Below are positions 1 through 64,000 of a stretch of DNA of 64,000 nucleotides, one piece after another. Position 1 is the first letter of the stretch, and the number at the start of each line of letters is the position of its first letter. Origin of the DNA: Anaeromyxobacter soli. Its GTDB lineage: Bacteria > Myxococcota > Myxococcia > Myxococcales > Anaeromyxobacteraceae. Where the stretch lies: the NCBI RefSeq assembly GCF_022808855.1, contig NZ_JAKZLF010000022.1, forward strand, positions 22,289-86,288, written 5' to 3'. The notes below the pieces were generated by a model. The model worked only from the letters and a program-made list of their open reading frames with translations. It did not search any database and had not been told where the DNA came from. The position numbers and the translations under genes are program-made.

Positions 1-1
1 C

Positions 2-604
2 TCGGGGGTCGAGGAGGCGCTGGCGCCGCGCCTGGGCCGCGCCGCGTCGGAGCCCGCCGCGGCGCTGGCCATCGAGCTCACGGTCACCGCCGGACACGTC
101 TCCGGGCGCGCGCGGCTGCTGCTGCCGCCCGCCGCGCTCCGCGCGCTGCGCGGTGCGCCGGCCTGGGACGGCGCCGCCGCGGGGCTGCGGATGGTGGCCT
201 CGCTGCGCGGCGGCGAGGCCGCGCTCGGGCGCGAGGAGCTCGCCGCGCTCGCGACCGGGGACGTCGTGGTGCTCGACGGCACGGCGGAGCCCAGGGCCCT
301 GGTGCTCCCGGGCGGCGCGCGGCTCGCGGGACGTCTCGAGGATGGAGCCTTTCACGTGGAGGAGATCGACATGACGGATCGGATGGCGCAGCTCCCGGTG
401 GTGCTCGAGGTCGAGCTCGCCCGGGTGGAGGTGACCCTCGCCGAGCTCGCCCGGCTGGAGCCGGGAGCCACCCTGCCGCTCGCGCTCGATCGGCGCGGGA
501 TCGTGACCCTGCGCGCGGGCGAGCGCGCGCTCGGGCGCGGCGAGCTCGTGGACGTGGACGGCGCGATCGGCGTCCGGATCGTGAGCCTCGAGGTGGCGCC
601 GTGA
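2..604 (+). CDS. sctQ: Type III secretion C-ring protein SctQ (YscQ/FliM-FliN like), C-terminal part
   Basis: Cytoplasmic sorting-platform (C-ring) component of a type III export apparatus. The gene is cut by the window edge; reading frame 2 is open from base 2 to the stop at 604, about 200 residues. Two SpoA (surface presentation of antigens) domains can be read in tandem. The first covers roughly residues 63-115 of the fragment. The second is the last 75 residues, with the FliN-like pattern LPVVLEVELARVEVTL and GRGELVDVDGAIGVRI. Tandem SpoA domains in one chain are typical of SctQ of non-flagellar systems, whereas flagella split them between FliM and FliN. The stop overlaps the GTG of the next gene. 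The missing N-terminus leaves FliM or FliN fusion variants possible. Confidence 0.8.
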   Translation, partial: SGVEEALAPRLGRAASEPAAALAIELTVTAGHVSGRARLLLPPAALRALRGAPAWDGAAAGLRMVASLRGGEAALGREELAALATGDVVVLDGTAEPRALVLPGGARLAGRLEDGAFHVEEIDMTDRMAQLPVVLEVELARVEVTLAELARLEPGATLPLALDRRGIVTLRAGERALGRGELVDVDGAIGVRIVSLEVAP

Positions 605-957
605 TCGCCGCATTGCGCCTCGCGGCCGGGAGGTCTCGCCGGCTCGCGCTGCCCATCGCCGGGGCGGCGGTGGTCGCCGCGGCGCTCGCCTTCGCGCCCG
701 GCGGGCTCGGTCCGATCGCGGCCCGCGCCGGCCTCGTGGCCGCCGCGCTCGCGGCCGCGGCCGTCCTCGCGCGCCGCCGCGTGGCCCCTCCGGCGACGAC
801 CGCGCTCGCGCTCGTCTCCCGGGCCTCGCTCGCCCGCGACGCCGGCGTCGCGCTCGTCGAGGTGGACGGTCGGCGACTCGTGGTGGGCTACGGACCTTCG
901 GGGGTCCAGCTCCTCGCCGAATCGCGGAGGGCGTCGCCGGAAGGGAGCGCGCCGTGA
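601..957 (+). CDS. FliO-like small membrane protein of the type III export apparatus
   Basis: 118 residues from a GTG that overlaps the sctQ stop (GTGA). Two hydrophobic stretches, about residues 18-32 and 40-58, are followed by a small cytoplasmic domain reading LVSRASLARDAGVALVEV-DGRRLVVGYGPSGVQLL. This matches the FliO pattern (basic/hydrophobic start, LVEV-GRRLLVG, then VQLL). FliO assists assembly of the FliP (SctR) ring of the flagellar export gate and sits just before fliP in flagellar operons, as this gene sits just before sctR. Non-flagellar type III systems normally lack it, so its presence beside a tandem-SpoA SctQ is unusual. Similarity is judged by eye in a short, low-complexity protein, so confidence is moderate. 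Confidence 0.65.
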   Translation: MIAALRLAAGRSRRLALPIAGAAVVAAALAFAPGGLGPIAARAGLVAAALAAAAVLARRRVAPPATTALALVSRASLARDAGVALVEVDGRRLVVGYGPSGVQLLAESRRASPEGSAP

Positions 958-1628
958 CGCCGCTCGCCCTCGCCGCCGGCCCCGTGGCGGACCGGCCCGC
1001 CGAGCTGCTCGTCCTGCTCGCCGCGCTCGCCGTCGTCCCCGCCGCGCTCGTCATGCTGACCTCGTTCCTCAAGATCGTCGTCGTCCTCTCGATCGCCCGC
1101 TCCGCCCTCGGCGCGCCGCAGGTCCCTCCGAACACGGCGGTCACCGGCCTCGCCCTCGTGCTGACGGCGCTCGTGATGGCGCCGGTCGGCGAGCGCGCGG
1201 TCGCCGCCATGCGCGAGGCCGCCCCCGCGGAGCGCGGGATCGCGGGCACGCTCGCGCAGGTCGAGCGCGGCGCCGAGCCGCTCCGCGGGTTTTTGGCGCG
1301 GTTCGCGCGGCCCGACGATCGCGCCGCGTTCGTGGACGTCGCCCGCCGGCTGCGCGGGCCGGGCGCCACGCCGCCGGGCGAGCAGGAGTTCGCGGTCCTC
1401 GCCCCGGCCTTCGTGGTGTCGGAGCTGCGCCGGGCGTTCACGATCGGCTTCCTCGTGTTCGTCCCGTTCCTCGTCGTCGACCTCGTCGTCTCGAACGTGC
1501 TCCTGGCGCTCGGGCTCACCCAGCTCTCCCCCACCTCCGTCGCCCTGCCCTTCAAGCTCCTCCTCTTCGTCGCCGTCGACGGCTGGAAGCTCCTCGCGCG
1601 CGCGCTCGCGCTCTCGTACGCCGGGTGA
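954..1628 (+). CDS. sctR: Type III export gate protein SctR (FliP/YscR family)
   Basis: 224-residue polytopic inner-membrane protein; five copies form the core of the SctRST export gate. The GTG start overlaps the previous stop. Early residues read LLVLLAALAVVPAALVMLTSFLKIVVVLSI, close to the FliP N-terminal block, then come a central soluble loop (about residues 85-155) and the C-terminal FliP signature PFLVVDLVVSNVLLALG followed by ALPFKLLLFVAVDGW. Length agrees with SctR (about 215-245). Unlike many flagellar FliP proteins there is no long cleavable signal. Lies in the canonical order sctR-S-T-U-V. Confidence 0.95.
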   Translation: MTPLALAAGPVADRPAELLVLLAALAVVPAALVMLTSFLKIVVVLSIARSALGAPQVPPNTAVTGLALVLTALVMAPVGERAVAAMREAAPAERGIAGTLAQVERGAEPLRGFLARFARPDDRAAFVDVARRLRGPGATPPGEQEFAVLAPAFVVSELRRAFTIGFLVFVPFLVVDLVVSNVLLALGLTQLSPTSVALPFKLLLFVAVDGWKLLARALALSYAG

Positions 1629-1900
1629 TCGCCATGGACCCCGCCCTCCTGCACGTCGGCCGCGAGGCGCTCCTCCTCGTCCTCGCGGTGTCCGCGCCGC
1701 CGCTCCTCGCCGCCCTCGCCGTGGGCCTCGTCACCGGCGTCCTCCAGGCGGCGACGCAGATCCAGGAGCCCACCGTCGGCGTCGTGCCGCGGCTCGCGGC
1801 CGTGTTCCTGGCGCTCGCCGTCGCCGCGCCCTGGATCGGCGCGCGCGTCGTCCAGTTCGCCCGCAGCTGCTTCGACCTCCTGCCCCGGATCGCCTCGTGA
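1625..1900 (+). CDS. sctS: Type III export gate protein SctS (FliQ/YscS family)
   Basis: 91 residues with two transmembrane helices (about 15-40 and 55-78), the FliQ/SctS size and topology. The linker motif TGVLQAATQIQEPTVGVVPRL matches the conserved family block. SctS packs around the SctR ring in the export gate helical assembly. GTG at 1625 overlaps the sctR stop; an in-frame ATG at 1634 (MDPALLHVG) is the other possible start. The stop overlaps the GTG of sctT. Confidence 0.93.
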   Translation: MIAMDPALLHVGREALLLVLAVSAPPLLAALAVGLVTGVLQAATQIQEPTVGVVPRLAAVFLALAVAAPWIGARVVQFARSCFDLLPRIAS

Positions 1901-2673
1901 CCCCGCCCTTCCCTCCCGAGCTCGCGGCCCGCGCCCCGGGCGCGCTCCTCGCCGCCCTGCGCCTCCTCCCGGTGGCCCTGGCGTCACCCTTCCTCGGCGG
2001 CCCGCTCGTCCCGCCGGTGGTGCGCGTCGCGCTCGCCGCGGGCCTCGGCGCGGCCGTCTCCGCGGCCGGCGCGGCCCCGGCGGCGACGGACGCGCTCTCG
2101 CTCGCCGCGGGCGGCGTTCGCGAGCTCGCGCTCGGGGCCGTCCTCGCCTTCCTCGTGAGCGCGCCCGTCGAGGCGGCGCGCGCGGCGGGCCGGCTCGCGG
2201 ACACCTTCCGGGGCGCGACGCTGTCCGAGCTGCACGTCGCGCCCATCCGGCAGCGCGAGAGCGCGGCGGGAGACCTCCTCGCGCACTGGGTGGTGGTCCT
2301 CGCCGCGTGGGCGGGCGGCGACCGGCTCGTCGTGCACGGGCTCCTCTCGACCTTCGTGGCGGTGCCGCCGGGGGCGCCCTTCGCGCTCGCCAGGGCGCTC
2401 CCCGCGGTCCTCGCGGCGGCCGCCGAGCTCGTCGCCGCCGCGGTCGCCATCGCGGCGCCCGCCGCCGCGGGCGTCCTCGCCGCGGATCTCGCCGTCGCGC
2501 TCGTCGCGCGCGTCGCGCCCCAGCTCGGCGCCGTCAACGCGGCGCAGCCGGCGCGCGCGGCGCTCGGGCTCCTCGCCCTCGCCGCGAGCGCGGGCGTCGC
2601 GGGCGGTCGGCTCGCCGCGATGGTCGCGCTCTCGGGCAGGACGGTGGAGGCGGTCGCGGGGGTGGCGCCGTGA
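1897..2673 (+). CDS. sctT: Type III export gate protein SctT (FliR/YscT family)
   Basis: 258-residue, very hydrophobic protein with about six predicted membrane segments, the size of FliR/SctT. The segment FRGATLSELHVAPIRQRESAAGDLL corresponds to the conserved block before the fourth membrane helix. SctT provides one subunit to the SctR5-SctS4-SctT1 gate. Its GTG overlaps the sctS stop, and its TGA overlaps the GTG of sctU. Translational coupling of the whole cluster is inferred from these overlaps. Confidence 0.93.
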   Translation: MTPPFPPELAARAPGALLAALRLLPVALASPFLGGPLVPPVVRVALAAGLGAAVSAAGAAPAATDALSLAAGGVRELALGAVLAFLVSAPVEAARAAGRLADTFRGATLSELHVAPIRQRESAAGDLLAHWVVVLAAWAGGDRLVVHGLLSTFVAVPPGAPFALARALPAVLAAAAELVAAAVAIAAPAAAGVLAADLAVALVARVAPQLGAVNAAQPARAALGLLALAASAGVAGGRLAAMVALSGRTVEAVAGVAP

Positions 2674-3701
2674 GCGGCGACCGGACCGAGGCGCCCACCC
2701 CGAGGCGCCTGCGCGAGGCGCGCCGGCGCGGCGAGGTCGCGCAGAGCCGCGAGCTCACCGGCGCCGCGGCGCTCCTCGGCGGGCTCGCCGCGGTGGCCGC
2801 GACCGGCGGCGCCATCGCGCGCGAGCTCGCGACGTTGCTGCGCGTCCAGCTCGCGCAGGCGGCCGACCCCGCCGCCGTCCCGGCCGCGGCGCTCCACGCC
2901 GGGCTCGCCGCCGTGGCGCGCCTCTCGCTCCTTCCGGCCGCCGGCGCCTTCGCGGCGGCCGCCATCGCCGGCGCGCTGCAGGCGGGCTTCACCTTCGCGC
3001 CGGGCGCGCTCGCGCCCCGGGCCGAGCGCGTGAGCCCGATGGCGGGGCTGCGCCGCCTGCTCTCGCCGGTGAGCCTGCTCGCCGTGCCGCTCGGGCTCGC
3101 CAAGGGGGCGGTCCTGCTCGCCGTCGCCCTGGCGTGGCTCCGCGCGGCCGCGCCGGCGCTCGCCGGCCTCTCCCGCCTCGACGCGCGCGCGCTCTGGGGC
3201 GCCGCGCCGCTCCTCCTCGGGCTCGCCGTGCGGCTCGGGGTCGCCTACGCGCTCCTCGGGCTCGCCGATCTCGCGCTCGCGCGCTTCCGCCACCGGCGCG
3301 CGCTCCGCATGACGCGGGACGAGGTCCGCCGCGAGCACAAGGAGGACGAGGGCGACCCCGCGCACCGGTCGGAGCGCCGCCGCCTGCACCGCGCGCTCCT
3401 CGAGGCCGGCGCGGTCTCGCGGGCGACGGTCGTCGTCGTGAACCCGACCCACGTCGCGGTGGCGCTGCGCCACGACCGCGACGGCGAGGCCGCGCCCCGG
3501 CTCGTCGCGAAGGGCACCGGGCTCGCCGCCGCCCGCATCCGCTCCGCGGCGCGGCGCGCGGGCGTGCCGATCGTGCGCGACGTGCCGCTCGCGCGCGCGC
3601 TCCACCGCCTCGCCGAGGTCGGCGACGAGATCCCGGAGGAGCTCTACGAGGCCGCCGCCGCGGTCCTCGCCCACCTGTACGGCCACACGGAGACGCCATG
3701 A
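2670..3701 (+). CDS. sctU: Type III secretion substrate-specificity switch protein SctU (FlhB/YscU family)
   Basis: 343 residues starting at the GTG that overlaps the sctT stop. The start is fixed by the family N-terminus GDRTEAPTPRRLREARRRGEVAQSRE; a longer in-frame ORF upstream lies inside sctT and is not used. Four membrane segments lie in the first ~210 residues, then a basic cytoplasmic linker (RRALRMTRDEVRREHKEDEGDP). The autocleavage motif NPTH is intact at residues 258-261 (bases 3441-3452), so self-cleavage and substrate switching are expected. SctU closes around the gate and controls the order of export. Confidence 0.95.
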   Translation: MSGDRTEAPTPRRLREARRRGEVAQSRELTGAAALLGGLAAVAATGGAIARELATLLRVQLAQAADPAAVPAAALHAGLAAVARLSLLPAAGAFAAAAIAGALQAGFTFAPGALAPRAERVSPMAGLRRLLSPVSLLAVPLGLAKGAVLLAVALAWLRAAAPALAGLSRLDARALWGAAPLLLGLAVRLGVAYALLGLADLALARFRHRRALRMTRDEVRREHKEDEGDPAHRSERRRLHRALLEAGAVSRATVVVVNPTHVAVALRHDRDGEAAPRLVAKGTGLAAARIRSAARRAGVPIVRDVPLARALHRLAEVGDEIPEELYEAAAAVLAHLYGHTETP

Positions 3702-5722
3702 CCCGCCTGCACTCGATCCTCGCCCGCGTCCGCGGCGCCGGCGACGCCGCCTTCGCCGTCGCGGTCCTCGCCGTCGTGCTCCTCCTCGTCGCGCCCGTCC
3801 CGCCCGCGGCGCTCGACGCGCTCCTCGCCCTGAACCTCGCGGTGGCGGCGACGATCCTCGTCGTGACGCTCTTCGCGCGGGACGCGCTCAGGTTCGCGAG
3901 CTTCCCGACCCTCCTGCTCCTCACGACCCTGTTCCGCCTGGCGCTCAACGTCTCGTCGACGCGCCTCGTCCTCTCGCGCGGGGACGCCGGGCGCGTCATC
4001 GAGGCGTTCGGGCGGGTCGTCGTCCAGGGCAACTACGTCGTGGGCGCCGTCGTCTTCGCCATCCTCACGCTCGTGCAGCTCCTCGTCGTCGCCAAGGGCG
4101 CGGAGCGCGTGGCGGAGGTCGCGGCGCGCTTCACGCTCGACGCGCTCCCCGGCAAGCAGATGGCGATCGACGCGGACGTGCGCGCCGGCGCGATCGACGC
4201 GGGCGAGGCGCGCCGGCGGCGCCGGGCGCTCGAGCGGGAGAGCCAGCTGTACGGCGCGATGGACGGCGCGCTCAAGTTCGTGAAGGGCGACGCCATCGCG
4301 GGCGTCGCGATCGTCCTCGTGAACGTGACCGGCGGGCTCGTGGCGGGCGCGCTCCGCGGGATGGACGTCGGTGCGGCGGCGCGCCGGTACGCCCTCCTCG
4401 CCATCGGCGACGGCCTCGTCTCGCAGCTCCCCGCGCTCCTCGTGGCGGTCTCGGCCGGCGTCGCCGTCACGCGGGTGGCCGCCGAGGACGAGGGCGGCTC
4501 GCTCGGCGGCGAGATCGGGCGGCAGCTCGCGGCCGAGCCGGCGGCGCTCGGGACGGTGTCGGCCCTCCTCGCGGCCCTCGCGCTCGCCCCCGGCCTCCCG
4601 GCGGCGCCTTTCGCGGCGCTCTCCGCCGCCGCGGCGGGCGGTGCGTTCCAGCTCGCCCGCCGGCGCGCGCGGCGCTCCGCCGCCGTTCCCGCCGAGGCGG
4701 CCGCGAGCCCCGCCGATCCCTTCGCCGCGCCCGCGCCGGTCGTCCTCGAGCTCGCCGACGATCTCGTGGCGGCCGCGCGCGCGGAAGATGGGCGGGCGAT
4801 GCGCGAGGCGCTCGCGGCGCTCCGCGACCAGCTCTGGCGCGAGCTCGGGGTGCAGGTCCCCGGCGTGGTCCTGCGTCCCGCGCCGCTCCCGCGCGCGGGC
4901 TGGTCGCTCCTCGTCGACGACGTTCCGGTCGCGTCGGGCTCCGCTCCCGAGGGCGAGCTCCTCGCGCTCGTGGCGCCCGAGGAGCTCGCGCTCGTCGGCG
5001 TCGGGGCGACGGCGGCGACGGACCCCGCGAGCGGCCGCCCCGCGGCGCTCGTCGCCGCCGCGGACGCCGCCCGCGCGTCCGCGCTCGGGCCGGTGCTCGG
5101 CCACCTCGAGCGGATCGTCGCCGAGGCGGGCGGAGCGCTGCGCGGCGCGGCGCATCACCTCGTCGGCGTGCAGGAGGCGCAGGCGCTCCTCGACGCGCTC
5201 GAGCCCACCGCGCCCGCGCTCGTCCGCGAGGCGGGCCGCCAGCTCCCGCCCGCGCTCCTCGCCGAGGTCCTGCGCCGGCTCGTCGAGGAGGGCGTGTCCA
5301 TCCGGCCGCTGCGGACGATCCTGGAGGCGATGCTCGAGGCCGGCGGGCCCGCGCGCGGCGCGGCAGCGCTCGCCGAGGCGTGCCGCCGATCGCTCCGGCG
5401 CCACATCGCGCATCGCTTCGGCCGGGGCGGCCCGCTCGCCGCGCTGCTCGTCGATCCCGCCGCCGAGCGCGCGATCCGCGAGGCCCTCGCCGGTGAGGCG
5501 CTCGCCCTCGACCCCTCCGATGCGCGCGCGCTGCTCGACGCGCTGGACGCGGAGACGCGCGGCGGCGCCGAAGCGCCCGTGATCCTTGCGAGTGCGGACG
5601 TCCGGCGGGCGTTGCGCGGGCTCGTGGCGCCGCGCTTCCCGCAGGTCGCGGTGCTCACCTTCGACGAGCTCCCGCCCGAGCAAGAGGTGCGTCCGGTGGG
5701 GCGGCTCGCCCTCGCCGCCTGA
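3698..5722 (+). CDS. sctV: Type III secretion export gate nonameric protein SctV (FlhA/YscV family)
   Basis: 674 residues from the ATG that overlaps the sctU stop (ATGA). The N-terminal half holds about eight membrane helices and the FHIPEP-family block FPTLLLLTTLFRLALNVSSTRLVLSRG. The segment DALPGKQMAIDADVRAGAID is the conserved cytoplasmic loop. The C-terminal ~330 residues form the soluble domain that makes the nonameric ring and docks chaperone-substrate complexes (LVGVQEAQALLDALE, LRRLVEEGVSIRPLRTILEAML). Last gene of the cluster in this window; a terminator-like hairpin follows at 5747. No secretin, needle or translocator gene is visible here. Confidence 0.95.
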   Translation: MTRLHSILARVRGAGDAAFAVAVLAVVLLLVAPVPPAALDALLALNLAVAATILVVTLFARDALRFASFPTLLLLTTLFRLALNVSSTRLVLSRGDAGRVIEAFGRVVVQGNYVVGAVVFAILTLVQLLVVAKGAERVAEVAARFTLDALPGKQMAIDADVRAGAIDAGEARRRRRALERESQLYGAMDGALKFVKGDAIAGVAIVLVNVTGGLVAGALRGMDVGAAARRYALLAIGDGLVSQLPALLVAVSAGVAVTRVAAEDEGGSLGGEIGRQLAAEPAALGTVSALLAALALAPGLPAAPFAALSAAAAGGAFQLARRRARRSAAVPAEAAASPADPFAAPAPVVLELADDLVAAARAEDGRAMREALAALRDQLWRELGVQVPGVVLRPAPLPRAGWSLLVDDVPVASGSAPEGELLALVAPEELALVGVGATAATDPASGRPAALVAAADAARASALGPVLGHLERIVAEAGGALRGAAHHLVGVQEAQALLDALEPTAPALVREAGRQLPPALLAEVLRRLVEEGVSIRPLRTILEAMLEAGGPARGAAALAEACRRSLRRHIAHRFGRGGPLAALLVDPAAERAIREALAGEALALDPSDARALLDALDAETRGGAEAPVILASADVRRALRGLVAPRFPQVAVLTFDELPPEQEVRPVGRLALAA

Positions 5723-5746
5723 GCGGAGCGATCCCGAAAACGCGCC

Positions 5747-5772
5747 GGGCCGCGGCAGGTTGGCCGCGGCCC
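5747..5772 (-). terminator. Intrinsic-type terminator between convergent sctV and the IHF-like gene
   Basis: Perfect 10-bp inverted repeat GGGCCGCGGC / GCCGCGGCCC with a 6-nt loop. Read on the minus strand, the stem is followed after six bases by TTTT and CGGG, so it best fits termination of the IHF-like gene. No T tract lies on the plus-strand side, though the hairpin could still slow transcripts from sctV. Confidence 0.6.
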
Positions 5773-5803
5773 GCGAGCTTGCCACCCGGGAGAGCGCCGA
5801 GCT

Positions 5804-6166
5804 TCAGGCGCCGGCGGCCACCGGCGGGGTGCCGTCACCCTCGCTGCCCTCGTCCTCGTCGTCAGGCTCGAGCGGCTTCGCGAGCGCCTCCGGGCGGTTC
5901 ACGCGATCCCGGAGCTCCTTGCCGGTGCGGAACAGGATCCCGCGCTTCGGCTTCACCGGAATCACCTCTCCGGTCTTGGGGTTACGGCCCTGGTACCCGT
6001 CGTAGTGCTTCACGTGGAAGGCGCCGAGGCCGCGGATCTCGATGTTCTCTCCGCGACAGAGCGCGTCCTTCATCGAGTCGAAGATCGTCTCGATCGTGGA
6101 CTCCGCCTGCTTCTGCGTGACGCCGCGCTTGACCACGAGGATGTTGATGAGATCCGACTTCAGCAT
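5804..6166 (-). CDS. ihfB: Integration host factor/HU-family DNA-bending protein (IHF-beta-like)
   Basis: 120 residues from ATG at 6166 (MLKSDLINILVVKRG), chosen because the HU/IHF fold starts there; an upstream in-frame ATG adds 35 residues without family similarity. The core reads IEIRGLGAFHVKHYDGYQGRNPKTGE, with the RNPKTG tip of the DNA-binding arm, and ends with the IHF-beta-like FRTGKELRDRVN. An acidic tail (EPDDEDEGSEGD) follows that typical IHF (about 95-100 residues) lacks. Binds and bends DNA in the nucleoid and at sigma-54 promoters. Subunit assignment, beta versus alpha or homodimeric HU, is tentative. Confidence 0.85.
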   Translation of the reverse strand: MLKSDLINILVVKRGVTQKQAESTIETIFDSMKDALCRGENIEIRGLGAFHVKHYDGYQGRNPKTGEVIPVKPKRGILFRTGKELRDRVNRPEALAKPLEPDDEDEGSEGDGTPPVAAGA

Positions 6167-6288
6167 CGGCACTCCGGACGAAAGCTGAGGGCCCGCAAGG
6201 CTCGGCAAGCCCCTCGAGGTTGAGGGGAGCCTAGCCGAAGCCTCCGAAATCAGCAAGGGTTCCAACGGCATGCGCAGTTCTGCGCACT

Positions 6289-6310
6289 GGGGCGGCGCGA
6301 ATCGCGCCCC
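6289..6310 (-). terminator. GC-rich hairpin after yihY
   Basis: Imperfect inverted repeat GGGGCGgCGCG / CGCGCCCC just past the yihY stop on the minus strand. It is followed in that direction by a second small inverted repeat TGCGCA-loop-TGCGCA (6271-6286). There is no clear T tract. It could end yihY transcripts or sit in the leader of the IHF gene. Confidence 0.3.
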
Positions 6311-6313
6311 TGA

Positions 6314-7615
6314 CTACGCGCGCCGCGCCGGCAGCTCGCCCGCTTCCCCGGGGGGAGCAGCCGGCGCCGGCAAGGCCTGCGCGGCGGGCTTTTGTTCGCA
6401 CAGCGCGCGGAAATCCACTGCGGCCAGGCGCTCCTCCGCCCGCTCCTCGATCTCGCGGACGATCCCCGCGACCGGCCCGCGGGAGTGGGGGAGGTCGGAC
6501 GAGCGCCCCACGATGGCCCGGCGCACATCGAGCAACGTCAGCCGCTCGAGCGGCCTCGACGGGACGAGCCCCCCATCCGTGAGGGAGACGACGAGCCCCG
6601 CGTTCCTGAGCGCCGCGAGGACCTCCCCGGCCTCCTCGGCGCCCGAGCCGAGCCTGCTCGCCACGTCGCCCGCGTCGGGCGCGGGCTCTCCCCGGTCGAA
6701 CGCCCTCGCGATCTGGAGCATGGCCTGCCCCGCGAGGATCTCCTTGCCGGTCGGCGACGACGGCTGCGGAGCCCCGTGGATGAGCGCGGTCGCGTACTGG
6801 ATCACGAACGCGAGGCGCGCGCCGAAGAGGAGGATCGTCCAGGAGACGAACAGCCAGAAGATGAAGATCGGGATCGCCGCCACGGAGCCGTAGATCGCGT
6901 GGTACCGGACGATGCCGCCGATCCCGAGCGCGTAACCCCACTTGGCGAGCTCCCAGGCGACGCCCGCGGCCAGGCCGGCGATCACGGCCGACTTGATGCG
7001 GACCTTCGTGTAGGGGACGAGGAGGTAGATGAGCGAGAAGAACGTGCAGGTGAGGAGGGCGCCGCCCGCGACCGCGAGCGCGCGGAAGCCGCTGCTCGCG
7101 AGGAACGCGCGGCCGGTGGCGGCGAGCGTGAGCGAGCCCGCGAGCAGGAGCGGCCCGAGGGTGATCCCCATCCAGTAGATCACCGCCTGCTGCGCGATCG
7201 GGCGCCGGCGCTGCACGCCCCAGATGTCGTTCAGCGCGGCGTCGACGTTCGTGAAGAGGGAGATCGCCGACCAGACGAGGAGCGCGCCGCCCACGATCCC
7301 GGCGCTCGTCGCGTGCGCGTTGGTCACGAAGCGCTGGAGGTACGGCTCGAGCGTGTCTCGCGCGCCGACGGCCAGGTTGGAGATCAGGAACTCGTGGACG
7401 AGCTCGGAGATCTTCTCCATCCCGGTGAAGGCCTGGACCACCGAGAAGGCGACGACGAGGGCCGGGACGAGCGCGAACAGCGTGATGTACGTGAGCGCCA
7501 TGGCCCGCAGGCGCACGGCGTCGCTGTCGAGGACCCGCAGGGCGGTCCCGACGGCGCTCCAGCCGGCCCGGAGGAGGCGGACCACGCGCTCCCGCGTCTC
7601 CGCCGGGCCGGTCAT
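6314..7615 (-). CDS. yihY: YihY/BrkB-family integral membrane protein
   Basis: 433-residue inner-membrane protein with about six transmembrane segments in its first 300 residues. The YihY/BrkB family pattern is clear: LRAMALTYITLFALVPALVVAFSV near the start, IYGSVAAIPIFIFWLFVSWTILLFGARLAFV in the fifth to sixth helix. The family was once called ribonuclease BN but is not the tRNA-processing enzyme; its function is unsettled. The C-terminal ~130 residues look like a winged-helix-type soluble domain (ASRLGSGAEEAGEVLAALRNAGLVV), seen in longer family members. The start lies five bases past the RNase E/G stop, so the two are probably one transcript. Confidence 0.9.
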   Translation of the reverse strand: MTGPAETRERVVRLLRAGWSAVGTALRVLDSDAVRLRAMALTYITLFALVPALVVAFSVVQAFTGMEKISELVHEFLISNLAVGARDTLEPYLQRFVTNAHATSAGIVGGALLVWSAISLFTNVDAALNDIWGVQRRRPIAQQAVIYWMGITLGPLLLAGSLTLAATGRAFLASSGFRALAVAGGALLTCTFFSLIYLLVPYTKVRIKSAVIAGLAAGVAWELAKWGYALGIGGIVRYHAIYGSVAAIPIFIFWLFVSWTILLFGARLAFVIQYATALIHGAPQPSSPTGKEILAGQAMLQIARAFDRGEPAPDAGDVASRLGSGAEEAGEVLAALRNAGLVVSLTDGGLVPSRPLERLTLLDVRRAIVGRSSDLPHSRGPVAGIVREIEERAEERLAAVDFRALCEQKPAAQALPAPAAPPGEAGELPARRA

Positions 7616-7620
7616 CCTCG

Positions 7621-9966
7621 TCAGCGCTCCTCGCCGCCAGAGCCGCCGGCGCTGCCCGCGGCGTCCGACGGCGCCGAGGCCTGCGGCTCCTCCGGCGCCC
7701 GGCCGCGCCCGCCGCGATCGCCGCCGCGGTCGCGATCACCGCCGCGATCCCCGCCGCGGTCCCGGCCGCGCCCGCGCTCGCGCTCCCGCTCGCGGGGCTG
7801 ATCCCCGCGCTGCTGGCGGCCGTAGATGTCGAACTGCTCCTGGTGATACCCGGACTGCGCCTTCACCTCGATGGTCTTGTTGAAGCGATCCATGAGGTAG
7901 CGGAGCTCCTCGCGCTCCGCGCCCTGCAGGATGCGCGCGACCTCGGGGTGGGCGTTCACCACGAGTACGGGCTCGGGGAAGTGAACCGCCTCGCGGCGGA
8001 TCTCCCGGAAGATCTCGTACGCGATCGTGATCTTCGACTTGATGTGCCCCTTGCCCTCGCAGTAGCTGCAGGGCTCGTTCATCACGCGCGTGACCGACTC
8101 GCGCACGCGCTTGCGCGTCATCTCGACGAGCCCGAGCTCGGAGATCTTGAGGACGTTGGTCTTCGCCTTGTCCCGCCCCAGCGCGTCCTGCAAGGCCTTG
8201 AAGACCTTGTCGCGGTTCTGGGGTTTGTCCATGTCGATGAAGTCGATGATGATGATGCCGCCGATGTTCCGCAGGCGGAGCTGGTAGACGATCTCCTTCG
8301 CGGCCTCGACGTTGATCTTGGTGATCGTCTCCTCGAGGTTCTTCTTGCCGACGTAGCGGCCCGAGTTGACGTCGATGGCGGTGAGCGCCTCCGCCTGGTC
8401 CATGATGATGTAGCCGCCGCTCTTCAGCCAGACCTTGCGCTGGCTCGCGCGCTTCAGCTCCTGCTCGATGCCGTACGCGTCGAAGATCGGCTCCTCGCCG
8501 CGGTAGTACTCGATCTGGCTCTCGAGGTGCGGCGCCTGCTCGTGCACGAAGCGGAGGATCCGCTCGTACTCGTCGCGATCGTCGATGACGAGCTTGCCGA
8601 CGTCGGCGGTGAAGAGGTCGCGCGTCGCGCGGAGGATGAGGTCGAGGTCGCCGTGGAGGAGCGCCGGCGCGGAGACCTTGTCCTTCGTGCGGATGATCTC
8701 GTTCCAGACCTGGATGAGGAAGCGGATGTCGGCCTCGAGCTTCGCCGCCTCCACGTTCTCCGCCACGGTGCGGACGATGAAGCCGGTCCCGTCCGGCCGC
8801 ATGCGATCGACGATGTCGCGCAGCCGGCGCCGCTCGGAGTCCTTCTCGATGCGGCGCGAGATGCCGATGTGATCGACCGTGGGCATGAACACGAGGTGAC
8901 GCCCGGGCAGCGAGATGTGGCTCGTGATGCGCGCGCCCTTCGTCCCGATCGGATCCTTCGCGACCTGGACGATCACCTCCTGGCCCTCCTTCAGGAGGTC
9001 CTGGATGTTCTTCGGCTCCTTGGAGCGCTTCTCGCGGTCGTGGCCGTTGCGGCCGCGGCCTTCGCGGCCCTCGCGGCCCTCGCGGTTCTCCCGATCCCGA
9101 CCCTCGCGGCCCTCGCGGCGCCCGCGATCGTCGCGATCGCGGCGGCGCTCCCGGTCGCGGTCGCCCCTGCCTTCCCGCGGCTCGCGGTCGGACTTGGCCT
9201 CGCGCGCGTCGGCCTTCTCGCGCGGCGCCTGGATCCGGTCGGCGAGCGGGGCGGCGCCCTCGGGCGCGGCCACGACGGGCGGCGGGGTGGGCGCCGCGAG
9301 CTCGGCCGCCGGGGTCTCGGCGGGCACGTCCGCGAGGGGCGGCACGGGCAGGGGCGGCGGCTGCGGCACCGCCGCCATGCCGATCTCCTGCGTGAGCGGG
9401 ATGGGCGTGAGCGGCGCCGGCGGCGCGTCGATGGCGCTGCTCGCGACGTCGGGGACCTCCGCGGCCGCCGGGGCCGCCTCGGTGGGCTCCGGCGTGAGCG
9501 GAGCGGCGACCGCCTCCGCGGAGGCGCGCGCCGCCTCGTCGGTCCCGGCGGCCGGCTCGCCGATGGCGAGCGGCGCCTCCTCGGCGATGGGCACCGGCGT
9601 GGCGGCCGGCGGCTCGGAGGACACGGCGCGCGCGCGCGCCTCCTCCGCCTCCGCCTCCTGCTCGGTGGGCACCTCCGGCACCTCGACGCGGTGCTCGCCC
9701 TCGGTGAGCTCGAACTCCTCCGAGAACTCGGGGTCGCCGTAGACGTCCCCGACGTACAGGAACGCGGCCTTGTCGAGCCCGATGTCGACGAAGGCGGCCT
9801 GCATGCCCGGGAGCACGCGAACCACCCTGCCCTTGTAGATGTTGCCGACGATCCCCTTCTCGCGCTTTCGCTCGAGGTAGTACTCGTGGATGGTGTTGTT
9901 CTCGACGAGGGCGACGCGAGTCTCCGCGCCGGCCGCGTTGATCACGAGGATGCTGTTGCCCGCCAT
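7621..9966 (-). CDS. rng: Ribonuclease E/G with large disordered insertion in the S1 domain
   Basis: 781 residues. The N-terminus (SILVINAAGAETRVALVENN, NIYKGRVVRVLPGMQAAFVDIG) is the start of the RNase E/G S1 domain. After FLYVGDVYGD, about 240 residues of acidic, Pro/Ala-rich and then Arg/Asp/Gly-rich sequence intervene before the S1 domain resumes at NIQDLLKEGQEVIVQVAKD. The catalytic part is complete: ISRRIE, AIDVNSGR and IIIDFIDMDK carry the two metal-binding Asp residues, and PCSYCEGKG carries the Zn-link CxxC. A C-terminal tail of about 50 residues is rich in Arg-Gly-Asp repeats. Degrades and processes RNA; an inverted repeat lies in its leader at 9976-10000. E versus G naming is uncertain. 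Confidence 0.93.
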   Translation of the reverse strand: MAGNSILVINAAGAETRVALVENNTIHEYYLERKREKGIVGNIYKGRVVRVLPGMQAAFVDIGLDKAAFLYVGDVYGDPEFSEEFELTEGEHRVEVPEVPTEQEAEAEEARARAVSSEPPAATPVPIAEEAPLAIGEPAAGTDEAARASAEAVAAPLTPEPTEAAPAAAEVPDVASSAIDAPPAPLTPIPLTQEIGMAAVPQPPPLPVPPLADVPAETPAAELAAPTPPPVVAAPEGAAPLADRIQAPREKADAREAKSDREPREGRGDRDRERRRDRDDRGRREGREGRDRENREGREGREGRGRNGHDREKRSKEPKNIQDLLKEGQEVIVQVAKDPIGTKGARITSHISLPGRHLVFMPTVDHIGISRRIEKDSERRRLRDIVDRMRPDGTGFIVRTVAENVEAAKLEADIRFLIQVWNEIIRTKDKVSAPALLHGDLDLILRATRDLFTADVGKLVIDDRDEYERILRFVHEQAPHLESQIEYYRGEEPIFDAYGIEQELKRASQRKVWLKSGGYIIMDQAEALTAIDVNSGRYVGKKNLEETITKINVEAAKEIVYQLRLRNIGGIIIIDFIDMDKPQNRDKVFKALQDALGRDKAKTNVLKISELGLVEMTRKRVRESVTRVMNEPCSYCEGKGHIKSKITIAYEIFREIRREAVHFPEPVLVVNAHPEVARILQGAEREELRYLMDRFNKTIEVKAQSGYHQEQFDIYGRQQRGDQPRERERERGRGRDRGGDRGGDRDRGGDRGGRGRAPEEPQASAPSDAAGSAGGSGGEER

Positions 9967-10154
9967 GGCGATGGTCCTCTCTCGCCCCGGGAAGGCGCGG
10001 GGAGAGCGAGGCCCGTCATCACGATGGGCCGCGACCGCGAGCGTCCGGGCGGTGCCGGGCGTCTCGGATCGGCTGTCGAGCTTCCGCTCAAAGCGTCGCG
10101 CTCCTCGCGCCCGGCGGCCGCGGTTCGTCGCGGCGCTGCGGGGCGCGCTGTAGT

Positions 10155-12845
10155 TCAGGCGTCCAGGTAGCGAGGCGCGCGCGGCTGACGGCCAGAATCC
10201 TGACCCTCGCCCGCCCTCGCGAAGCTGACGCCTTCCTTCAAAACCTTCACTCCCCTGGGCGGCTCCCCGTCGCCGAAGATCGCCGCCAGCACCTCGGCTG
10301 GCTTCGCGCTCCCGGAGGGATCCGCCCGCAAACTGAACGCGACCGTCCCCGGGCCTTCGACGGCCAGGTGGGTCACAATTTCTTTCAAGTCTATCTCTCT
10401 TCCCTTCGTCTCCGCGACCTTCTGTCGCCGACGCCCCCGGCTCTTGGGGGGGGGCGCCCGGGTGACGACCGCCTGGTCGGCCTCCCCGAACCCCGCCACG
10501 CGATCCGAAAGGGTCACCTCATCCCAGCCATCCCCCTCGAACTCCACGCGATAATGGACGGCGCGGAGTGATTCGGAAATCGACGGCGCGCTCGCCTCCA
10601 CCCGCTGGGCGTCGAGCACCTCGAGCCCCTTCGGCAGCTCCGGAGCGAGCCGGGCGGCGACCTCGGCGGGGTCGAGCTCGCCGGCGAGCTCGAGATCCAT
10701 GAACTCCGCCTGGCTCTCGACGCCCACGGCGAGCGCCGGGCCGAACGAGACGCGCGGCTTCGGGTGGAAGCCCTGCGAGTAGACGACCGGGAGCCCCGCG
10801 CGGCGGATGGCGCGCAGGAGGGTGTGCATCGTCTCGAGGTGCGAGAGCGCCACGAGCCGGCCGAGCTTCGCCCAGCGGACGCGCACCCGCGTGCGGAGCG
10901 CCGGCTCGGGCGGGCGCGGCGGCCGGGGCGGCTCGGGGACGTACTCGCTCGCCTCGTAGGTCCGGTTCTTCACGACCTCGTAGTCGCACGCGCCGCACAC
11001 GCTGCACGGGGCGAGCACGCAGTCCTCCACCTCGGCGAGGTTCCGCGCCGCGGCGAGCTGCTTCGCGAGGTAGGGCTTCGTCACGCCGCAGTCGATCCGG
11101 TCCCACGGCAGGACCTCGTCGAGCCGGCGGCGGCGGTGCGCGAACCAGTCGAGGCCGACGCCGTGCTCGCGCTCGCACGCCTCGAACGCGGCGAGCCAGC
11201 GTCCCTCGTCGAACCACTCCGACCACCCGTCGAGCCGCTGGCCGCTGCGGTAGGCGGCGAGCACCGCCGTCGCGACGCGCCGATCGCCCAGGGCGAGGGC
11301 CCCCTCGATGGACGACTGGCGCGAGTCGTGCGGCTTGAACTGGATCGCGCCGTTCCGGCCGCCGAGCGCGGCGGTGATGAGGGCCTGGCGCCGCCGGGTC
11401 TCCTCGGGCGGGATCATCGGCTCCCACTGGAAGGGCGTGAAGGGCTTCGGCACGAACGTGGAGGCGCCGAGGTGGATCGCCGCCGAGCCCTGCCCCTTCG
11501 GCAGCGCCCGGCGCGCCGTGGCGAGGCACCTCCTCGCGAGCTCGGCGATCGCGACGACGTCCTCGTCCCGCTCCTCGGGGAGCCCGATCATGAAGTAGAG
11601 CTTGAGGAGCGACCAGCCGTTCTGGAACACCGACTCGACGGCGCGGAGCAGGTCCTCCTCGCGGTTGCCCTTGTTGATGACGGCGCGCATCCGCTCCGTC
11701 GCGGCCTCGGGCGCGAGCGTGAAGCCGGTCTTCCGGATCCGCGCGATCTTCTTCGCGAGCGAGTCGTTCATCGTCTCGGTGCGCAGGGACGGCAGGCTCA
11801 TCGCGATCTTCTCGCCCTCCCAGCGGACGAGGAAGTCGTCGAGCATCCCGTTGAGCGGCGCGTAGTCGCCCGACGAGAGCGACAGGAGCCCCACCTCCTC
11901 GTAGCCGGAGGCGTCGAGCCCCGTCTCGGCGAGCCGCAGGACCTGCTTCGGGTCGCGCTGCCGGGTCGGGCGCGTGATCATGCCGACCTGGCAGAAGCGA
12001 CAGCCGCGGGTGCAGCCCCGCTGCAGCTCGATGGGGAGCCGGTCGTGGATCGTCTGCATGAACGGCACGAGCGGCCGCGTGTACGCGGTCGTCGGGAGCG
12101 CGTTCAGGTCCGGCATCACCCGCCGCTCGATCTTCTCGTAGCCCGGCACGAGGGGCTCGAGCTCGACGAGCGTGCGCGTCGCGGGGTCGTAGCGGGGGCG
12201 GAACAGCGACGGGACGTACACGCCGGGGATGCGCGCGAGCCTGCGGAGCAGCTCCGCGCGCGAGGCGCCGCCGCGCCGGAACCCGCTCTCCGCGACCGCG
12301 TCGGCGATCTCGAGCGCGACCTCCTCGCCCTCGCCCACGGCGAAGCAGTCGAAGAAGTCGGCCACGGGCTCCGGGTTGAAGGCGCAGGGGCCGCCGCCCA
12401 CCACGATGGGATCCCCGTCGCCGCGCTCGCGGGCGTGGAGCGGGATGCCGGCGAGGTCCAGCATCGCGAGCACGCTCGTGTAGGCGAGCTCGAACTGCAG
12501 CGTGACGCCGAGCAGGTCGAACGCGCGGACGGGCGCGCGCGACTCGAGCGTGAAGAGCGGCACGCCGCGGGCGCGGAGCATGCCCTCCATGTCGGGCCAG
12601 GGCAGGAACACCCGCTCGCAGGCGATCTCGGGCCGGTCGTTCAGCAGGTGGTAGAGGAGCCGGAACCCGAGGTTGGACATGCCGACCTCGTAGGTGTCCG
12701 GGAACGCGAGCGCGAAGCGCACGCGCGCGGCGGACAGGTCCTTGGTGACGCTGCCGAACTCGCCGCCGACGTAGCGGGACGGCTTCTGCGCGGCGAGCAC
12801 GAACTCGTCGAGCGCGGACGGGAGGTTCGCGTAGGGGGTCGTCAT
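10155..12845 (-). CDS. TIGR03960-family radical SAM protein fused to TIGR03936/DUF2344 domain
   Basis: 896 residues from ATG at 12845 (MTTPYANLPSALDEF). The N-terminal ~230 residues resemble a B12-binding-like Rossmann region (ARVRFALAFPDTYEVGMSNLG, PIVVGGGPCAFNPEPVADFFD). A radical SAM core follows with the cluster motif CTRGCRFC (Cx3Cx2C). Next comes a Cys-rich spot CSVCGAC, then the DUF2344 domain (RVRWAKLGRLVALSHLETMH, SQGFHPKPRVSFGPAL). The last ~150 residues are a basic extension of unknown role. The reaction is unknown; the family recurs beside RNase G and ribosomal protein genes in many bacteria, which suggests work on RNA or the ribosome. Its leader is unusually structured (12851-12922). 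Confidence 0.9.
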   Translation of the reverse strand: MTTPYANLPSALDEFVLAAQKPSRYVGGEFGSVTKDLSAARVRFALAFPDTYEVGMSNLGFRLLYHLLNDRPEIACERVFLPWPDMEGMLRARGVPLFTLESRAPVRAFDLLGVTLQFELAYTSVLAMLDLAGIPLHARERGDGDPIVVGGGPCAFNPEPVADFFDCFAVGEGEEVALEIADAVAESGFRRGGASRAELLRRLARIPGVYVPSLFRPRYDPATRTLVELEPLVPGYEKIERRVMPDLNALPTTAYTRPLVPFMQTIHDRLPIELQRGCTRGCRFCQVGMITRPTRQRDPKQVLRLAETGLDASGYEEVGLLSLSSGDYAPLNGMLDDFLVRWEGEKIAMSLPSLRTETMNDSLAKKIARIRKTGFTLAPEAATERMRAVINKGNREEDLLRAVESVFQNGWSLLKLYFMIGLPEERDEDVVAIAELARRCLATARRALPKGQGSAAIHLGASTFVPKPFTPFQWEPMIPPEETRRRQALITAALGGRNGAIQFKPHDSRQSSIEGALALGDRRVATAVLAAYRSGQRLDGWSEWFDEGRWLAAFEACEREHGVGLDWFAHRRRRLDEVLPWDRIDCGVTKPYLAKQLAAARNLAEVEDCVLAPCSVCGACDYEVVKNRTYEASEYVPEPPRPPRPPEPALRTRVRVRWAKLGRLVALSHLETMHTLLRAIRRAGLPVVYSQGFHPKPRVSFGPALAVGVESQAEFMDLELAGELDPAEVAARLAPELPKGLEVLDAQRVEASAPSISESLRAVHYRVEFEGDGWDEVTLSDRVAGFGEADQAVVTRAPPPKSRGRRRQKVAETKGREIDLKEIVTHLAVEGPGTVAFSLRADPSGSAKPAEVLAAIFGDGEPPRGVKVLKEGVSFARAGEGQDSGRQPRAPRYLDA

Positions 12846-12850
12846 GGTTC

Positions 12851-12922
12851 GCCGGGCCGCGGGTTCGAACCGCGCCTCGCCCAACGTCGTGTGGAACTCC
12901 CGGATCCGACTGACGAATCCGG
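12851..12922 (-). promoter_or_regulatory. Structured leader of the radical SAM gene with T-arm-like hairpin
   Basis: Directly upstream of the ATG on the minus strand lies a hairpin with a perfect 5-bp stem CGCGG/CCGCG and the 7-nt loop TTCGAAC, identical in form to a tRNA T-arm. It is followed by GCCCGGC, which can pair five or six of seven bases with GCCGGAT about 66 nt upstream. A second arm pair CCGGAT/ATCCGG sits at 12899-12922. The middle lacks a D-arm and a U33 anticodon loop. Seen in sequence; any regulatory role is inference. Confidence 0.35.
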
Positions 12923-13054
12923 CAGGGCTGGCGTTCGTAGCACACCCGCGCCGCCGGCGGCAACGCTCGAGGCGAAGGTCCGGCCGGGGACGCGCCCGCC
13001 CCGACGGCGCCTCGAGAGGCCGTGAACCGATCCCCTCCCGGCGCCTCGACGCTC

Positions 13055-13335
13055 TCAGCGGCGGACGGAGAAGGGCCCGAGGTCGCCCGCGTGCGGCCTC
13101 CAGGAGACCTGGACCCCTTCGACCCGCGCCGCCGGCGGCCCCCGCCCGCACCAGCGGACGAGCGCCTCCACCTTCGCGCGCTCGCCCTCCGCCTCCGCCT
13201 CGACGCGCCCGTCCGCCACGTTCCTCACCCAGCCGTGGATCCCCAGCCGGCGCGCCTCGTCCACGGTCGCCTGCCGGAACGAGACCCCCTGCACGTCCCC
13301 GCTCACGAGGATGTGCGCGCGAACGAGCTCGGCCA

Positions 13336-13336
<1 letters not shown>
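13055..13336 (-). CDS. acyP: Acylphosphatase
   Basis: 93 residues, the usual length. The catalytic motif GDVQGVSFRQ carries the phosphate-binding Arg, and GWVRN carries the catalytic Asn. The enzyme hydrolyses acyl phosphates in the cytoplasm. The start ATG at 13336 overlaps the last base of the ligA stop (TGATG), so it is probably translated with ligA; there is no obvious functional link between the two. Confidence 0.95.
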
Positions 13337-17107
<3,771 letters not shown>

Positions 17108-17182
17108 GCCCAGTTCCACATCATCATCACCGGGCCCGGACCATCGGCAGACCTGCCCGATGCAAGCGGCCCCGAGGTCACC

Positions 17183-17554
17183 ATGAAGGAAGCGCTCCAC
17201 CCCGACTACAAGCCCGCGAAGGTCACCTGCGCGTGCGGGAACGTCATCGAGACCCGCTCGACGCGCGGCGACTTCCACATCGAGATCTGCGCCCAGTGCC
17301 ACCCGTTCTTCACGGGCAAGCAGAAGATCATGGACACGGCGGGCCGCATCGAGAAGTTCAAGACCCGCTACGCGGCGACGCCCGCGAAGGCCGAGGCGGC
17401 GAAGAAGGCCGAGCCCGTCAAGGCGGAGCCGGCCAAGAAGGCCGAGGCGCCGAAGGAGAACCGCGCGGCGAAGCGCGCCAAGGCGGGCAAGTCGGCGAAG
17501 CCCAAGGCCGAGGCGGCGCCCGCCGAGCCGGCCGCCGAGGCGAAGGGCGAGTAG
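17183..17554 (+). CDS. rpmE: Ribosomal protein bL31, zinc-binding form with long Lys/Ala tail
   Basis: 123 residues. The first ~70 are a standard L31 ([51 protein letters not shown]). CxC and CxxC pairs are present, so this is the zinc-containing (C+) form. The remaining ~53 residues are a repetitive Lys/Ala/Glu/Pro tail ([20 protein letters not shown]) absent from the usual 66-90-residue protein. Part of the large ribosomal subunit, bridging to the small one. The rho-rpmE order is common in bacteria. A terminator-like hairpin follows at 17580. Confidence 0.96.
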
Positions 17555-17579
17555 CCCTCGAGAGCTCCGGTGCAGCGAC

Positions 17580-17607
17580 GAGGCGGCGTCCCCCCGGGCG
17601 CCGCCTC
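17580..17607 (+). terminator. Terminator-like hairpin after rpmE
   Basis: Perfect 9-bp stem GAGGCGGCG / CGCCGCCTC with a 10-nt loop, 25 bases past the rpmE stop, followed by TCGCATTTC. The short T run makes it weak as an intrinsic terminator. Confidence 0.5.
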
Positions 17608-17676
17608 TCGCATTTCAGGGGTGGGCACACCCCGCACCTTGAACGCGCACGGGGGGACGGTCTACAGGTCGCCGTC

Positions 17677-17847
17677 GTGCGGCAGGGACTCGTCGAGTAC
17701 GCGGTCATCACCGGGGCGCTCGTCGCGCTCGCCGCCGGGGCGATCGCGCTCTACGGCGACGAGCTGCGCGTGGCGCTCGGCGTGCGTCCGCAGCCCGCCA
17801 CGGCCCGTTCCGCCCAGCCCCCCGCCGCGGCGCCGCCCGCGCCCTGA
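17677..17847 (+). CDS. Possible mini-protein resembling the Flp-type pilin transmembrane helix
   Basis: 56 residues from GTG at 17677. The opening RQGLVEYAVITGALVALAAGAIALYGDEL resembles the mature N-terminus and helix of Flp/TadE-like pilins (QGLVEYALI pattern, with the conserved Glu-Tyr). An Ala/Pro-rich tail follows. A basic prepilin leader is missing, and no alternative in-frame start lies close upstream. No good Shine-Dalgarno site is visible; a G-rich run lies 17 bases upstream. It may be a remnant or a true small membrane protein. Confidence 0.4.
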   Translation: MRQGLVEYAVITGALVALAAGAIALYGDELRVALGVRPQPATARSAQPPAAAPPAP

Positions 17848-17905
17848 CGGCCGCCGCGCCGCGCGCACGTGGGCCCCAGGCCCTCCGCGCTGCTATCCTC
17901 GCCCG

Positions 17906-19330
17906 GTGACCCCGCTCGTCCTCATCGTCGACGACGAGAAGCCCAACCTCGACTCTCTCGCGCGGATCTTCCAGCGCGAGGGCTGGCGCGTCGCGCTCGC
18001 GGAGAGCGGGGCCGCCGCGCTCGAGGTGCTGCGGCGCGAGCGCGTCTCCGCGGTGGTGACCGATCTCATGATGCCCGGCATGAGCGGCGAGGAGCTGCTC
18101 CGGGCGGTGAAGGCGCTCTCGCCCGAGACCGAGGTCGTGCTCATGACCGCCTACGGGACGGTCGAGACCGCGGTCGCCGCGATGAAGGAGGGCGCCTACG
18201 ACTTCATCACGAAGCCCGTGAAGCGGCACGCGATCGTGAAGTCGGTCCGGCAGGCGATCGAGCGCGCCTCGCTCGTCGCGGAGAACCGCGCGCTGCGCGC
18301 GCAGCTCGCCGAGCTCTCCTCGGGCGCGGTGGGCGGGCTCCTCGGCAACGCGCCCGCGTTCCGCGCCGTGCTCGACACGCTCCGCCAGGCGGCCCCGACC
18401 TCCGCGACCGTGCTCCTCGCGGGCGAGAGCGGCACGGGCAAGGAGCTCGCCGCGCGGCTCGTGCACGACCTCTCCCCGCGCGCCGCGGGCCCGTTCGTCC
18501 CCATCAACTGCGCGGCGATCCCGGAGAGCCTGCTCGAGTCCGAGCTCTTCGGGCACGAGAAGGGCGCGTTCACCGGCGCCGCGGCCCGCAAGGAGGGGCG
18601 CTTCGAGCGCGCCCACGGCGGGACCCTGTTCCTCGACGAGGTCGGGGAGATGTCGCCGTCGGTGCAGGTGAAGCTCCTCCGCTTCCTGCAGGACGGGGTG
18701 CTCGAGCGCGTCGGCGGCACCGAGCCCCTCCGGGTGGACGTGCGCGTCGTCGCCGCGACGAACAAGGACCTCGCGGCGGAGGTGAAGGCGGGGCGCTTCC
18801 GCGAGGACCTGTTCTACCGGCTCGACGTGGTCTCGGTGCGCCTGCCCTCGCTCCGCGAGCGGCGGGAGGACGTGATGCTGCTCGCGGGCGCGTTCCTGCG
18901 TCGCTTCGCCGAGGCGAACGCGAAGCCCATCTCGGGGTTCTCGCCCGCGGCGGTCGCGGCGATCGAGCGGTACGCCTGGCCCGGCAACGTCCGCGAGCTC
19001 CTGCACGCCGTCGAGCGCGGGGTGATCCTCACGCGCGGCGAGGCGGTGGAGCTCGGCGATCTGCCCGAGGCGGTGCGGGCCGCGGCGGGCCCGGCCGGCG
19101 CGCCGGCGGCCGCCCCGGCCACGCTCGCCGTGCCCCTCGGGACGACCCTCGACGAGATCGAGCGGCTGGTGATCCGCCGCACGCTCGAGCACACCCGCGG
19201 CGACAAGAACCTCGCCGCCCAGCTCCTCGGCATCGCCGCCCGGACGATCTACCGGAAGCTCGATCGGGACGAGGAAGGGCGCCTCGTCGAGCCCGTTCCG
19301 GGGGGCGACGAGCCGGACGCCGAGCGCTGA
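17906..19330 (+). CDS. Sigma-54-dependent response regulator (NtrC family)
   Basis: 474 residues from GTG at 17906 (MTPLVLIVDDEKPN). The receiver domain (residues 1-120) has the acidic pair D9/D10, phospho-acceptor D53 in VTDLMMPG and the conserved Lys in FITKPVKR. The AAA+ domain carries Walker A GESGTGKE, the sigma-54 contact motif GAFTGA (residues 220-225), Walker B GGTLFLDEVGEM and the R-finger region. A Fis-type HTH ends the protein (NLAAQLLGIAARTIYRKLDR). It directly precedes a sigma-54 promoter and the gsp operon, so it probably activates type II secretion. No cognate histidine kinase is adjacent. Confidence 0.95.
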   Translation: MTPLVLIVDDEKPNLDSLARIFQREGWRVALAESGAAALEVLRRERVSAVVTDLMMPGMSGEELLRAVKALSPETEVVLMTAYGTVETAVAAMKEGAYDFITKPVKRHAIVKSVRQAIERASLVAENRALRAQLAELSSGAVGGLLGNAPAFRAVLDTLRQAAPTSATVLLAGESGTGKELAARLVHDLSPRAAGPFVPINCAAIPESLLESELFGHEKGAFTGAAARKEGRFERAHGGTLFLDEVGEMSPSVQVKLLRFLQDGVLERVGGTEPLRVDVRVVAATNKDLAAEVKAGRFREDLFYRLDVVSVRLPSLRERREDVMLLAGAFLRRFAEANAKPISGFSPAAVAAIERYAWPGNVRELLHAVERGVILTRGEAVELGDLPEAVRAAAGPAGAPAAAPATLAVPLGTTLDEIERLVIRRTLEHTRGDKNLAAQLLGIAARTIYRKLDRDEEGRLVEPVPGGDEPDAER

Positions 19331-19380
19331 CAAACTGGCAGCGACTCCAGCTCCCGCGGGTCGCGTTTGCCAAATTGGCA
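19328..19380 (+). promoter_or_regulatory. Candidate activator sites (UAS) for the gsp promoter
   Basis: Two near-identical 13-bp elements, TGACAAACTGGCA (19328-19340, overlapping the regulator stop) and TGCCAAATTGGCA (19368-19380, a palindrome around one base). They differ at two positions and lie 40 bp apart, about four helical turns. They sit 105-150 bp upstream of the -24/-12 promoter, the usual distance for NtrC-type enhancers. A TGGCATCCAG copy from the second element recurs at 19433-19442. Confidence 0.6.
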
Positions 19381-19472
19381 TCCAGCGCCGCCACGCCGCC
19401 GGTGCGGTGGGCGAGCAGCCGGGATTTCCCTGTGGCATCCAGGGGTTGACCAGGGTATCCGGCACGAGGGCG

Positions 19473-19488
19473 TGGCATGGCCGTTGCT
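19473..19488 (+). promoter_or_regulatory. Sigma-54 (-24/-12) promoter of the type II secretion operon
   Basis: TGGCATG-GCCG-TTGCT matches the RpoN consensus (TGGCAYG-N4-TTGCW) at every key position, with the GG and GC doublets 12 bases apart. Transcription should begin near 19499, only about 11 bases before the gspC ATG at 19510. The promoter contains an ATG at 19477 in the gspC frame, which therefore cannot be the start if this promoter is used. Confidence 0.75.
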
Positions 19489-19509
19489 CCCTCCCCGCGC
19501 GGCGCTCCC

Positions 19510-20508
19510 ATGCTCGACCTCTTCTTCCGCAAGTACGCCTGGACGGCGAACCTCGCGCTGCTGTTCGTGGCGGCGTGGCTCGCAGCCAAGACGGTGAACA
19601 CGCTCGCGGGCGCCGCGATCCGTCCGGAGCCCCGGGCGGACGTCGCGAGCCTCCCCACCGCGCCGCCGCGCCCCACCCTCCCCGCCACGCTCGACGTCGA
19701 CAAGCTCTTCAAGCTCATCGGACAGGAGCCGCCGCGCGAGGTGGAGGCCGACGTCGCGCAGGCGCCGCTCGCCCCCCAGAACTGCGACGATCCGCACGCC
19801 GCGCCGACGAAGAGCGACCTCCGCCTGCAGCTCGTGGTCGGCGTCATCGCCGAGCGGGCGCGCCAGTCCCTCGCGACGATCCTCGACCTCAACACGCGCG
19901 AGGCGAAGGTCGTCGGCGTGGGCGACGAGGTCGGCGGAGCGAGGCTCCTCGGGCTCGAGCGCGTGCGGGACGACGCGGACGCCACCGGGAACGGGTTCCG
20001 CCTCGTCGCCATCGTCTGCAACAAGGGGACGAAGGAGTACCTCGACTTCGAGGGCGGCTCGGCGTTCGCCTCGGGCGGCGAGGCCTCCGGCAACCTCGGC
20101 TTCGCGCCGGTGCCGCCGCCCACGCGCGGCGGGCCCGCGCCGGGTGGCCGCGCGCCCATGGAGGGCGTGCGCGAGGTCGGCCAGAACAAGTACGAGATCG
20201 AGCGCGGCGTCATCGACTCGACGCTCGGCAACCTCAACACCATCGCGACCCAGGCGCGCATCGTGCCGTCCTTCAAGAACGGCGCCGCGAACGGGTTCAA
20301 GCTCTTCTCCATCCAGCCCAACTCGCTCTACGCCTCGATCGGCATCGAGAACGGCGACGTCATCCAGCGGGTGAACGGATACGAGATCAACTCCCCCGAG
20401 AAGGCGCTCGAGCTCTATCAGAAGCTGCGCGAGTCACAGCGCGTGACGATCGAGCTGGAGCGCGGGGGACAGGTCATCCGCAAGGAGTACTCCATCAGCG
20501 GCCCGTGA
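19510..20508 (+). CDS. gspC: Type II secretion inner-membrane protein GspC
   Basis: 332 residues from ATG at 19510; an in-frame ATG at 19477 lies inside the sigma-54 promoter and would place charged residues oddly. The N-terminal anchor (residues 9-30, ANLALLFVAAWLAAKTVN) is followed by a Pro-rich linker, the periplasmic homology region (LRLQLVVGVIAERARQSLATIL) and a C-terminal PDZ-like domain (GFKLFSIQPNSLYASIGIENGDVIQRVNGYEINS). GspC couples the inner-membrane platform to the secretin GspD and helps choose substrates. First gene of a gspC-N operon; gspD starts 20 bases after its stop. Confidence 0.93.
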   Translation: MLDLFFRKYAWTANLALLFVAAWLAAKTVNTLAGAAIRPEPRADVASLPTAPPRPTLPATLDVDKLFKLIGQEPPREVEADVAQAPLAPQNCDDPHAAPTKSDLRLQLVVGVIAERARQSLATILDLNTREAKVVGVGDEVGGARLLGLERVRDDADATGNGFRLVAIVCNKGTKEYLDFEGGSAFASGGEASGNLGFAPVPPPTRGGPAPGGRAPMEGVREVGQNKYEIERGVIDSTLGNLNTIATQARIVPSFKNGAANGFKLFSIQPNSLYASIGIENGDVIQRVNGYEINSPEKALELYQKLRESQRVTIELERGGQVIRKEYSISGP

Positions 20509-20528
20509 CGCAGGGTCGAAAGCCTTCC

Positions 20529-23270
20529 ATGCGCAACCGCCTCGCCACGCTGCTCGTCCTCGTCCCGGCCCTCGTCTCCGCGCAGGTGCCGATCCGTCCT
20601 CCCCCCGGCGGCGACACCGCCGGCCCGCGCCCCGCGCCCCCCCGCCCGCCCGCGACGGCCACGCCCGGCGCGCCACGCCCCGTGACGCCCCCCGTGACGC
20701 CCCCCGGGGCGCAGGGCCAGAACGGGCGCCCGGCTCGCCCGGCGGCGCAGCAGCCCCAGCAGCCGCAGACGTTCCGCCCCGCGGAGCGCTGCGTCCCGAT
20801 GCAGGGGCGCTTCATGCTGCAGTTCAACAAGGCCGACATCGCCGACGTGCTCGAGCAGGCGAGCCGCTGGACCTGCCGGAACTTCATGTTCACGGAGGAC
20901 GTGGCGCGCGGGAAGATCACGCTCCTCTCGAAGACGCCGGTGACCGCGGAGGAGGCGTACGCGGCGTTCATCGCGGCGCTCAACTCGAACAACATCAGCG
21001 TGTACCCGACGGGCAAGTACTTCAAGCTCGTCCGGACCGCCGACGCGAAGAAGAACCCGATCCCCACCTACGTGGGCGATCAGGCGACGCCGTACAGCGA
21101 GCAGCCGATCACGAAGGTGATCCGCCTGAACTTCGCGGACGCCGATCAGCTCCGCGGGATCATGGGTAACTTCATCTCGCCCCAGGGCGCGGACATCCAG
21201 GCGATCCCGCCCAACATGCTGATCGTCACGGACATCGGCCTCAACATCCGGCGCATCGAGCGGCTCATCGAGGCCATCGACCGCGCCGGCGCGGGCGAGC
21301 TCGTGCGCATCGTGCAGATCCGCTTCGCGTCGGCGAAGGACATCGCCGACAAGGTGAACCAGATCTTCCAGGCGCAGCAGGGCGGCGCGCGCGGCGCGGG
21401 GCGGAGCCGCACCGTGCTCTCCTCGCCGACCTCGCCGGCCCGGCCGGGCGCCATCCCGCCGCGCCCGCCGCAGGCGGCCCCGGACGTGTCCGGCTCCGTG
21501 GAGGTGTCGGTCTCCAAGGTCCTCCCCGACGAGCGGACGAACAAGCTCATCGTGATCGCGGACGAGAAGAGCTTCCAGCGGCTCATGGAGCTCATCGAGC
21601 AGCTCGACGTGCCGACGAGCGCGGAGGGCGGCATCCACGTCGTGTTCCTCAAGAACGCGAACGCGGAGGAGCTCGCGCAGACACTGTCGAACCTCGCCCA
21701 GGGCACGGCGGCCGGGAAGCGCACCGGCACCACCGCGCCCGGCGCTCCCGGCGCGCCCGGCGGGCTCTCGCCGACGCCCGTCCCCACCGCCATGGGCACG
21801 CAGCCCGGGGCGCCGCCGTCCGCGCGCCCGGGCGGCGCCTCGGACGTGACCGCGTCGCTCTTCAGCGGCGACGTGAAGGTCACCGCGGACAAGGCGCAGA
21901 ACGCCCTCCTCGTGCAGGCGAGCGGCGCCGACTTCCAGGCCATCCAGCGGCTCGTGGAGAAGCTCGACCGGCCGCGCCGGCAGGTGTTCGTCGAGGCCGT
22001 GATCATGGAGGTGAACCTCAACGACTCGACCCAGTTCGGCGTGGGGGCGCACGGCGTCGTCCCGGTGGACTACAAGGGCGAGAAGGGCTTCATCCCGCTG
22101 GCGTCGGAGCCGGGGCGCGTCTCCTCCTTCAACCTCAACAACGTCATCTCGCTCGGCGGGTTCCTGACCGGCTTCAACGGCCCCTCCTCCGGGGTCGTCG
22201 AGGATCTCCTCGGCGTGAAGCTCCCGTCGCTCGGGATCCTCGTCCAGGCGCTGCAGTCGAGCTCGGACGTGAACGTGCTGTCGACCCCTCACATCCTCGC
22301 CTCGGACAACGAGGAGTCGGAGATCACGGTCGGACAGAACGTGCCGTTCCAGGCGGGCTTCGCGCCGCAGGGGCTCTCCAACCTGCTGTCCGGGACCACC
22401 GGCGGGACGTCGGCGCTCGGCTCGACGCTCGGCATCGGCGGGCTCTCCTCGCTCTACGCGCCGATCCAGCGGCAGAACGTGGAGCTCCGGCTCAAGATCA
22501 AGCCGCAGATCAACGAGGGCGGCAACGTCCGGCTGGCGATCGAGGAGCAGACCGAGGAGATCGTCGACCGCGACACGCAGCTCGGCCCCACGACCGCGAA
22601 GCGCAGCGCGAAGACGCTCATCGTGGCGAAGGACCAGAGCACCATCGTCATCGGCGGCCTCATCCAGGAGCGGAACGTCCGCAGCGTCAAGAAGATCCCG
22701 GTCCTCGGCAGCCTGCCGATCTTCGGCTGGCTCTTCCGCGACACGACCACCACGAAGCAGAAGACGAACCTGCTCCTCTTCCTCACGCCGTACATCATCC
22801 GGGACGAGACGGACTACCGGCGCATCTACGAGCGCAAGCGCAAGGAGCAGCAGGACTTCATCGAGCAGTTCTACGGACGGCAGCCGAGCTACCAGGTCGC
22901 GGTCGACTTCACGCGCAAGGCCGGGCCGTACTCGAAGATCCGGGCGGGCGTGTCGGAGGAGTCCCTGAAGCTCGAGAACGGCGGCACGGGCGCGCCGGGC
23001 GAGCGGCTCATCGCGCCGCCGACCGGAGCGCCCCGGCCCGAGCGGGCACCCGCGACGCCCGGGGAGCAGGACGGCGCGCCGACCGAGCCCGAGTCCGGCG
23101 TCGCGCCCGGCGACGGGGAGCCCAGCGCCGGGGAGCGTCTCGAGGTCCAGCCCGAGGCGCCCGCGCCGGGCGAGGCCGCGCCCCCCGCGCCGCCGTACGG
23201 CGGTGGGCCGCCCGCGGGGCAGCCTCAGCAGCCGCAACCGCAGCCGCAGCCGCAGCCGCCGGAGGAATGA
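20529..23270 (+). CDS. gspD: Type II secretion outer-membrane secretin GspD
   Basis: 913 residues from ATG at 20529. Signal peptide of about 19 residues (MRNRLATLLVLVPALVSA). A Pro/Ala-rich linker precedes the N0 domain (GRFMLQFNKADIADVLEQAS), then N1 (VIRLNFADADQLRGIMGN), N2 and N3 (IHVVFLKNANAEELAQTLSNL). The secretin domain begins near VFVEAVIMEVNLNDSTQFG and ends in IPVLGSLPIFGWLFRD and KTNLLLFLTPYIIRD. The last ~110 residues are a Pro/Gln-rich tail ending in repeated QP units. Forms the gated outer-membrane channel. The upstream in-frame ORF belongs to another reading of gspC and was left out. Confidence 0.96.
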   Translation: MRNRLATLLVLVPALVSAQVPIRPPPGGDTAGPRPAPPRPPATATPGAPRPVTPPVTPPGAQGQNGRPARPAAQQPQQPQTFRPAERCVPMQGRFMLQFNKADIADVLEQASRWTCRNFMFTEDVARGKITLLSKTPVTAEEAYAAFIAALNSNNISVYPTGKYFKLVRTADAKKNPIPTYVGDQATPYSEQPITKVIRLNFADADQLRGIMGNFISPQGADIQAIPPNMLIVTDIGLNIRRIERLIEAIDRAGAGELVRIVQIRFASAKDIADKVNQIFQAQQGGARGAGRSRTVLSSPTSPARPGAIPPRPPQAAPDVSGSVEVSVSKVLPDERTNKLIVIADEKSFQRLMELIEQLDVPTSAEGGIHVVFLKNANAEELAQTLSNLAQGTAAGKRTGTTAPGAPGAPGGLSPTPVPTAMGTQPGAPPSARPGGASDVTASLFSGDVKVTADKAQNALLVQASGADFQAIQRLVEKLDRPRRQVFVEAVIMEVNLNDSTQFGVGAHGVVPVDYKGEKGFIPLASEPGRVSSFNLNNVISLGGFLTGFNGPSSGVVEDLLGVKLPSLGILVQALQSSSDVNVLSTPHILASDNEESEITVGQNVPFQAGFAPQGLSNLLSGTTGGTSALGSTLGIGGLSSLYAPIQRQNVELRLKIKPQINEGGNVRLAIEEQTEEIVDRDTQLGPTTAKRSAKTLIVAKDQSTIVIGGLIQERNVRSVKKIPVLGSLPIFGWLFRDTTTTKQKTNLLLFLTPYIIRDETDYRRIYERKRKEQQDFIEQFYGRQPSYQVAVDFTRKAGPYSKIRAGVSEESLKLENGGTGAPGERLIAPPTGAPRPERAPATPGEQDGAPTEPESGVAPGDGEPSAGERLEVQPEAPAPGEAAPPAPPYGGGPPAGQPQQPQPQPQPQPPEE

Positions 23271-23304
23271 TCGGACGCGCCGCGCCCGTTGCACGAGATC
23301 TGCC

Positions 23305-25104
<1,800 letters not shown>

Positions 25105-25107
25105 GCC

Positions 25108-26337
25108 ATGCCGGTCTTCCAGTACAAGGCGCTCAACGCCGCCGGCAAGGCGGTGCAGGGGCTCAAGGAGGCGGACTCGCCGAAGACGCTCCGCGCGAAC
25201 CTCCGCCGCGAGGGCGTGTTCCTCACCGAGGTGCTCGGCGAGGCGCAGGCGAAGGAGCAGGCGAAGCGCGAGGTGAACGTCCGCCGCTGGGTGCTCGGGC
25301 GCGTCGGCGCGCGCGACCTCGCCGTCGCGACCCGCCAGCTCGCCGTGCTCGCGCACGCCGGCATCCCGCTCGTCGAGGCCCTCACCGCCCTCGTCGACCA
25401 GGTCGAGCACGAGCGGCTGAAGCGGGTGCTCGGCGACGTGAAGCAGCGGGTCAACGAGGGCAGCTCCCTCGCCGACGCGCTGGCCGTCCACCCGCGCGTC
25501 TTCTCCACGCTCTACGTGAACATGATCCGCGCCGGGGAGAGCTCGGGCGCGCTCGAGATCGTCCTCGTGCGGCTCGCCGAGTTCACCGAGAGCCAGGCGC
25601 GGCTCCGCTCCAAGATCGCGGGCACGATGGCCTACCCGATCGCGATGATGGTCATCGGGACCGGGATCATGGGCATCCTCTTCACCGTCGTGATCCCCAA
25701 GATCACCTCGATCTTCGAGAACACCAGCGCGACCCTCCCCTGGTACACCCAGGTGACCATCGGCATCTCGTCGTTCGCGTCGCGCTGGTGGTGGGCGATC
25801 CTGCTCGCCGGCGTGGCGGCGGTCTACGGCCTGGCGCGCTGGCGGCGGACGCCGGCCGGGCGCGCCGCCTGGGATCGCGCCGCGCTCCGGGCGCCCATCT
25901 TCGGCCCCATCATCCGGCAGATCGCCATCGGCCGGTTCGCGCGGACGCTCTCGACGCTGCTCAAGAGCGGCGTCCCGCTCCTCACCGCCATGGACATCGT
26001 GAAGAACATCCTCGGGAACACGCGCCTCGCGGAGGTCATCGAGCAGGCCCGCGACGCCATCCGCGAGGGTGAGTCCATCGCCGCGCCCCTCAAGCGCTCC
26101 GGCGAGTTCCCGCCGCTCGTGCACCACATGGTCGCGATCGGCGAGCGCTCCGGCGCGCTGGAGGAGATGCTCGCGAACGTCGCCGACGCCTACGAAGACC
26201 AGGTCGAGACGACCATCGCCGCGCTCACGTCGCTGCTCGAGCCGGTGATGATCGTCGCGATGGGCGGCGTCGTCGCCTTCATCGTCTTCTCCGTCCTCAT
26301 GCCGATCCTCCAGATCAACAACCTCGTAGGAGGCTGA
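25108..26337 (+). CDS. gspF: Type II secretion inner-membrane platform protein GspF
   Basis: 409 residues, standard length. Starts MPVFQYKALNAAGKAVQG, the family N-terminus. Two T2SSF domains flank the membrane helices (TRQLAVLAHAGIPLVEAL and ARTLSTLLKSGVPLLTAM), with three transmembrane segments around residues 172-196, 222-245 and 375-400 and the closing motif LEPVMIVAMGGVVAFIVFSVLMPI. It links the ATPase GspE to the growing pseudopilus. Confidence 0.97.
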   Translation: MPVFQYKALNAAGKAVQGLKEADSPKTLRANLRREGVFLTEVLGEAQAKEQAKREVNVRRWVLGRVGARDLAVATRQLAVLAHAGIPLVEALTALVDQVEHERLKRVLGDVKQRVNEGSSLADALAVHPRVFSTLYVNMIRAGESSGALEIVLVRLAEFTESQARLRSKIAGTMAYPIAMMVIGTGIMGILFTVVIPKITSIFENTSATLPWYTQVTIGISSFASRWWWAILLAGVAAVYGLARWRRTPAGRAAWDRAALRAPIFGPIIRQIAIGRFARTLSTLLKSGVPLLTAMDIVKNILGNTRLAEVIEQARDAIREGESIAAPLKRSGEFPPLVHHMVAIGERSGALEEMLANVADAYEDQVETTIAALTSLLEPVMIVAMGGVVAFIVFSVLMPILQINNLVGG

Positions 26338-26339
26338 CC

Positions 26340-26753
26340 GTGAAGTCCGCGAAGCTCGCCCGCGCCGCCGCGCGTGGCATGACCCTCATCGAGATCATGG
26401 TGGTCCTCGTGATCATCGGCCTCATCGCCTCCGCCGTCGCCGTGAACGTCATCGGCCGGCAGAAGGAGGCCGAGATCAAGAAGGCCACGACCGACGTGCA
26501 GAACATCGCCAACCAGGGGGTCGACGCGTTCCGCGTGATGCGCGGCCGCTACCCCTCCACGGAGGAGGGCCTGCGCATCCTCATCCAGGAGGGGTTCCTC
26601 AAGGCGAACCAGCCGGACGGCTCCATCAAGGATCCGTGGAAGCACGACTACGTCTACCTCTACCCCGGCCAGAAGAACCCGGACGGCTTCGACGTGAAGT
26701 CGAACGGGCCGGACGGCCAGCCCGGCACCGAGGACGACATCGTCAACTACTGA
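26340..26753 (+). CDS. gspG: Type II secretion major pseudopilin GspG
   Basis: 137 residues from GTG at 26340, preceded eight bases upstream by a strong AGGAGG site. Prepilin leader of 14 residues with basic character, then the peptidase site G/MTLIEIMVVLVIIGLIAS with conserved Glu5. The C-terminal region (YPSTEEGLRIL, GSIKDPWKHDYVYLYPG, SNGPDGQPGTEDDIVNY) is the Ca-binding GspG fold. Main building block of the pseudopilus. A hairpin lies between it and gspH. The prepilin peptidase GspO is not encoded in this window. Confidence 0.97.
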   Translation: MKSAKLARAAARGMTLIEIMVVLVIIGLIASAVAVNVIGRQKEAEIKKATTDVQNIANQGVDAFRVMRGRYPSTEEGLRILIQEGFLKANQPDGSIKDPWKHDYVYLYPGQKNPDGFDVKSNGPDGQPGTEDDIVNY

Positions 26754-26885
26754 GGACGTCTCCCCGACCTCGTGAGCACCTCACGCGCGAAGCGCGCCCT
26801 CCGGGGCGCCGATGCGATGGCGGCGAAGCCGGTCCTCTGGCCGGTGGGCGCACGCGACGCGCCCCCCGGACCGCCGGCTCGCTCC

Positions 26886-26909
26886 GGCGCAGCCTCGTCC
26901 GGCTGCGCC
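26886..26909 (+). other. Hairpin between gspG and gspH
   Basis: Perfect 9-bp inverted repeat GGCGCAGCC / GGCTGCGCC with a 6-nt loop, inside the only sizeable gap of the gsp operon (26754-26921). No T tract follows. It could protect the 3' end of gspG mRNA or weaken read-through, giving more major than minor pseudopilin; this is inference. Confidence 0.4.
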
Positions 26910-26921
26910 TGCGCTCGCGGC

Positions 26922-27545
26922 ATGGCGGCGTGCGCGCGAGCGCAGCGGGGGTTCACGCTCGTCGAGCTGCTCATCGTCCTCGGGGTGATCGCGCTCGCGA
27001 CCACCTTCGTGGTGCCCGCCCTCCAGTCCGTCTCCGGCGCGAACGCGCGGAAGGCCGCGGGCGAGCTCGCCGGGTCGATGCGCGCGCTCTTCGACATGGC
27101 TGCGCTGCGGCACGCGCGGTGCGCCCTGACGCTCGACCTCGACGGCGCGGCGTGGTGGGCGGACTGCGGCACGGGGCGGGCCGGGAGCGCGCGCGCGGCG
27201 GCCGCCGGAGAGGGCGAGGGGGCCGAGTCGCTCGAGGAGCGCTTCCCGGACGAGCGCGACGAGGAGATGCGGCGCCTCCTCGCGCGGACCGAGCTCGGCG
27301 GGCTCCCGGACCGGGTCGTGAAGAAGCACGCGCTGCCCGGGAGCGCGCGGTTCGGCCCGGTGAGGGTCGAGGGGCGGCGCGGCGCGATCGAGGAGGGGAA
27401 GGCCTACGTCAAGTTCTTCGCGGGCGGGCAGGCGCAGCGCGCCTACGTGCCGATCGTCGACGGCTCGAACCGCTACACGATCGTGCTCGAGCCGTTCACC
27501 GGCCGCGCGCGGGTCGTGCCCGGCGACGTGGAGGTGAAGGAGTGA
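26922..27545 (+). CDS. gspH: Type II secretion minor pseudopilin GspH
   Basis: 207 residues from ATG at 26922, which gives a short 10-residue leader and the prepilin site G/FTLVELLIVLGVIALATTF. A longer reading from GTG at 26772 adds 50 low-complexity residues before the leader and is considered unlikely. The C-terminal part is a GspH-like globular domain with no motif beyond RCALTLDLDG. Its stop overlaps the GTG of gspI. Minor pseudopilin at the tip or shaft of the pseudopilus. Confidence 0.85.
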   Translation: MAACARAQRGFTLVELLIVLGVIALATTFVVPALQSVSGANARKAAGELAGSMRALFDMAALRHARCALTLDLDGAAWWADCGTGRAGSARAAAAGEGEGAESLEERFPDERDEEMRRLLARTELGGLPDRVVKKHALPGSARFGPVRVEGRRGAIEEGKAYVKFFAGGQAQRAYVPIVDGSNRYTIVLEPFTGRARVVPGDVEVKE

Positions 27546-28132
27546 CCCGCCGGGCCGCGAGGCGCGGCTTCACGCTGCTCGAGGTGATGATCGCGCTCGC
27601 GATCCTCGCCGCGGCGCTGCTCACCGTCTCCGAGATCGTCGGCGGCTCCCTGCGCAACCACGTGCGCGCGCGCCAGCTCGAGGTCGCGACGCTGCTCGCG
27701 CGCGGCAAGATGGTGGAGCTCGAGTCGGAGTACGAGCGGAAGGGCTTCCGCGACTTCGACGAGAGCGCGGAGGGGACGTTCGAGGACGCCGGCCACCCCG
27801 AGGTGCGCTGGTCGACCGAGGTGGTGAAGCCGCAGGTGGAGCTCTCCGCCGAGCGGATCCTGCAGATGCTCACCGGCGGCGAGGGCGCGCTCGAGGACCT
27901 CCTCGCCGCCGCCGCGCCGCAGGCCGGCAAGGGCGGGCCGAAGACCGTCGGCCCGGGCGCGGGCGCCCTCGCGCAGGGGCTCCAGGCGCCGATCACCCAG
28001 CTCGGCGAGCAGATCAAGAAGGGCGTGCGCGAGGTGCGGCTCAAGGTGGCGTGGAAGGACGGCAAGCGCGACGAGTCCTTCACGGTGGTGACGCACATGG
28101 TGGTGCTCGCGCCCCGGGAGCCCGGCGCGTGA
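27542..28132 (+). CDS. gspI: Type II secretion minor pseudopilin GspI
   Basis: 196 residues from GTG at 27542 overlapping the gspH stop. Leader MTRRAARRG then FTLLEVMIALAILAAALLTVSE, the type IV pilin signature. Longer than a typical GspI (about 120-130) because of an insertion of some 70 residues around ILQMLTGGEGALEDLLAAAAPQ to GALAQGLQAP; the family C-terminus REVRLKVAWKDGKRDESF remains. Together with GspJ and GspK it forms the pseudopilus tip complex. Confidence 0.9.
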   Translation: MTRRAARRGFTLLEVMIALAILAAALLTVSEIVGGSLRNHVRARQLEVATLLARGKMVELESEYERKGFRDFDESAEGTFEDAGHPEVRWSTEVVKPQVELSAERILQMLTGGEGALEDLLAAAAPQAGKGGPKTVGPGAGALAQGLQAPITQLGEQIKKGVREVRLKVAWKDGKRDESFTVVTHMVVLAPREPGA

Positions 28133-28776
28133 GGAACGCGGGCTTCACGCTCGTCGAGGTGATGATCGCCATCGCGATCACCGCCATCATCGGCGCCATG
28201 ACGGTGGGCAGCTTCCGCCAGGTGGACCGCGCCTCGGAGATCGTCCGCGGCCAGGCGGAGCGCTACGCCGCCGTGCGCGTCGCGCTGACGCGGCTCTCGC
28301 GCGAGCTCACCATGGCGTACCTGTCCGATCACTACGACCGGAACGAGCACCGGGAGCGCCCCACCCTGTTCCGCGGCCGCGAGGACCAGGTGCTCTTCGC
28401 GACGCTCGCGCACGAGCGGGTGTCGCCCGACGTGAAGGAGTCGGACGAGGCGGTGGTCGAGTACGTGCTGGAGGCGGACCCGGACCACGCCGGCGAGGAG
28501 GCGCTGTTCCGGCGCTCCAAGCCGCGCGTCGACGCCGACCCGGAGCGCGGCGGCCGCAAGGACGTCGTGGCGGACCGGATCACCGCCTTCCGGCTGGGCT
28601 ACTGGGACCCGAAGCGCAAGGAGTGGGTGCGCGAGTGGTCGACGCGCGCCACGGAGCACGAGAGCGAGCTGCCCGAGCGCGTGCGGATCGAGCTCGAGAC
28701 GAAGCTGCCCGACGGACGGACCGAGAAGCTCTCGACGGAGGCGCGGATCGCGATCTCGCGGCCGCTCGACTTCTGA
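28129..28776 (+). CDS. gspJ: Type II secretion minor pseudopilin GspJ
   Basis: 215 residues from GTG at 28129, overlapping the gspI stop (GTGA). Very short leader MRNAG and then FTLVEVMIAIAITAIIGAMTVGSF. The globular domain includes the GspJ-like RVALTRLSRELTMAYLSDHY and a C-terminal LPDGRTEKLSTEARIAI. Member of the pseudopilus tip complex with GspI and GspK. Confidence 0.92.
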   Translation: MRNAGFTLVEVMIAIAITAIIGAMTVGSFRQVDRASEIVRGQAERYAAVRVALTRLSRELTMAYLSDHYDRNEHRERPTLFRGREDQVLFATLAHERVSPDVKESDEAVVEYVLEADPDHAGEEALFRRSKPRVDADPERGGRKDVVADRITAFRLGYWDPKRKEWVREWSTRATEHESELPERVRIELETKLPDGRTEKLSTEARIAISRPLDF

Positions 28777-30239
28777 TGCGCGCGCGCACGACAGCGGGCC
28801 GCGGGCGGCCCGGCGGCGGGGAGCGGGGGGCGGCGCTCCTCGTCGTGATCGTCTCGGTCGCGATCCTCACCGCGCTCGCGGCGAACCTCGCCTACGAGAG
28901 CCGCGTCTCGCTCGAGATCGCCGCGAACGCGCGCGACGAGCTGCGCGCCACCTACCTCGCGAAGAGCGGCGTCGCGCTGTCGCGGATGGTGCTCGGCTTC
29001 CAGCAGCAGCTCGACGACGCGGCGGGCGCCGCGTGCGGGCTCCTCGGGCAGGGGCTGCCCGGCGCGCGCACGCCGGCGGGCCAGCAGCAGCGGCCCGGCG
29101 GCGCGAACCCGCCTGCCGCCGCCTGCCCGCGACCGCAGATCTGGAGCGCGGTGCCGGTGAGCTCGACGCTCGTGCAGTCGCTGTTCGGCGGAGCCGGTCA
29201 GGAGGCTCCGGCGGCGGGAGCCTCGCCGGCAGGGGCGGCGGGCGGCGCGCGCCCGCCGGCGGCGTTCGGCGAGTTCGAGGGAGCGTTCGAGGCCAAGATC
29301 GAGGACGAGGGGCGCAAGGTGAACGCCCAGCTCGACGCGCGCGAGATCAGCGGCCCGGCGCGCATGCAGGTGCAGGGGCTCTACCAGCTCATCTGCGATC
29401 CGCGCTTCGACCGGATCTTCGAGCGCGAGGACGCGAACGGGGTCCGCACGAGCCGCCAGGACCTCATCGTCCACCTGCGCGACTGGATCGACGACGACAA
29501 GGTCTCGTCGTCGCTCGTCGCGGGCTTCCCCGGCGCGGCCTGCCTCATGGAGGCCGGGGACCCGCCGTTCGAGCCGGGCTTCGGCGACGAGAACTTCCCC
29601 TACGACAAGGGCGAGGATCGCTACCGGGCGAAGAACGCGCGGCTCGACTCCATCGAGGAGCTGTACCTCGTCGCGGGCGTCTCCGACGTGTTCATGGCGG
29701 CGTTCGGCAACCGTCTCACGGTGTACCTCCCCGTGGAGGCCCCCCGGAACGTGAACACCCTCGACCGGCGCGACCTCGTCGAGCTGGCGCGGCTCATCGC
29801 CGATCCGCCCTCCCAGCCGTTCCTGCTCGACCCGGAGTTCGGCGCGAAGCTCCAGAAGGCCATCGCCGACCTGACCCTGAACGGCCTCATGACGATCACG
29901 CCGCTCCAGTTCGCCGAGATCGTGAGGGGGCTCCAGGTGAGCGTCAACACCGCCGCCCTCTCCCCGTCGAGCGGCAAGCAGTTCCTCACGGACCGTTCGT
30001 ACGTGTTCCGCATCCGCTCGGCCGGCACCGCCGGCGCGGTGACGAAGAGCGTCGACGCGGTCGTGAGCTTCGATCCGAGCCAGAACCGCGATACGCAGAC
30101 GCAGACGCAGGCGCCGCTCCAGGGCCAGGACCCCGCTCAGGCCCAGGCGCTGGCGCAGCTGCAGACCCAGGCGCAACAGCTCCAGACGGCCGCCACCGGC
30201 GTGAAGCCGAGCCGGTTCCTGCGCTGGCGCGAGGAGTGA
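28776..30239 (+). CDS. gspK: Type II secretion minor pseudopilin GspK
   Basis: 487 residues from ATG at 28776, sharing one base with the gspJ stop. Leader then GAALLVVIVSVAILTALAAN; GspK characteristically lacks Glu5. The large GspK alpha domain is visible (QLICDPRFDRIF, DLIVHLRDWIDDD, RLDSIEELYLVAGVSD). Longer than E. coli GspK (about 330): there is a Gly/Ala/Pro/Gln-rich insert at about residues 85-165 and a Gln-rich tail near the end (TQTQTQAPLQGQDP). Caps the pseudopilus tip. Confidence 0.93.
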   Translation: MRARTTAGRGRPGGGERGAALLVVIVSVAILTALAANLAYESRVSLEIAANARDELRATYLAKSGVALSRMVLGFQQQLDDAAGAACGLLGQGLPGARTPAGQQQRPGGANPPAAACPRPQIWSAVPVSSTLVQSLFGGAGQEAPAAGASPAGAAGGARPPAAFGEFEGAFEAKIEDEGRKVNAQLDAREISGPARMQVQGLYQLICDPRFDRIFEREDANGVRTSRQDLIVHLRDWIDDDKVSSSLVAGFPGAACLMEAGDPPFEPGFGDENFPYDKGEDRYRAKNARLDSIEELYLVAGVSDVFMAAFGNRLTVYLPVEAPRNVNTLDRRDLVELARLIADPPSQPFLLDPEFGAKLQKAIADLTLNGLMTITPLQFAEIVRGLQVSVNTAALSPSSGKQFLTDRSYVFRIRSAGTAGAVTKSVDAVVSFDPSQNRDTQTQTQAPLQGQDPAQAQALAQLQTQAQQLQTAATGVKPSRFLRWREE

Positions 30240-30242
30240 CGG

Positions 30243-31844
30243 ATGGCGCAGAGGAACCTCGGCCTCGATCTCGGGGCCCACGCGGTGAAGGGGGTGCTGC
30301 TCGACAGCACCTACCGCGGCTACGCCGTGGTGGACACGGCGCGCGTGCCGGTGCAGGCGGCGACGGAGGGCGGCCCGCCCCTCGTGGCGCGGCAGGCGGA
30401 GGCCGTGCGCGCGCTGCTCGCGGAGCGCGGCTGGCGGCCCGACGCGGTGATCACCGCGTTCCCGGGCGCGGCCGCCTCCTCGCACGTGCTCACCCTCCCC
30501 TTCACGGATCCGCGCCGGATCGAGCAGACCGTGGGGTTCGAGGTGGAGGGGCAGATCCCCTTCGATCTCGAGGACGTCGCGTGGGACTGGCAGCCGCTCC
30601 ACGCGCACGACGGCAAGACCGACCTCCACGTCGCAGTCGTCCGCAAGGAGGAGCTCGCCGCGCTCGTGGCCGCGCTCGGGGACGCAGGCGTCGACCCGCG
30701 CGCCGTCGTGCCGGCCGGCCCGGCGTACGCGGCGCTCTTCGCGACCGGCGCGGTGGCCGGCGAGGAGGCGCCGCCCGCCGAGCCCGGCGCGCTCGTCCCC
30801 GCGGACCTGATCCTCGACGTCGGGCACGAGCGGACGAGCGTGTGCGTCGTCGCGGGCGGCCTGGCCGAGGCGGCGCGCACGTTCCCGTTCGGCGCGGCCC
30901 ACCTCGCCCGCGTCGTGAGCCGCGACCTCGGGCTCTCCGAGGCCGACGCCCTCGCGGCGGTCGTCTCCCGCGACGCCCGCGACCCCCGCGTCGACGAGGC
31001 GCTGCCCCGCGCGCTCGCCCCCCTCGTGCGCGAGCTGCGCGCGACGCTCCGGGCGTGGCGCGCGCGCGCCGGCGCGCGCCCGGTCCGGCGGTTCGTCCTC
31101 TGCGGCGAGCTCGCCCGCCTCCCGGCGCTCGCGGAGGCGGTCGCGCCGGAGGCGGAGGGGGCGATCGGGCCGCTCGAGCTCGCCGGCCCCGCCGCGGAGC
31201 GGATCGCGCCCGAGGACGCGCCCGGCCTCGCGCTCGCCCTGGCCCTCGCGCTGCGCGGCCACCAGGGCGCGCGCGCGCCGCGCCTCAACCTGCGCCGGGG
31301 CGCGCTCGCCTACACGCGCGACTTCGAGCACGTGAAGGGGAAGGTCACGCGCCTCGGCGTGTTCGCGGCGCTGCTCGTCGTGCTCGCCGTGATGAGCTCG
31401 GGCGTGCGGCTCTTCGCGCTCGCCCGGCAGGAGAAGGCGCTCGACGACGCGCTGTGCGCGTCGGAGCAGCGCATCCTCGGCAAGTGCTACGCGAGCTTCG
31501 AGGAGGCGCAGGCCATCCTGCGCGGCCGCGGGACGCCCGGCGCGGCCATCCCGCGGGTCTCCGCGGTCGAAGTGTTCGCCGAGCTCGCGCAGCGCGTGCC
31601 GGACGTGCCGCTCCGCCTCGACCGCATGGAGGTCACGAAGGACAAGCTCCACCTCCAGGGCACGACCGACGCCGCCGAGAACGTCGACAAGATCGTCTCG
31701 GCGCTGCAGGCCTCGCGGTGCTTCGGCGACGCGCGCTCCGGCGGCGCGCGCCGGCGCGGGTCCGACGGGAAGTTCGAGTTCTCCATCGACGCGGGGATCA
31801 CCTGCCTCGAGTCGGGCCCGGCGGCGCCGGGCGGGAGGGGATAG
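30243..31844 (+). CDS. gspL: Type II secretion inner-membrane protein GspL (PilM-like)
   Basis: 533 residues. The N-terminal ~340 form an actin/PilM-like cytoplasmic domain (NLGLDLGAHAVKGVLL, DLILDVGHERTSVCVVAGG, RFVLCGELARLPALAEAV) that recruits GspE. One transmembrane helix follows (about 370-392, LGVFAALLVVLAVMSSGVRLF), then a periplasmic ferredoxin-like domain. It resembles PilM/PilN fused more than the enterobacterial GspL, as in other deltaproteobacterial T2SS. Adjacent to gspM with no gap. Confidence 0.88.
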   Translation: MAQRNLGLDLGAHAVKGVLLDSTYRGYAVVDTARVPVQAATEGGPPLVARQAEAVRALLAERGWRPDAVITAFPGAAASSHVLTLPFTDPRRIEQTVGFEVEGQIPFDLEDVAWDWQPLHAHDGKTDLHVAVVRKEELAALVAALGDAGVDPRAVVPAGPAYAALFATGAVAGEEAPPAEPGALVPADLILDVGHERTSVCVVAGGLAEAARTFPFGAAHLARVVSRDLGLSEADALAAVVSRDARDPRVDEALPRALAPLVRELRATLRAWRARAGARPVRRFVLCGELARLPALAEAVAPEAEGAIGPLELAGPAAERIAPEDAPGLALALALALRGHQGARAPRLNLRRGALAYTRDFEHVKGKVTRLGVFAALLVVLAVMSSGVRLFALARQEKALDDALCASEQRILGKCYASFEEAQAILRGRGTPGAAIPRVSAVEVFAELAQRVPDVPLRLDRMEVTKDKLHLQGTTDAAENVDKIVSALQASRCFGDARSGGARRRGSDGKFEFSIDAGITCLESGPAAPGGRG

Positions 31845-32405
31845 ATGCTGGAGCGGCTCCGGAAGCTCCGCGCCGACGCGGAGGCGTGGCTCGCCAAGCT
31901 GTCTCAGCGCGAGCGCGTGATGGTGACCGCCGCGGCGGTCGCGGTGGTCGCGTTCGTCGTCTGGCTCGTCTCGTTCCAGATCTCCTCGGGCATGGCGGCC
32001 CGCGAGGAGCGCATCGACCAGAAGACCAAGGTGATGTCGCAGTTCGGCAAGCTGGCCGAGGGCTACCGCCGCAACCAGGCGGAGCGCAGCGCCCTGGAGG
32101 CGCGCCTCAAGGGCCAGCCCATCCAGCTCATGAGCCACATCTCCCAGGCGGGCGCGGCGCTCGGGATCGAGGTGAACGACCTGCGGCCGACCGGCGCGCC
32201 GGCCGACCTCGAGGGGATCCGCGAGGAGTCGGTCGAGGTGAACCTCGCCCGCATCGATCTCCCCCGGCTCGCGCGCCTCCTCCAGTCGCTCGAGCGCGGC
32301 GCCGGCGTGGTCAAGGTCCGCCGGATCCGGGTCTCCACCCGCTCGGACGATCCGGCCCTCGTCGACGCCACCCTCGTCGTCTCCACGTACCAGCTCCGGA
32401 CCTGA
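31845..32405 (+). CDS. gspM: Type II secretion inner-membrane protein GspM
   Basis: 186 residues starting directly after the gspL stop. One transmembrane segment (about 28-48, MVTAAAVAVVAFVVWLVSFQ) preceded by the family motif LSQRERVMV, then a periplasmic coiled region and ferredoxin-like domain (VNLARIDLPRLARLLQSLERG, VKVRRIRVSTRSDDP). Partner of GspL in the inner-membrane platform. Confidence 0.9.
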   Translation: MLERLRKLRADAEAWLAKLSQRERVMVTAAAVAVVAFVVWLVSFQISSGMAAREERIDQKTKVMSQFGKLAEGYRRNQAERSALEARLKGQPIQLMSHISQAGAALGIEVNDLRPTGAPADLEGIREESVEVNLARIDLPRLARLLQSLERGAGVVKVRRIRVSTRSDDPALVDATLVVSTYQLRT

Positions 32406-32410
32406 GCGCC

Positions 32411-33328
32411 ATGACGATCGACTGGAACCGCTGGCGCCCGCGCCTCCTCTACGGCGCGTTCACCTTCGCCGCCTTCCTCCTCGCCCTCCGGCTCACCTTC
32501 CCCGCCGACGCGGTGAAGCAGCGCATCGTCCTCGAGGCCGCCGCGCGCGGCTGGCAGGTCGACATGGCCGACGTGGGGCCGGGCGGGATCGCCGGGATCC
32601 ACGCGGAGGGCGTGACCGTCGAGGCCGCCTCCGGCCTCAAGGTCCCGCTCGACGAGCTCACCGCGTCGCTCAGGCTCCTGCCGCTCCTCACGGGCAGGCG
32701 CAGCGTCGCGTTCGACGCGCGGCTGTACGACGGCGAGGTGGAGGGAACGGCAGACCTGTCCGGCGACGAGCGGGAGATCGCCCTCGCGGCCAGGGGGGTG
32801 GACCTCGCGCGCGCGCTGCCGCTCCGCAAGGCCTCGGGCCTCGACCTCACCGGGAAGCTCTCGGGCAAGGTGGCGCTGACGGTGCCCGCCGCGCCGAACG
32901 GACAGCCGAAGGGCCGGATCGACGTGACGGTGACGGAGGCCGGCGTGAACGGGGGGCAGCTCCCGGTCCCCGGGATGACGAGCGGCCTCGTTCTCCCGAA
33001 GCTCGGGCTCGGCGAGCTCGTCGCGGCGGTGAAGCTCGACCAGGGGAAGGCCACCTTCGAGAAGCTCGAGGCGAGAGGCGGCGACGCGGACTTCACGGCC
33101 GACGGGCTCTACGCCGTGCTGCAGCCGCGCATCGAGTACGCCCCCATCTCCGGCAAGGCGAAGCTCAAGGTGAAGGACGCCTTCTGGGCGCGCCGCGAGA
33201 CGCAGGCGTTCAAGGGGGTCGCCGAGGCGGCCCTCGCCTCCTCGCGCGGTCGCGACGGCGCATGGAACTTCCAGATCGCGGGGAGCGTCTCGAGGCCGCA
33301 GCTCCGGCCCGTCCAAGGGGGCCAGTAG
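32411..33328 (+). CDS. gspN: Type II secretion protein GspN
   Basis: 305 residues from ATG at 32411. One N-terminal membrane anchor (LLYGAFTFAAFLLALRLTFP), then a periplasmic AsmA-like beta-rich domain (VPLDELTASLRLLPLLTGR, FDARLYDGEVEGTADL). GspN occurs in a subset of T2SS, including deltaproteobacterial ones, and its role is not settled. Last gene of the operon; the next 175 bases lead to smc. Confidence 0.88.
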   Translation: MTIDWNRWRPRLLYGAFTFAAFLLALRLTFPADAVKQRIVLEAAARGWQVDMADVGPGGIAGIHAEGVTVEAASGLKVPLDELTASLRLLPLLTGRRSVAFDARLYDGEVEGTADLSGDEREIALAARGVDLARALPLRKASGLDLTGKLSGKVALTVPAAPNGQPKGRIDVTVTEAGVNGGQLPVPGMTSGLVLPKLGLGELVAAVKLDQGKATFEKLEARGGDADFTADGLYAVLQPRIEYAPISGKAKLKVKDAFWARRETQAFKGVAEAALASSRGRDGAWNFQIAGSVSRPQLRPVQGGQ

Positions 33329-33503
33329 CCAGCCTTCGAGGGCCTGGCGGCGTGGCGATACATGCCTCGTCACGCAACGCCGCGTTCTCATGGGCGAAAT
33401 CGGACCCGGGCCCCACGTGGTCCGGGCCGGACTGGGGGAAAACCTCCCTCTGATCAAGGGCTTCCCTTGAAGCCGCCCATGGGGTCGTGATATCGGGTTC
33501 GCC

Positions 33504-36500
33504 ATGCGCATCCGGCGGCTCGACATCGTCGGCTTCAAGTCGTTCATGGACAAGACCGTGGTCGCCTTCGACGAGGGCGTCACCGGCGTTGTCGGCCCAA
33601 ATGGGTGCGGGAAGTCCAACGTCGCGGACGCGATCCGCTGGGTGCTCGGCGAGCAGTCCGCCCGGCACCTGCGCGGCCGCTCGATGGAGGACGTGATCTT
33701 CAACGGCTCGGAGACGAAGCCGCCCCTCTCCATGGCGGAGGTGCTGCTCACCTTCGAGAACGACCGCCCGAGCGAGCTGCCGACCCAGTACCAGGGGTAC
33801 TCCGAGATCACCGTCGGGCGCCGCCTGTTCCGCAGCGGCGAGTCCGAGTACCTCGTGAACGGCGTGCAGTCGCGGCTGCTCGACGTGAACGACATCTTCT
33901 TCGGCTCGGGCGTCGGCCGGACCGCGTACTCGATCATCGAGCAGGGCCGCATCGGCCAGATCGTGTCCGCCCGCCCCGAGGACCGGCGGGCGATCATCGA
34001 GGAGGCCGCCGGCATCACGAAGTACAAGAAGCGGCGCGAGGCGGCGGAGCGGAAGATGGAGGCGACGCAGCAGAACATGCTGCGCGTCGCGGACATCGTG
34101 CAGGAGCTCGGCAAGCAGCTCGAGAGCCTGAACCGCCAGGCGCGCAAGGCGGAGAAGTACAAGGCCCTGCGCGCGCAGATCCGCGAGCTCGAGCTCCGGG
34201 CGGCGGCGGCGCGCTACCTCGAGCTCACCGCGACCCGCCGCGCCGCCGAGGATCGCCACGCGACGCTCAAGGCCGAGGAGGCCGAGGTCGTGGCGCGCCT
34301 CGCCGAGCTCGACGGCGGGATCGACGGCGATCGTGCGCTGCTCGCCGAGAGCGAGGGGCGCCTCGCCGAGCTCGGCGCCAAGGAGCACGCGCTCGAGAGC
34401 CAGGCGCGGGTCTCCGAGGTCTCGGTCGAGGCCGCCGCGCGCGAGCTCGAGCAGATCGCGGAGCGGACGCGCGCGCAGGCCGCCGAGGTCGAGGCGCTGA
34501 AGGCGCAGGCGGAGGCGCTCGCGCAGGAGCGCGAGGCGCTCCTCCAGCAGCGCGACGATCTCCAGTCGCTCGTCACCACCGACGAGACCCGGCTCGTGGA
34601 CGCCGAGGCCGCGCTCCGCGACGCGGGCCGCGAGCAGGGCGCGCTGCAGGGCGAGGCGGATCGGGCGCGCGCCGCGGCCGGGGCCGCGCTCTCCGAGGCG
34701 ACCAGCCACAAGAGCCAGCTCGCGCAGCTCGAGCGGCAGCGGCTCGACCTGCGCGGCCGCATCCAGAAGAACCGCGGCGAGGCCGACGACCTCGCCCAGC
34801 GCGCCTCCCAGCTCGACGGCTCGCGCTCGCGCTTCGTCGAGAAGCTCGGCCAGACCCGCCAGCTCAAGCTCCGGCTCGACGAGCAGCGCGGCGCGCAGGA
34901 GGAGATGCTCGAGCGGACGCGGGCCGAGTTCATCCAGAACGAGGCGCGGCTCATCACGATCCGCGAGGAGCTCGCCGACAAGCGCTCGCGCCTCAACAGC
35001 CTCCTCGAGATCGTCCGCAACTACGAGGGCTACGGCCGCGGGGTGCGCAGCCTCATGACCCGCGCCGGCCAGGCGGAGGCGCGCGACCGCGGCGTCTTCG
35101 GCCTCGTCGCCGACGTCGTGTCCGCGCCGGCCGAGTACGAGAACGCCATCGAGGCGGTGCTGGGCGAGCGGCTCCAGTACGTCATCGTCGAGAGCCACTC
35201 CCAGGGCGTCGAGGCGATCGACTACCTGAAGTCCGCCGCCGAGGGGCGCGCCTCCCTCATCCCGATGGCGCGCCTGCGCGACGCGGCCACGGCCGGCCCC
35301 GCGCCGGACCTCGGCGGCCACCCCGGGGTCGTCGCGAGCTGCCTCGACGTCATCCGCTTCGAGTCCTCGTACGAGAAGGTCGTCCGCTTCCTGCTCGGCG
35401 ACGCGCTCATCGTGCGCGACCTCCCCGCCGCGCTCGAGCTCTGGCAGCAGAGCGGCGACAAGCGGACGCTCGTGACGCTCGACGGCGAGGTGCTGGACCC
35501 CTACGGCGTCGTCACCGGCGGCCCGCTGGAGGGCGAGGGGCACGGCGCGCTGCAGCGGCGGCGCGAGGCGCAGGAGCTCGAGGACGTCGTCCGCGGGTTC
35601 GAGGCGGACTTCTCGCTGGCGCAGGAGCGGCACCGCACCCTGCAGGCGCGCCTCCTCCAGCTCGAGGCGGCGCTGAAGAGCCTCGACAAGGACGGCCGCG
35701 AGAAGGAGCTCGCGCTCCTCGACCAGGAGAAGGATCTGGCCCGCGTCGGCGAGGAGCTCGAGCGCGTGGGCGAGCGGATGGGCGCCCTCGAGATCGAGCG
35801 CTCGCAGCTCGAGGAGACGCTCGCGGCGTTCTCGCGCGAGGAGGAGGAGCACCGCGTCGCCGCGGCGACCGCCGAGGCGGAGGTCTCGCGCGCCGAGGAG
35901 CGCGCCCGCGACGCCGTCCTCCGGCTCGAGCAGACCCGCCAGCGCGGCGACGTCCTCACCGCCGAGCTGATGAACCTCAAGGTGAAGGTCGCCGCCGACG
36001 CCGAGCGCCGCGAGGGGATCGGCGCCGCGCTGAAGCGCATCGACGACGCGCGGCGCGAGGTGGACGAGCGGCGGGCGCGCCTCTTCGCGGCGCTGTCCGA
36101 GGCGAACGCGCGCGCGGCCGAGCTGCGCAGCCGGCTGGACGGCACGCGCGTCGATCTCGACCGCCTGTCGCAGGACCTCGCCGGCGTCCGGGAGGAGCTC
36201 TCCCGGGCCCGCGCCGAGCACGAGGGGCGCGCCGCCGCCTCGCGCGGCCGCGAGGCCGAGGCCCGCGAGCTCCGCACCCGCGCCGAGGCGGCCCGGAGCG
36301 CGATGGGCGAGGCGGCGCTCACGGCGCGCGAGCACGCCCTCGAGCTCACCCACCTCGAGGAGCAGACGCGCGAGCGGTGCCAGGCGGAGCTCAAGTGGGA
36401 GGTGGCGCGCTTCCACCTGGAGCGGCCGCCGGGCGAGGCCGAGCGCGAGCGGCTCGACGACCTGAAGGCGCAGTCCGAGCGGATGGGCGCCATCAACCTG

Positions 36501-37103
36501 ACCGCGATCGAGGAGTACGACGACCTCGCCCGCCGCCACGAGTTCATGAGCACCCAGAAGGCGGACCTCGAGCGCTCGCTCGCCGATCTCAAGGCCGCCA
36601 TCGTGAAGATCAACCGCGCCTCGCGCGAGCGCTTCCAGGAGACGTTCGACCTCGTGAACGAGAAGTTCCAGGCGGTCTTCCCGCGCCTGTTCAACGGCGG
36701 CCGCGCCGGGCTCGTGCTCACGCAGGCGGACGGCGACGGGGAGGCGGGCGTCGAGATCTTCTCGCAGCCGCCCGGCAAGAAGCTGCAGAGCGTGAACCTG
36801 CTCTCCGGCGGCGAGAAGGCGCTCACCGCCGTGTCGCTCATCTTCGCCATCTTCCTCATCAAGCCGACGCCGTTCTGCCTCCTCGACGAGGTCGACGCGC
36901 CGCTCGACGACGCGAACGTCGGCCGCTACAACGAGATGGTGAAGGAGATGTCGAAGACCTCGCAGTTCATCCTCATCACGCACAACAAGCGCACGATGGA
37001 GATGGTGGACACGCTCTACGGGGTCACCATGCAGGAGCCGGGCGTCTCGAAGCTCGTCTCCGTCCGGCTCTCCGAGCGCACCAAGGAAGCCGCCGCGGCC
37101 TGA
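33504..37103 (+). CDS. smc: Chromosome segregation ATPase SMC
   Basis: 1199 residues. The N-terminal head has Walker A GPNGCGKSN and IRWVLGEQSA; two long coiled coils (about 170-500 and 670-1010) flank a hinge (GVFGLVADVVSAPAEYENAIEAVLG, then GVVTGGPLEGEG). The C-terminal head carries the ABC signature LLSGGEKAL and Walker B FCLLDEVDAPLDD. Length and order match bacterial SMC (about 1190). Compacts and separates chromosomes together with ScpA/ScpB, which are not in the window. The ATG is preceded by 175 bases without a clear promoter. Confidence 0.97.
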   Translation: MRIRRLDIVGFKSFMDKTVVAFDEGVTGVVGPNGCGKSNVADAIRWVLGEQSARHLRGRSMEDVIFNGSETKPPLSMAEVLLTFENDRPSELPTQYQGYSEITVGRRLFRSGESEYLVNGVQSRLLDVNDIFFGSGVGRTAYSIIEQGRIGQIVSARPEDRRAIIEEAAGITKYKKRREAAERKMEATQQNMLRVADIVQELGKQLESLNRQARKAEKYKALRAQIRELELRAAAARYLELTATRRAAEDRHATLKAEEAEVVARLAELDGGIDGDRALLAESEGRLAELGAKEHALESQARVSEVSVEAAARELEQIAERTRAQAAEVEALKAQAEALAQEREALLQQRDDLQSLVTTDETRLVDAEAALRDAGREQGALQGEADRARAAAGAALSEATSHKSQLAQLERQRLDLRGRIQKNRGEADDLAQRASQLDGSRSRFVEKLGQTRQLKLRLDEQRGAQEEMLERTRAEFIQNEARLITIREELADKRSRLNSLLEIVRNYEGYGRGVRSLMTRAGQAEARDRGVFGLVADVVSAPAEYENAIEAVLGERLQYVIVESHSQGVEAIDYLKSAAEGRASLIPMARLRDAATAGPAPDLGGHPGVVASCLDVIRFESSYEKVVRFLLGDALIVRDLPAALELWQQSGDKRTLVTLDGEVLDPYGVVTGGPLEGEGHGALQRRREAQELEDVVRGFEADFSLAQERHRTLQARLLQLEAALKSLDKDGREKELALLDQEKDLARVGEELERVGERMGALEIERSQLEETLAAFSREEEEHRVAAATAEAEVSRAEERARDAVLRLEQTRQRGDVLTAELMNLKVKVAADAERREGIGAALKRIDDARREVDERRARLFAALSEANARAAELRSRLDGTRVDLDRLSQDLAGVREELSRARAEHEGRAAASRGREAEARELRTRAEAARSAMGEAALTAREHALELTHLEEQTRERCQAELKWEVARFHLERPPGEAERERLDDLKAQSERMGAINLTAIEEYDDLARRHEFMSTQKADLERSLADLKAAIVKINRASRERFQETFDLVNEKFQAVFPRLFNGGRAGLVLTQADGDGEAGVEIFSQPPGKKLQSVNLLSGGEKALTAVSLIFAIFLIKPTPFCLLDEVDAPLDDANVGRYNEMVKEMSKTSQFILITHNKRTMEMVDTLYGVTMQEPGVSKLVSVRLSERTKEAAAA

Positions 37104-37180
37104 ACGTCACCGTCGCGCAGCCGCGCAGCTGCCAGGGCCCCCGGCGACGGCGGCCGGCGTTCGCGGGAGGGCCCCGCGCA

Positions 37181-37328
37181 GCGCGCGGGAGGGGCGAAGC
37201 CCCTCAGGCGGGGAACGGTCGCGAGCCCGCGAACGCGGGCGCGACCGTTCACGGGACCCGCCGAGCAGGGGTGGGGACCCCGACGACGGCGGCCAGCCGT
37301 CGGCGGGGCGGGGGCGCAGCCCCCGTGT
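37181..37328 (+). repeat. Dispersed 3'-end repeat, copy A
   Basis: Palindrome-rich element between the converging ends of smc and the Tat lipoprotein gene. It holds GGGGCGAAGCCCC, a nested stem of 10 bp (AACGGTCGCG/CGCGACCGTT, 37214-37223 with 37240-37249) over an inner 6 bp (CCCGCG-AA-CGCGGG), the core CCGCCGAGCAGGGGTGGGG, and a final hairpin GGGGGC-GCA-GCCCCC. It ends exactly at the lipoprotein stop codon (37329). Related copies lie at 48091 and 55716. Confidence 0.75.
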
Positions 37329-38198
37329 CTACATCGGATGCCCCGTCGCCTTGTCGGAGTGGCAGGTCGTGCAGGTCATGCCGCTCGCCACGGGCTCCGT
37401 CGTGCTGGTGCCCGGGTGGCACACGAGGCACGTCTTCGACGCGTCGTCGATGGGCGCCGCCGTGAACGCCTTCGTCTCGAGGTAGGTGTTGAGCAGCTCG
37501 GCCACCTTCCCGGCGACGTCCGCCGTGAGGCGGGCGCAGCGCGCCTTCTTGTCCGCGCCCGTCGCGGAGACGCCGTTCGCGGCGCACCAGCCGGACACCG
37601 ACGCGTGGCACAGGTGCGCGCCGGGGACCTGCTGCAGGTTCACGAGGTTCCCCGCGCTGAAGTCCTTCACGAGCCCGGTCTCGCCCGCGTTCACGGCCTG
37701 CGGGGTGTACTGCGGGAAGCTCGCGCCCTCGTACCAGCGCATGAGGTCGGTCATGATCGCCGCGCGCGCGGTCGCGTCGGCGACCACCATGTTCGTCACG
37801 AGCACGCTGCCGAGGAGGGCGCCGCAGATGCTGCCGTAGCTGGCGATCCCGCCTCCGCCGAACTTGCCGAAGTCGAGCGGGAGCAGCGTGAACGGCGCGC
37901 CGGCGGTCTGGGCGAGGTGGCCCAGGAGAGCGCTGTACGCGCCGTGGCAGCAGCCTCCGGCGTAGTACCCCTGGTACGCGGCCTCGCGGATCGGCGTCGG
38001 ATCGAGCCGGTACCCGGCAGGAAGGTGCTGCTCGTACGGGAAGTCGGCGACCTGCGGTCCCGCCGGCTCCTGTGGCGTCTGCTGCGGGGCCGGGTCCGAG
38101 TCCGAGCCGCAGGCCTGAAGGACGCCGAGCGTCACGGCGCCGCCGAGCGCGAGGCCGGCGCGACCCAGCAGGTTTCTACGGGAGAGTTCCTTGGTCAC
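37329..38198 (-). CDS. Tat-exported diheme lipoprotein, split-Soret cytochrome c-like (C_GCAxxG_C_C family)
   Basis: 289 residues. The N-terminus ELSRRNLLGRAGLALGG carries the twin-arginine motif, and LQAC (Cys30) is a lipobox, so a Tat-exported lipoprotein is predicted. The middle matches the C_GCAxxG_C_C redox family: GGCCHGAYSALLG (Cys83/84), GSICGALLGS, CHASVSGWC and RCARLTADVAGKVAELLN. Two c-type heme sites lie at the C-terminus: CLVCH (257-261) and CTTCH (276-280). This layout resembles split-Soret cytochromes of sulfate reducers. Probably an envelope electron-transfer or redox protein of anaerobic respiration; the substrate is unknown. It converges with smc and has no redox neighbours. 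Confidence 0.8.
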   Translation of the reverse strand: MTKELSRRNLLGRAGLALGGAVTLGVLQACGSDSDPAPQQTPQEPAGPQVADFPYEQHLPAGYRLDPTPIREAAYQGYYAGGCCHGAYSALLGHLAQTAGAPFTLLPLDFGKFGGGGIASYGSICGALLGSVLVTNMVVADATARAAIMTDLMRWYEGASFPQYTPQAVNAGETGLVKDFSAGNLVNLQQVPGAHLCHASVSGWCAANGVSATGADKKARCARLTADVAGKVAELLNTYLETKAFTAAPIDDASKTCLVCHPGTSTTEPVASGMTCTTCHSDKATGHPM

Positions 38199-38631
38199 GA
38201 TGAGCTCCTTCGATGACTGCGAGTTGAATCCGGCGTGCCGCGCCTCGCGCGGTCTCTGACGGCAGCGGCGGGATCAGTCGACACGCCGTTCGCGACCGTA
38301 CCGGACGGCCCCGGCGTTAAGTCAATGATTTCGCTGAAGAATCCGTAACCCCGCGCCGACCCGGGGAGATCGCGCTGACCTTCGAGGGAAGGGTTAACGC
38401 CCTGCGTAAACGATGCGTCTGGCTCGTGATTTCGCGACAGACCGCCGCGCCCGCGCGCCGCCGCGCGGCCACTGCGGCGAGCGACCGCGCTCCGAGTTGA
38501 TTTCATGTCACGACTGCGCCGCCGGATGCGCTGGACGGTCGCACGCTCCCGGGGACCTCCGGCCTTGCCTTACCGGGGGAGGCGCGAACCGATTTCGCGG
38601 CGTCGGGAAAGCTCCGCCGGAAGGCTGCGCG
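38199..38631. other. Intergenic region upstream of the Tat lipoprotein and ftsY
   Basis: Part of a 570-bp divergent gap, slightly less GC-rich than the genes. It must hold the leftward lipoprotein promoter; a TTGACT on the minus strand near 38315-38320 is the best -35 candidate, without a convincing -10. Short reading frames here show no codon pattern or family similarity. Confidence 0.4.
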
Positions 38632-38661
38632 TTGACACGCCGTTCCGCCGGCCTCTATAGA
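38632..38661 (+). promoter_or_regulatory. Sigma-70-type promoter of ftsY
   Basis: Perfect TTGACA (38632-38637), 18-base spacer, TATAGA (38656-38661), one of the best housekeeping promoters in the window. Transcription would start about 100 bases upstream of the ftsY GTG. Confidence 0.7.
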
Positions 38662-38768
38662 GTGCCGACTTTCCTGGCGCGCGCCGGGTCCGGCGGACGA
38701 GCCGCCCCGGGGCGCGCGGAGTCCGGGGGCCGGAGGCTTCCGCCCCCAAAGCTCGAACGGAGCCCCGC

Positions 38769-40160
38769 GTGCCGCCGCGTCCCCCGTCCTTCCTCGAGAC
38801 GCTGACCCCGAACGATTGGATCGCCATCGCGATCGTCGTCCTCCTCGCCCTCCTCATCGTGGTCGCCGCGATCCGGATCGCGCGCCGCCGCCGGGTGCCG
38901 CCGGGGCCGCCTGTCCCGGCCGACGAGATCGAGCGCGAGCTCACCGGCTCGGAGGCGCTCCCGCCCCCGTCGGCGAAGCTGCCGCCGCCCGTCGCCCCGC
39001 CGCCGCAGGTGCCCGCGCCGCGAGGCGAGCCCGGCCTGCCCCGCGAGGCGGAGGAGGCGCGCAAGAAGGAGGACTACCGCCGCAAGAAGGAGGCCGAGCG
39101 GCTCGAGCGCGAGCGCCGGCAGCGCGAGCGCGAGGAGGGCGAGGCGAGGGCGCGCGAGGAGGCGGCGCGCGCCGCGCGCGAGGCCGAGGAGGCGAAGCGC
39201 CGCGAGGAGGAGGAGCGCCGGCGGCGCGCGGAGGCCGAGGCGGGCAAGACGCTCGCCGCCGGGCTCGAGAAGACGCGCGGCGGCTTCATGGCGCGGCTCA
39301 ACGCCCTGTTCTCGGGCGGGCGCCTCGTCGACGACTCCGTGCTCGCCGACCTCGAGGAGGTGCTGTTCACCGCCGACATCGGCGTGAAGACCGCGACGAA
39401 GCTCCTCGAGTCCGCCCGCGAGAAGGTCCGGCGGCGCGAGCTCTCGGATCCCGAGCGGCTGAAGGACGCGCTGCGCGAGGAGATCGCGCGCATCCTGGCG
39501 CTGGGCGGCGATCCCTCCGCGGCGCGCCCGCTCGAGCTCGGGGCGGCGCGCCCGTGGGTGGTGATGGTCGTGGGCGTGAACGGGTCGGGGAAGACGACCA
39601 CCATCGGCAAGCTCGCCTCGAAGCTCCAGGGGGACGGGAAGCGGGTCCTCCTCGGCGCGGGCGACACGTTCCGCGCCGCCGCCGGAGAGCAGCTCGAGAT
39701 CTGGGCCGAGCGCGTGGGCGCGCCCATCGTGCGCGGCAAGGAAGGCGCCGACCCCGCGAGCGTCTGCTTCGAGGCGGTGCAGCGCGGCGCGCAGGACGGA
39801 ATGGACGTCGTGCTGTGCGACACCGCCGGGCGCCTCCACACGAAGGCGCCGCTCATGGAGGAGCTGAAGAAGGTGAAGCGCGTCATCGGCAAGGCCGCCG
39901 AGGGCGCGCCGCACGAGGTGCTGCTCGTCCTCGACTCCACGAACGGCCAGAACGCCATCGCGCAGGCGCGCCAGTTCCACGAGGCGCTCGGCGTCACCGG
40001 CATCGTGCTCACGAAGCTCGACGGCACCGCCAAGGGCGGCGTCGTCATCGGCATCTGCGACGAGCTCGGGATCCCGGTACGCTACGTGGGCGTCGGCGAG
40101 AGCGTCGCGGACCTGCGGCCCTTCCTGCCCGGCGAGTTCGTCGAGGCGCTGTTTGATTAG
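38769..40160 (+). CDS. ftsY: Signal recognition particle receptor FtsY
   Basis: 463 residues from GTG at 38769. The N-terminus has a true transmembrane helix (about residues 14-36, [21 protein letters not shown]), as in FtsY of several deltaproteobacteria, rather than only an amphipathic helix. A Pro-rich and then highly charged Glu/Arg coil (A domain) covers about 50-170. The NG GTPase domain has G1 [22 protein letters not shown]3 DTAGRLHTK and G4 [10 protein letters not shown]. Receives ribosome-SRP complexes at the membrane. Confidence 0.97.
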
Positions 40161-40212
40161 AACGGGGCGGCGGCTCGCTCGCTGAGCACTGACCAGGCCA
40201 AGCTCGTCGGAG

Positions 40213-40917
40213 ATGCTCATGCAGCCCTTCGCGGTCATCCTGTTCGACATCGACGGCACGCTCGTCTCCGCGGGCGGGGCGGGACGCCGCGCCCTGGAGC
40301 GCGCGCTCGAGGAGCGCTGCGGTCCGCTCGCCGGTCGCCTCGCGGGCCTCCGCCTCGACGGGATGACCGACCGGCTCATCGTGCGCGAGGCGCTCGGCCT
40401 CCTCGGCCACGGGTTCTCGGACGCGGCGTGCGACGGCGTCCTCGAACGCTACCTGTCTCACCTGCGCGAGGAGATCGCCGACCCGCGCTACGAGGTGCTC
40501 CCCGGGGTCGCGTCGCTGCTCGAGGCGCTGCGCGCGCGGGCGCTCCCGTTCGGCCTCTGCACGGGGAACCTCGTGGACGGCGCCCGTGTGAAGCTCGCCC
40601 GCGGCGCGCTCGACCACCACTTCGAGTGGGGCCCCGGGGCGATCGGCGGCTTCGCCCATGACGGCGAGGCGCGCGAGCGGGTGGTGGCTGCGGCGCTCGC
40701 CCGCGCCTCGGCACGCCTCGGCCGCACCGTGCACGCGCGCGAGGCGCTCGTCGTCGGCGACACCCCCCGCGACGTGGCGGCGGCGCGGCACGTCGGCTGC
40801 CCGGTGCTCGCGGTGGCGACCGGGCGCTATGCCGCCGGAGAGCTCGCGGCTTGCGGCGCGGACCACGTCTCGGCCACGCTCGAGGATCCCGCCGCGCTCC
40901 GGCTGCTGCTCGGGTGA
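40213..40917 (+). CDS. HAD-superfamily phosphatase (phosphoglycolate phosphatase-like)
   Basis: 234 residues. Motif I DIDGTLVS, motif II LCTGN, the Lys before motif III, and motif III VVGDTPRDV define a HAD hydrolase with a helical cap (subfamily IA), the family of Gph-type phosphoglycolate phosphatases. The substrate cannot be read from sequence. Start is ATG 40213 (MLMQPFAV) or ATG 40219. Fifty bases downstream of ftsY and possibly co-transcribed. Confidence 0.85.
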   Translation: MLMQPFAVILFDIDGTLVSAGGAGRRALERALEERCGPLAGRLAGLRLDGMTDRLIVREALGLLGHGFSDAACDGVLERYLSHLREEIADPRYEVLPGVASLLEALRARALPFGLCTGNLVDGARVKLARGALDHHFEWGPGAIGGFAHDGEARERVVAAALARASARLGRTVHAREALVVGDTPRDVAAARHVGCPVLAVATGRYAAGELAACGADHVSATLEDPAALRLLLG

Positions 40918-40993
40918 ACCGGCGCCGGGCGGGGCCGCGCCTTGACCCGCCCGCGCGGCCCGGGGTATGGCCGGTTCGAGAGAGGGACCCCCA

Positions 40994-41533
40994 ATGGCGA
41001 CGCGCACGTCCCCCGCCGCTCCCACGCGACAGCTCCTCCCGCCGATCGACGGTCCGCGCCTCCGCGCCGTCGCCGTCGATCGCTCGCACGTCGCGGAGCT
41101 GCAGGCCTGCCTGGAGGGCGCCACCGACTACTTCCAGCGCACCGAGGGCCGCCTGCCCGAGCCGGACGCGGCGCTGCGGCTCGTCGAGGAGGCGGAGGCG
41201 GACGACGCCAGGCGCGTGTACTGCCTCGTGCCGCACAGCGGCGGCGCGGCGGTCGGGGTGCTCGACCTGTACCTCCACCACCCCGAGCCCGGCGTCGCGC
41301 ACGTGGGCCTCCTGCTGTTCCGCGAGTCGTGCCAGGGCATCGGCTACGGGAAGGAGACCGTCGCGGCCCTGGAGCACGCCCTGCAGCGCGCCGGCTTCAC
41401 CGCGCTCCGCTGCTCGGTCGGCGACGAGAACCCTGGAGCGCAGGCGTTCTGGGAGCGGATCGGGTTCGGCGAGGTCGGGCGCCTCGACGGCGGCGTCGCC
41501 GTGTACGAGCGGCCGTTCGTCGAGGTGAGCTGA
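40994..41533 (+). CDS. GNAT-family N-acetyltransferase
   Basis: 179 residues from ATG at 40994, preceded by a GAGAGGGA ribosome site; an in-frame upstream ATG at 40967 adds nine residues. The GNAT fold is visible: beta-4 GVLDLYLHHPEPGVAHVGLLLF, the acetyl-CoA pyrophosphate loop CQGIGYGKETVAALEHA (Q/RxxGxG/A), and NPGAQAFWERIGFGEVGR near the end. The substrate is unknown. It stands alone, converging with the glycosyltransferase gene. Confidence 0.88.
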   Translation: MATRTSPAAPTRQLLPPIDGPRLRAVAVDRSHVAELQACLEGATDYFQRTEGRLPEPDAALRLVEEAEADDARRVYCLVPHSGGAAVGVLDLYLHHPEPGVAHVGLLLFRESCQGIGYGKETVAALEHALQRAGFTALRCSVGDENPGAQAFWERIGFGEVGRLDGGVAVYERPFVEVS

Positions 41534-41579
41534 CCCGCCCCCGGCGCGCTTCGCGCGGCGGCGCCCCCGAAACGGCGAA

Positions 41580-41597
41580 CGCGGCCCGGAGGCCGCG
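41580..41597 (-). terminator. Terminator between convergent GNAT and GT2 genes
   Basis: Stem CGCGGCC / GGCCGCG with the tetraloop CGGA. On the minus strand it is followed by TTCGCCG and TTTCGGGG, the same arrangement as at 5747 and 49002. A second GC hairpin (GCGCGCTTCGCGC) lies just to its left. Confidence 0.5.
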
Positions 41598-41625
41598 CTC
41601 GGTCCAGCACGGTGCTCGGCGACGG

Positions 41626-43131
41626 CTACTCCGCGGAGGGCTGCGGCGCCATCTGCCGGGCGGACCGGGCGAGGTACCCGCGCACGCCCTCGTAGAGGCT
41701 CGCGAGACCGACGTAGCCGAAGCCGACCTGGAACAGCACGAGGAACGGCAGCGAGTAGTAGACGCCGCGCTCGACGAGGTAGAGCACGCCGTACGTCATG
41801 TACGCGGCGAGGGCGAGCTCGACGATCGGCTGGAAGGTCACCGCCGCCTTGTAGCGCTTCTTCACGACCGAGTCGCCCGCCGACTTCACCCCGTGCTTCG
41901 GCGTGCGGGTGAAGGCGGTCTCGTAGCCCATGAGCGCCTCGACGACGGCGCGCGCCTGGTTCACCGCGAGGCCGATGCCGAGCGCCATCACGAACGGCAG
42001 GTACTTCACCCGCTCCCAGCGCGTCTTCCCCTGCTCGCGCTGGCTCGCCATGTAGAAGAAGACGACGCTGAAGGTCGCGGCCGCGAAGAACGGCAGGTCG
42101 AGGAAGAGCACCTCGAGCGCGCCGTGCGAGACCCGCACCACCACCGTGATCGGCAGGAGGATGGCGAGCGGGATCATCATGAGATACCCGAGGTTCGCGG
42201 TGAGGTGCATGAACGCCTCCCGCTTGACCGCCCTCGGCACGTCCGCGCGGCGGATGAGCGGGAGGAGCTTCAGGGCCGTCTGGATGGAGCCCTTCGCCCA
42301 GCGGTGCTGCTGACTCTTGAACGCGTTCATCTCGACCGGGACCTCGGCCGAGGTCACGACGTGCGGGAGGTAGACGAACTTCCAGCCCTTCATCTGCGTG
42401 CGGTACGAGAGATCGAGGTCCTCGGTGAGCGTGTCGTGCTGCCAGCCGCCGCCGCTCGCGATGGCGTCGCGGCGCCAGATCCCGGCGGTGCCGTTGAAGT
42501 TGAAGAACAGGCCGGAGCGGTTGCGCGCGGTGTGCTCGATGACGAAGTGGCCGTCGAGCAGGATCGCCTGCGCCTCGGTGAGGAGCGAGTACGAGCGGTT
42601 CAGGTGGCCCCAGCGCGTCTGGACCATCCCGACCTGCGGGTCGGTGAAGAAGTCGAGGGTGCGGCGGAGGAAGTCCGACTCGGGGATGAAGTCCGCGTCG
42701 AACACCGCGACGAACTCGCCCTTCGCGAGCGTGAGCCCGTGCTCGAGCGCCCCCGCCTTGAAGCCCTTGCGGTTCGTGCGGTGCACGTAGGCGATGTCGA
42801 GCCCGGTCTTCCGGTGCCGGTCGACGCACGCGCGCGCGATGCCCTGCGTCTCGTCGGTCGAGTCGTCGAGCACCTGGATCTCGAGGAGATCGCGCGGGTA
42901 GTCCATCTTCGCGACGGCGTCGATGAGCCGCTCCGTCACGTACATCTCGTTGAAGATCGGCAGCTGGATGGTGACGCGCGGGAGCTGCTCGAAGCGGCCC
43001 TTCGGCGACGGAAGCCGGTACTTGTGCCGGTAGTACAGGTACGCCATCGCGTACCGGTGCGAGCCGTACACCGAGAGGAGGAGCAGCAGGAGGGCGTACG
43101 CGACGACGACCGATAGCTCGATGGCGCTCAT
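41626..43131 (-). CDS. Membrane glycosyltransferase family 2 (CslA/cellulose-synthase-like)
   Basis: 501 residues. One N-terminal membrane helix ([16 protein letters not shown]), a GT-A domain, then four or five C-terminal helices. Processive-type motifs are all present: D in [12 protein letters not shown] in [13 protein letters not shown] in [10 protein letters not shown] and the QxxRW motif as QQHRW. The sequence is close to glucomannan/beta-mannan synthase-like GT2 proteins. It would polymerise a sugar from a nucleotide donor and pass it through the membrane; the polymer is unknown, with an exopolysaccharide likely. It has its own promoter at 43198-43225. Confidence 0.92.
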
Positions 43132-43197
43132 CTGTCCGTTTTTTCGGGATGCGGCAGGGCGACCGCTCCCCTGGCGGGGACCTGCAAAACCGGGCGG

Positions 43198-43225
43198 ACT
43201 ATAGCCTCCCCGTCCGCGAAGTCAA
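43198..43225 (-). promoter_or_regulatory. Sigma-70-type promoter of the GT2 gene
   Basis: On the minus strand TTGACT (43225-43220), 16-base spacer, TATAGT (43203-43198). It would start transcription about 60 bases before the GT2 ATG. Confidence 0.6.
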
Positions 43226-43356
43226 TCAAGCCAAAACCTGCGCCCCGACAGGCGAAAACGGGATTGTTCCGCGCAGGTTACCTCCTCGCACCCGGGCGCC
43301 CTCCCGCGCGGCAGGTGCGACCTCGGAGACGGCCCCCGCGCGGTCCGCCTCAAACG

Positions 43357-44691
43357 TCATTCGCGCTTCACCGCGAGGCCTGGAGAAGGCGGCGCGGAGG
43401 CCTTCAGAATGTCGACGGCGCGCAGGTAGTCGAGGGCGGTGTGCAGCGGGTGGTCTTCGCTCCCCGGTGCCCCTGCACCCGCCCCGGAAGTAGCGTCCGG
43501 AGAGATCGACTCGTTGCGGAGGTGACCCTTCAGGTCCTTCTCACCGGGGGAGGCGTCCGCGACCGCCGGGGGGACACCCTCGCCGACGACCACGTCCGGC
43601 GTGATGCCCCGCTCCTGGATGGAGCGGTGCTTCGGGGTGAAGTAGCGGGCCACGGTGAGCTTCAGCCCCGAGCCGTCCTCGAGCTCCACGATGGTCTGGA
43701 CCGAGCCCTTGCCGAAGGTGGGGGTGCCCATGATCACGGCGCGCCCGTGGTCCTGCAGCGCCCCCGCGACGATCTCGCTCGCGCTCGCGGTCCCCTTGTT
43801 CACGAGCACGATGATCGGGTACGGCGGCTCGGTGTCCTTCTCGCGCGCCTTCTCGACCTGGACGTCGCGGCGCCCACGCCCCTCGGTCGTCACGATGATC
43901 CCGGAGGCGAGGAAGAGGTCCGCCACCCGCACGGCCTGATCGAGGAGGCCGCCGGGGTTGCCGCGGAGGTCGAGCACGAGGCCGCGCAGCTCGCCGCCGA
44001 GCCGAGCCCGCGCGTCGTCGAGCGCCTTCTTCACGCCGCGATCGGTCCGCTCCTGGAACGCCTTCACGCGCACGTACGCGTAGCGCCGCTCCGGGTCGAG
44101 GATCCTGAGCTCGACGCTCTGGGCCCGGACGTGGTCGCGCACGAGCGTGAGCGCCTGCGGCGCGGAGAACCCGTCGCGCATCACCTCGAGCACCGCCCGC
44201 GTCCCCGCCGGGCCCTTCATGCGGCGGATGGACTCGGCGAGCGGCAGGTCCTTCGTGGGCGTCCCGTCGATGGCGAGGATCCGGTCGCCGGGGCGCAGGC
44301 CCGCGCGCTCGCCGGGCGAGTCCGCGAGGGGCGCGACCACGGTGAGCGCGCCGCCCGAGATCGCGACCTCCACCCCGAGCCCGTCGAACTCGCCGGTCGT
44401 GTCCTCCCGAAGCTGCCGGTACACGTCGGGCCGCATGAACGAAGAGTGGGGGTCGAGCCGCCCGACGATCCCGTCGATCGCGCCGTAGACGAGCTCCTGC
44501 TCCTTCACGTCCTCGACGTAGTCGTTCTCGACCTTCTCGAGCACCTCGGCGAACACGTCGAGCGGGCGGTACGGCGCGGCGGCCCCGCGCCGCGCGGCCG
44601 AGGCCACGTGCTCCACGCCGAGCCCGGCGAGGAAGGCGACCGCGAGCGCGCCGACGAGCGCGATGCGGGGGAGGAAGGGCCGGCGCGTCAT
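43357..44691 (-). CDS. ctpA: Carboxyl-terminal processing protease (S41, CtpA/Prc type)
   Basis: 444 residues. N-terminal membrane anchor or signal (IALVGALAVAFLAGLGVEHV), a PDZ domain (GLGVEVAISGGALTVVAPLADSPGERAGLRPGDRILAIDG), then the S41 catalytic domain with LVLDLRGNPGG, the nucleophile Ser in GTASASEIVAGALQD and the general-base Lys in TFGKGSVQ. It acts in the periplasm, trimming proteins that include cell-wall hydrolases. It follows envC, ftsX and ftsE on the same strand, the order seen in several proteobacteria. Confidence 0.95.
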   Translation of the reverse strand: MTRRPFLPRIALVGALAVAFLAGLGVEHVASAARRGAAAPYRPLDVFAEVLEKVENDYVEDVKEQELVYGAIDGIVGRLDPHSSFMRPDVYRQLREDTTGEFDGLGVEVAISGGALTVVAPLADSPGERAGLRPGDRILAIDGTPTKDLPLAESIRRMKGPAGTRAVLEVMRDGFSAPQALTLVRDHVRAQSVELRILDPERRYAYVRVKAFQERTDRGVKKALDDARARLGGELRGLVLDLRGNPGGLLDQAVRVADLFLASGIIVTTEGRGRRDVQVEKAREKDTEPPYPIIVLVNKGTASASEIVAGALQDHGRAVIMGTPTFGKGSVQTIVELEDGSGLKLTVARYFTPKHRSIQERGITPDVVVGEGVPPAVADASPGEKDLKGHLRNESISPDATSGAGAGAPGSEDHPLHTALDYLRAVDILKASAPPSPGLAVKRE

Positions 44692-44764
44692 GGGGCGATC
44701 ATACCCGAGGCGCGCGACCGGTTGGAGCGCCGCCGCCGGGCGTCTTTGAGCGATCCGGGGCCGG

Positions 44765-45871
44765 TCACGGCGCGAGCCAGGGGCGCGGATCCACTGGGCG
44801 CCCGCGCTCGCGCAGCTCGAAGTACAGGTACGGCCCCTTGAGCGAGCCCGAGTCCCCGACCGTGCCGAGCACCGCGCCCGCGTCCACGACCTCGCCCATG
44901 GCGGTCTGCATCGCGCCGAGGTGCGCGAAGAGCGTGTGGTAGCCCTCCCCGTGCTCCACGATGACGAGGTTGCCGTACCCCTTGAACCAGCCGGCGTGGA
45001 CCACCCGGCCTGGCGCGACCGAGCGGACCGGGGCGCCGGCGCGGGCGGCGATGTCGAGCCCGTTCTGCACCGTGACGGTGTTGAACTTGGGGTTCACGAT
45101 GCGGCCGAAGCCCACCGCGATGGCCCCGACGGTGGGCGCCGGCAGCCGCCCCCTGCGCGCGGCGAACCCGCCCGGCAGCGCGCTCCCCACCCGCGGCGGC
45201 GGGAGGGTGGCCACGAAGTCCGCGAGCCGCCTCGCCTGCGTGGCCGCCTCCCGCGCCGCGCGCTCGTGGAAGCCGCGCGCGCTGCGGAGCGCCGTGAGCA
45301 GCGTCTCGCGCTCCTCGCGGCGCGCCTCCGCCTGCGTGCGCCGCTCCACCGCCTCGCCGGCGAGCGCGTCGAGCCGCGCCGCCTCGCGGGCGCGCTCGGC
45401 CCGGGCCGCCTCGCCCTCCCGCGCGGCCGCCTGCGCGTCGGCGAGGAGCCCGGCGTCCCGCGAGAGGATCCGGTCCATGAGGTAGCTGCGCTTCACGAGG
45501 TCGGCGAGCGAGGCGCTGGCGAGGAGCAGCCGCAGCTCGCCGGCCGGCCCCATGCGCGCGCGCGCGGCGAGCCGCGGCCGGAGCTCCGCCAGGCGGGCGC
45601 GGAGCCTCGCCCGCGCGCCCGCCTCCACCTCGCGCGCGTGGGCGAGCCCGGCCGACGCCTCCGCGCGCTCCGCCTCGACCCGGCGGAGCTCCGCGCGGGC
45701 GGTGGTGAGCGCCGTCTCCGCCTCCCCCAGCGTGTCGAGGACCGAGCGCTCCTGCTGCGCGAGGAGGCGCGCCGCGGTCTCCTCCGCGCGCCGCCGGGCC
45801 TCGAGCGCGGAGAGCTGGGCCCGGGGATCCGCGGCGGCGAGCGCGAGCGCGAGGGCGAGCGCGGCGGGCAC
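44765..45871 (-). CDS. envC: EnvC-like murein hydrolase activator (degenerate LytM/M23 domain)
   Basis: 368 residues. Signal peptide (MPAALALALALAAADP), a long coiled coil (about 20-240, rich in Glu/Arg/Ala) and a C-terminal LytM domain (GLDIAARAGAPVRSVAPGRVVHAGWFKGYGNLVIVEHG). Catalytic zinc ligands are lost: the usual HxGxD reads QNGLD and the usual HxH reads YLYFE. It should therefore activate amidases, like E. coli EnvC, and not cut peptidoglycan itself. The FtsX neighbour three bases upstream supports the FtsEX-EnvC pathway at the septum. Confidence 0.92.
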   Translation of the reverse strand: MPAALALALALAAADPRAQLSALEARRRAEETAARLLAQQERSVLDTLGEAETALTTARAELRRVEAERAEASAGLAHAREVEAGARARLRARLAELRPRLAARARMGPAGELRLLLASASLADLVKRSYLMDRILSRDAGLLADAQAAAREGEAARAERAREAARLDALAGEAVERRTQAEARREERETLLTALRSARGFHERAAREAATQARRLADFVATLPPPRVGSALPGGFAARRGRLPAPTVGAIAVGFGRIVNPKFNTVTVQNGLDIAARAGAPVRSVAPGRVVHAGWFKGYGNLVIVEHGEGYHTLFAHLGAMQTAMGEVVDAGAVLGTVGDSGSLKGPYLYFELRERGRPVDPRPWLAP

Positions 45872-45874
45872 GGG

Positions 45875-46759
45875 TCAGGTCCGCCGCAGGGCGCGGGCGA
45901 CGGAGAGGGCGCTCCCGAGGAGGCCGATCCCGGCCCCGCCGCCGACGAGGGCGACGACGAGCGCCGGCGGCAGCGTGTCGGCGAGCGTGAGCGCGCGCGC
46001 CGCCGACACGGCGGCGGCGAGGCGCGGCACGAGCAGCCCGTGGACCCCCGCGAGCGCGAGCACCGCCGCCCCTGCGCCGAGGAGCCCCTGCAGCAGGCCC
46101 TCGAGGAGGAACGGCGTGGCGACGAACGCGTCCGTGGCGCCGACGAGCTTCATGATCTCGATCTCCTCGCGGCGGGCGAACACCGCGAGCCGGAGCGTGT
46201 TCGAGACCAGGATCGCGGTGGCGAGCGCCAGCGCGCCGAACAGGAAGACGGCCGCGGTCCGCGCGCGAGAGACGAAGCGCTCGACGCCCTCGAGCCAGGC
46301 GGTGCCGTAGTCCACGTCGTCGGCGCCGGGCACCGAGCGGAGCCGCGCCGCGAGCTCGCGGGCGCCCTCGAGCGACAGCCCGGGCGCCTCGATCTCCACC
46401 GCGTCCGGCAGCGCGCCAGGGCCGACGCCCTCGAGCACGTGCGCCTGCTCGCCGAGCGAGTCCGCGAGCCGCGAGAGCGCGACCTCGGAGGGCACCGCCT
46501 CGACCCGCCGCCCCGGCGCGAGCGCGGCGGCGGCCGCCCGGGCGCGCTCGAGATCCGCGCCCGGCGCGAGGTACACCGAGACGCGCACCTCGCCCGCCCA
46601 CGCGGCGAGGAGCCGCTCGGCGCCGCCGAGCGCGCCGGCGAACAGCCCGGTCGCGAACACCGCCACGAAGACGGTGGCCGCCCCCACCAGCGCGACGTAC
46701 GGCCCGCGGGCCATGGACTCGAGCGCGCGGCGCGCGGCGCGGAGCGGGCGGAGGGCCAT
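45875..46759 (-). CDS. ftsX: Cell division permease-like protein FtsX
   Basis: 294 residues, four membrane helices: one near residues 22-45 (YVALVGAATVFVAVFATGLFAG), then a periplasmic loop with the FtsX extracellular domain, and three after residue 170 (FLFGALALATAILVSNTLRLAVFARREEIEIMKLVGAT). The last motif is the family hallmark. It passes the ATP cycle of FtsE to EnvC in the periplasm. One base separates its start from the ftsE stop. Confidence 0.95.
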   Translation of the reverse strand: MALRPLRAARRALESMARGPYVALVGAATVFVAVFATGLFAGALGGAERLLAAWAGEVRVSVYLAPGADLERARAAAAALAPGRRVEAVPSEVALSRLADSLGEQAHVLEGVGPGALPDAVEIEAPGLSLEGARELAARLRSVPGADDVDYGTAWLEGVERFVSRARTAAVFLFGALALATAILVSNTLRLAVFARREEIEIMKLVGATDAFVATPFLLEGLLQGLLGAGAAVLALAGVHGLLVPRLAAAVSAARALTLADTLPPALVVALVGGGAGIGLLGSALSVARALRRT

Positions 46760-46760
46760 G

Positions 46761-47444
46761 TCAGGAGACGGCGCGGCGGACGGAGTCGCCGTCGGAGAGG
46801 AGGCGGCCCGCCTGGAGCACCACGACGCGCTTCTTGTAGCGCTCGAGCAGCGAGCGGTCGTGGGTGGCCACCACCACGGTGGTGCCGCGCGCGTTCGCGC
46901 CGTAGAGCAGGTCCATCACCTCGAGCGTGCGCTCCGGATCGAGGTTGCCCGTCGGCTCGTCCGCGAGGAGGAGCGCCGGGTCCGGCGCGAGCGCGCGCGC
47001 CACCGCGACCCGCTGCTGCTCGCCGCCGGAGAGCGAGGGCGGGAACTTGTCGGCGCGGTGCTCGAGGCCGACCGAGCGCAGGAGCCCGCGCACCTTGCGG
47101 CGGATCTCCTTCTGCGCGAGCCCCCGCACCTCGAGCGGCAGCGCCACGTTCTCGGCGACGGTGCGGTTCGCGAGGAGCTTGAAGTCCTGGAAGACCACCC
47201 CGATGTTGCGCCGCACGAAGGGGATCGCGGAGGCGGAGATCTTCGCCACGTTCTTGCCGAAGAGGAGGAGCTGCCCGGCGGTGGCGGGCTCGTCGCAGAA
47301 GATGAGCTTGAGGAGCGTCGACTTGCCGGCGCCCGAGGCGCCGGTGAGGAAGACGAACTCCCCCTTGTCGATCTCGAGCGACACGTCCTGGAGCGCCGGG
47401 CCGTCGCCCGGGTACTCCTTGGTGACGTGAAAAAGCTGGATCAC
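46761..47444 (-). CDS. ftsE: Cell division ATP-binding protein FtsE
   Basis: 227 residues from GTG at 47444 (MIQLFHVTKEYPGDGPALQ), the family start; the longer in-frame ORF runs into the next gene and was rejected. Walker A GASGAGKST, Q-loop VVFQDFKLL, signature LSGGEQQRV, Walker B LLLADEPTGNLD. Cytoplasmic ATPase partner of FtsX. No Shine-Dalgarno site is evident; the gene begins 22 bases after the neighbouring uncharacterised gene, so coupling is likely. Confidence 0.96.
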   Translation of the reverse strand: MIQLFHVTKEYPGDGPALQDVSLEIDKGEFVFLTGASGAGKSTLLKLIFCDEPATAGQLLLFGKNVAKISASAIPFVRRNIGVVFQDFKLLANRTVAENVALPLEVRGLAQKEIRRKVRGLLRSVGLEHRADKFPPSLSGGEQQRVAVARALAPDPALLLADEPTGNLDPERTLEVMDLLYGANARGTTVVVATHDRSLLERYKKRVVVLQAGRLLSDGDSVRRAVS

Positions 47445-47466
47445 GGGGGAGCTTGCGGGGGCCGGA

Positions 47467-48015
47467 TCACTTGCGATCGCCGAGGTCGTCGGCGAGGTAC
47501 GAGAGGATGACCTCGTCGAGGCTCTTCTCGCTGACGAGGTCCTCGCCGAAGAGCGTCTCGGCGCCGGCGCCACGGAGCGCCGGGACGGGCGCATCGCGGG
47601 CGGCGACCACCTCGGGAGGGAGCGACCGCGCAGCGGGCGGGCGCGGCAGCGCGACGCCGTCGCGGAGCTTCACCGCGGGCGCGCGCTCCGCCTGGATCTG
47701 GCCGGGCTGGAACGCCTGCGCCTGCGCGCTGTAGACGGCGTCGATGTCGTCGTACACGCCGTTCACGAGGTTCCGCAGCATCTCCTTGTGCTGCTCCTCC
47801 ATGAGCTCGCGCACCACCTGGGCGAGGTTGTCCGCCCCGACGATGTCCGCGTAGGAGGTCTTCTTCGAGGCGAGGATGTTCCCGCCCACGAACAGGTGCG
47901 TGATGATGTGCGGGTTGTCGAGGCCGGAGTCCTCGGTCTGGATGTGGTACGGCTTCCCCTTGTGCTTGATGTTGTGGTTGAAGCCAACCACCATCTTCTT
48001 CGCGTCGCCGGCCAT
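47467..48015 (-). CDS. Conserved uncharacterised protein upstream of ftsEX
   Basis: 182 residues from ATG at 48015, preceded by a GGAG site. No named domain is recognised. The first ~70 residues are compact and well ordered in appearance (MVVGFNHNIKHKGKPYHIQ, DSGLDNPHIITHLFVGGNIL, SYADIVGADNLAQVVRELMEEQHKEMLRNLV). A Pro/Ala-rich linker and a conserved-looking C-terminal helix follow (EKSLDEVILSYLADDL). No signal peptide or membrane helix, so it is cytoplasmic. It heads the ftsE-ftsX-envC-ctpA run, which hints at a link to division. I recall similar proteins from other myxobacteria but no function. Confidence 0.75.
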   Translation of the reverse strand: MAGDAKKMVVGFNHNIKHKGKPYHIQTEDSGLDNPHIITHLFVGGNILASKKTSYADIVGADNLAQVVRELMEEQHKEMLRNLVNGVYDDIDAVYSAQAQAFQPGQIQAERAPAVKLRDGVALPRPPAARSLPPEVVAARDAPVPALRGAGAETLFGEDLVSEKSLDEVILSYLADDLGDRK

Positions 48016-48090
48016 TCGAGGCTCCGAGACTACCGCCGCGCGCACGCGCCATCAAGCCGACGGCCGGGCGGAAACCCGCGTCAAAACTCA

Positions 48091-48186
48091 GGGTACGCGC
48101 GATCCCGCGAATGCGAACGCGCGGGGTACTCGCCCCGGCGAGCAGGGGTGGGCCCCGGCAGCTCCGCGGCTGGGGCGGGGTCCCCG
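48091..48186 (+). repeat. Dispersed 3'-end repeat, copy B
   Basis: Shorter, more diverged copy of the element at 37181. It shares CGCGAAtGCG, the core CCGGCGAGCAGGGGTGGG and the terminal GC hairpin (CGGGG-TCCCCG). It ends exactly at the murI stop codon (48187), as copy A ends at its lipoprotein gene. It also forms the upstream region of the uncharacterised gene that starts at 48015. Confidence 0.6.
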
Positions 48187-48966
48187 CTAGACATCCACGT
48201 GCTCCGCCGACGTGACGGTCCGGCCCAGGAACCGCCCCGCCACCGCGAGGAACTTCTCCGGCGCGTCGGTGACGAGGAACGCGTGCGCGCCCTGGCGGCC
48301 GCCCTCGTCTCCGAGGCGCGCCCGGACCTCCGCTGCGATGGCGTCGGCGCTGTCGACGAGCGCGAGCTCGGGGAGCTCGCGGGCGATCGCCGCGCGGAGC
48401 AGCGGGTAGTGCGTGCAGCCGAGGACGAGCGTGTCGACGCGCTCGTCGCGGAGCGGCGCGAGGTACCGGGCGACGACGCCGCGCACGACCGGATCGTCGG
48501 GATCGGTCCAGCCCTCCTCCGCGAGCGGCACGAAGAGCGGGCAGGCCCGGGCGACGACCTCCGCGTCGGGCCGCGCCGCGCGGAGCGCCGCCTGGTACGC
48601 GCCGCTCGAGACGGTGCCCTGCGTCCCGATCACGCCGATGCGGCCGCCGCGCGAGGCGCGGATCGCGGCGCGGACGCCGGGCTCCACCACCCCGAGCACG
48701 GGGACGGCGAGCTCCGCGCGCAGCGCGGGGAGCGCGACGGCCGAGGCGGTGTTGCAGGCGACCACGAGCAGATCGATCCCGCGGCGGGCGAGCACGCGGG
48801 CGTTCCTGAGCGAGTACTGCGTGACCGTGTCGGCGGACTTCGTGCCGTAGGGCACGCGGGCGGTGTCGCCCAGGTACACGGTGTCCACCGAGGGGAGCGC
48901 CTCGAGGATGGCGCGCTGGACGGTGAGGCCGCCGACCCCCGAGTCGAAGATGCCGATGCGTGACAC
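48187..48966 (-). CDS. murI: Glutamate racemase
   Basis: 259 residues. GIFDSGVGGLTV at the start, the two catalytic cysteines in VVACNTASA and VLGCTHYPLL, and VPYGTKS are all present. It supplies D-glutamate for peptidoglycan precursors in the cytoplasm. Length is normal (about 255-285). On the same strand as the ftsEX group but separated by 171 bases holding a repeat, so probably its own unit. Confidence 0.96.
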   Translation of the reverse strand: MSRIGIFDSGVGGLTVQRAILEALPSVDTVYLGDTARVPYGTKSADTVTQYSLRNARVLARRGIDLLVVACNTASAVALPALRAELAVPVLGVVEPGVRAAIRASRGGRIGVIGTQGTVSSGAYQAALRAARPDAEVVARACPLFVPLAEEGWTDPDDPVVRGVVARYLAPLRDERVDTLVLGCTHYPLLRAAIARELPELALVDSADAIAAEVRARLGDEGGRQGAHAFLVTDAPEKFLAVAGRFLGRTVTSAEHVDV

Positions 48967-49001
48967 GGCGCGGAGTCTACTCGTTCCCCGAAAAATGCGA
49001 A

Positions 49002-49024
49002 GCGCGGGCCTCGGGGGCCCGCGC
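49002..49024 (-). terminator. Intrinsic terminator of the lipoprotein gene
   Basis: Perfect 9-bp stem GCGCGGGCC / GGCCCGCGC with a 5-nt loop, 24 bases past the lipoprotein stop. On the minus strand it is followed by TTCGCA, TTTTT and CGGGG. It is the most convincing intrinsic terminator in the window. Confidence 0.75.
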
Positions 49025-49047
49025 CTCGCGGAAGGCGTGCGCGCGAG

Positions 49048-49836
49048 CTACGGGCAGCTCGGCGGCGGCGTCACGAGCGTCGGCGCGAAGCCCGCGTCGC
49101 CGATCTGCGCGGCGAAGTGATCGAACGGGACGGTGCAGGAGTCGAGCACCACCTGGCCGCTGCTCGGCCCCTGCGTGGCGATGCCCTGCATCCGGACGGT
49201 GTAGTTGTCGAGGTCCAGATCACCGGCGAAGACCGTGGTCGGGAGCGGATCGGAGCAGCCCACCACGTTCGCGTCGACGCGCGTGCCGTACGAGTCGCGC
49301 ACCTCGTACGAGACGTTCGGCCACCCGGCCTCGGCGCAGCTGCGGTAGTCCGTCGGCGCCTGCGCGGGACCCAGCGCGAGGTACGCGAAGAGGTCCATCG
49401 GCGCGCGCACCGCGTCCAGGTCGACGATGCCCTGATCCGTCTCCGCGCCCGCGATCACGTGCAGCGCGACCGTGGTCTCGTAGACGGCGTAGTTGCCGCG
49501 CCAGCCCCGGATGCGGGCGGACGGCGAGCCGGCGGGCAGCCCGTCCAGCGTCGCACCCTGCACGCCCTGGTACACGCAGTCGACGACGAACTGCGGGAGC
49601 CCGGCGGCGTCGATGGTGACGACCTCGACCGCCGACTGCGCGCACGCGCCGGTCCCGGTGTGCGTGAGGGTCGCGTCGTCGTACAGCACGGTGCCCCCCT
49701 GCGTGTTCCTCAGGAAGTCCCAGTAGACGATCGCGGACCCCACTCCGCTGGGGGGGAGGGTGCGGTGGTTGTCGTCGCCGACGATGCAGCCGGAGGCGAC
49801 GACGGCGGTGGCGAGGATCAGGGCGAGGCGTCTCAT
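49048..49836 (-). CDS. Hypothetical outer-membrane lipoprotein
   Basis: 262 residues from ATG at 49836 with a GGAG site seven bases upstream. Lipoprotein signal MRRLALILATAVVASGC with lipobox VASGC; the residues after Cys (IVGDD) suggest outer-membrane retention. The rest looks like a secreted beta-rich domain (TVLYDDATLTHTG, AVEVVTIDAAGLPQFVVDCVYQG, TVRMQGIATQGPSSGQVVLDSC) with several Cys residues that may form disulfides. No family recognised. It is monocistronic, ended by its own terminator. Confidence 0.75.
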   Translation of the reverse strand: MRRLALILATAVVASGCIVGDDNHRTLPPSGVGSAIVYWDFLRNTQGGTVLYDDATLTHTGTGACAQSAVEVVTIDAAGLPQFVVDCVYQGVQGATLDGLPAGSPSARIRGWRGNYAVYETTVALHVIAGAETDQGIVDLDAVRAPMDLFAYLALGPAQAPTDYRSCAEAGWPNVSYEVRDSYGTRVDANVVGCSDPLPTTVFAGDLDLDNYTVRMQGIATQGPSSGQVVLDSCTVPFDHFAAQIGDAGFAPTLVTPPPSCP

Positions 49837-50099
49837 GTCATTCTCCGGGCGAGGTCGCGCGAGGCAGTCGAGCGAGAGACCGAGCAACCGATGTGCCACG
49901 CGATGCGGACGCGCGGGGGCGCGATTTCATGCAATCGTGCCCCCCGCGGACGGGTTGCCAGGGGGCGACGCCGTGACAGGTCCTCACACTCCCCTGACCC
50001 GACATGTAGGCGCACGAACGGGGCAGAATTCGCTCGCTGGGGCGTTTCCTTCTTGCGGGGCTCGCCCGTGCTAAACAAGCGACCACTCTATCGGTGCTC
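49837..50099. other. Divergent region between the lipoprotein gene and tolQ
   Basis: 263 bp that must carry the promoters of both units. It contains GC-rich imperfect inverted repeats around 49917-49965. No clear -35/-10 pair was found. Confidence 0.4.
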
Positions 50100-50837
50100 A
50101 TGACGAACCTCATCCTGCCCCTGCCCGCCCCTCTCGCCGCCGCCGGCGGCGACGGTCTCGACTACTTCGAGATCGCCAAGAACTCCGGCCCCATCGGGAT
50201 CGGAGTGCTCCTCCTGCTGCTCGGCGCGTCCGCCGTGTCCTGGGCCATCATCGTCAAGAAGTGGCTCCAGATCCGGCGCGCGCAGGACGAGTCCGTGAAG
50301 TTCCTCGAGACCTTCTGGCAGTCGAAGCGCCTCGACGCGATCTACCAGGCGGCCGAGTCCCTCTCCGCCTCCCCGATCAGCCAGGTGTTCCGCGCCGGCT
50401 ACGTCGAGCTCTCGAAGGTCACGGCGCAGAAGAAGGAGGCCGGCGGCGAGGTGAACATGAGCGACGAGCTCGGCGGGATCGAGAACGTCGAGCGCGCGCT
50501 GAAGCGCGCCGCCGCGTCCGAGGTGACCCACCTCGAGGCGCAGGTCCCGTTCCTCGGCACCACGGCGAGCGCGGCGCCGTTCGTCGGCCTGTTCGGCACG
50601 GTGTGGGGGATCATGCGCGCCTTCCACGACATCTACCAGGCCGGGAACGCCAACCTCGCCACCGTCGCGAAGCCGATCTCCGAGGCGCTCATCGCCACGG
50701 CGGTGGGCCTCTTCGCGGCCATCCCCGCGGTCGTGGCGTACAACTACTTCGTGTCGAAGATCCGCGTCCTCGACAGCGAGATGACGAACTTCTCGAACGA
50801 CTTCCTCAACATCGTCCGGCGTCACTTCTTCAGCTAG
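50100..50837 (+). CDS. tolQ: Tol-Pal system proton-channel protein TolQ
   Basis: 245 residues from ATG at 50100 (GTG at 50094 is an alternative). Three membrane helices: about 28-50 (IGIGVLLLLLGASAVSWAIIV), 150-172 and 190-215. The ExbB/TolQ/MotA block PFLGTTASAAPFVGLFGTVWGIMRAF and PISEALIATAVGLFAAIPAV is well kept. With TolR it converts proton flow into movement of TolA, pulling in the outer membrane at division. First gene of tolQRAB. Confidence 0.95.
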   Translation: MTNLILPLPAPLAAAGGDGLDYFEIAKNSGPIGIGVLLLLLGASAVSWAIIVKKWLQIRRAQDESVKFLETFWQSKRLDAIYQAAESLSASPISQVFRAGYVELSKVTAQKKEAGGEVNMSDELGGIENVERALKRAAASEVTHLEAQVPFLGTTASAAPFVGLFGTVWGIMRAFHDIYQAGNANLATVAKPISEALIATAVGLFAAIPAVVAYNYFVSKIRVLDSEMTNFSNDFLNIVRRHFFS

Positions 50838-50849
50838 GAGCCAACGCCC

Positions 50850-51308
50850 GTGGCTGCGTCGAGCGGCGGCTCCGGCCGCCAGACCCTCACCGAGATCAAC
50901 GTCACGCCGCTCGTCGACGTGATGCTCGTGCTCCTCATCATCTTCATGGTCACCGCGCCCCTCATCCAGCAGGGCGTCGAGGTGAGCCTCCCCGAGGCGC
51001 GCGCCAAGGCCGTCGAGGCGGAGGACCAGAAGCTCGTCCTCTCGATCAAGTCCGATCACTCGCTGTACCTCGGCTCGAGCGAGGACGCGGCGCGCATCCC
51101 GTTCGAGTCGCTCGAGGACAAGCTGCGCGCGAACGCCCGCGCCATGAAGGACCGCGAGCTCTACCTCATGGCCGACAAGACGCTGCCCTACGGCTTCGTC
51201 GTCGACGTCATGGCCACCGTCCAGCGCGCGGGCATCACCAACGTCGGCATGATCACCAACCCCGCCGCGGACAAGGTGCGCGAGGCGAGGCAGGAGGGCC
51301 GGCGGTAG
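50850..51308 (+). CDS. tolR: Tol-Pal system protein TolR (ExbD family)
   Basis: 152 residues from GTG at 50850, preceded nine bases upstream by AGGAG. One N-terminal membrane helix with the conserved Asp (NVTPLVDVMLVLLIIFMVTAP), then a periplasmic domain (ELYLMADKTLPYGFVVDVMATVQRAGITNVGMIT). The Asp in PLVDVML is the predicted proton-path residue. TolA starts directly after the stop. Confidence 0.95.
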   Translation: MAASSGGSGRQTLTEINVTPLVDVMLVLLIIFMVTAPLIQQGVEVSLPEARAKAVEAEDQKLVLSIKSDHSLYLGSSEDAARIPFESLEDKLRANARAMKDRELYLMADKTLPYGFVVDVMATVQRAGITNVGMITNPAADKVREARQEGRR

Positions 51309-52067
51309 ATGGCGGCGATCCCGGTCACGACCGCGCTCCGCCGGAAGGACCGGCTCTGGCCCGCGACGACCTTCTCCGTGGCCGTGCACGCGGCGCTCAT
51401 CGTCTGGGTGGTCGTGCGCGTACCGCCGCCCACGATCGACCTCCAGCAGAAGCCGATCGTCGCGAAGCTCGTCCGGATGGGCCCGAAGAAGCCGCAGGAG
51501 TATCTCCCGCGCAAGGAGGCCCCGCCGCCTCCCGCGCCCGCGGAGGCCGCCCCGACGCCGGTCGCCGCCCCCGCGCCGCCGGCGCCCGCCGCCCCCTCCG
51601 TCGCCATCGCGAAGGCCGAGCCGAAGCCCGCGCCGCCGAAGGCGCAGAGCCCGAACCCGGGCAAGGCGACCAGCAACTCGCTCGCGTCGGTGCTCTCGAA
51701 GGTGCGCGCGTCCGCGGCGAAGGCGGAGCCGCAGTACGGCGATCCCGACGGGGATCCCCTCGGCGACTCCGAGGAGGGAGAGGAGGGCGACCTGTACCTC
51801 GCGTCGATCGTCCGCGAGCTGCACGCGAACTACGACGTGCCGTCGACGATCTCCGAGCGCGAGCGGATGCACCTCTTCGCGATCGTCGTCATCTTCATCG
51901 AGCCCGACGGACGAATCGGCCGATGGCAGGTCCAGACGCCGTCCGGCAACTCCGCCTTCGACGCCGCCCTCGAGCGGACGCTCCGCAAGACGCGCTTCCC
52001 TCCGCCCCCCGCCGCATCGCGTGAGTCCTATCGCCGCTCCGGCCAGCCGGTGAAGTTCACCTTGTGA
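51309..52067 (+). CDS. tolA: TolA/TonB-family energy transducer
   Basis: 252 residues. One membrane helix with the SHLS-like region (FSVAVHAALIVWVVVRVP), a Pro/Ala-rich spacer (about 70-130) and a C-terminal TonB/TolA-type domain (YLASIVRELHANYDVPSTISERE, DGRIGRWQVQTPSGNSAFDAALERTLRKTRFPPPP). Position after tolQR and before tolB makes it TolA, though the C-domain also reads as a generic TonB. The helical middle domain of enterobacterial TolA is missing, so the protein is short. Confidence 0.88.
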   Translation: MAAIPVTTALRRKDRLWPATTFSVAVHAALIVWVVVRVPPPTIDLQQKPIVAKLVRMGPKKPQEYLPRKEAPPPPAPAEAAPTPVAAPAPPAPAAPSVAIAKAEPKPAPPKAQSPNPGKATSNSLASVLSKVRASAAKAEPQYGDPDGDPLGDSEEGEEGDLYLASIVRELHANYDVPSTISERERMHLFAIVVIFIEPDGRIGRWQVQTPSGNSAFDAALERTLRKTRFPPPPAASRESYRRSGQPVKFTL

Positions 52068-52086
52068 TGACTGCTTGTGATGACTG
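52061..52086 (+). repeat. 13-bp tandem duplication at the tolA/tolB junction
   Basis: CTTGTGATGACTG occurs twice in a row. The first copy holds the tolA stop (TGA 52065-52067); the second holds the tolB start (ATG 52080). Collapsing the repeat would restore a TGATG overlap like those elsewhere in this genome. Confidence 0.9.
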
Positions 52087-53393
52087 CCCCCATGACCCTC
52101 ACACGCACCCTCGCGCTCGCCGCCCTCGCGGCCGCGCTGCCCGCGCTCGCCCAGGAGCGCCCGACCCTCACCATCGGCTCGCCCAACTTCCAGCCGCTCC
52201 CCATCGCCGTGGCGCAGTTCCAGGGCGAGGGCGGCGACGCCCGCGCCGGCGAGGTGACGGAGGTGGTCCGGGGCGACCTCACCCTCTCCGGCCTCTTCGA
52301 CGTGCTCGACCCGCGCGGCTTCCTCGCCGATCCCTCGGAGGGCTGGGCCGCCCCGACGATCCGCTTCGCGCGCTGGACGGACGTCGGCGCGGAGGGGCTC
52401 GTGAAGGCGCGCATGCGTCAGGTGGCGGGCACGCTCGAGGGCGAGCTCCACCTGTACGAGGTGCGCGCCGGGCGCGAGGTGCTGGTGAAGCGCGTCAGCG
52501 CGCAGGCGTCCGATCCGCGCGGGCTCGCCCACCGCATCTCCGACGAGATCGTCCGCTACTACACGCGCGAGCCGGGGGTCTTCTCGACGAAGCTCGTGGC
52601 GATCCGCAAGATCCGCGGGGCCTACGAGCTCGTGATGCTCGACGCGGACGGCAAGAACCCGCGCGTCCTCCTCTCCGAGCGCACCATCCTCCTCGCGCCC
52701 GCGTGGCGCCCGGACGGCGGCGCGGTGCTCCTCACGAGCTACCGCAACGGCCGCCCCGAGCTGTGGCTCTACACGCTCGCCGACAAGGGCTTCCGGCGCC
52801 TCGCCGCCATCCCGAACGCCTACGGCGGGGTCTACTCGCCGGACGGCAGGCAGATCGCCTTCACCATCACGGATCGCGCGAACAGCGACGTGTGGGTGAT
52901 GAACGCGGACGGCTCCGGCGCGCGGCGGCTCACGCGCGAGGCCGCCCTCGACCTCTCGCCCTCCTGGTCCCCGGACGGCAAGCGGCTCGCGTTCGTCTCC
53001 GACCGGAGCGGCACGCCGCAGATCTACCTGATGGGCGCGGACGGCTCGAGCCCGAAGCGGCTCACCTTCCAGGGAAACTACAACCAGACGCCGGCCTGGA
53101 GCCCGCGCGGTGACGCCATCGCGTTCACCGCGCGCGACGAGCGCAAGGTGTTCGACGTGTTCGTCGTCTCGCCCGACAACGGCAAGATCCAGCGCGTGAC
53201 GCAGGACCAGGGGCGCACGAACGAGGAGCCGACCTGGGCGCCCAACGGGCGGCTGCTGGCGATCAAGACCGATCGCGCCGGCGCCGGGTTCCAGCTCGTC
53301 GTGTCCGACGCGCGCGGCGAGAAGCAGACCGTGATCTCCGCCGGCGGCGGCGGGGAGCTCTCCGCGCCGGCCTGGGGCCCGCTCGCCGAGTAG
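52080..53393 (+). CDS. tolB: Tol-Pal system translocation protein TolB
   Basis: 437 residues from ATG at 52080 (other starts at 52077 and 52092). Signal peptide LTRTLALAALAAALPALAQ, an N-terminal alpha/beta domain (QPLPIAVAQFQGEG, RGDLTLSGLFDVLDPRGFL), then a six-bladed propeller with TolB repeats (NAYGGVYSPDGRQIAFT, AALDLSPSWSPDGKRLAFVSDRSG, NYNQTPAWSPRGDAIAFT). A periplasmic partner of TolA and Pal. Pal and CpoB, which usually follow, are absent; the next gene is a Ppx/GppA enzyme. Confidence 0.95.
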   Translation: MTAPMTLTRTLALAALAAALPALAQERPTLTIGSPNFQPLPIAVAQFQGEGGDARAGEVTEVVRGDLTLSGLFDVLDPRGFLADPSEGWAAPTIRFARWTDVGAEGLVKARMRQVAGTLEGELHLYEVRAGREVLVKRVSAQASDPRGLAHRISDEIVRYYTREPGVFSTKLVAIRKIRGAYELVMLDADGKNPRVLLSERTILLAPAWRPDGGAVLLTSYRNGRPELWLYTLADKGFRRLAAIPNAYGGVYSPDGRQIAFTITDRANSDVWVMNADGSGARRLTREAALDLSPSWSPDGKRLAFVSDRSGTPQIYLMGADGSSPKRLTFQGNYNQTPAWSPRGDAIAFTARDERKVFDVFVVSPDNGKIQRVTQDQGRTNEEPTWAPNGRLLAIKTDRAGAGFQLVVSDARGEKQTVISAGGGGELSAPAWGPLAE

Positions 53394-53456
53394 CCCGGCC
53401 CCGCAAGCCCGCGGGGACGACCGCGGAGGCGCGAGCCGTCGTCCAGGGGGGACGCC

Positions 53457-54380
53457 TTGACCGAGCGGTTCGCGGCGATCGACGTCGGGACGAACACGGT
53501 GCTCCTCACCGTGGCCGAGCGGCGCGGCGCGACGCTCGCGCCGGTCGTCGAGCGCGCGGAGATCACGCGGCTCGGGCGCGGCGTGGACGCGAGCGGGCGG
53601 CTCGACGCGGCAGGCATCCGCGAGACGGTCGCGGCGCTCGCCGCCTACGCCGCCGAGGCCCGCGCGCTCGGCGCCGAGATCGTCGCCTGCGTGGCGACGA
53701 GCGCGGCGCGCGACGCGTCCAACGGGGCGGAGTTCTTCGCGGCGGCGCGCGCGGCGGCGGGGCTCGTGCCGGAGGTGATCTCGGGCGACGAGGAGGCGCG
53801 GCTCGTCTACGCGAGCGCGTGGCGCGACTTCGGCGGCGCGGGCCCGCTCGCCGTGCTCGACGTGGGCGGCGGGTCGACCGAATTCACGGTGGGCGAAGGT
53901 CCCGCCCCGCGCGCGCGCACGAGCCTGCAGGTCGGCGCGGTGCGGCTCACGGAGCGGCACGTGCGGGGCGACCCGCCGTCGAGCGCGGAGCTCGCCGTGC
54001 TGCGGGACGCGGCGCGGGAGGCGCTCGGCCCCCTCCGGGAGATGATCGCGGGGCTCGGGCCGGCGCGCCTCGTCGGCGTGGCCGGCACCGTCACGACCCT
54101 CGCCGCCGTCGAGCAGGCGCTGCCCGCCTACGACGCGGAGCGCGTGCACGGCGCCACCCTCACCCTCGCCGCGGCCGACGCGCTCCTCGCCCGGCTCGCC
54201 GCGCTGACGGTGCGCGCGCGGGCGGCGCTGCCCGGGATGGAGCCGAAGCGGGCCGACGTGATCCTCGCCGGCGCGGTCATCGTGGTCGAGGCGATGCGCG
54301 CGGCGGGGTTCGAGCGGCTGACGGTCTCGGACCGCGGGGTCCGCTGGGGCCTCCTCCACGACCGCGTCGGCCCGGCATGA
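53457..54380 (+). CDS. Ppx/GppA-family exopolyphosphatase/phosphatase
   Basis: 307 residues from a TTG start at 53457, chosen because it gives the family N-terminus TERFAAIDVGTNTVLLTVAE and follows a GGGGGGA site. The actin-like fold has the P-loop regions DVGTNTVLL and VLDVGGGSTEFTVG, plus CVATSAARDASNG and ISGDEEARL. Short form, without the C-terminal HD domain. Hydrolyses polyphosphate or pppGpp; which one cannot be told. A 7-bp inverted repeat GGACGAC/GTCGTCC (53415-53444) separates it from tolB. Confidence 0.92.
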   Translation: MTERFAAIDVGTNTVLLTVAERRGATLAPVVERAEITRLGRGVDASGRLDAAGIRETVAALAAYAAEARALGAEIVACVATSAARDASNGAEFFAAARAAAGLVPEVISGDEEARLVYASAWRDFGGAGPLAVLDVGGGSTEFTVGEGPAPRARTSLQVGAVRLTERHVRGDPPSSAELAVLRDAAREALGPLREMIAGLGPARLVGVAGTVTTLAAVEQALPAYDAERVHGATLTLAAADALLARLAALTVRARAALPGMEPKRADVILAGAVIVVEAMRAAGFERLTVSDRGVRWGLLHDRVGPA

Positions 54381-55039
54381 GCCGCCTGCGCGCCCGCGCC
54401 GGCCGCGTCTACGCGGCGTTCGCGTTCGGGCGCGCCGCGGCGATCTACGAGCTCCTCACCGACCAGGAGGCGTGGCGCCGCGACTGCCGCGCGATGGCCG
54501 AGCTCGTCGGCGGGCCGCGCGTCCTCGACCTCGGCGTCGGGCCCGGCACCAGCGCGCTCGAGATGGCGCGCGCCGATCCCGCGCGCCGGCACGTGGGGCT
54601 CGACACCTCCGCGCCGATGCTGCGGCGCGCCGCGCGCCACGCCCGCGCGGCGCGGGTGGCGCTGCCGCTCGTCCGCGGCGACGCCCTCGCCCTCCCCGTC
54701 CGCGACGGCGCCTTCGACGCCGCCACCGGCCACAGCTTCCTCTACCTCCTCGACGATCCGGCCGCGGCGCTCCGGGAGGTGCGCCGCGCGGTGCGGCCCG
54801 GCGGCCACATCGCGTTCCTCGAGCCGCGGGACGGGCGCGCCCGGCTCCGCGAGGCGCTGCGGGCGAGCCCCCGCAACGGCCTCGCGATGGCGCTCTGGCG
54901 CAGCATGTCCCGGCTCCACCGCCGCTACGACGAGGCGAGCCTCCCGGCGCTCCTCGCGCGCGCCGGGTTCGCCGAGGCGCGCGCGTGGCCGGTGCTCTCC
55001 GGGTTCGGGGTGATGGCAATCGCCGTGCGGCCGGAGTAG
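54377..55039 (+). CDS. Class I SAM-dependent methyltransferase
   Basis: 220 residues from ATG at 54377 overlapping the previous stop (ATGA). SAM-binding motif I VLDLGVGPGTSALEMA, acidic loop end GLDTSAPML, motif II FDAATGHSFLYLLDD, and motif III RRAVRPGGHIAFLEP. These are typical of UbiE/Methyltransf_11 proteins. The substrate is unknown. Coupled to the Ppx/GppA gene, and the next phosphatase follows after 13 bases. Confidence 0.88.
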   Translation: MSRLRARAGRVYAAFAFGRAAAIYELLTDQEAWRRDCRAMAELVGGPRVLDLGVGPGTSALEMARADPARRHVGLDTSAPMLRRAARHARAARVALPLVRGDALALPVRDGAFDAATGHSFLYLLDDPAAALREVRRAVRPGGHIAFLEPRDGRARLREALRASPRNGLAMALWRSMSRLHRRYDEASLPALLARAGFAEARAWPVLSGFGVMAIAVRPE

Positions 55040-55052
55040 AACGTCGGCCCCG

Positions 55053-55706
55053 ATGCGAGCGCCCTGGGCCATCGTCTGCGACTTCGACGGCACCGCCCTG
55101 ACCGAGGACCTCGGCGATCTCGTCGCCTACCGGTTCGCGGGGGAGGCCAACTACCGCGCCGCCGCGGCGGACTACCAGCGCGGCGAGTTCCCCTTCAGCG
55201 TGCTGCTCGCGAAGGTGTTCGCGCCGATCACGGCCTCCCGCGGCGAGATCGCCGCGTTCGCGCGCGAGCGGGCGGTGCTGCGGCCCGGCTTCGAGGCCCT
55301 CGTCGAGGCCTGCCGGGCGAGCGGCCGGCCCTTCCTCGTCGTCTCCTCGGGCCTCGACGCCTACATCGAGCCGGTGCTCGAGCGGCTCCCGCCCGCGCTG
55401 CGCGCGCACGTGGAGGTCCGCGCCAACCGCGCCGAGCTCTCGCCCGCGGGGCTCTCGGTCCAGTTCCACGGCGCGGACTGCGGCTTCTGCGGGTTCTGCA
55501 AGGGCGACGTCGTCCGCGAGCTGCAGCGCGCGGGCAACAAGGTCGTCCTCTGCGGCGACGGCACCGGCGACCGCCACGCGGCCGACGCCGCCGATCACGT
55601 CTTCGCCCGCGCCGGGTCCAGCCTCGTGCGCTACTGCGCGGAGCGCGGGATCCGGCACGACGTGTTCGAGACGTTCGACGAGGTGATGGCGCGGTTTCCG
55701 CGCTGA
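55053..55706 (+). CDS. HAD phosphatase, MtnX/SerB-like
   Basis: 217 residues. Motif I DFDGTALTEDLGD, motif II VVSSGLDAYIE, motif III GDGTGDRHAADAADHVFAR. The sequence matches the MtnX/phosphoserine-phosphatase-like family (2-hydroxy-3-keto-5-methylthiopentenyl-1-phosphate phosphatase type), including the Cys cluster CGFCGFCKGD seen in that family. No methionine-salvage genes are adjacent, so the true substrate is open. A dispersed repeat follows ten bases after its stop. Confidence 0.85.
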   Translation: MRAPWAIVCDFDGTALTEDLGDLVAYRFAGEANYRAAAADYQRGEFPFSVLLAKVFAPITASRGEIAAFARERAVLRPGFEALVEACRASGRPFLVVSSGLDAYIEPVLERLPPALRAHVEVRANRAELSPAGLSVQFHGADCGFCGFCKGDVVRELQRAGNKVVLCGDGTGDRHAADAADHVFARAGSSLVRYCAERGIRHDVFETFDEVMARFPR

Positions 55707-55715
55707 CCCGAGATC

Positions 55716-55835
55716 ACGCGGGGGGTGCGCCCCCGCCCCTGCTCGGCGGGGCCCGTGAGCCGTCGCGCCCGAATTCGGCGGCGCGCGACGGCTCCCCGCC
55801 GGGAGGGGCTTCGCCCCTCCCCGCGCTTCGCGCGG
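55716..55835 (-). repeat. Dispersed 3'-end repeat, copy C
   Basis: Inverted relative to copies A and B. It contains the terminal hairpin GGGGGG-TGC-GCCCCC, the core CCCCTGCTCGGCGGG, an 11-bp stem GAGCCGTCGCG/CGCGACGGCTC (55757-55767 with 55784-55794) and GGGGCTTCGCCCC. The stem matches the position of the 10-bp stem in copy A but with paired base changes (ACGGT/ACCGT versus GCCGT/ACGGC). It begins ten bases past the stop of the MtnX-like gene. Confidence 0.75.
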
Positions 55836-55899
55836 AGCCTCACCCCGAAGGCGCTCCGTCCTTCGGCGAGCTCGCGCAGCGCCGAGGCGGCCGGGCAGC

Positions 55900-58800
55900 T
55901 CAGAACAACCCGATCGTGAAGTGCGGGGCGAAGATCCGCTCGTTCACGGCGCGGTCGGGGTCGAGGTTGAACCCGAGGTCGAGCGCGGCGGGGCCGATGG
56001 GCGTCACGAACCGCAGGCCCACGCCGGCGTTGGCGCGCAGGTCCACGAGCCGGTAGCGCATCGGGTCGAGCCACAGGTTGCCGAGGTCGAAGAAGAGGCC
56101 CGCCTCGAGGCTCCGGCGCAGGGGGATGCGCAGCTCGGTCTTGGCGAGCAGGAAGGCCTCGCCGCCCTCGGACACCGGCCGGTCACCGGCGGCGATGCGG
56201 CTGCCGCGGTCCGTGCAGCCCACCTTCGTCGGGCTCGTCGCGCAGTGGCGCGCCTCGGCGGAGAGGTCGCTGCGGACGTCCTCGGGGATCATCTCCTCCT
56301 CGCCGTAGCCGCGCATCGACGACGCGCCGCCGAGGAAGAAGCGGCGCGGGATGATGGTCTGCGAGCGGCGGTCGAGCGGGAACACGCGGCCGCCGCGCAG
56401 GGAGAGCGCGACCACGCTGCCGCGCCCCACCGGCAGGTAGCCGGACGACGACGCCGAGAGCTTCAGCATGTTCGTGTGGATCCCGCTCGCGGGGAGCAGG
56501 CCGAAGAGGGCGCGGTCGTCCGGGCCCTCGCGCTCGGCGCCGAGCGAGCGGGCGTACTCGAGCGCGCCGGAGGCCGCCCAGCCGGAGTGCGGGTGGGCGG
56601 AGTTGTCGCGGTCGTCGATCGAGATCGACGGCCGGAGCGCGTGGAGCGTGGTGATCCCCTCGTCGAACCGCAGCCGCTCGAGGTCCGCCTGGGTGAGGTA
56701 GCCGACCGCGTTCGTGCGGTCGATGCGGTCCACCTCGATCTCGTACTGGAGCGAGGCCGACAGCCGGGAGGTGAGCCCCGCGTCCACGCCGGCGATCGCC
56801 GAGGCGCGGCGGAGCGCGTAGGCCTTGCGGTGCAGCATCTCGCCGATGACGTTCGTGCGGACGCTCGCGGGGATGGGCAGGAAGGCGAGGGTCGGGGTGC
56901 GCAGCCCGACCTCCGCCCGCCCCTCCACGCGATCCGAGGGCGCCTTGCCCGCGAGGTCCGGCCGCTCGACCCAGGGCGTCTCGAGCGGGTAGTTCACCTT
57001 CGCGCGCGCGCCCAGCTCGAGCGCGCGGCCGAGGATGTTCGGCTCGCCGTACTCCACGAACGCGCGCGGCCCGTCCGCGATGGAGAACCCGACGCCCTGC
57101 GACAGCGTCGCCCACGGCCGCTCGGCGAGCTCGACGGCGAGGTCCTTCGTCGCGTGCGGCGCCTCCGGCTCCTGCACGCGGATGGACACCGAGCGGAACA
57201 CGCCGAGCCGCAGGAGCGCCGCCTGGCTCTTCGCGATCCGCTCCGGGTCGTAGACGTCGCCCTCCGCGAACGCGAGCGCGCCGCGGACCACGTCGTCGCG
57301 GGTGCGCCGGTTCCCCGAGAGCAGCACGCGCCCGATGCGCACCTGCGGCCCCTCGTCCACCACGAAGCGGATCGCCACCGTGTGACGCTCGGGGTCGAGC
57401 TCCTCGCGCGCGTCGAGCCGGGCGTAGAGGTGACCGCGCGCGAGGTAGCGGCGGAGGATCGCGGCGCGCGTCTCCTCGATCCGCTCGAAGACGAGCGGAT
57501 CGCCGGGCGCGAGGCGCGATTCGCGCGCGAGCTCGGCGAGCGACACGATCCGGTTCCCCTCGAACGAGATCGCCTCGACGTGCGTGCGCGGGCCCTCGCG
57601 CAGCCGGACCGTCACGTCCGCCACGCGCTCGCGGGCGTCGAGCGACACGGAGGCGCCGAGGTAGACCGCCTCGAGCCACCCGTCGGCGCGGTAGTCGTCC
57701 ACGATCCGCTCGGCGGCGCGCGCCCAGGACGCCTCGTCCCACACCTCGCTCGGCGCGAGCGCGGCGGGCGGGGCGCGCGGCGGCCGCACGCCCGGGATCG
57801 ACACGAGCAGCGCGCGCCCGCGGTCGGCCTCCGTCTCGTCTCGCTTGCCGCCCTCCTCGTCGAGGATCGCGGCGAGCTGCGCGCGCAGCGTGGCGGCGTC
57901 GCGCTGCTCCACCCCGTCGAGCCGGACCTCCCGGAGCCGGTAGCGGCGCCCCTCCTCGACGTGGAAGACCACCGCGGCGAGGCGACCGTGGCGGGTCTCC
58001 TCCGGCTCGACCCGCGCGCCCGCGAACCCGCGCTGGCGGTAGAACGCCCGGATGCGGTCGGCCGCGGCGGCGATGGCCGGCGCGTCCACCGGCTGGCCGT
58101 CCTCGAACGCGAGCTGCCTCGCGAGCACCTGCGAGGCGATCTCCTGGTTGCCGCGGAAGACGAAGGCGAGCCTGGGCCCGGCGTCGACCGGGAGCTCCAC
58201 GTCCGCGAGCCGACCCTCGACCCGCACGACGGGGGTGCCGACGCGAGCGCGCCGGTATCCGCCCTCGTACAGGGAGGCGCGCGCGGCGCGGACGTCCGCT
58301 TCGAGGACGTCCCGATCCAGCACCGCCCCGGCGCGCGAGCGGAGCGCGGAGGTGAGGCGCGGCGCCTCGCCGGACCCCGAGAGCCGCACCGAGCGGATCC
58401 GCACGGGCTCCCCCGCCGCGACGCGGAGCAGCGCCGCGTCGTCGCGGAGCGCGCTCGCCTCCACCGCCGCCTCGGGGTACCCGCGGCGCGCGAGCAGGGT
58501 TCGGACCCGCGCGGCGGCCGCGTCGAGGTCGGAGGCGTCGAACGGCTCGCCGGTGGGGAGCCGCGCCGCGGCGCGCACGCCGGCGGCGTCGAGCACCGCG
58601 GGCCCCTCGATCCGCACCTCGAGTGTCGCGAGCATCCGGACCGGGAGGGCCTCGATGACCAGCGACACCCACTCGCCGTGCTGGTTCGGTGGCGGCGCCG
58701 CCGGGGTGGCGCGGATCACCACGTCGCGGAACCGGCCGGTCTGGTAGAGGCGCTGCACGGTGCGGCGCAGCGCGCGAGTGGAGAGCGCCTCCCCCGGCCG

Positions 58801-59001
58801 CACGTCCACGAACGCGGCGAGCGCGACGCGGTCCTCCGTCTCGGGCACCCGCAGCTCGACGCCGACCACGCGCGGCGGCGAGGACACGTCCGCCGGCGCT
58901 GGAGGGGGCGCGGCCGCGGCGGGGAGCGCCGCGCAGGCGAGCACGGCCGCGAGCAGGCACGCGAGGCGGCGCAGCGAGCAGGGATCGACGCGGACCGTCA
59001 C
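55900..59001 (-). CDS. Omp85-family outer-membrane assembly protein (BamA/TamA-like) with seven POTRA domains
   Basis: 1033 residues from GTG at 59001, which overlaps the tamB stop (GTGA) and gives the signal peptide SLRRLACLLAAVLACAALPAAAA; an ATG at 59016 is possible. Seven POTRA-like repeats can be read by eye before the barrel, starting near VVGVELRVPE, LATLEVRIEGP, VRIRSVRLSGSG, LAFVFRGNQE, YRLREVRLDGVE, VEAISFEGNR and VRIGRVLLSGNR. The C-terminal ~360 residues are an Omp85 barrel with the loop-6 motif SSMRGYGEEE. TamA has three POTRAs and BamA five. Pairing with tamB suggests a TamA role; main BamA is the alternative. Confidence 0.88.
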   Translation of the reverse strand: MTVRVDPCSLRRLACLLAAVLACAALPAAAAPPPAPADVSSPPRVVGVELRVPETEDRVALAAFVDVRPGEALSTRALRRTVQRLYQTGRFRDVVIRATPAAPPPNQHGEWVSLVIEALPVRMLATLEVRIEGPAVLDAAGVRAAARLPTGEPFDASDLDAAAARVRTLLARRGYPEAAVEASALRDDAALLRVAAGEPVRIRSVRLSGSGEAPRLTSALRSRAGAVLDRDVLEADVRAARASLYEGGYRRARVGTPVVRVEGRLADVELPVDAGPRLAFVFRGNQEIASQVLARQLAFEDGQPVDAPAIAAAADRIRAFYRQRGFAGARVEPEETRHGRLAAVVFHVEEGRRYRLREVRLDGVEQRDAATLRAQLAAILDEEGGKRDETEADRGRALLVSIPGVRPPRAPPAALAPSEVWDEASWARAAERIVDDYRADGWLEAVYLGASVSLDARERVADVTVRLREGPRTHVEAISFEGNRIVSLAELARESRLAPGDPLVFERIEETRAAILRRYLARGHLYARLDAREELDPERHTVAIRFVVDEGPQVRIGRVLLSGNRRTRDDVVRGALAFAEGDVYDPERIAKSQAALLRLGVFRSVSIRVQEPEAPHATKDLAVELAERPWATLSQGVGFSIADGPRAFVEYGEPNILGRALELGARAKVNYPLETPWVERPDLAGKAPSDRVEGRAEVGLRTPTLAFLPIPASVRTNVIGEMLHRKAYALRRASAIAGVDAGLTSRLSASLQYEIEVDRIDRTNAVGYLTQADLERLRFDEGITTLHALRPSISIDDRDNSAHPHSGWAASGALEYARSLGAEREGPDDRALFGLLPASGIHTNMLKLSASSSGYLPVGRGSVVALSLRGGRVFPLDRRSQTIIPRRFFLGGASSMRGYGEEEMIPEDVRSDLSAEARHCATSPTKVGCTDRGSRIAAGDRPVSEGGEAFLLAKTELRIPLRRSLEAGLFFDLGNLWLDPMRYRLVDLRANAGVGLRFVTPIGPAALDLGFNLDPDRAVNERIFAPHFTIGLF

Positions 59002-62000
59002 TTCTGATCCGTCCATTCCCAGCGCAGCTTCAGGTCCACCCCGTGATCGCCGGTTGCCACGTCGGGGTTGTCGTTGTCCCACTGGTACTGCACCGCGGTG
59101 TGATCGCCGAGCCGGAGCTCCGCCTGCGCCTTCTGCCCCCGCGCGCCGGCGAGCGGCGCCTGGTAGCGGAGCCGCAGCTTGTCGCGCAGGAACCACGACT
59201 CGAACTCCGCGCGCGGCTCGACCTGGCCGCTCCCCTCCGAGTACGCGCTCGTGATCCGGACCGACAGATCGCGCATGACGCCGGTGCGCGGCAGGAAGCG
59301 CTTCACCTGCTCGTCCAGCCCGGACGCCGAGAAGAGCGCCTGCGCCGCCGCCGCGGTGGCGACGCCGCCCACGCCGGCGCCCGCCGCCGCGTCGCGCCGG
59401 GTGAACCCGAGCGAGAGGAGCGTGATGATGTCCGGCTGCGCGAGCGCGGGCGCGCTCGTGAGCGTGATCTGCGGGTCGCTCATCGGCCCGAAGACGTGCA
59501 TGAAGACCTGGTAGTCCCGCACCTGCGACTCACCGTGCACGTCGAGCGCGAGCGCGACCCGGTTCCGGTCGGTGAGCTCCAGGATGGCGTGCGTGAGCTG
59601 GAACTCGTTGCCGCGGAACATCGCGCGGCTCCCCTCGGCCATCGAGAGCGTGCCGACGAGGCCGGGGGCCGCGAGGGAGCCGGTGAGGGTCAGCTCGCCG
59701 GAGAGGGCGCCACGCACGAGATCGTTGTCGATCCGCGCGTCGCCGTCGACCGCGACCTGCACGTCGAACCGGAGCCACTCGCCCGCGCGATCGTAGGCGC
59801 GGGGCGGCGCGACCGCGCGCCGGCGCACCTCGAGCAGGCTTCGCTCGAGGTCGACGTCGGCGGTGTAGCGCGCGCGCAGGACGTGGACGCGCCCGGTGAG
59901 CGTGGTCGCGTCCGGGGAGCCCGTCGCCTCCAGCCGGCCGGAGAGGGTGACCGGGAGGTACGCCGGGACGGCGAGCGGGATCTCGTCGAGCTTCGCCTCG
60001 ACCCGGAGGCGTGACGGGCGGAAGGACGAGAGCTGCACCTCACCCTCGAGCCGGGCGCGGCCGCCGTTCACCGCGGCCTCGAGCCCGTCGAACAGGATGC
60101 GGTTCTGCGAGAAGGCGAGATCGCCGCGCAGGCCCGAGAAGGCGAGCGTCATCTCGCGCAGCTCGAACCCGGCGTCCTCGACGCGTCCGGCGCCGACCAG
60201 GACCGGCTCCTCGGCGGTGCCGGCCACGTGCGCCTCGAGCGTCAGCCGCCCCGCCGGACGGCGCAGCGCGGGCGTGAGCCCGCCGAGGAGGCGCAGATCG
60301 AGGTTGCCGCGCGCGGAGACGTCGAGCTGACCCGAGGCCGCGCGCGCGCCGGAGAGCGCGAGCTCGGTGTTCGTCCCGCGCAGGACGAGCCCCTGCACCT
60401 CGACCCGGCCGCGGTCGAGGTCCAGCACCGCCGGGCCGGCCGACTGCACGCGGAAGTCCGCGTACCCGGCCTGGACCTCGTCGAGCCGCACGCGCGCGCG
60501 CGCGAGCGACAGGTCCGCGAGCTCGCCCTCCGCGGTCCCCTCCCCCGCGACGCGGGCGCGGAAGCCCGCCGGCGCGCCGTCGGGGAGCAGCCGCGTCACG
60601 TCGTGCATCGCGAGCCGCGCGCGCGCACGGAACGGCATGCGTCCCGAGAGCGTCGACTCTCCCTCGAACGAGACGCCCTCGGCGCCGCCCGTCACGACGA
60701 GCCGCTCGCCCTCGAGCGTGCCGCCCACCTGCACCGTCCCCAGGCCGAACCCCTCCGCGTGCACCGCGTCGCCGTTCGCCGCGAAGCGCACGCGCGGCCG
60801 GTCCACGGAGCCCTCCAGCGTCGCGGTCCCGGCGACGGTGCCGGACCACGTGCCGCCCGGCAGCCCGAGCGACGCGATCGGCACGCCTGAGAAGGAGACG
60901 TCGACGTCCCAGGGGAACGGCGGCAGGGCGCTCCACGTGCCGGTGGCGCGCGCGACCCCGGTGCCGCGGCGCAGCTCCGCGCGATCGAGGCGCGTCTCGA
61001 CGCCCTTGTGGATGCGGCCCTCCGCCCGCCCGGAGTCGTAGCGGCGGCCGTAGATCGTCCCGGCGCCGAAGCGGGCCTCGAACTCGGCGTCCACCGCGTC
61101 CGCGGGGCCGGTCGCGGTGCCGGACACCTCCACGTCGCCGTCCACGACTTCGCGCATCCAGCGCGACCGCGGGAGCCAGTCGCGCACGGCGTCGAGCAGG
61201 TCGCGGATCCGTCCCTTCGCCTCGAACCGCGAGGAGACGACGTGCGCCGGAGTGCGGTCGAGGTCCACGACGCCCTCGCCCTTCCAGCGCGACACGTTCC
61301 GCGCCCCCTCGGCGCCCGAGAAGCGCAGGAGGAAGTCGTCGTAGCGGAAGTCCGACGAGACGTTCCCGAGATCGACGTCGAGGAAGCGGAAGCGCTCGAT
61401 GCGGGTGCGGCCGACCACGTGCGGGTTGCCGTACGGCGCCGCTTCGATCGTCGCGTCCACGCGGGCGAGCCCGGCCCAGGGGACGTCTGCCACGCGCCCG
61501 AGCGCGTCGAGGTCCGCCTCGCCGCGCGCGTGGACCGAGAAGCCGCGCGCCTCCGAGAAGTGGACCGCCGCGTCGGCGCTGACCGTGCCGCGTCCGACCG
61601 AGAGCCGGCCCGCGTCGAAGAACAGCCCCTCCCGATCCACGCGGACCTTGGACTCGAGCCGCCCCGCCGCGAACGCCACGACGCCGGGGTCGCCCTTCGC
61701 CTGGCGGTACGGGCGCGTGAGCGCGCGCAGGTCGCGCACGTCGACCCCGAGCTCGCCGCCGAGCGCCGGCGGCCACAGGGTGCCGGACACCGCCGCCCGG
61801 CCGTCGAGCTTGAGGCTCACCCAGGGATCGCGGACGCCGAGCCGATCGAGCACCTCCGCGAGCTCGGCCCCGCGCAGCTCGACCTCCGCCGCGATCGGCG
61901 CGCCGCGCGCGAGGCGGAGCGTGCCGCGCGCGAGGGCGCTGCCCTCGGCGAGCGGGACCTCGATCCGGTCGAACACGACGTCCTCGCCGGCGAGCCGCAG

Positions 62001-62933
62001 CGCCGCCTGGCCGGCGCCGGCGCGCTGCGCGCCGATCCGGACCCCCGTCCAGGCGACGGTCGCGGACACCTCCGGCGCGCTCGCGGGGCCGCGCACGCTC
62101 GCGACGACCTCGGCGCTCCCCTCCGCGTCCGCGTTCACGCCCGCGAGCGCGAGCGCGTCGGCGACGCCGCCGTGAGCGGTCGCGGTGAGCTCGAACGACG
62201 GGTCGCACAGGTCGCGGACCTCGCCGCGCGCGGAGAGGCGCACCCCGCCGATGTCGGCCTCCGCCCCGTTCACCACCAGGCGCGAGAGATCGAGCGCCAC
62301 CTCCACGTCGGCGGAGACGGACGAGGCGTCGAAGGCGCGCCCCGGCCCCGTGAGGCGCGCCGGCCCCGCGGAGATCTCCACGCGCGCGCGCCGGTGCGCC
62401 GCGCCGAACGCCCGGAGCGAGCGCGCGGGCGGGCGCGACCGGACGTCGATGCGGTCCACGACGAGGCGGCGGCCCCCCGCGAGCGCCACGTCTATCGCCC
62501 CCGCCTCGACGTCCAGGTGCCGGACCTCGAAGCGCGCGAGGAGCGGGGGCGGGCAGGCGTCGGCGGCGCCCGCCCCGCTGCGCGGCGAGCGCGGGGGGAC
62601 CACGACCCGCGGACGCACGAGGCGCAGCTCGGCGAGGTGGAGCTGGCGCCCCAGCGCCTGGATCGGCGCGAGCCGGGCGGCGAGCGCGTCGGCGGTGAAG
62701 AGCGGCGCCGAGGCCGGCCCGAGCCGGATGCCCTCCGCCTCGAGCTCCAGCGCGAGCGGCCGGATCCGGCACGCCGCGACGGCGAGCTCGAGGCCGGTCG
62801 TGCGCTCCACGCGCTCGGCGGCGAGCGCGCAGATGCGATCCGCCGCCCAGCGCGTGCGCAGCCCCGCGATCGTGCCGCCCACCAGGGCCACGATGAGCGC
62901 GAGGAACGCCAGGGCGACGGTGCGCTTCTTCAC
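58998..62933 (-). CDS. tamB: Translocation and assembly module protein TamB
   Basis: 1311 residues. One N-terminal membrane anchor (VALAFLALIVALVGGTIAGLRTRW), then a long beta-helical AsmA/VPS13-like periplasmic body made of repeated short strands. The C-terminal DUF490/TamB domain is clear (SRAMFRGNEFQLTHAILELTDRNRVALALDV, SDPQITLTSAPALAQPDIITLLSLG). TamB-like proteins carry phospholipids between membranes and help insert some outer-membrane proteins. Its stop overlaps the Omp85 gene start, the reverse of the usual tamA-tamB order. Confidence 0.93.
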   Translation of the reverse strand: MKKRTVALAFLALIVALVGGTIAGLRTRWAADRICALAAERVERTTGLELAVAACRIRPLALELEAEGIRLGPASAPLFTADALAARLAPIQALGRQLHLAELRLVRPRVVVPPRSPRSGAGAADACPPPLLARFEVRHLDVEAGAIDVALAGGRRLVVDRIDVRSRPPARSLRAFGAAHRRARVEISAGPARLTGPGRAFDASSVSADVEVALDLSRLVVNGAEADIGGVRLSARGEVRDLCDPSFELTATAHGGVADALALAGVNADAEGSAEVVASVRGPASAPEVSATVAWTGVRIGAQRAGAGQAALRLAGEDVVFDRIEVPLAEGSALARGTLRLARGAPIAAEVELRGAELAEVLDRLGVRDPWVSLKLDGRAAVSGTLWPPALGGELGVDVRDLRALTRPYRQAKGDPGVVAFAAGRLESKVRVDREGLFFDAGRLSVGRGTVSADAAVHFSEARGFSVHARGEADLDALGRVADVPWAGLARVDATIEAAPYGNPHVVGRTRIERFRFLDVDLGNVSSDFRYDDFLLRFSGAEGARNVSRWKGEGVVDLDRTPAHVVSSRFEAKGRIRDLLDAVRDWLPRSRWMREVVDGDVEVSGTATGPADAVDAEFEARFGAGTIYGRRYDSGRAEGRIHKGVETRLDRAELRRGTGVARATGTWSALPPFPWDVDVSFSGVPIASLGLPGGTWSGTVAGTATLEGSVDRPRVRFAANGDAVHAEGFGLGTVQVGGTLEGERLVVTGGAEGVSFEGESTLSGRMPFRARARLAMHDVTRLLPDGAPAGFRARVAGEGTAEGELADLSLARARVRLDEVQAGYADFRVQSAGPAVLDLDRGRVEVQGLVLRGTNTELALSGARAASGQLDVSARGNLDLRLLGGLTPALRRPAGRLTLEAHVAGTAEEPVLVGAGRVEDAGFELREMTLAFSGLRGDLAFSQNRILFDGLEAAVNGGRARLEGEVQLSSFRPSRLRVEAKLDEIPLAVPAYLPVTLSGRLEATGSPDATTLTGRVHVLRARYTADVDLERSLLEVRRRAVAPPRAYDRAGEWLRFDVQVAVDGDARIDNDLVRGALSGELTLTGSLAAPGLVGTLSMAEGSRAMFRGNEFQLTHAILELTDRNRVALALDVHGESQVRDYQVFMHVFGPMSDPQITLTSAPALAQPDIITLLSLGFTRRDAAAGAGVGGVATAAAAQALFSASGLDEQVKRFLPRTGVMRDLSVRITSAYSEGSGQVEPRAEFESWFLRDKLRLRYQAPLAGARGQKAQAELRLGDHTAVQYQWDNDNPDVATGDHGVDLKLRWEWTDQK

Positions 62934-62981
62934 CTGCCTCGATTCTCCACCGCGATCCGCGCAGGACCAAGCGCGCGGCCG

Positions 62982-63878
62982 CTACTCGAGCGACTCGAGG
63001 TAGCGATCGATCTCGGCGAGGTCGAGCCGCGCCGGGCGTTCCACCGGACCGGCGTCCGCCGCGGGGGCCTCGATGCCGAGGTCGCGGGCGACGCGGTCGA
63101 CGAACCGCTCGTCGAGCTCTCGCGCGCGGGCCACGAAGCCCTCGAAGAGGGCGTTGTCGCACAGGGTGTTGATGAGGCGCGGGGTGCCGCGCGTGTAGGC
63201 GTGGATGCGCGCGAGGGCGCCCGCGGAGAACGGCACGCGCGGGGCCCCGGCGAGCCGCAGCCGGTGCCGGACGTACGCGTCGGTCGCCTCGCCCGACAGC
63301 GGCTCGAGCCGGTACTTGAGCGCGACGCGCTGCGCGAGCGGCGGATCGAGCTTCAGGTTCTGCTCGATCTCCGGCAGCCCGAAGAACACGAACGAGAGGA
63401 GCTTGCGCTCGGGGACCTCGAGGTTCAGCAGCCCGCGGAACTCCTCCATGATCTCGCGCGTGGCGAGCATCTGGGCCTCGTCGATGAGGACGACGGCCTT
63501 CTTGCCCTGCTCGTAGATCCGGACGAGCCGCTGGTAGAGCTGGGAGAGGAGCGCGAGCTTCTCGTCCGCGGGGCTCTCGACCCCGAGCTGGAGCGCGATC
63601 CGCTTGAGCAGCCAGCTCGCCGTGATGCCCGAGTGGATGATGACGAGGAGCGCCGCCTCGTACTCCTCCTCCGGCAGCGCGTCGAGCATCCGCCGCGCGA
63701 GCGTGGTCTTGCCCGCGCCGATGTCGCCCACGAGCACGGCGAGCCCCTTCATCCCGGAGACGGCGTGCGTGAGCCGCAGGAGCGCCTGCGCGTGCTGGGC
63801 GGACGAGTAGTAGAAGCGCGAGACCGGCGCGTTCGAGAACGGCTCCTGCGACAGCTCGTAGTACTCGAGATAGTTCAC
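62982..63878 (-). CDS. ExeA/GspA-type AAA ATPase
   Basis: 298 residues. Starts MNYLEYYELSQEPFSNAP, the ExeA-family opening (Y..F.L...PF). Walker A GDIGAGKTT, Walker B VVLIDEAQML, sensor region LLSFVFFGLPE, and the arginine finger area RGTPRLINTLCDNAL. Full ExeA has a C-terminal transmembrane helix and peptidoglycan-binding domain; both are missing here. In Aeromonas ExeA helps the type II secretin pass the cell wall. A similar ATPase family (TIGR03015) belongs to exopolysaccharide export loci, an equally good context. Confidence 0.85.
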   Translation of the reverse strand: MNYLEYYELSQEPFSNAPVSRFYYSSAQHAQALLRLTHAVSGMKGLAVLVGDIGAGKTTLARRMLDALPEEEYEAALLVIIHSGITASWLLKRIALQLGVESPADEKLALLSQLYQRLVRIYEQGKKAVVLIDEAQMLATREIMEEFRGLLNLEVPERKLLSFVFFGLPEIEQNLKLDPPLAQRVALKYRLEPLSGEATDAYVRHRLRLAGAPRVPFSAGALARIHAYTRGTPRLINTLCDNALFEGFVARARELDERFVDRVARDLGIEAPAADAGPVERPARLDLAEIDRYLESLE

Positions 63879-63894
63879 GCGACGTCCTTCGGCG

Positions 63895-64000
63895 CTACAG
63901 GTACCCGATGTTCTTCTTGGCGCCCGGTGCGGGCGGGCGCGGCGGCGCGGCGGGCGGGCGCGCGCCGCGGGCGGCGTCGGCGGGCGGACGGCCCGGGCCG
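63895..64000 (-). CDS. C-terminal end of an unidentified protein upstream of the ExeA-type gene
   Basis: The last 34 codons before a TAG at 63895-63897, running off the window edge. The visible part is Pro/Ala/Arg-rich, ending in GAKKNIGYL. It is spaced 16 bases before the ExeA-type ATG, so probably in the same operon. A Pro-rich linker with a short conserved tail is all that can be said. Confidence 0.55.
   Translation of the reverse strand, partial: GPGRPPADAARGARPPAAPPRPPAPGAKKNIGYL

Follow-up and report, generated by a model that had tools for sequence, protein, structure and literature searches.

Known myxobacterial systems

It has long been asked how the export gate of flagella turned into an injection machine, and the type III secretion systems (T3SS) of myxobacteria are the proposed living intermediates. 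FliO is best known from flagella, where it aids the assembly of FliP. Abby & Rocha (2012; PMC3459982) have already published the non-flagellar T3SS of Myxococcota as an intermediate, and their account places a 'short' type across the Cystobacterineae, Anaeromyxobacter included. According to PMC12403147 (PNAS 2025), the non-flagellar T3SS of Myxococcota encode FliO, and both M. xanthus systems have one. In the literature up to 2025 the myxobacterial T3SS are termed needleless (PMC12075869, PMC10433427), and no report of a needle subunit of a myxobacterial T3SS was found in the open-access literature.

Gene content of the cluster

The locus is found on contig NZ_JAKZLF010000022.1 (C15) of Anaeromyxobacter soli (GCF_022808855.1). 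The window, which is the whole stretch of DNA that was analysed, is 64,000 nt long and its base 1 corresponds to C15:22289. Gene calls and profile matches give the order of the T3SS genes, from left to right, as X-I-J-(small ORF)-Q-FliO-R-S-T-U-V. The interval 2–5722 that the earlier note gave for the cluster is correct, but base 2 falls inside sctQ, and the left end of the cluster is outside the window, at C15:19963. The genes are as follows.

C15:19963-20385, outside the window: X, needle-class candidate, 140 aa
C15:20393-20737, outside the window: sctI-like, weak SctI match
C15:20749-21468, outside the window: sctJ, SctJ-type short lipoprotein
C15:21465-21791, outside the window: small unnamed ORF
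C15:21861-22892 (whole gene, 343 aa; 3' part is window 2..604), plus strand: sctQ, two SpoA-type stretches in one chain
601..957, plus strand: fliO, PF04347 above the curated cut-off
954..1628, plus strand: sctR, PF00813 5.3e-63, SctR models best
1625..1900, plus strand: sctS, PF01313 3.7e-25, FliQ model slightly above SctS
1897..2673, plus strand: sctT, PF01311 1.6e-27, SctT model best
2670..3701, plus strand: sctU, PF01312 9e-92, SctU model best
3698..5722, plus strand: sctV, PF00771 7.8e-191, SctV model best

The sctL-sctN-sctO-like genes are located on a separate contig, unlinked to the cluster. Contigs of relatives were scanned with SctV; 80 of 555 relatives were kept, and flagellar-looking ones served as outgroups only.

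Gene X and the needle family

X directly precedes sctI-sctJ, a place that it occupies in all 34 loci with room for it. A needle gene also stands before the inner-rod and SctJ genes in prgI-prgJ-prgK. In 'long' loci (Myxococcaceae), X-type proteins of 72–75 aa are encoded as 3–4 near-identical tandem copies (0–2/216 nt apart in loci L203 and L207), as expected for a subunit that is needed in bulk. The profiles of short and long X align with each other at 96.6% probability, and X aligns with the control profiles SctI/L/O/K/FliO at 1.0% at most.

The needle family PF09392 (T3SS_needle_F) is matched by six of 13 long X proteins (best 3.8e-5) and by 12 of 40 database relatives (best 4.5e-5). Its cut-off of 29.4 bits is passed by two of the scanned X-type proteins, L247 (30.4 bits, its gene flanked by sctU and sctV in a long locus) and L249 (30.7 bits), and most others remain under it. 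Three X proteins that precede sctI match PF09392 at 8.5e-4 to 2.3e-3, with no family scoring better. The X protein of our locus reaches no needle or pilin family cut-off (HrpA_pilin 0.11, with DUF3947 ahead at 0.017), and PF09392 finds no match in its genome, X included. HrpA_pilin is matched by six of 19 short X proteins (best 6.3e-4). On long X, SAM_KSR1 matches 13 of 40 proteins, as many as PF09392 although with a weaker E (2.4e-3), and DUF4142 reaches 2.5e-4.

Among 195 Myxococcota genomes, 121 match PF09392 at E ≤ 1, only two of them above the cut-off, compared with three of 14 controls at E ≤ 1. E is below 0.01 for 39 matches, and by a count made by eye at least 16 of these are located within 20 kb of SctR, FliO or FHIPEP; the p of 1.6e-17 for this proximity presumes a background of 2%, which is an assumed value. 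In a set of 36 genomes and records PF09392 matches three, and it matches one of the four plasmid records that have a T3SS, so that an absent match is no proof of an absent needle. HrpA_pilin has no match over the 195 genomes, a null result that is uninformative because the controls are silent as well.

Profile comparison using hhalign aligns the pooled (short and long) X profile with a widened needle set at 95.0% probability (3.8e-8). Short X alone gives 43.4%, long X alone 30.4% and SctI 61.7% with the same set, so the comparison does not cleanly separate X from the inner rod; with a narrow needle set, X gives 0.5–2.4%. When 24,097 frames of 154 loci were scanned with the X model, the sole hit at E ≤ 1e-3 outside Myxococcota was an annotated needle gene; the needles used as reference comprise a single close group and two further proteins, one of which (L261) was not found. 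The best PDB sequence match of X is chain F of entry 7y6c (E 0.0013), which is labelled a needle co-chaperone; we infer that this 43 aa chain is a piece of the needle.

The model of long X consists of two helices (residues 2–28 and 31–71) joined by a short turn (pLDDT 72, pTM 0.41), and the 72–75 aa forms are predicted to fit a helical hairpin of about 70–85 aa. Confidence in the models is modest, the pTM of short X being 0.28. Searches with long X using Foldseek and VIA-align listed no needle, only unrelated helical hairpins.

Several X-type proteins are 170–245 aa long with long N-terminal parts. Together with the N-terminal half of our own X, which is Ala/Gly-rich and modelled at low confidence, and with the likeness of the needle profile to SctI, this would also suit a T3SS-exported protein that shares a needle-type C-terminal helix without being a needle: a translocator, a harpin-like protein, a prey-directed substrate or a second inner rod. 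SctI is, however, already encoded beside X, the compact forms have the size of a needle and a predicted hairpin, and the tandem copies are near-identical. A non-needle role is possible but unlikely. Judged from these sequences, the 'needleless' myxobacterial machines likely export a needle-type subunit.

FliO between sctQ and sctR

The earlier note read the gene between sctQ and sctR as FliO-like, and its 118 aa product (601–957) indeed matches PF04347 with 1e-7 and 32.4 bits (curated cut-off 22). A whole-genome search with this family at E ≤ 0.001 returns a single FliO match (33.8 bits). The NCBI equivalog TIGR03500 scores 37.7 bits, under its cut-off of 55.25, and the product is therefore filed as a FliO-domain protein and not as the flagellar FliO equivalog. 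All 57 loci that reach both Q and R have FliO between these genes (our own and fetched loci, out of 61 examined; four of the 57 are flagellar), and PF04347 is matched at E ≤ 0.01 by 53 of the 57 Q–R-flanked proteins scanned (the window and 56 fetched loci). That FliO occurs in Myxococcota non-flagellar T3SS is already published, and a further locus is confirmed here. Some Pseudomonadota injectisomes are also reported with FliO (PMC12403147), so that FliO is not exclusive to the intermediate state.

Instead of being kept from a flagellar ancestor, FliO could have been acquired anew from a flagellar system once the injectisomes had split off. Some members of the genus are flagellated and have a FliO of their own (one such genome, G031, has two FHIPEP and two FliO matches), and the FliO tree is poorly resolved: with only 86 columns it does not separate retention from an old regain. 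Still, the FliO proteins of short and long non-flagellar loci each form one group (support 81 and 97, respectively), mirroring the gate tree, the data do not reject a single clade that unites every non-flagellar FliO (p 0.42), and the position between Q and R is constant in every locus examined. We consider a regain improbable.

Export gate and genome context

Two SpoA domains in a single SctQ chain, as proposed in the earlier note, agree with the two stretches matched by FliMN_C in the window part of SctQ and with TIGR02551 (SctQ) as the best model for the whole protein (88.0 bits, under the cut-off of 100.8). Q, R, T, U and V obtain higher scores with the injectisome (Sct) than with the flagellar (Fli/Flh) equivalog models; for SctS, the FliQ model gives 82.6 bits versus 73.8 bits for SctS. 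Nearly all of these scores are below the equivalog cut-offs; the exception is a model of a SctR subfamily, which gives 245.3 bits against a cut-off of 179. In a tree of R+S+T+U, which contains only three classical loci, all FliO-less, and takes its root from flagella, the locus groups with classical injectisomes (support 100), away from flagella, and all Myxococcota non-flagellar loci are the sister of the three classical loci (support 90). The phylogeny asked for earlier thus sets the locus beside classical injectisomes. The proposed intermediate state is partly supported in that this position fits an early-branching, FliO-keeping lineage, and is limited by the three classical loci, the flagellar root and the poor resolution of the FliO tree.

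Inspection left of base 1, for which the earlier note had called, and of the whole genome revealed no flagellar set. There is one FHIPEP gene in the genome and PF00460 (rod/hook) has no match in it, a search that is positive in four of 14 control genomes. The genome has three secretins: GspD (526.4 bits, cut-off 351.35) in a type II locus, PilQ (449.5 bits, cut-off 284.35) in a type IV pilus locus and a third in a Tad locus, where it adjoins a TadA-type ATPase; none of the three is of the T3SS type. With the gate genes R–V, SctJ, a weakly matching SctI, an ATPase, no rod/hook genes, no dedicated secretin and a gate that groups with Myxococcota loci next to classical injectisomes, the cluster is a 'short' Myxococcota non-flagellar T3SS of Abby & Rocha (2012).

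The missing T3SS secretin and the unlinked ATPase genes might point to a relic in decay, which is how the M. xanthus loci were formerly annotated, but the frames are open, the order is constant across the family, the unlinked ATPase is itself conserved and the M. xanthus T3SS* is reported to be required for prey lysis (PMC12075869), which leaves this reading very doubtful. An ordinary flagellar export cluster, for which the presence of FliO and the slight preference of SctS for FliQ could be quoted, is ruled out by the one FHIPEP gene, the lack of a PF00460 match in the genome, the tree position, the SctJ-type short lipoprotein and the fused SctQ.

Proposed explanation

We give a probability of about 0.7 to a short-type T3SS that keeps FliO, likely as a helper in SctR assembly, and has X as a predicted exported needle-class subunit. 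By analogy with its role for FliP, FliO would act transiently in the inner membrane as a chaperone of the SctR ring. X would pass the export gate and form a stack on the base of SctI and SctJ, either a short needle or a rod in the periplasm. Without a secretin of its own, such a rod may stay periplasmic or use the outer-membrane channel of another system, an idea already put forward, in different terms, for T3SS* and the Kil (Tad) pilus in Myxococcus.

We also lean slightly towards a joint reading in which the 'needleless' T3SS has a diverged SctF-class family (X1 before sctI and X2 in tandem in long loci), the intermediate acquired its secretin only when FliO, a fused SctQ and a needle were already in place, and the needle is periplasmic or passes through the Tad (Kil) channel to reach prey. 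Two traits ascribed to the intermediate would need revision: FliO is kept (published in 2025) and a needle-class subunit before the secretin is probable. The X genes are concrete targets in predatory myxobacteria for how T3SS* reaches prey.

Comparison with known systems

X resembles the SctF/YscF/EscF needles (PF09392) in its compact hairpin, its place before sctI-sctJ and its profile. Our own X is unlike them in its 140 aa, its Ala/Gly-rich N-terminal half, scores below all family cut-offs and a system without a T3SS secretin. The locus shares with the Myxococcota 'short' T3SS of PMC3459982 the gate genes, SctI, SctJ, the conserved order and the absence of a secretin and of flagellar rod genes. 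Section 9 of that account gives SctF as missing and leaves FliO and X unnamed, whereas here a needle-class candidate precedes sctI. The Myxococcota vT3SS of PMC12403147 is alike in having FliO within a non-flagellar T3SS; sections 7 and 12 of that paper do not treat needle genes. The M. xanthus T3SS* (MXAN_2434-2464; PMC12075869, PMC10433427) shares I, J, L, N, Q, R–V, a TPR chaperone and FliO with the long loci, and this cluster would accordingly be of the long type. It is described in these papers without needle homologues, whereas the long loci analysed here carry X1/X2.

Gene cluster

The window corresponds to C15:22289-86288 of the own genome (5.3 Mb in 80 contigs, completeness given as 100%). 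This genome carries a T3SS cluster that begins left of window base 1 with the gene of protein X, our needle-class candidate. The relevant genes are as follows.

C15:18506-19819 of the own genome, minus strand: PF08014 protein (5e-112), divergent left neighbour of X
Leftmost gene of the cluster: X, 140 aa
Directly after X: SctI-like protein, 114 aa (weak match)
After the SctI-like gene: SctJ, 239 aa
Between SctJ and SctQ: small unnamed ORF
After this ORF: SctQ, 343 aa
Between SctQ and SctR: FliO, 118 aa
After FliO: SctR, SctS, SctT, SctU and SctV, in that order
Window 19407-26337: GspD, then GspE and GspF, of type II secretion, all over the NCBI cut-offs
C50:15219-17586 of the own genome (L089): three consecutive genes (SctL-, SctN- and SctO-like), apart from the gate genes

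The separation of ATPase and export gate is no assembly effect, since SctN and SctR lie 1.0-2.4 Mb apart in the family's five one-contig genomes (G031, G032, G033, G035 and G041).

The cluster had earlier been judged to look non-flagellar, and this judgement holds: the rod/hook family PF00460 has no match in the own genome (the same search rings in 4 of 14 control genomes), there is a single FHIPEP gene, and the left neighbour, a microtubule-associated tyrosine carboxypeptidase by Pfam name, is not flagellar. Three secretins are encoded. The first is the GspD of the window, 16.5 kb to the right of sctV, the second is PilQ, which is over its cut-off, and the third is under all secretin cut-offs and has a TadA-type ATPase nearby. 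SctC is the best-scoring model for none of the three. The cluster is neither flagellar nor a classical injectisome.

FliO and the export gate

The FliO product is clearly over the PF04347 cut-off and below the NCBI equivalog cut-off. The own locus and 60 fetched loci were inspected, and in all 57 that reach both Q and R (53 non-flagellar or unassigned, four flagellar) FliO sits between them; PF04347 is matched at E ≤ 0.01 by 53 of the 57 intervening proteins scanned. The FliO-like gene that the earlier note had placed between sctQ and sctR is confirmed. The FliO model has no match in the three classical reference injectisomes (L257-L259), where sctQ adjoins and overlaps sctR, leaving no space for FliO. 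FliO has already been reported as a frequent component of Myxococcota vT3SS, the two M. xanthus systems among them (PMC12403147). Five stretches of unassigned type (L228-L232, from G010, G013, G169, G170 and G180) carry FliO, R, S and T, and a full SctU or SctV match is absent nearby in the stretch read.

A tree of R+S+T+U was built from 54 loci by a quick search, the tool warning that amino-acid composition is uneven in many rows. The non-flagellar loci form one group (support 100). Within it, the 16 short loci form a single group (support 100), and the 12 long loci form another together with three unassigned Myxococcota loci (support 99). The short and long groups unite with support 90, and the three classical loci are their sister group.

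Taking the role of flagellar FliO from PMC12403147, FliO would probably act early and help SctR rings to form. The gate is then predicted to export SctI and X, which would form a rod and a needle by stacking. In Myxococcaceae, one ATPase may be common to two gates. By eye we counted 64 Myxococcaceae-type genomes in which SctR-like and FHIPEP matches number exactly two each; among the matches listed, 62 of them have a single SctN-type match at E ≤ 1e-60 (also counted by eye), G084 has none, and G152, which additionally carries a flagellar-type FHIPEP, has two. This count comes from no more than 12 scored candidates per genome, so the shared ATPase is a lead. In the long loci read, a T3SS-type ATPase gene sits within the locus, and the short gate may share it.

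Position and copies of X

By an iterative profile seeded with the own X, 34 of the 42 loci having SctI show X no more than 4 kb upstream of it. The remaining eight are of the long type, and their fetched stretches stop 8-800 bases upstream of SctI; extending one of them (L248, from G086) revealed X about 2.2 kb upstream. X also lies upstream of SctI in two further stretches, L254 and L255. Its close database relatives with a source name are mostly annotated as hypothetical proteins.

Long loci carry a second, compact X (72-75 aa), located behind sctU and an additional short gene of SctU type, or nearby on the opposite strand. There are four copies in L203 and L205 and three in L207, L208 and L213. 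In L203, three of the four copies were compared and are identical over 216 nt; copies differ at 1-2 nt in L207, 0-5 nt in L208 and 0-12 of 219 nt in L205. This additional SctU-like match scores about 140-163 bits and is seen behind sctU in L203, L205, L207, L208, L211, L213, L215, L216, L221, L223, L226, L227 and L236. From the SctU-like genes to the X copies, L207:1859-3507 encodes, in addition to ORFs of 160 and 201 aa, a TPR protein of 158 aa, the only one of the three with a family match. X-type proteins 170-245 aa in length, in which a long N-terminal part precedes a needle-like C-terminal helix, occur in L215, L223, L236, L247, L249 and L250; the L249 gene is near a contig end, apart from any gate cluster seen.

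Is X a needle protein?

Matches to the needle family PF09392 were seen in 6 of 13 long X and in 12 of 40 database relatives; all five further X-type proteins scanned match it too, two of these over the cut-off. The best PDB sequence for the compact X profile is chain F of 7y6c (E 0.0013); this entry carries the label needle co-chaperone, and we infer that this 43-aa chain is a needle fragment. Outside Myxococcota, the X model has a single match at E ≤ 1e-3 among 24,097 frames, an annotated needle major subunit on a Nitratidesulfovibrio plasmid. With the pooled model, the top 15 non-myxobacterial ranks are needle proteins and the next stands at E 0.18; these 15 comprise the Nitratidesulfovibrio needle, present both as a frame and as an added protein, its 12 homologues and one Pseudovibrio needle-family protein (E 0.0051), and thus amount to two independent witnesses. 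Neither an added Photobacterium needle-family protein nor a small Rhizobium ORF, included as a guess, is among the best 25 listed.

Against a widened needle profile, pooled X reaches 95.0%, the controls SctL, SctO and FliO at most 0.4%, and the control SctI 61.7%. Unpooled comparisons of X with needle profiles give 0.5-43.4%. The own X is under all needle cut-offs, compact X is matched about equally often by some unrelated helical families, and structure searches with X, whose models are of modest confidence, returned no needle match. Because the needle profile resembles SctI, a needle-or-rod class for X has better support than a needle as such; the balance was tipped by gene order, since SctI adjoins X. 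Odds slightly better than even (about 0.55, lowered to this value because of the SctI control) go to the joint reading that the 'needleless' Myxo T3SS has a diverged needle-class family, X, that the intermediate between flagellum and injectisome had FliO, a fused SctQ and this needle before a secretin, and that the needle would be periplasmic or pass through the Tad (Kil) channel.

Comparison with known systems

In the portions of the sources consulted, the Myxo short and long systems are described as early non-flagellar T3SS (PMC3459982), FliO in Myxo non-flagellar T3SS is already published (PMC12403147), and these systems are termed needleless up to 2025 (PMC10433427, PMC10849154, PMC11509652 and PMC12075869). 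A needle-class family in Myxo T3SS was not found in print in the literature searched. Relative to this literature, the Myxo systems and their FliO are already known, and what would be new is the needle-class candidate family X.
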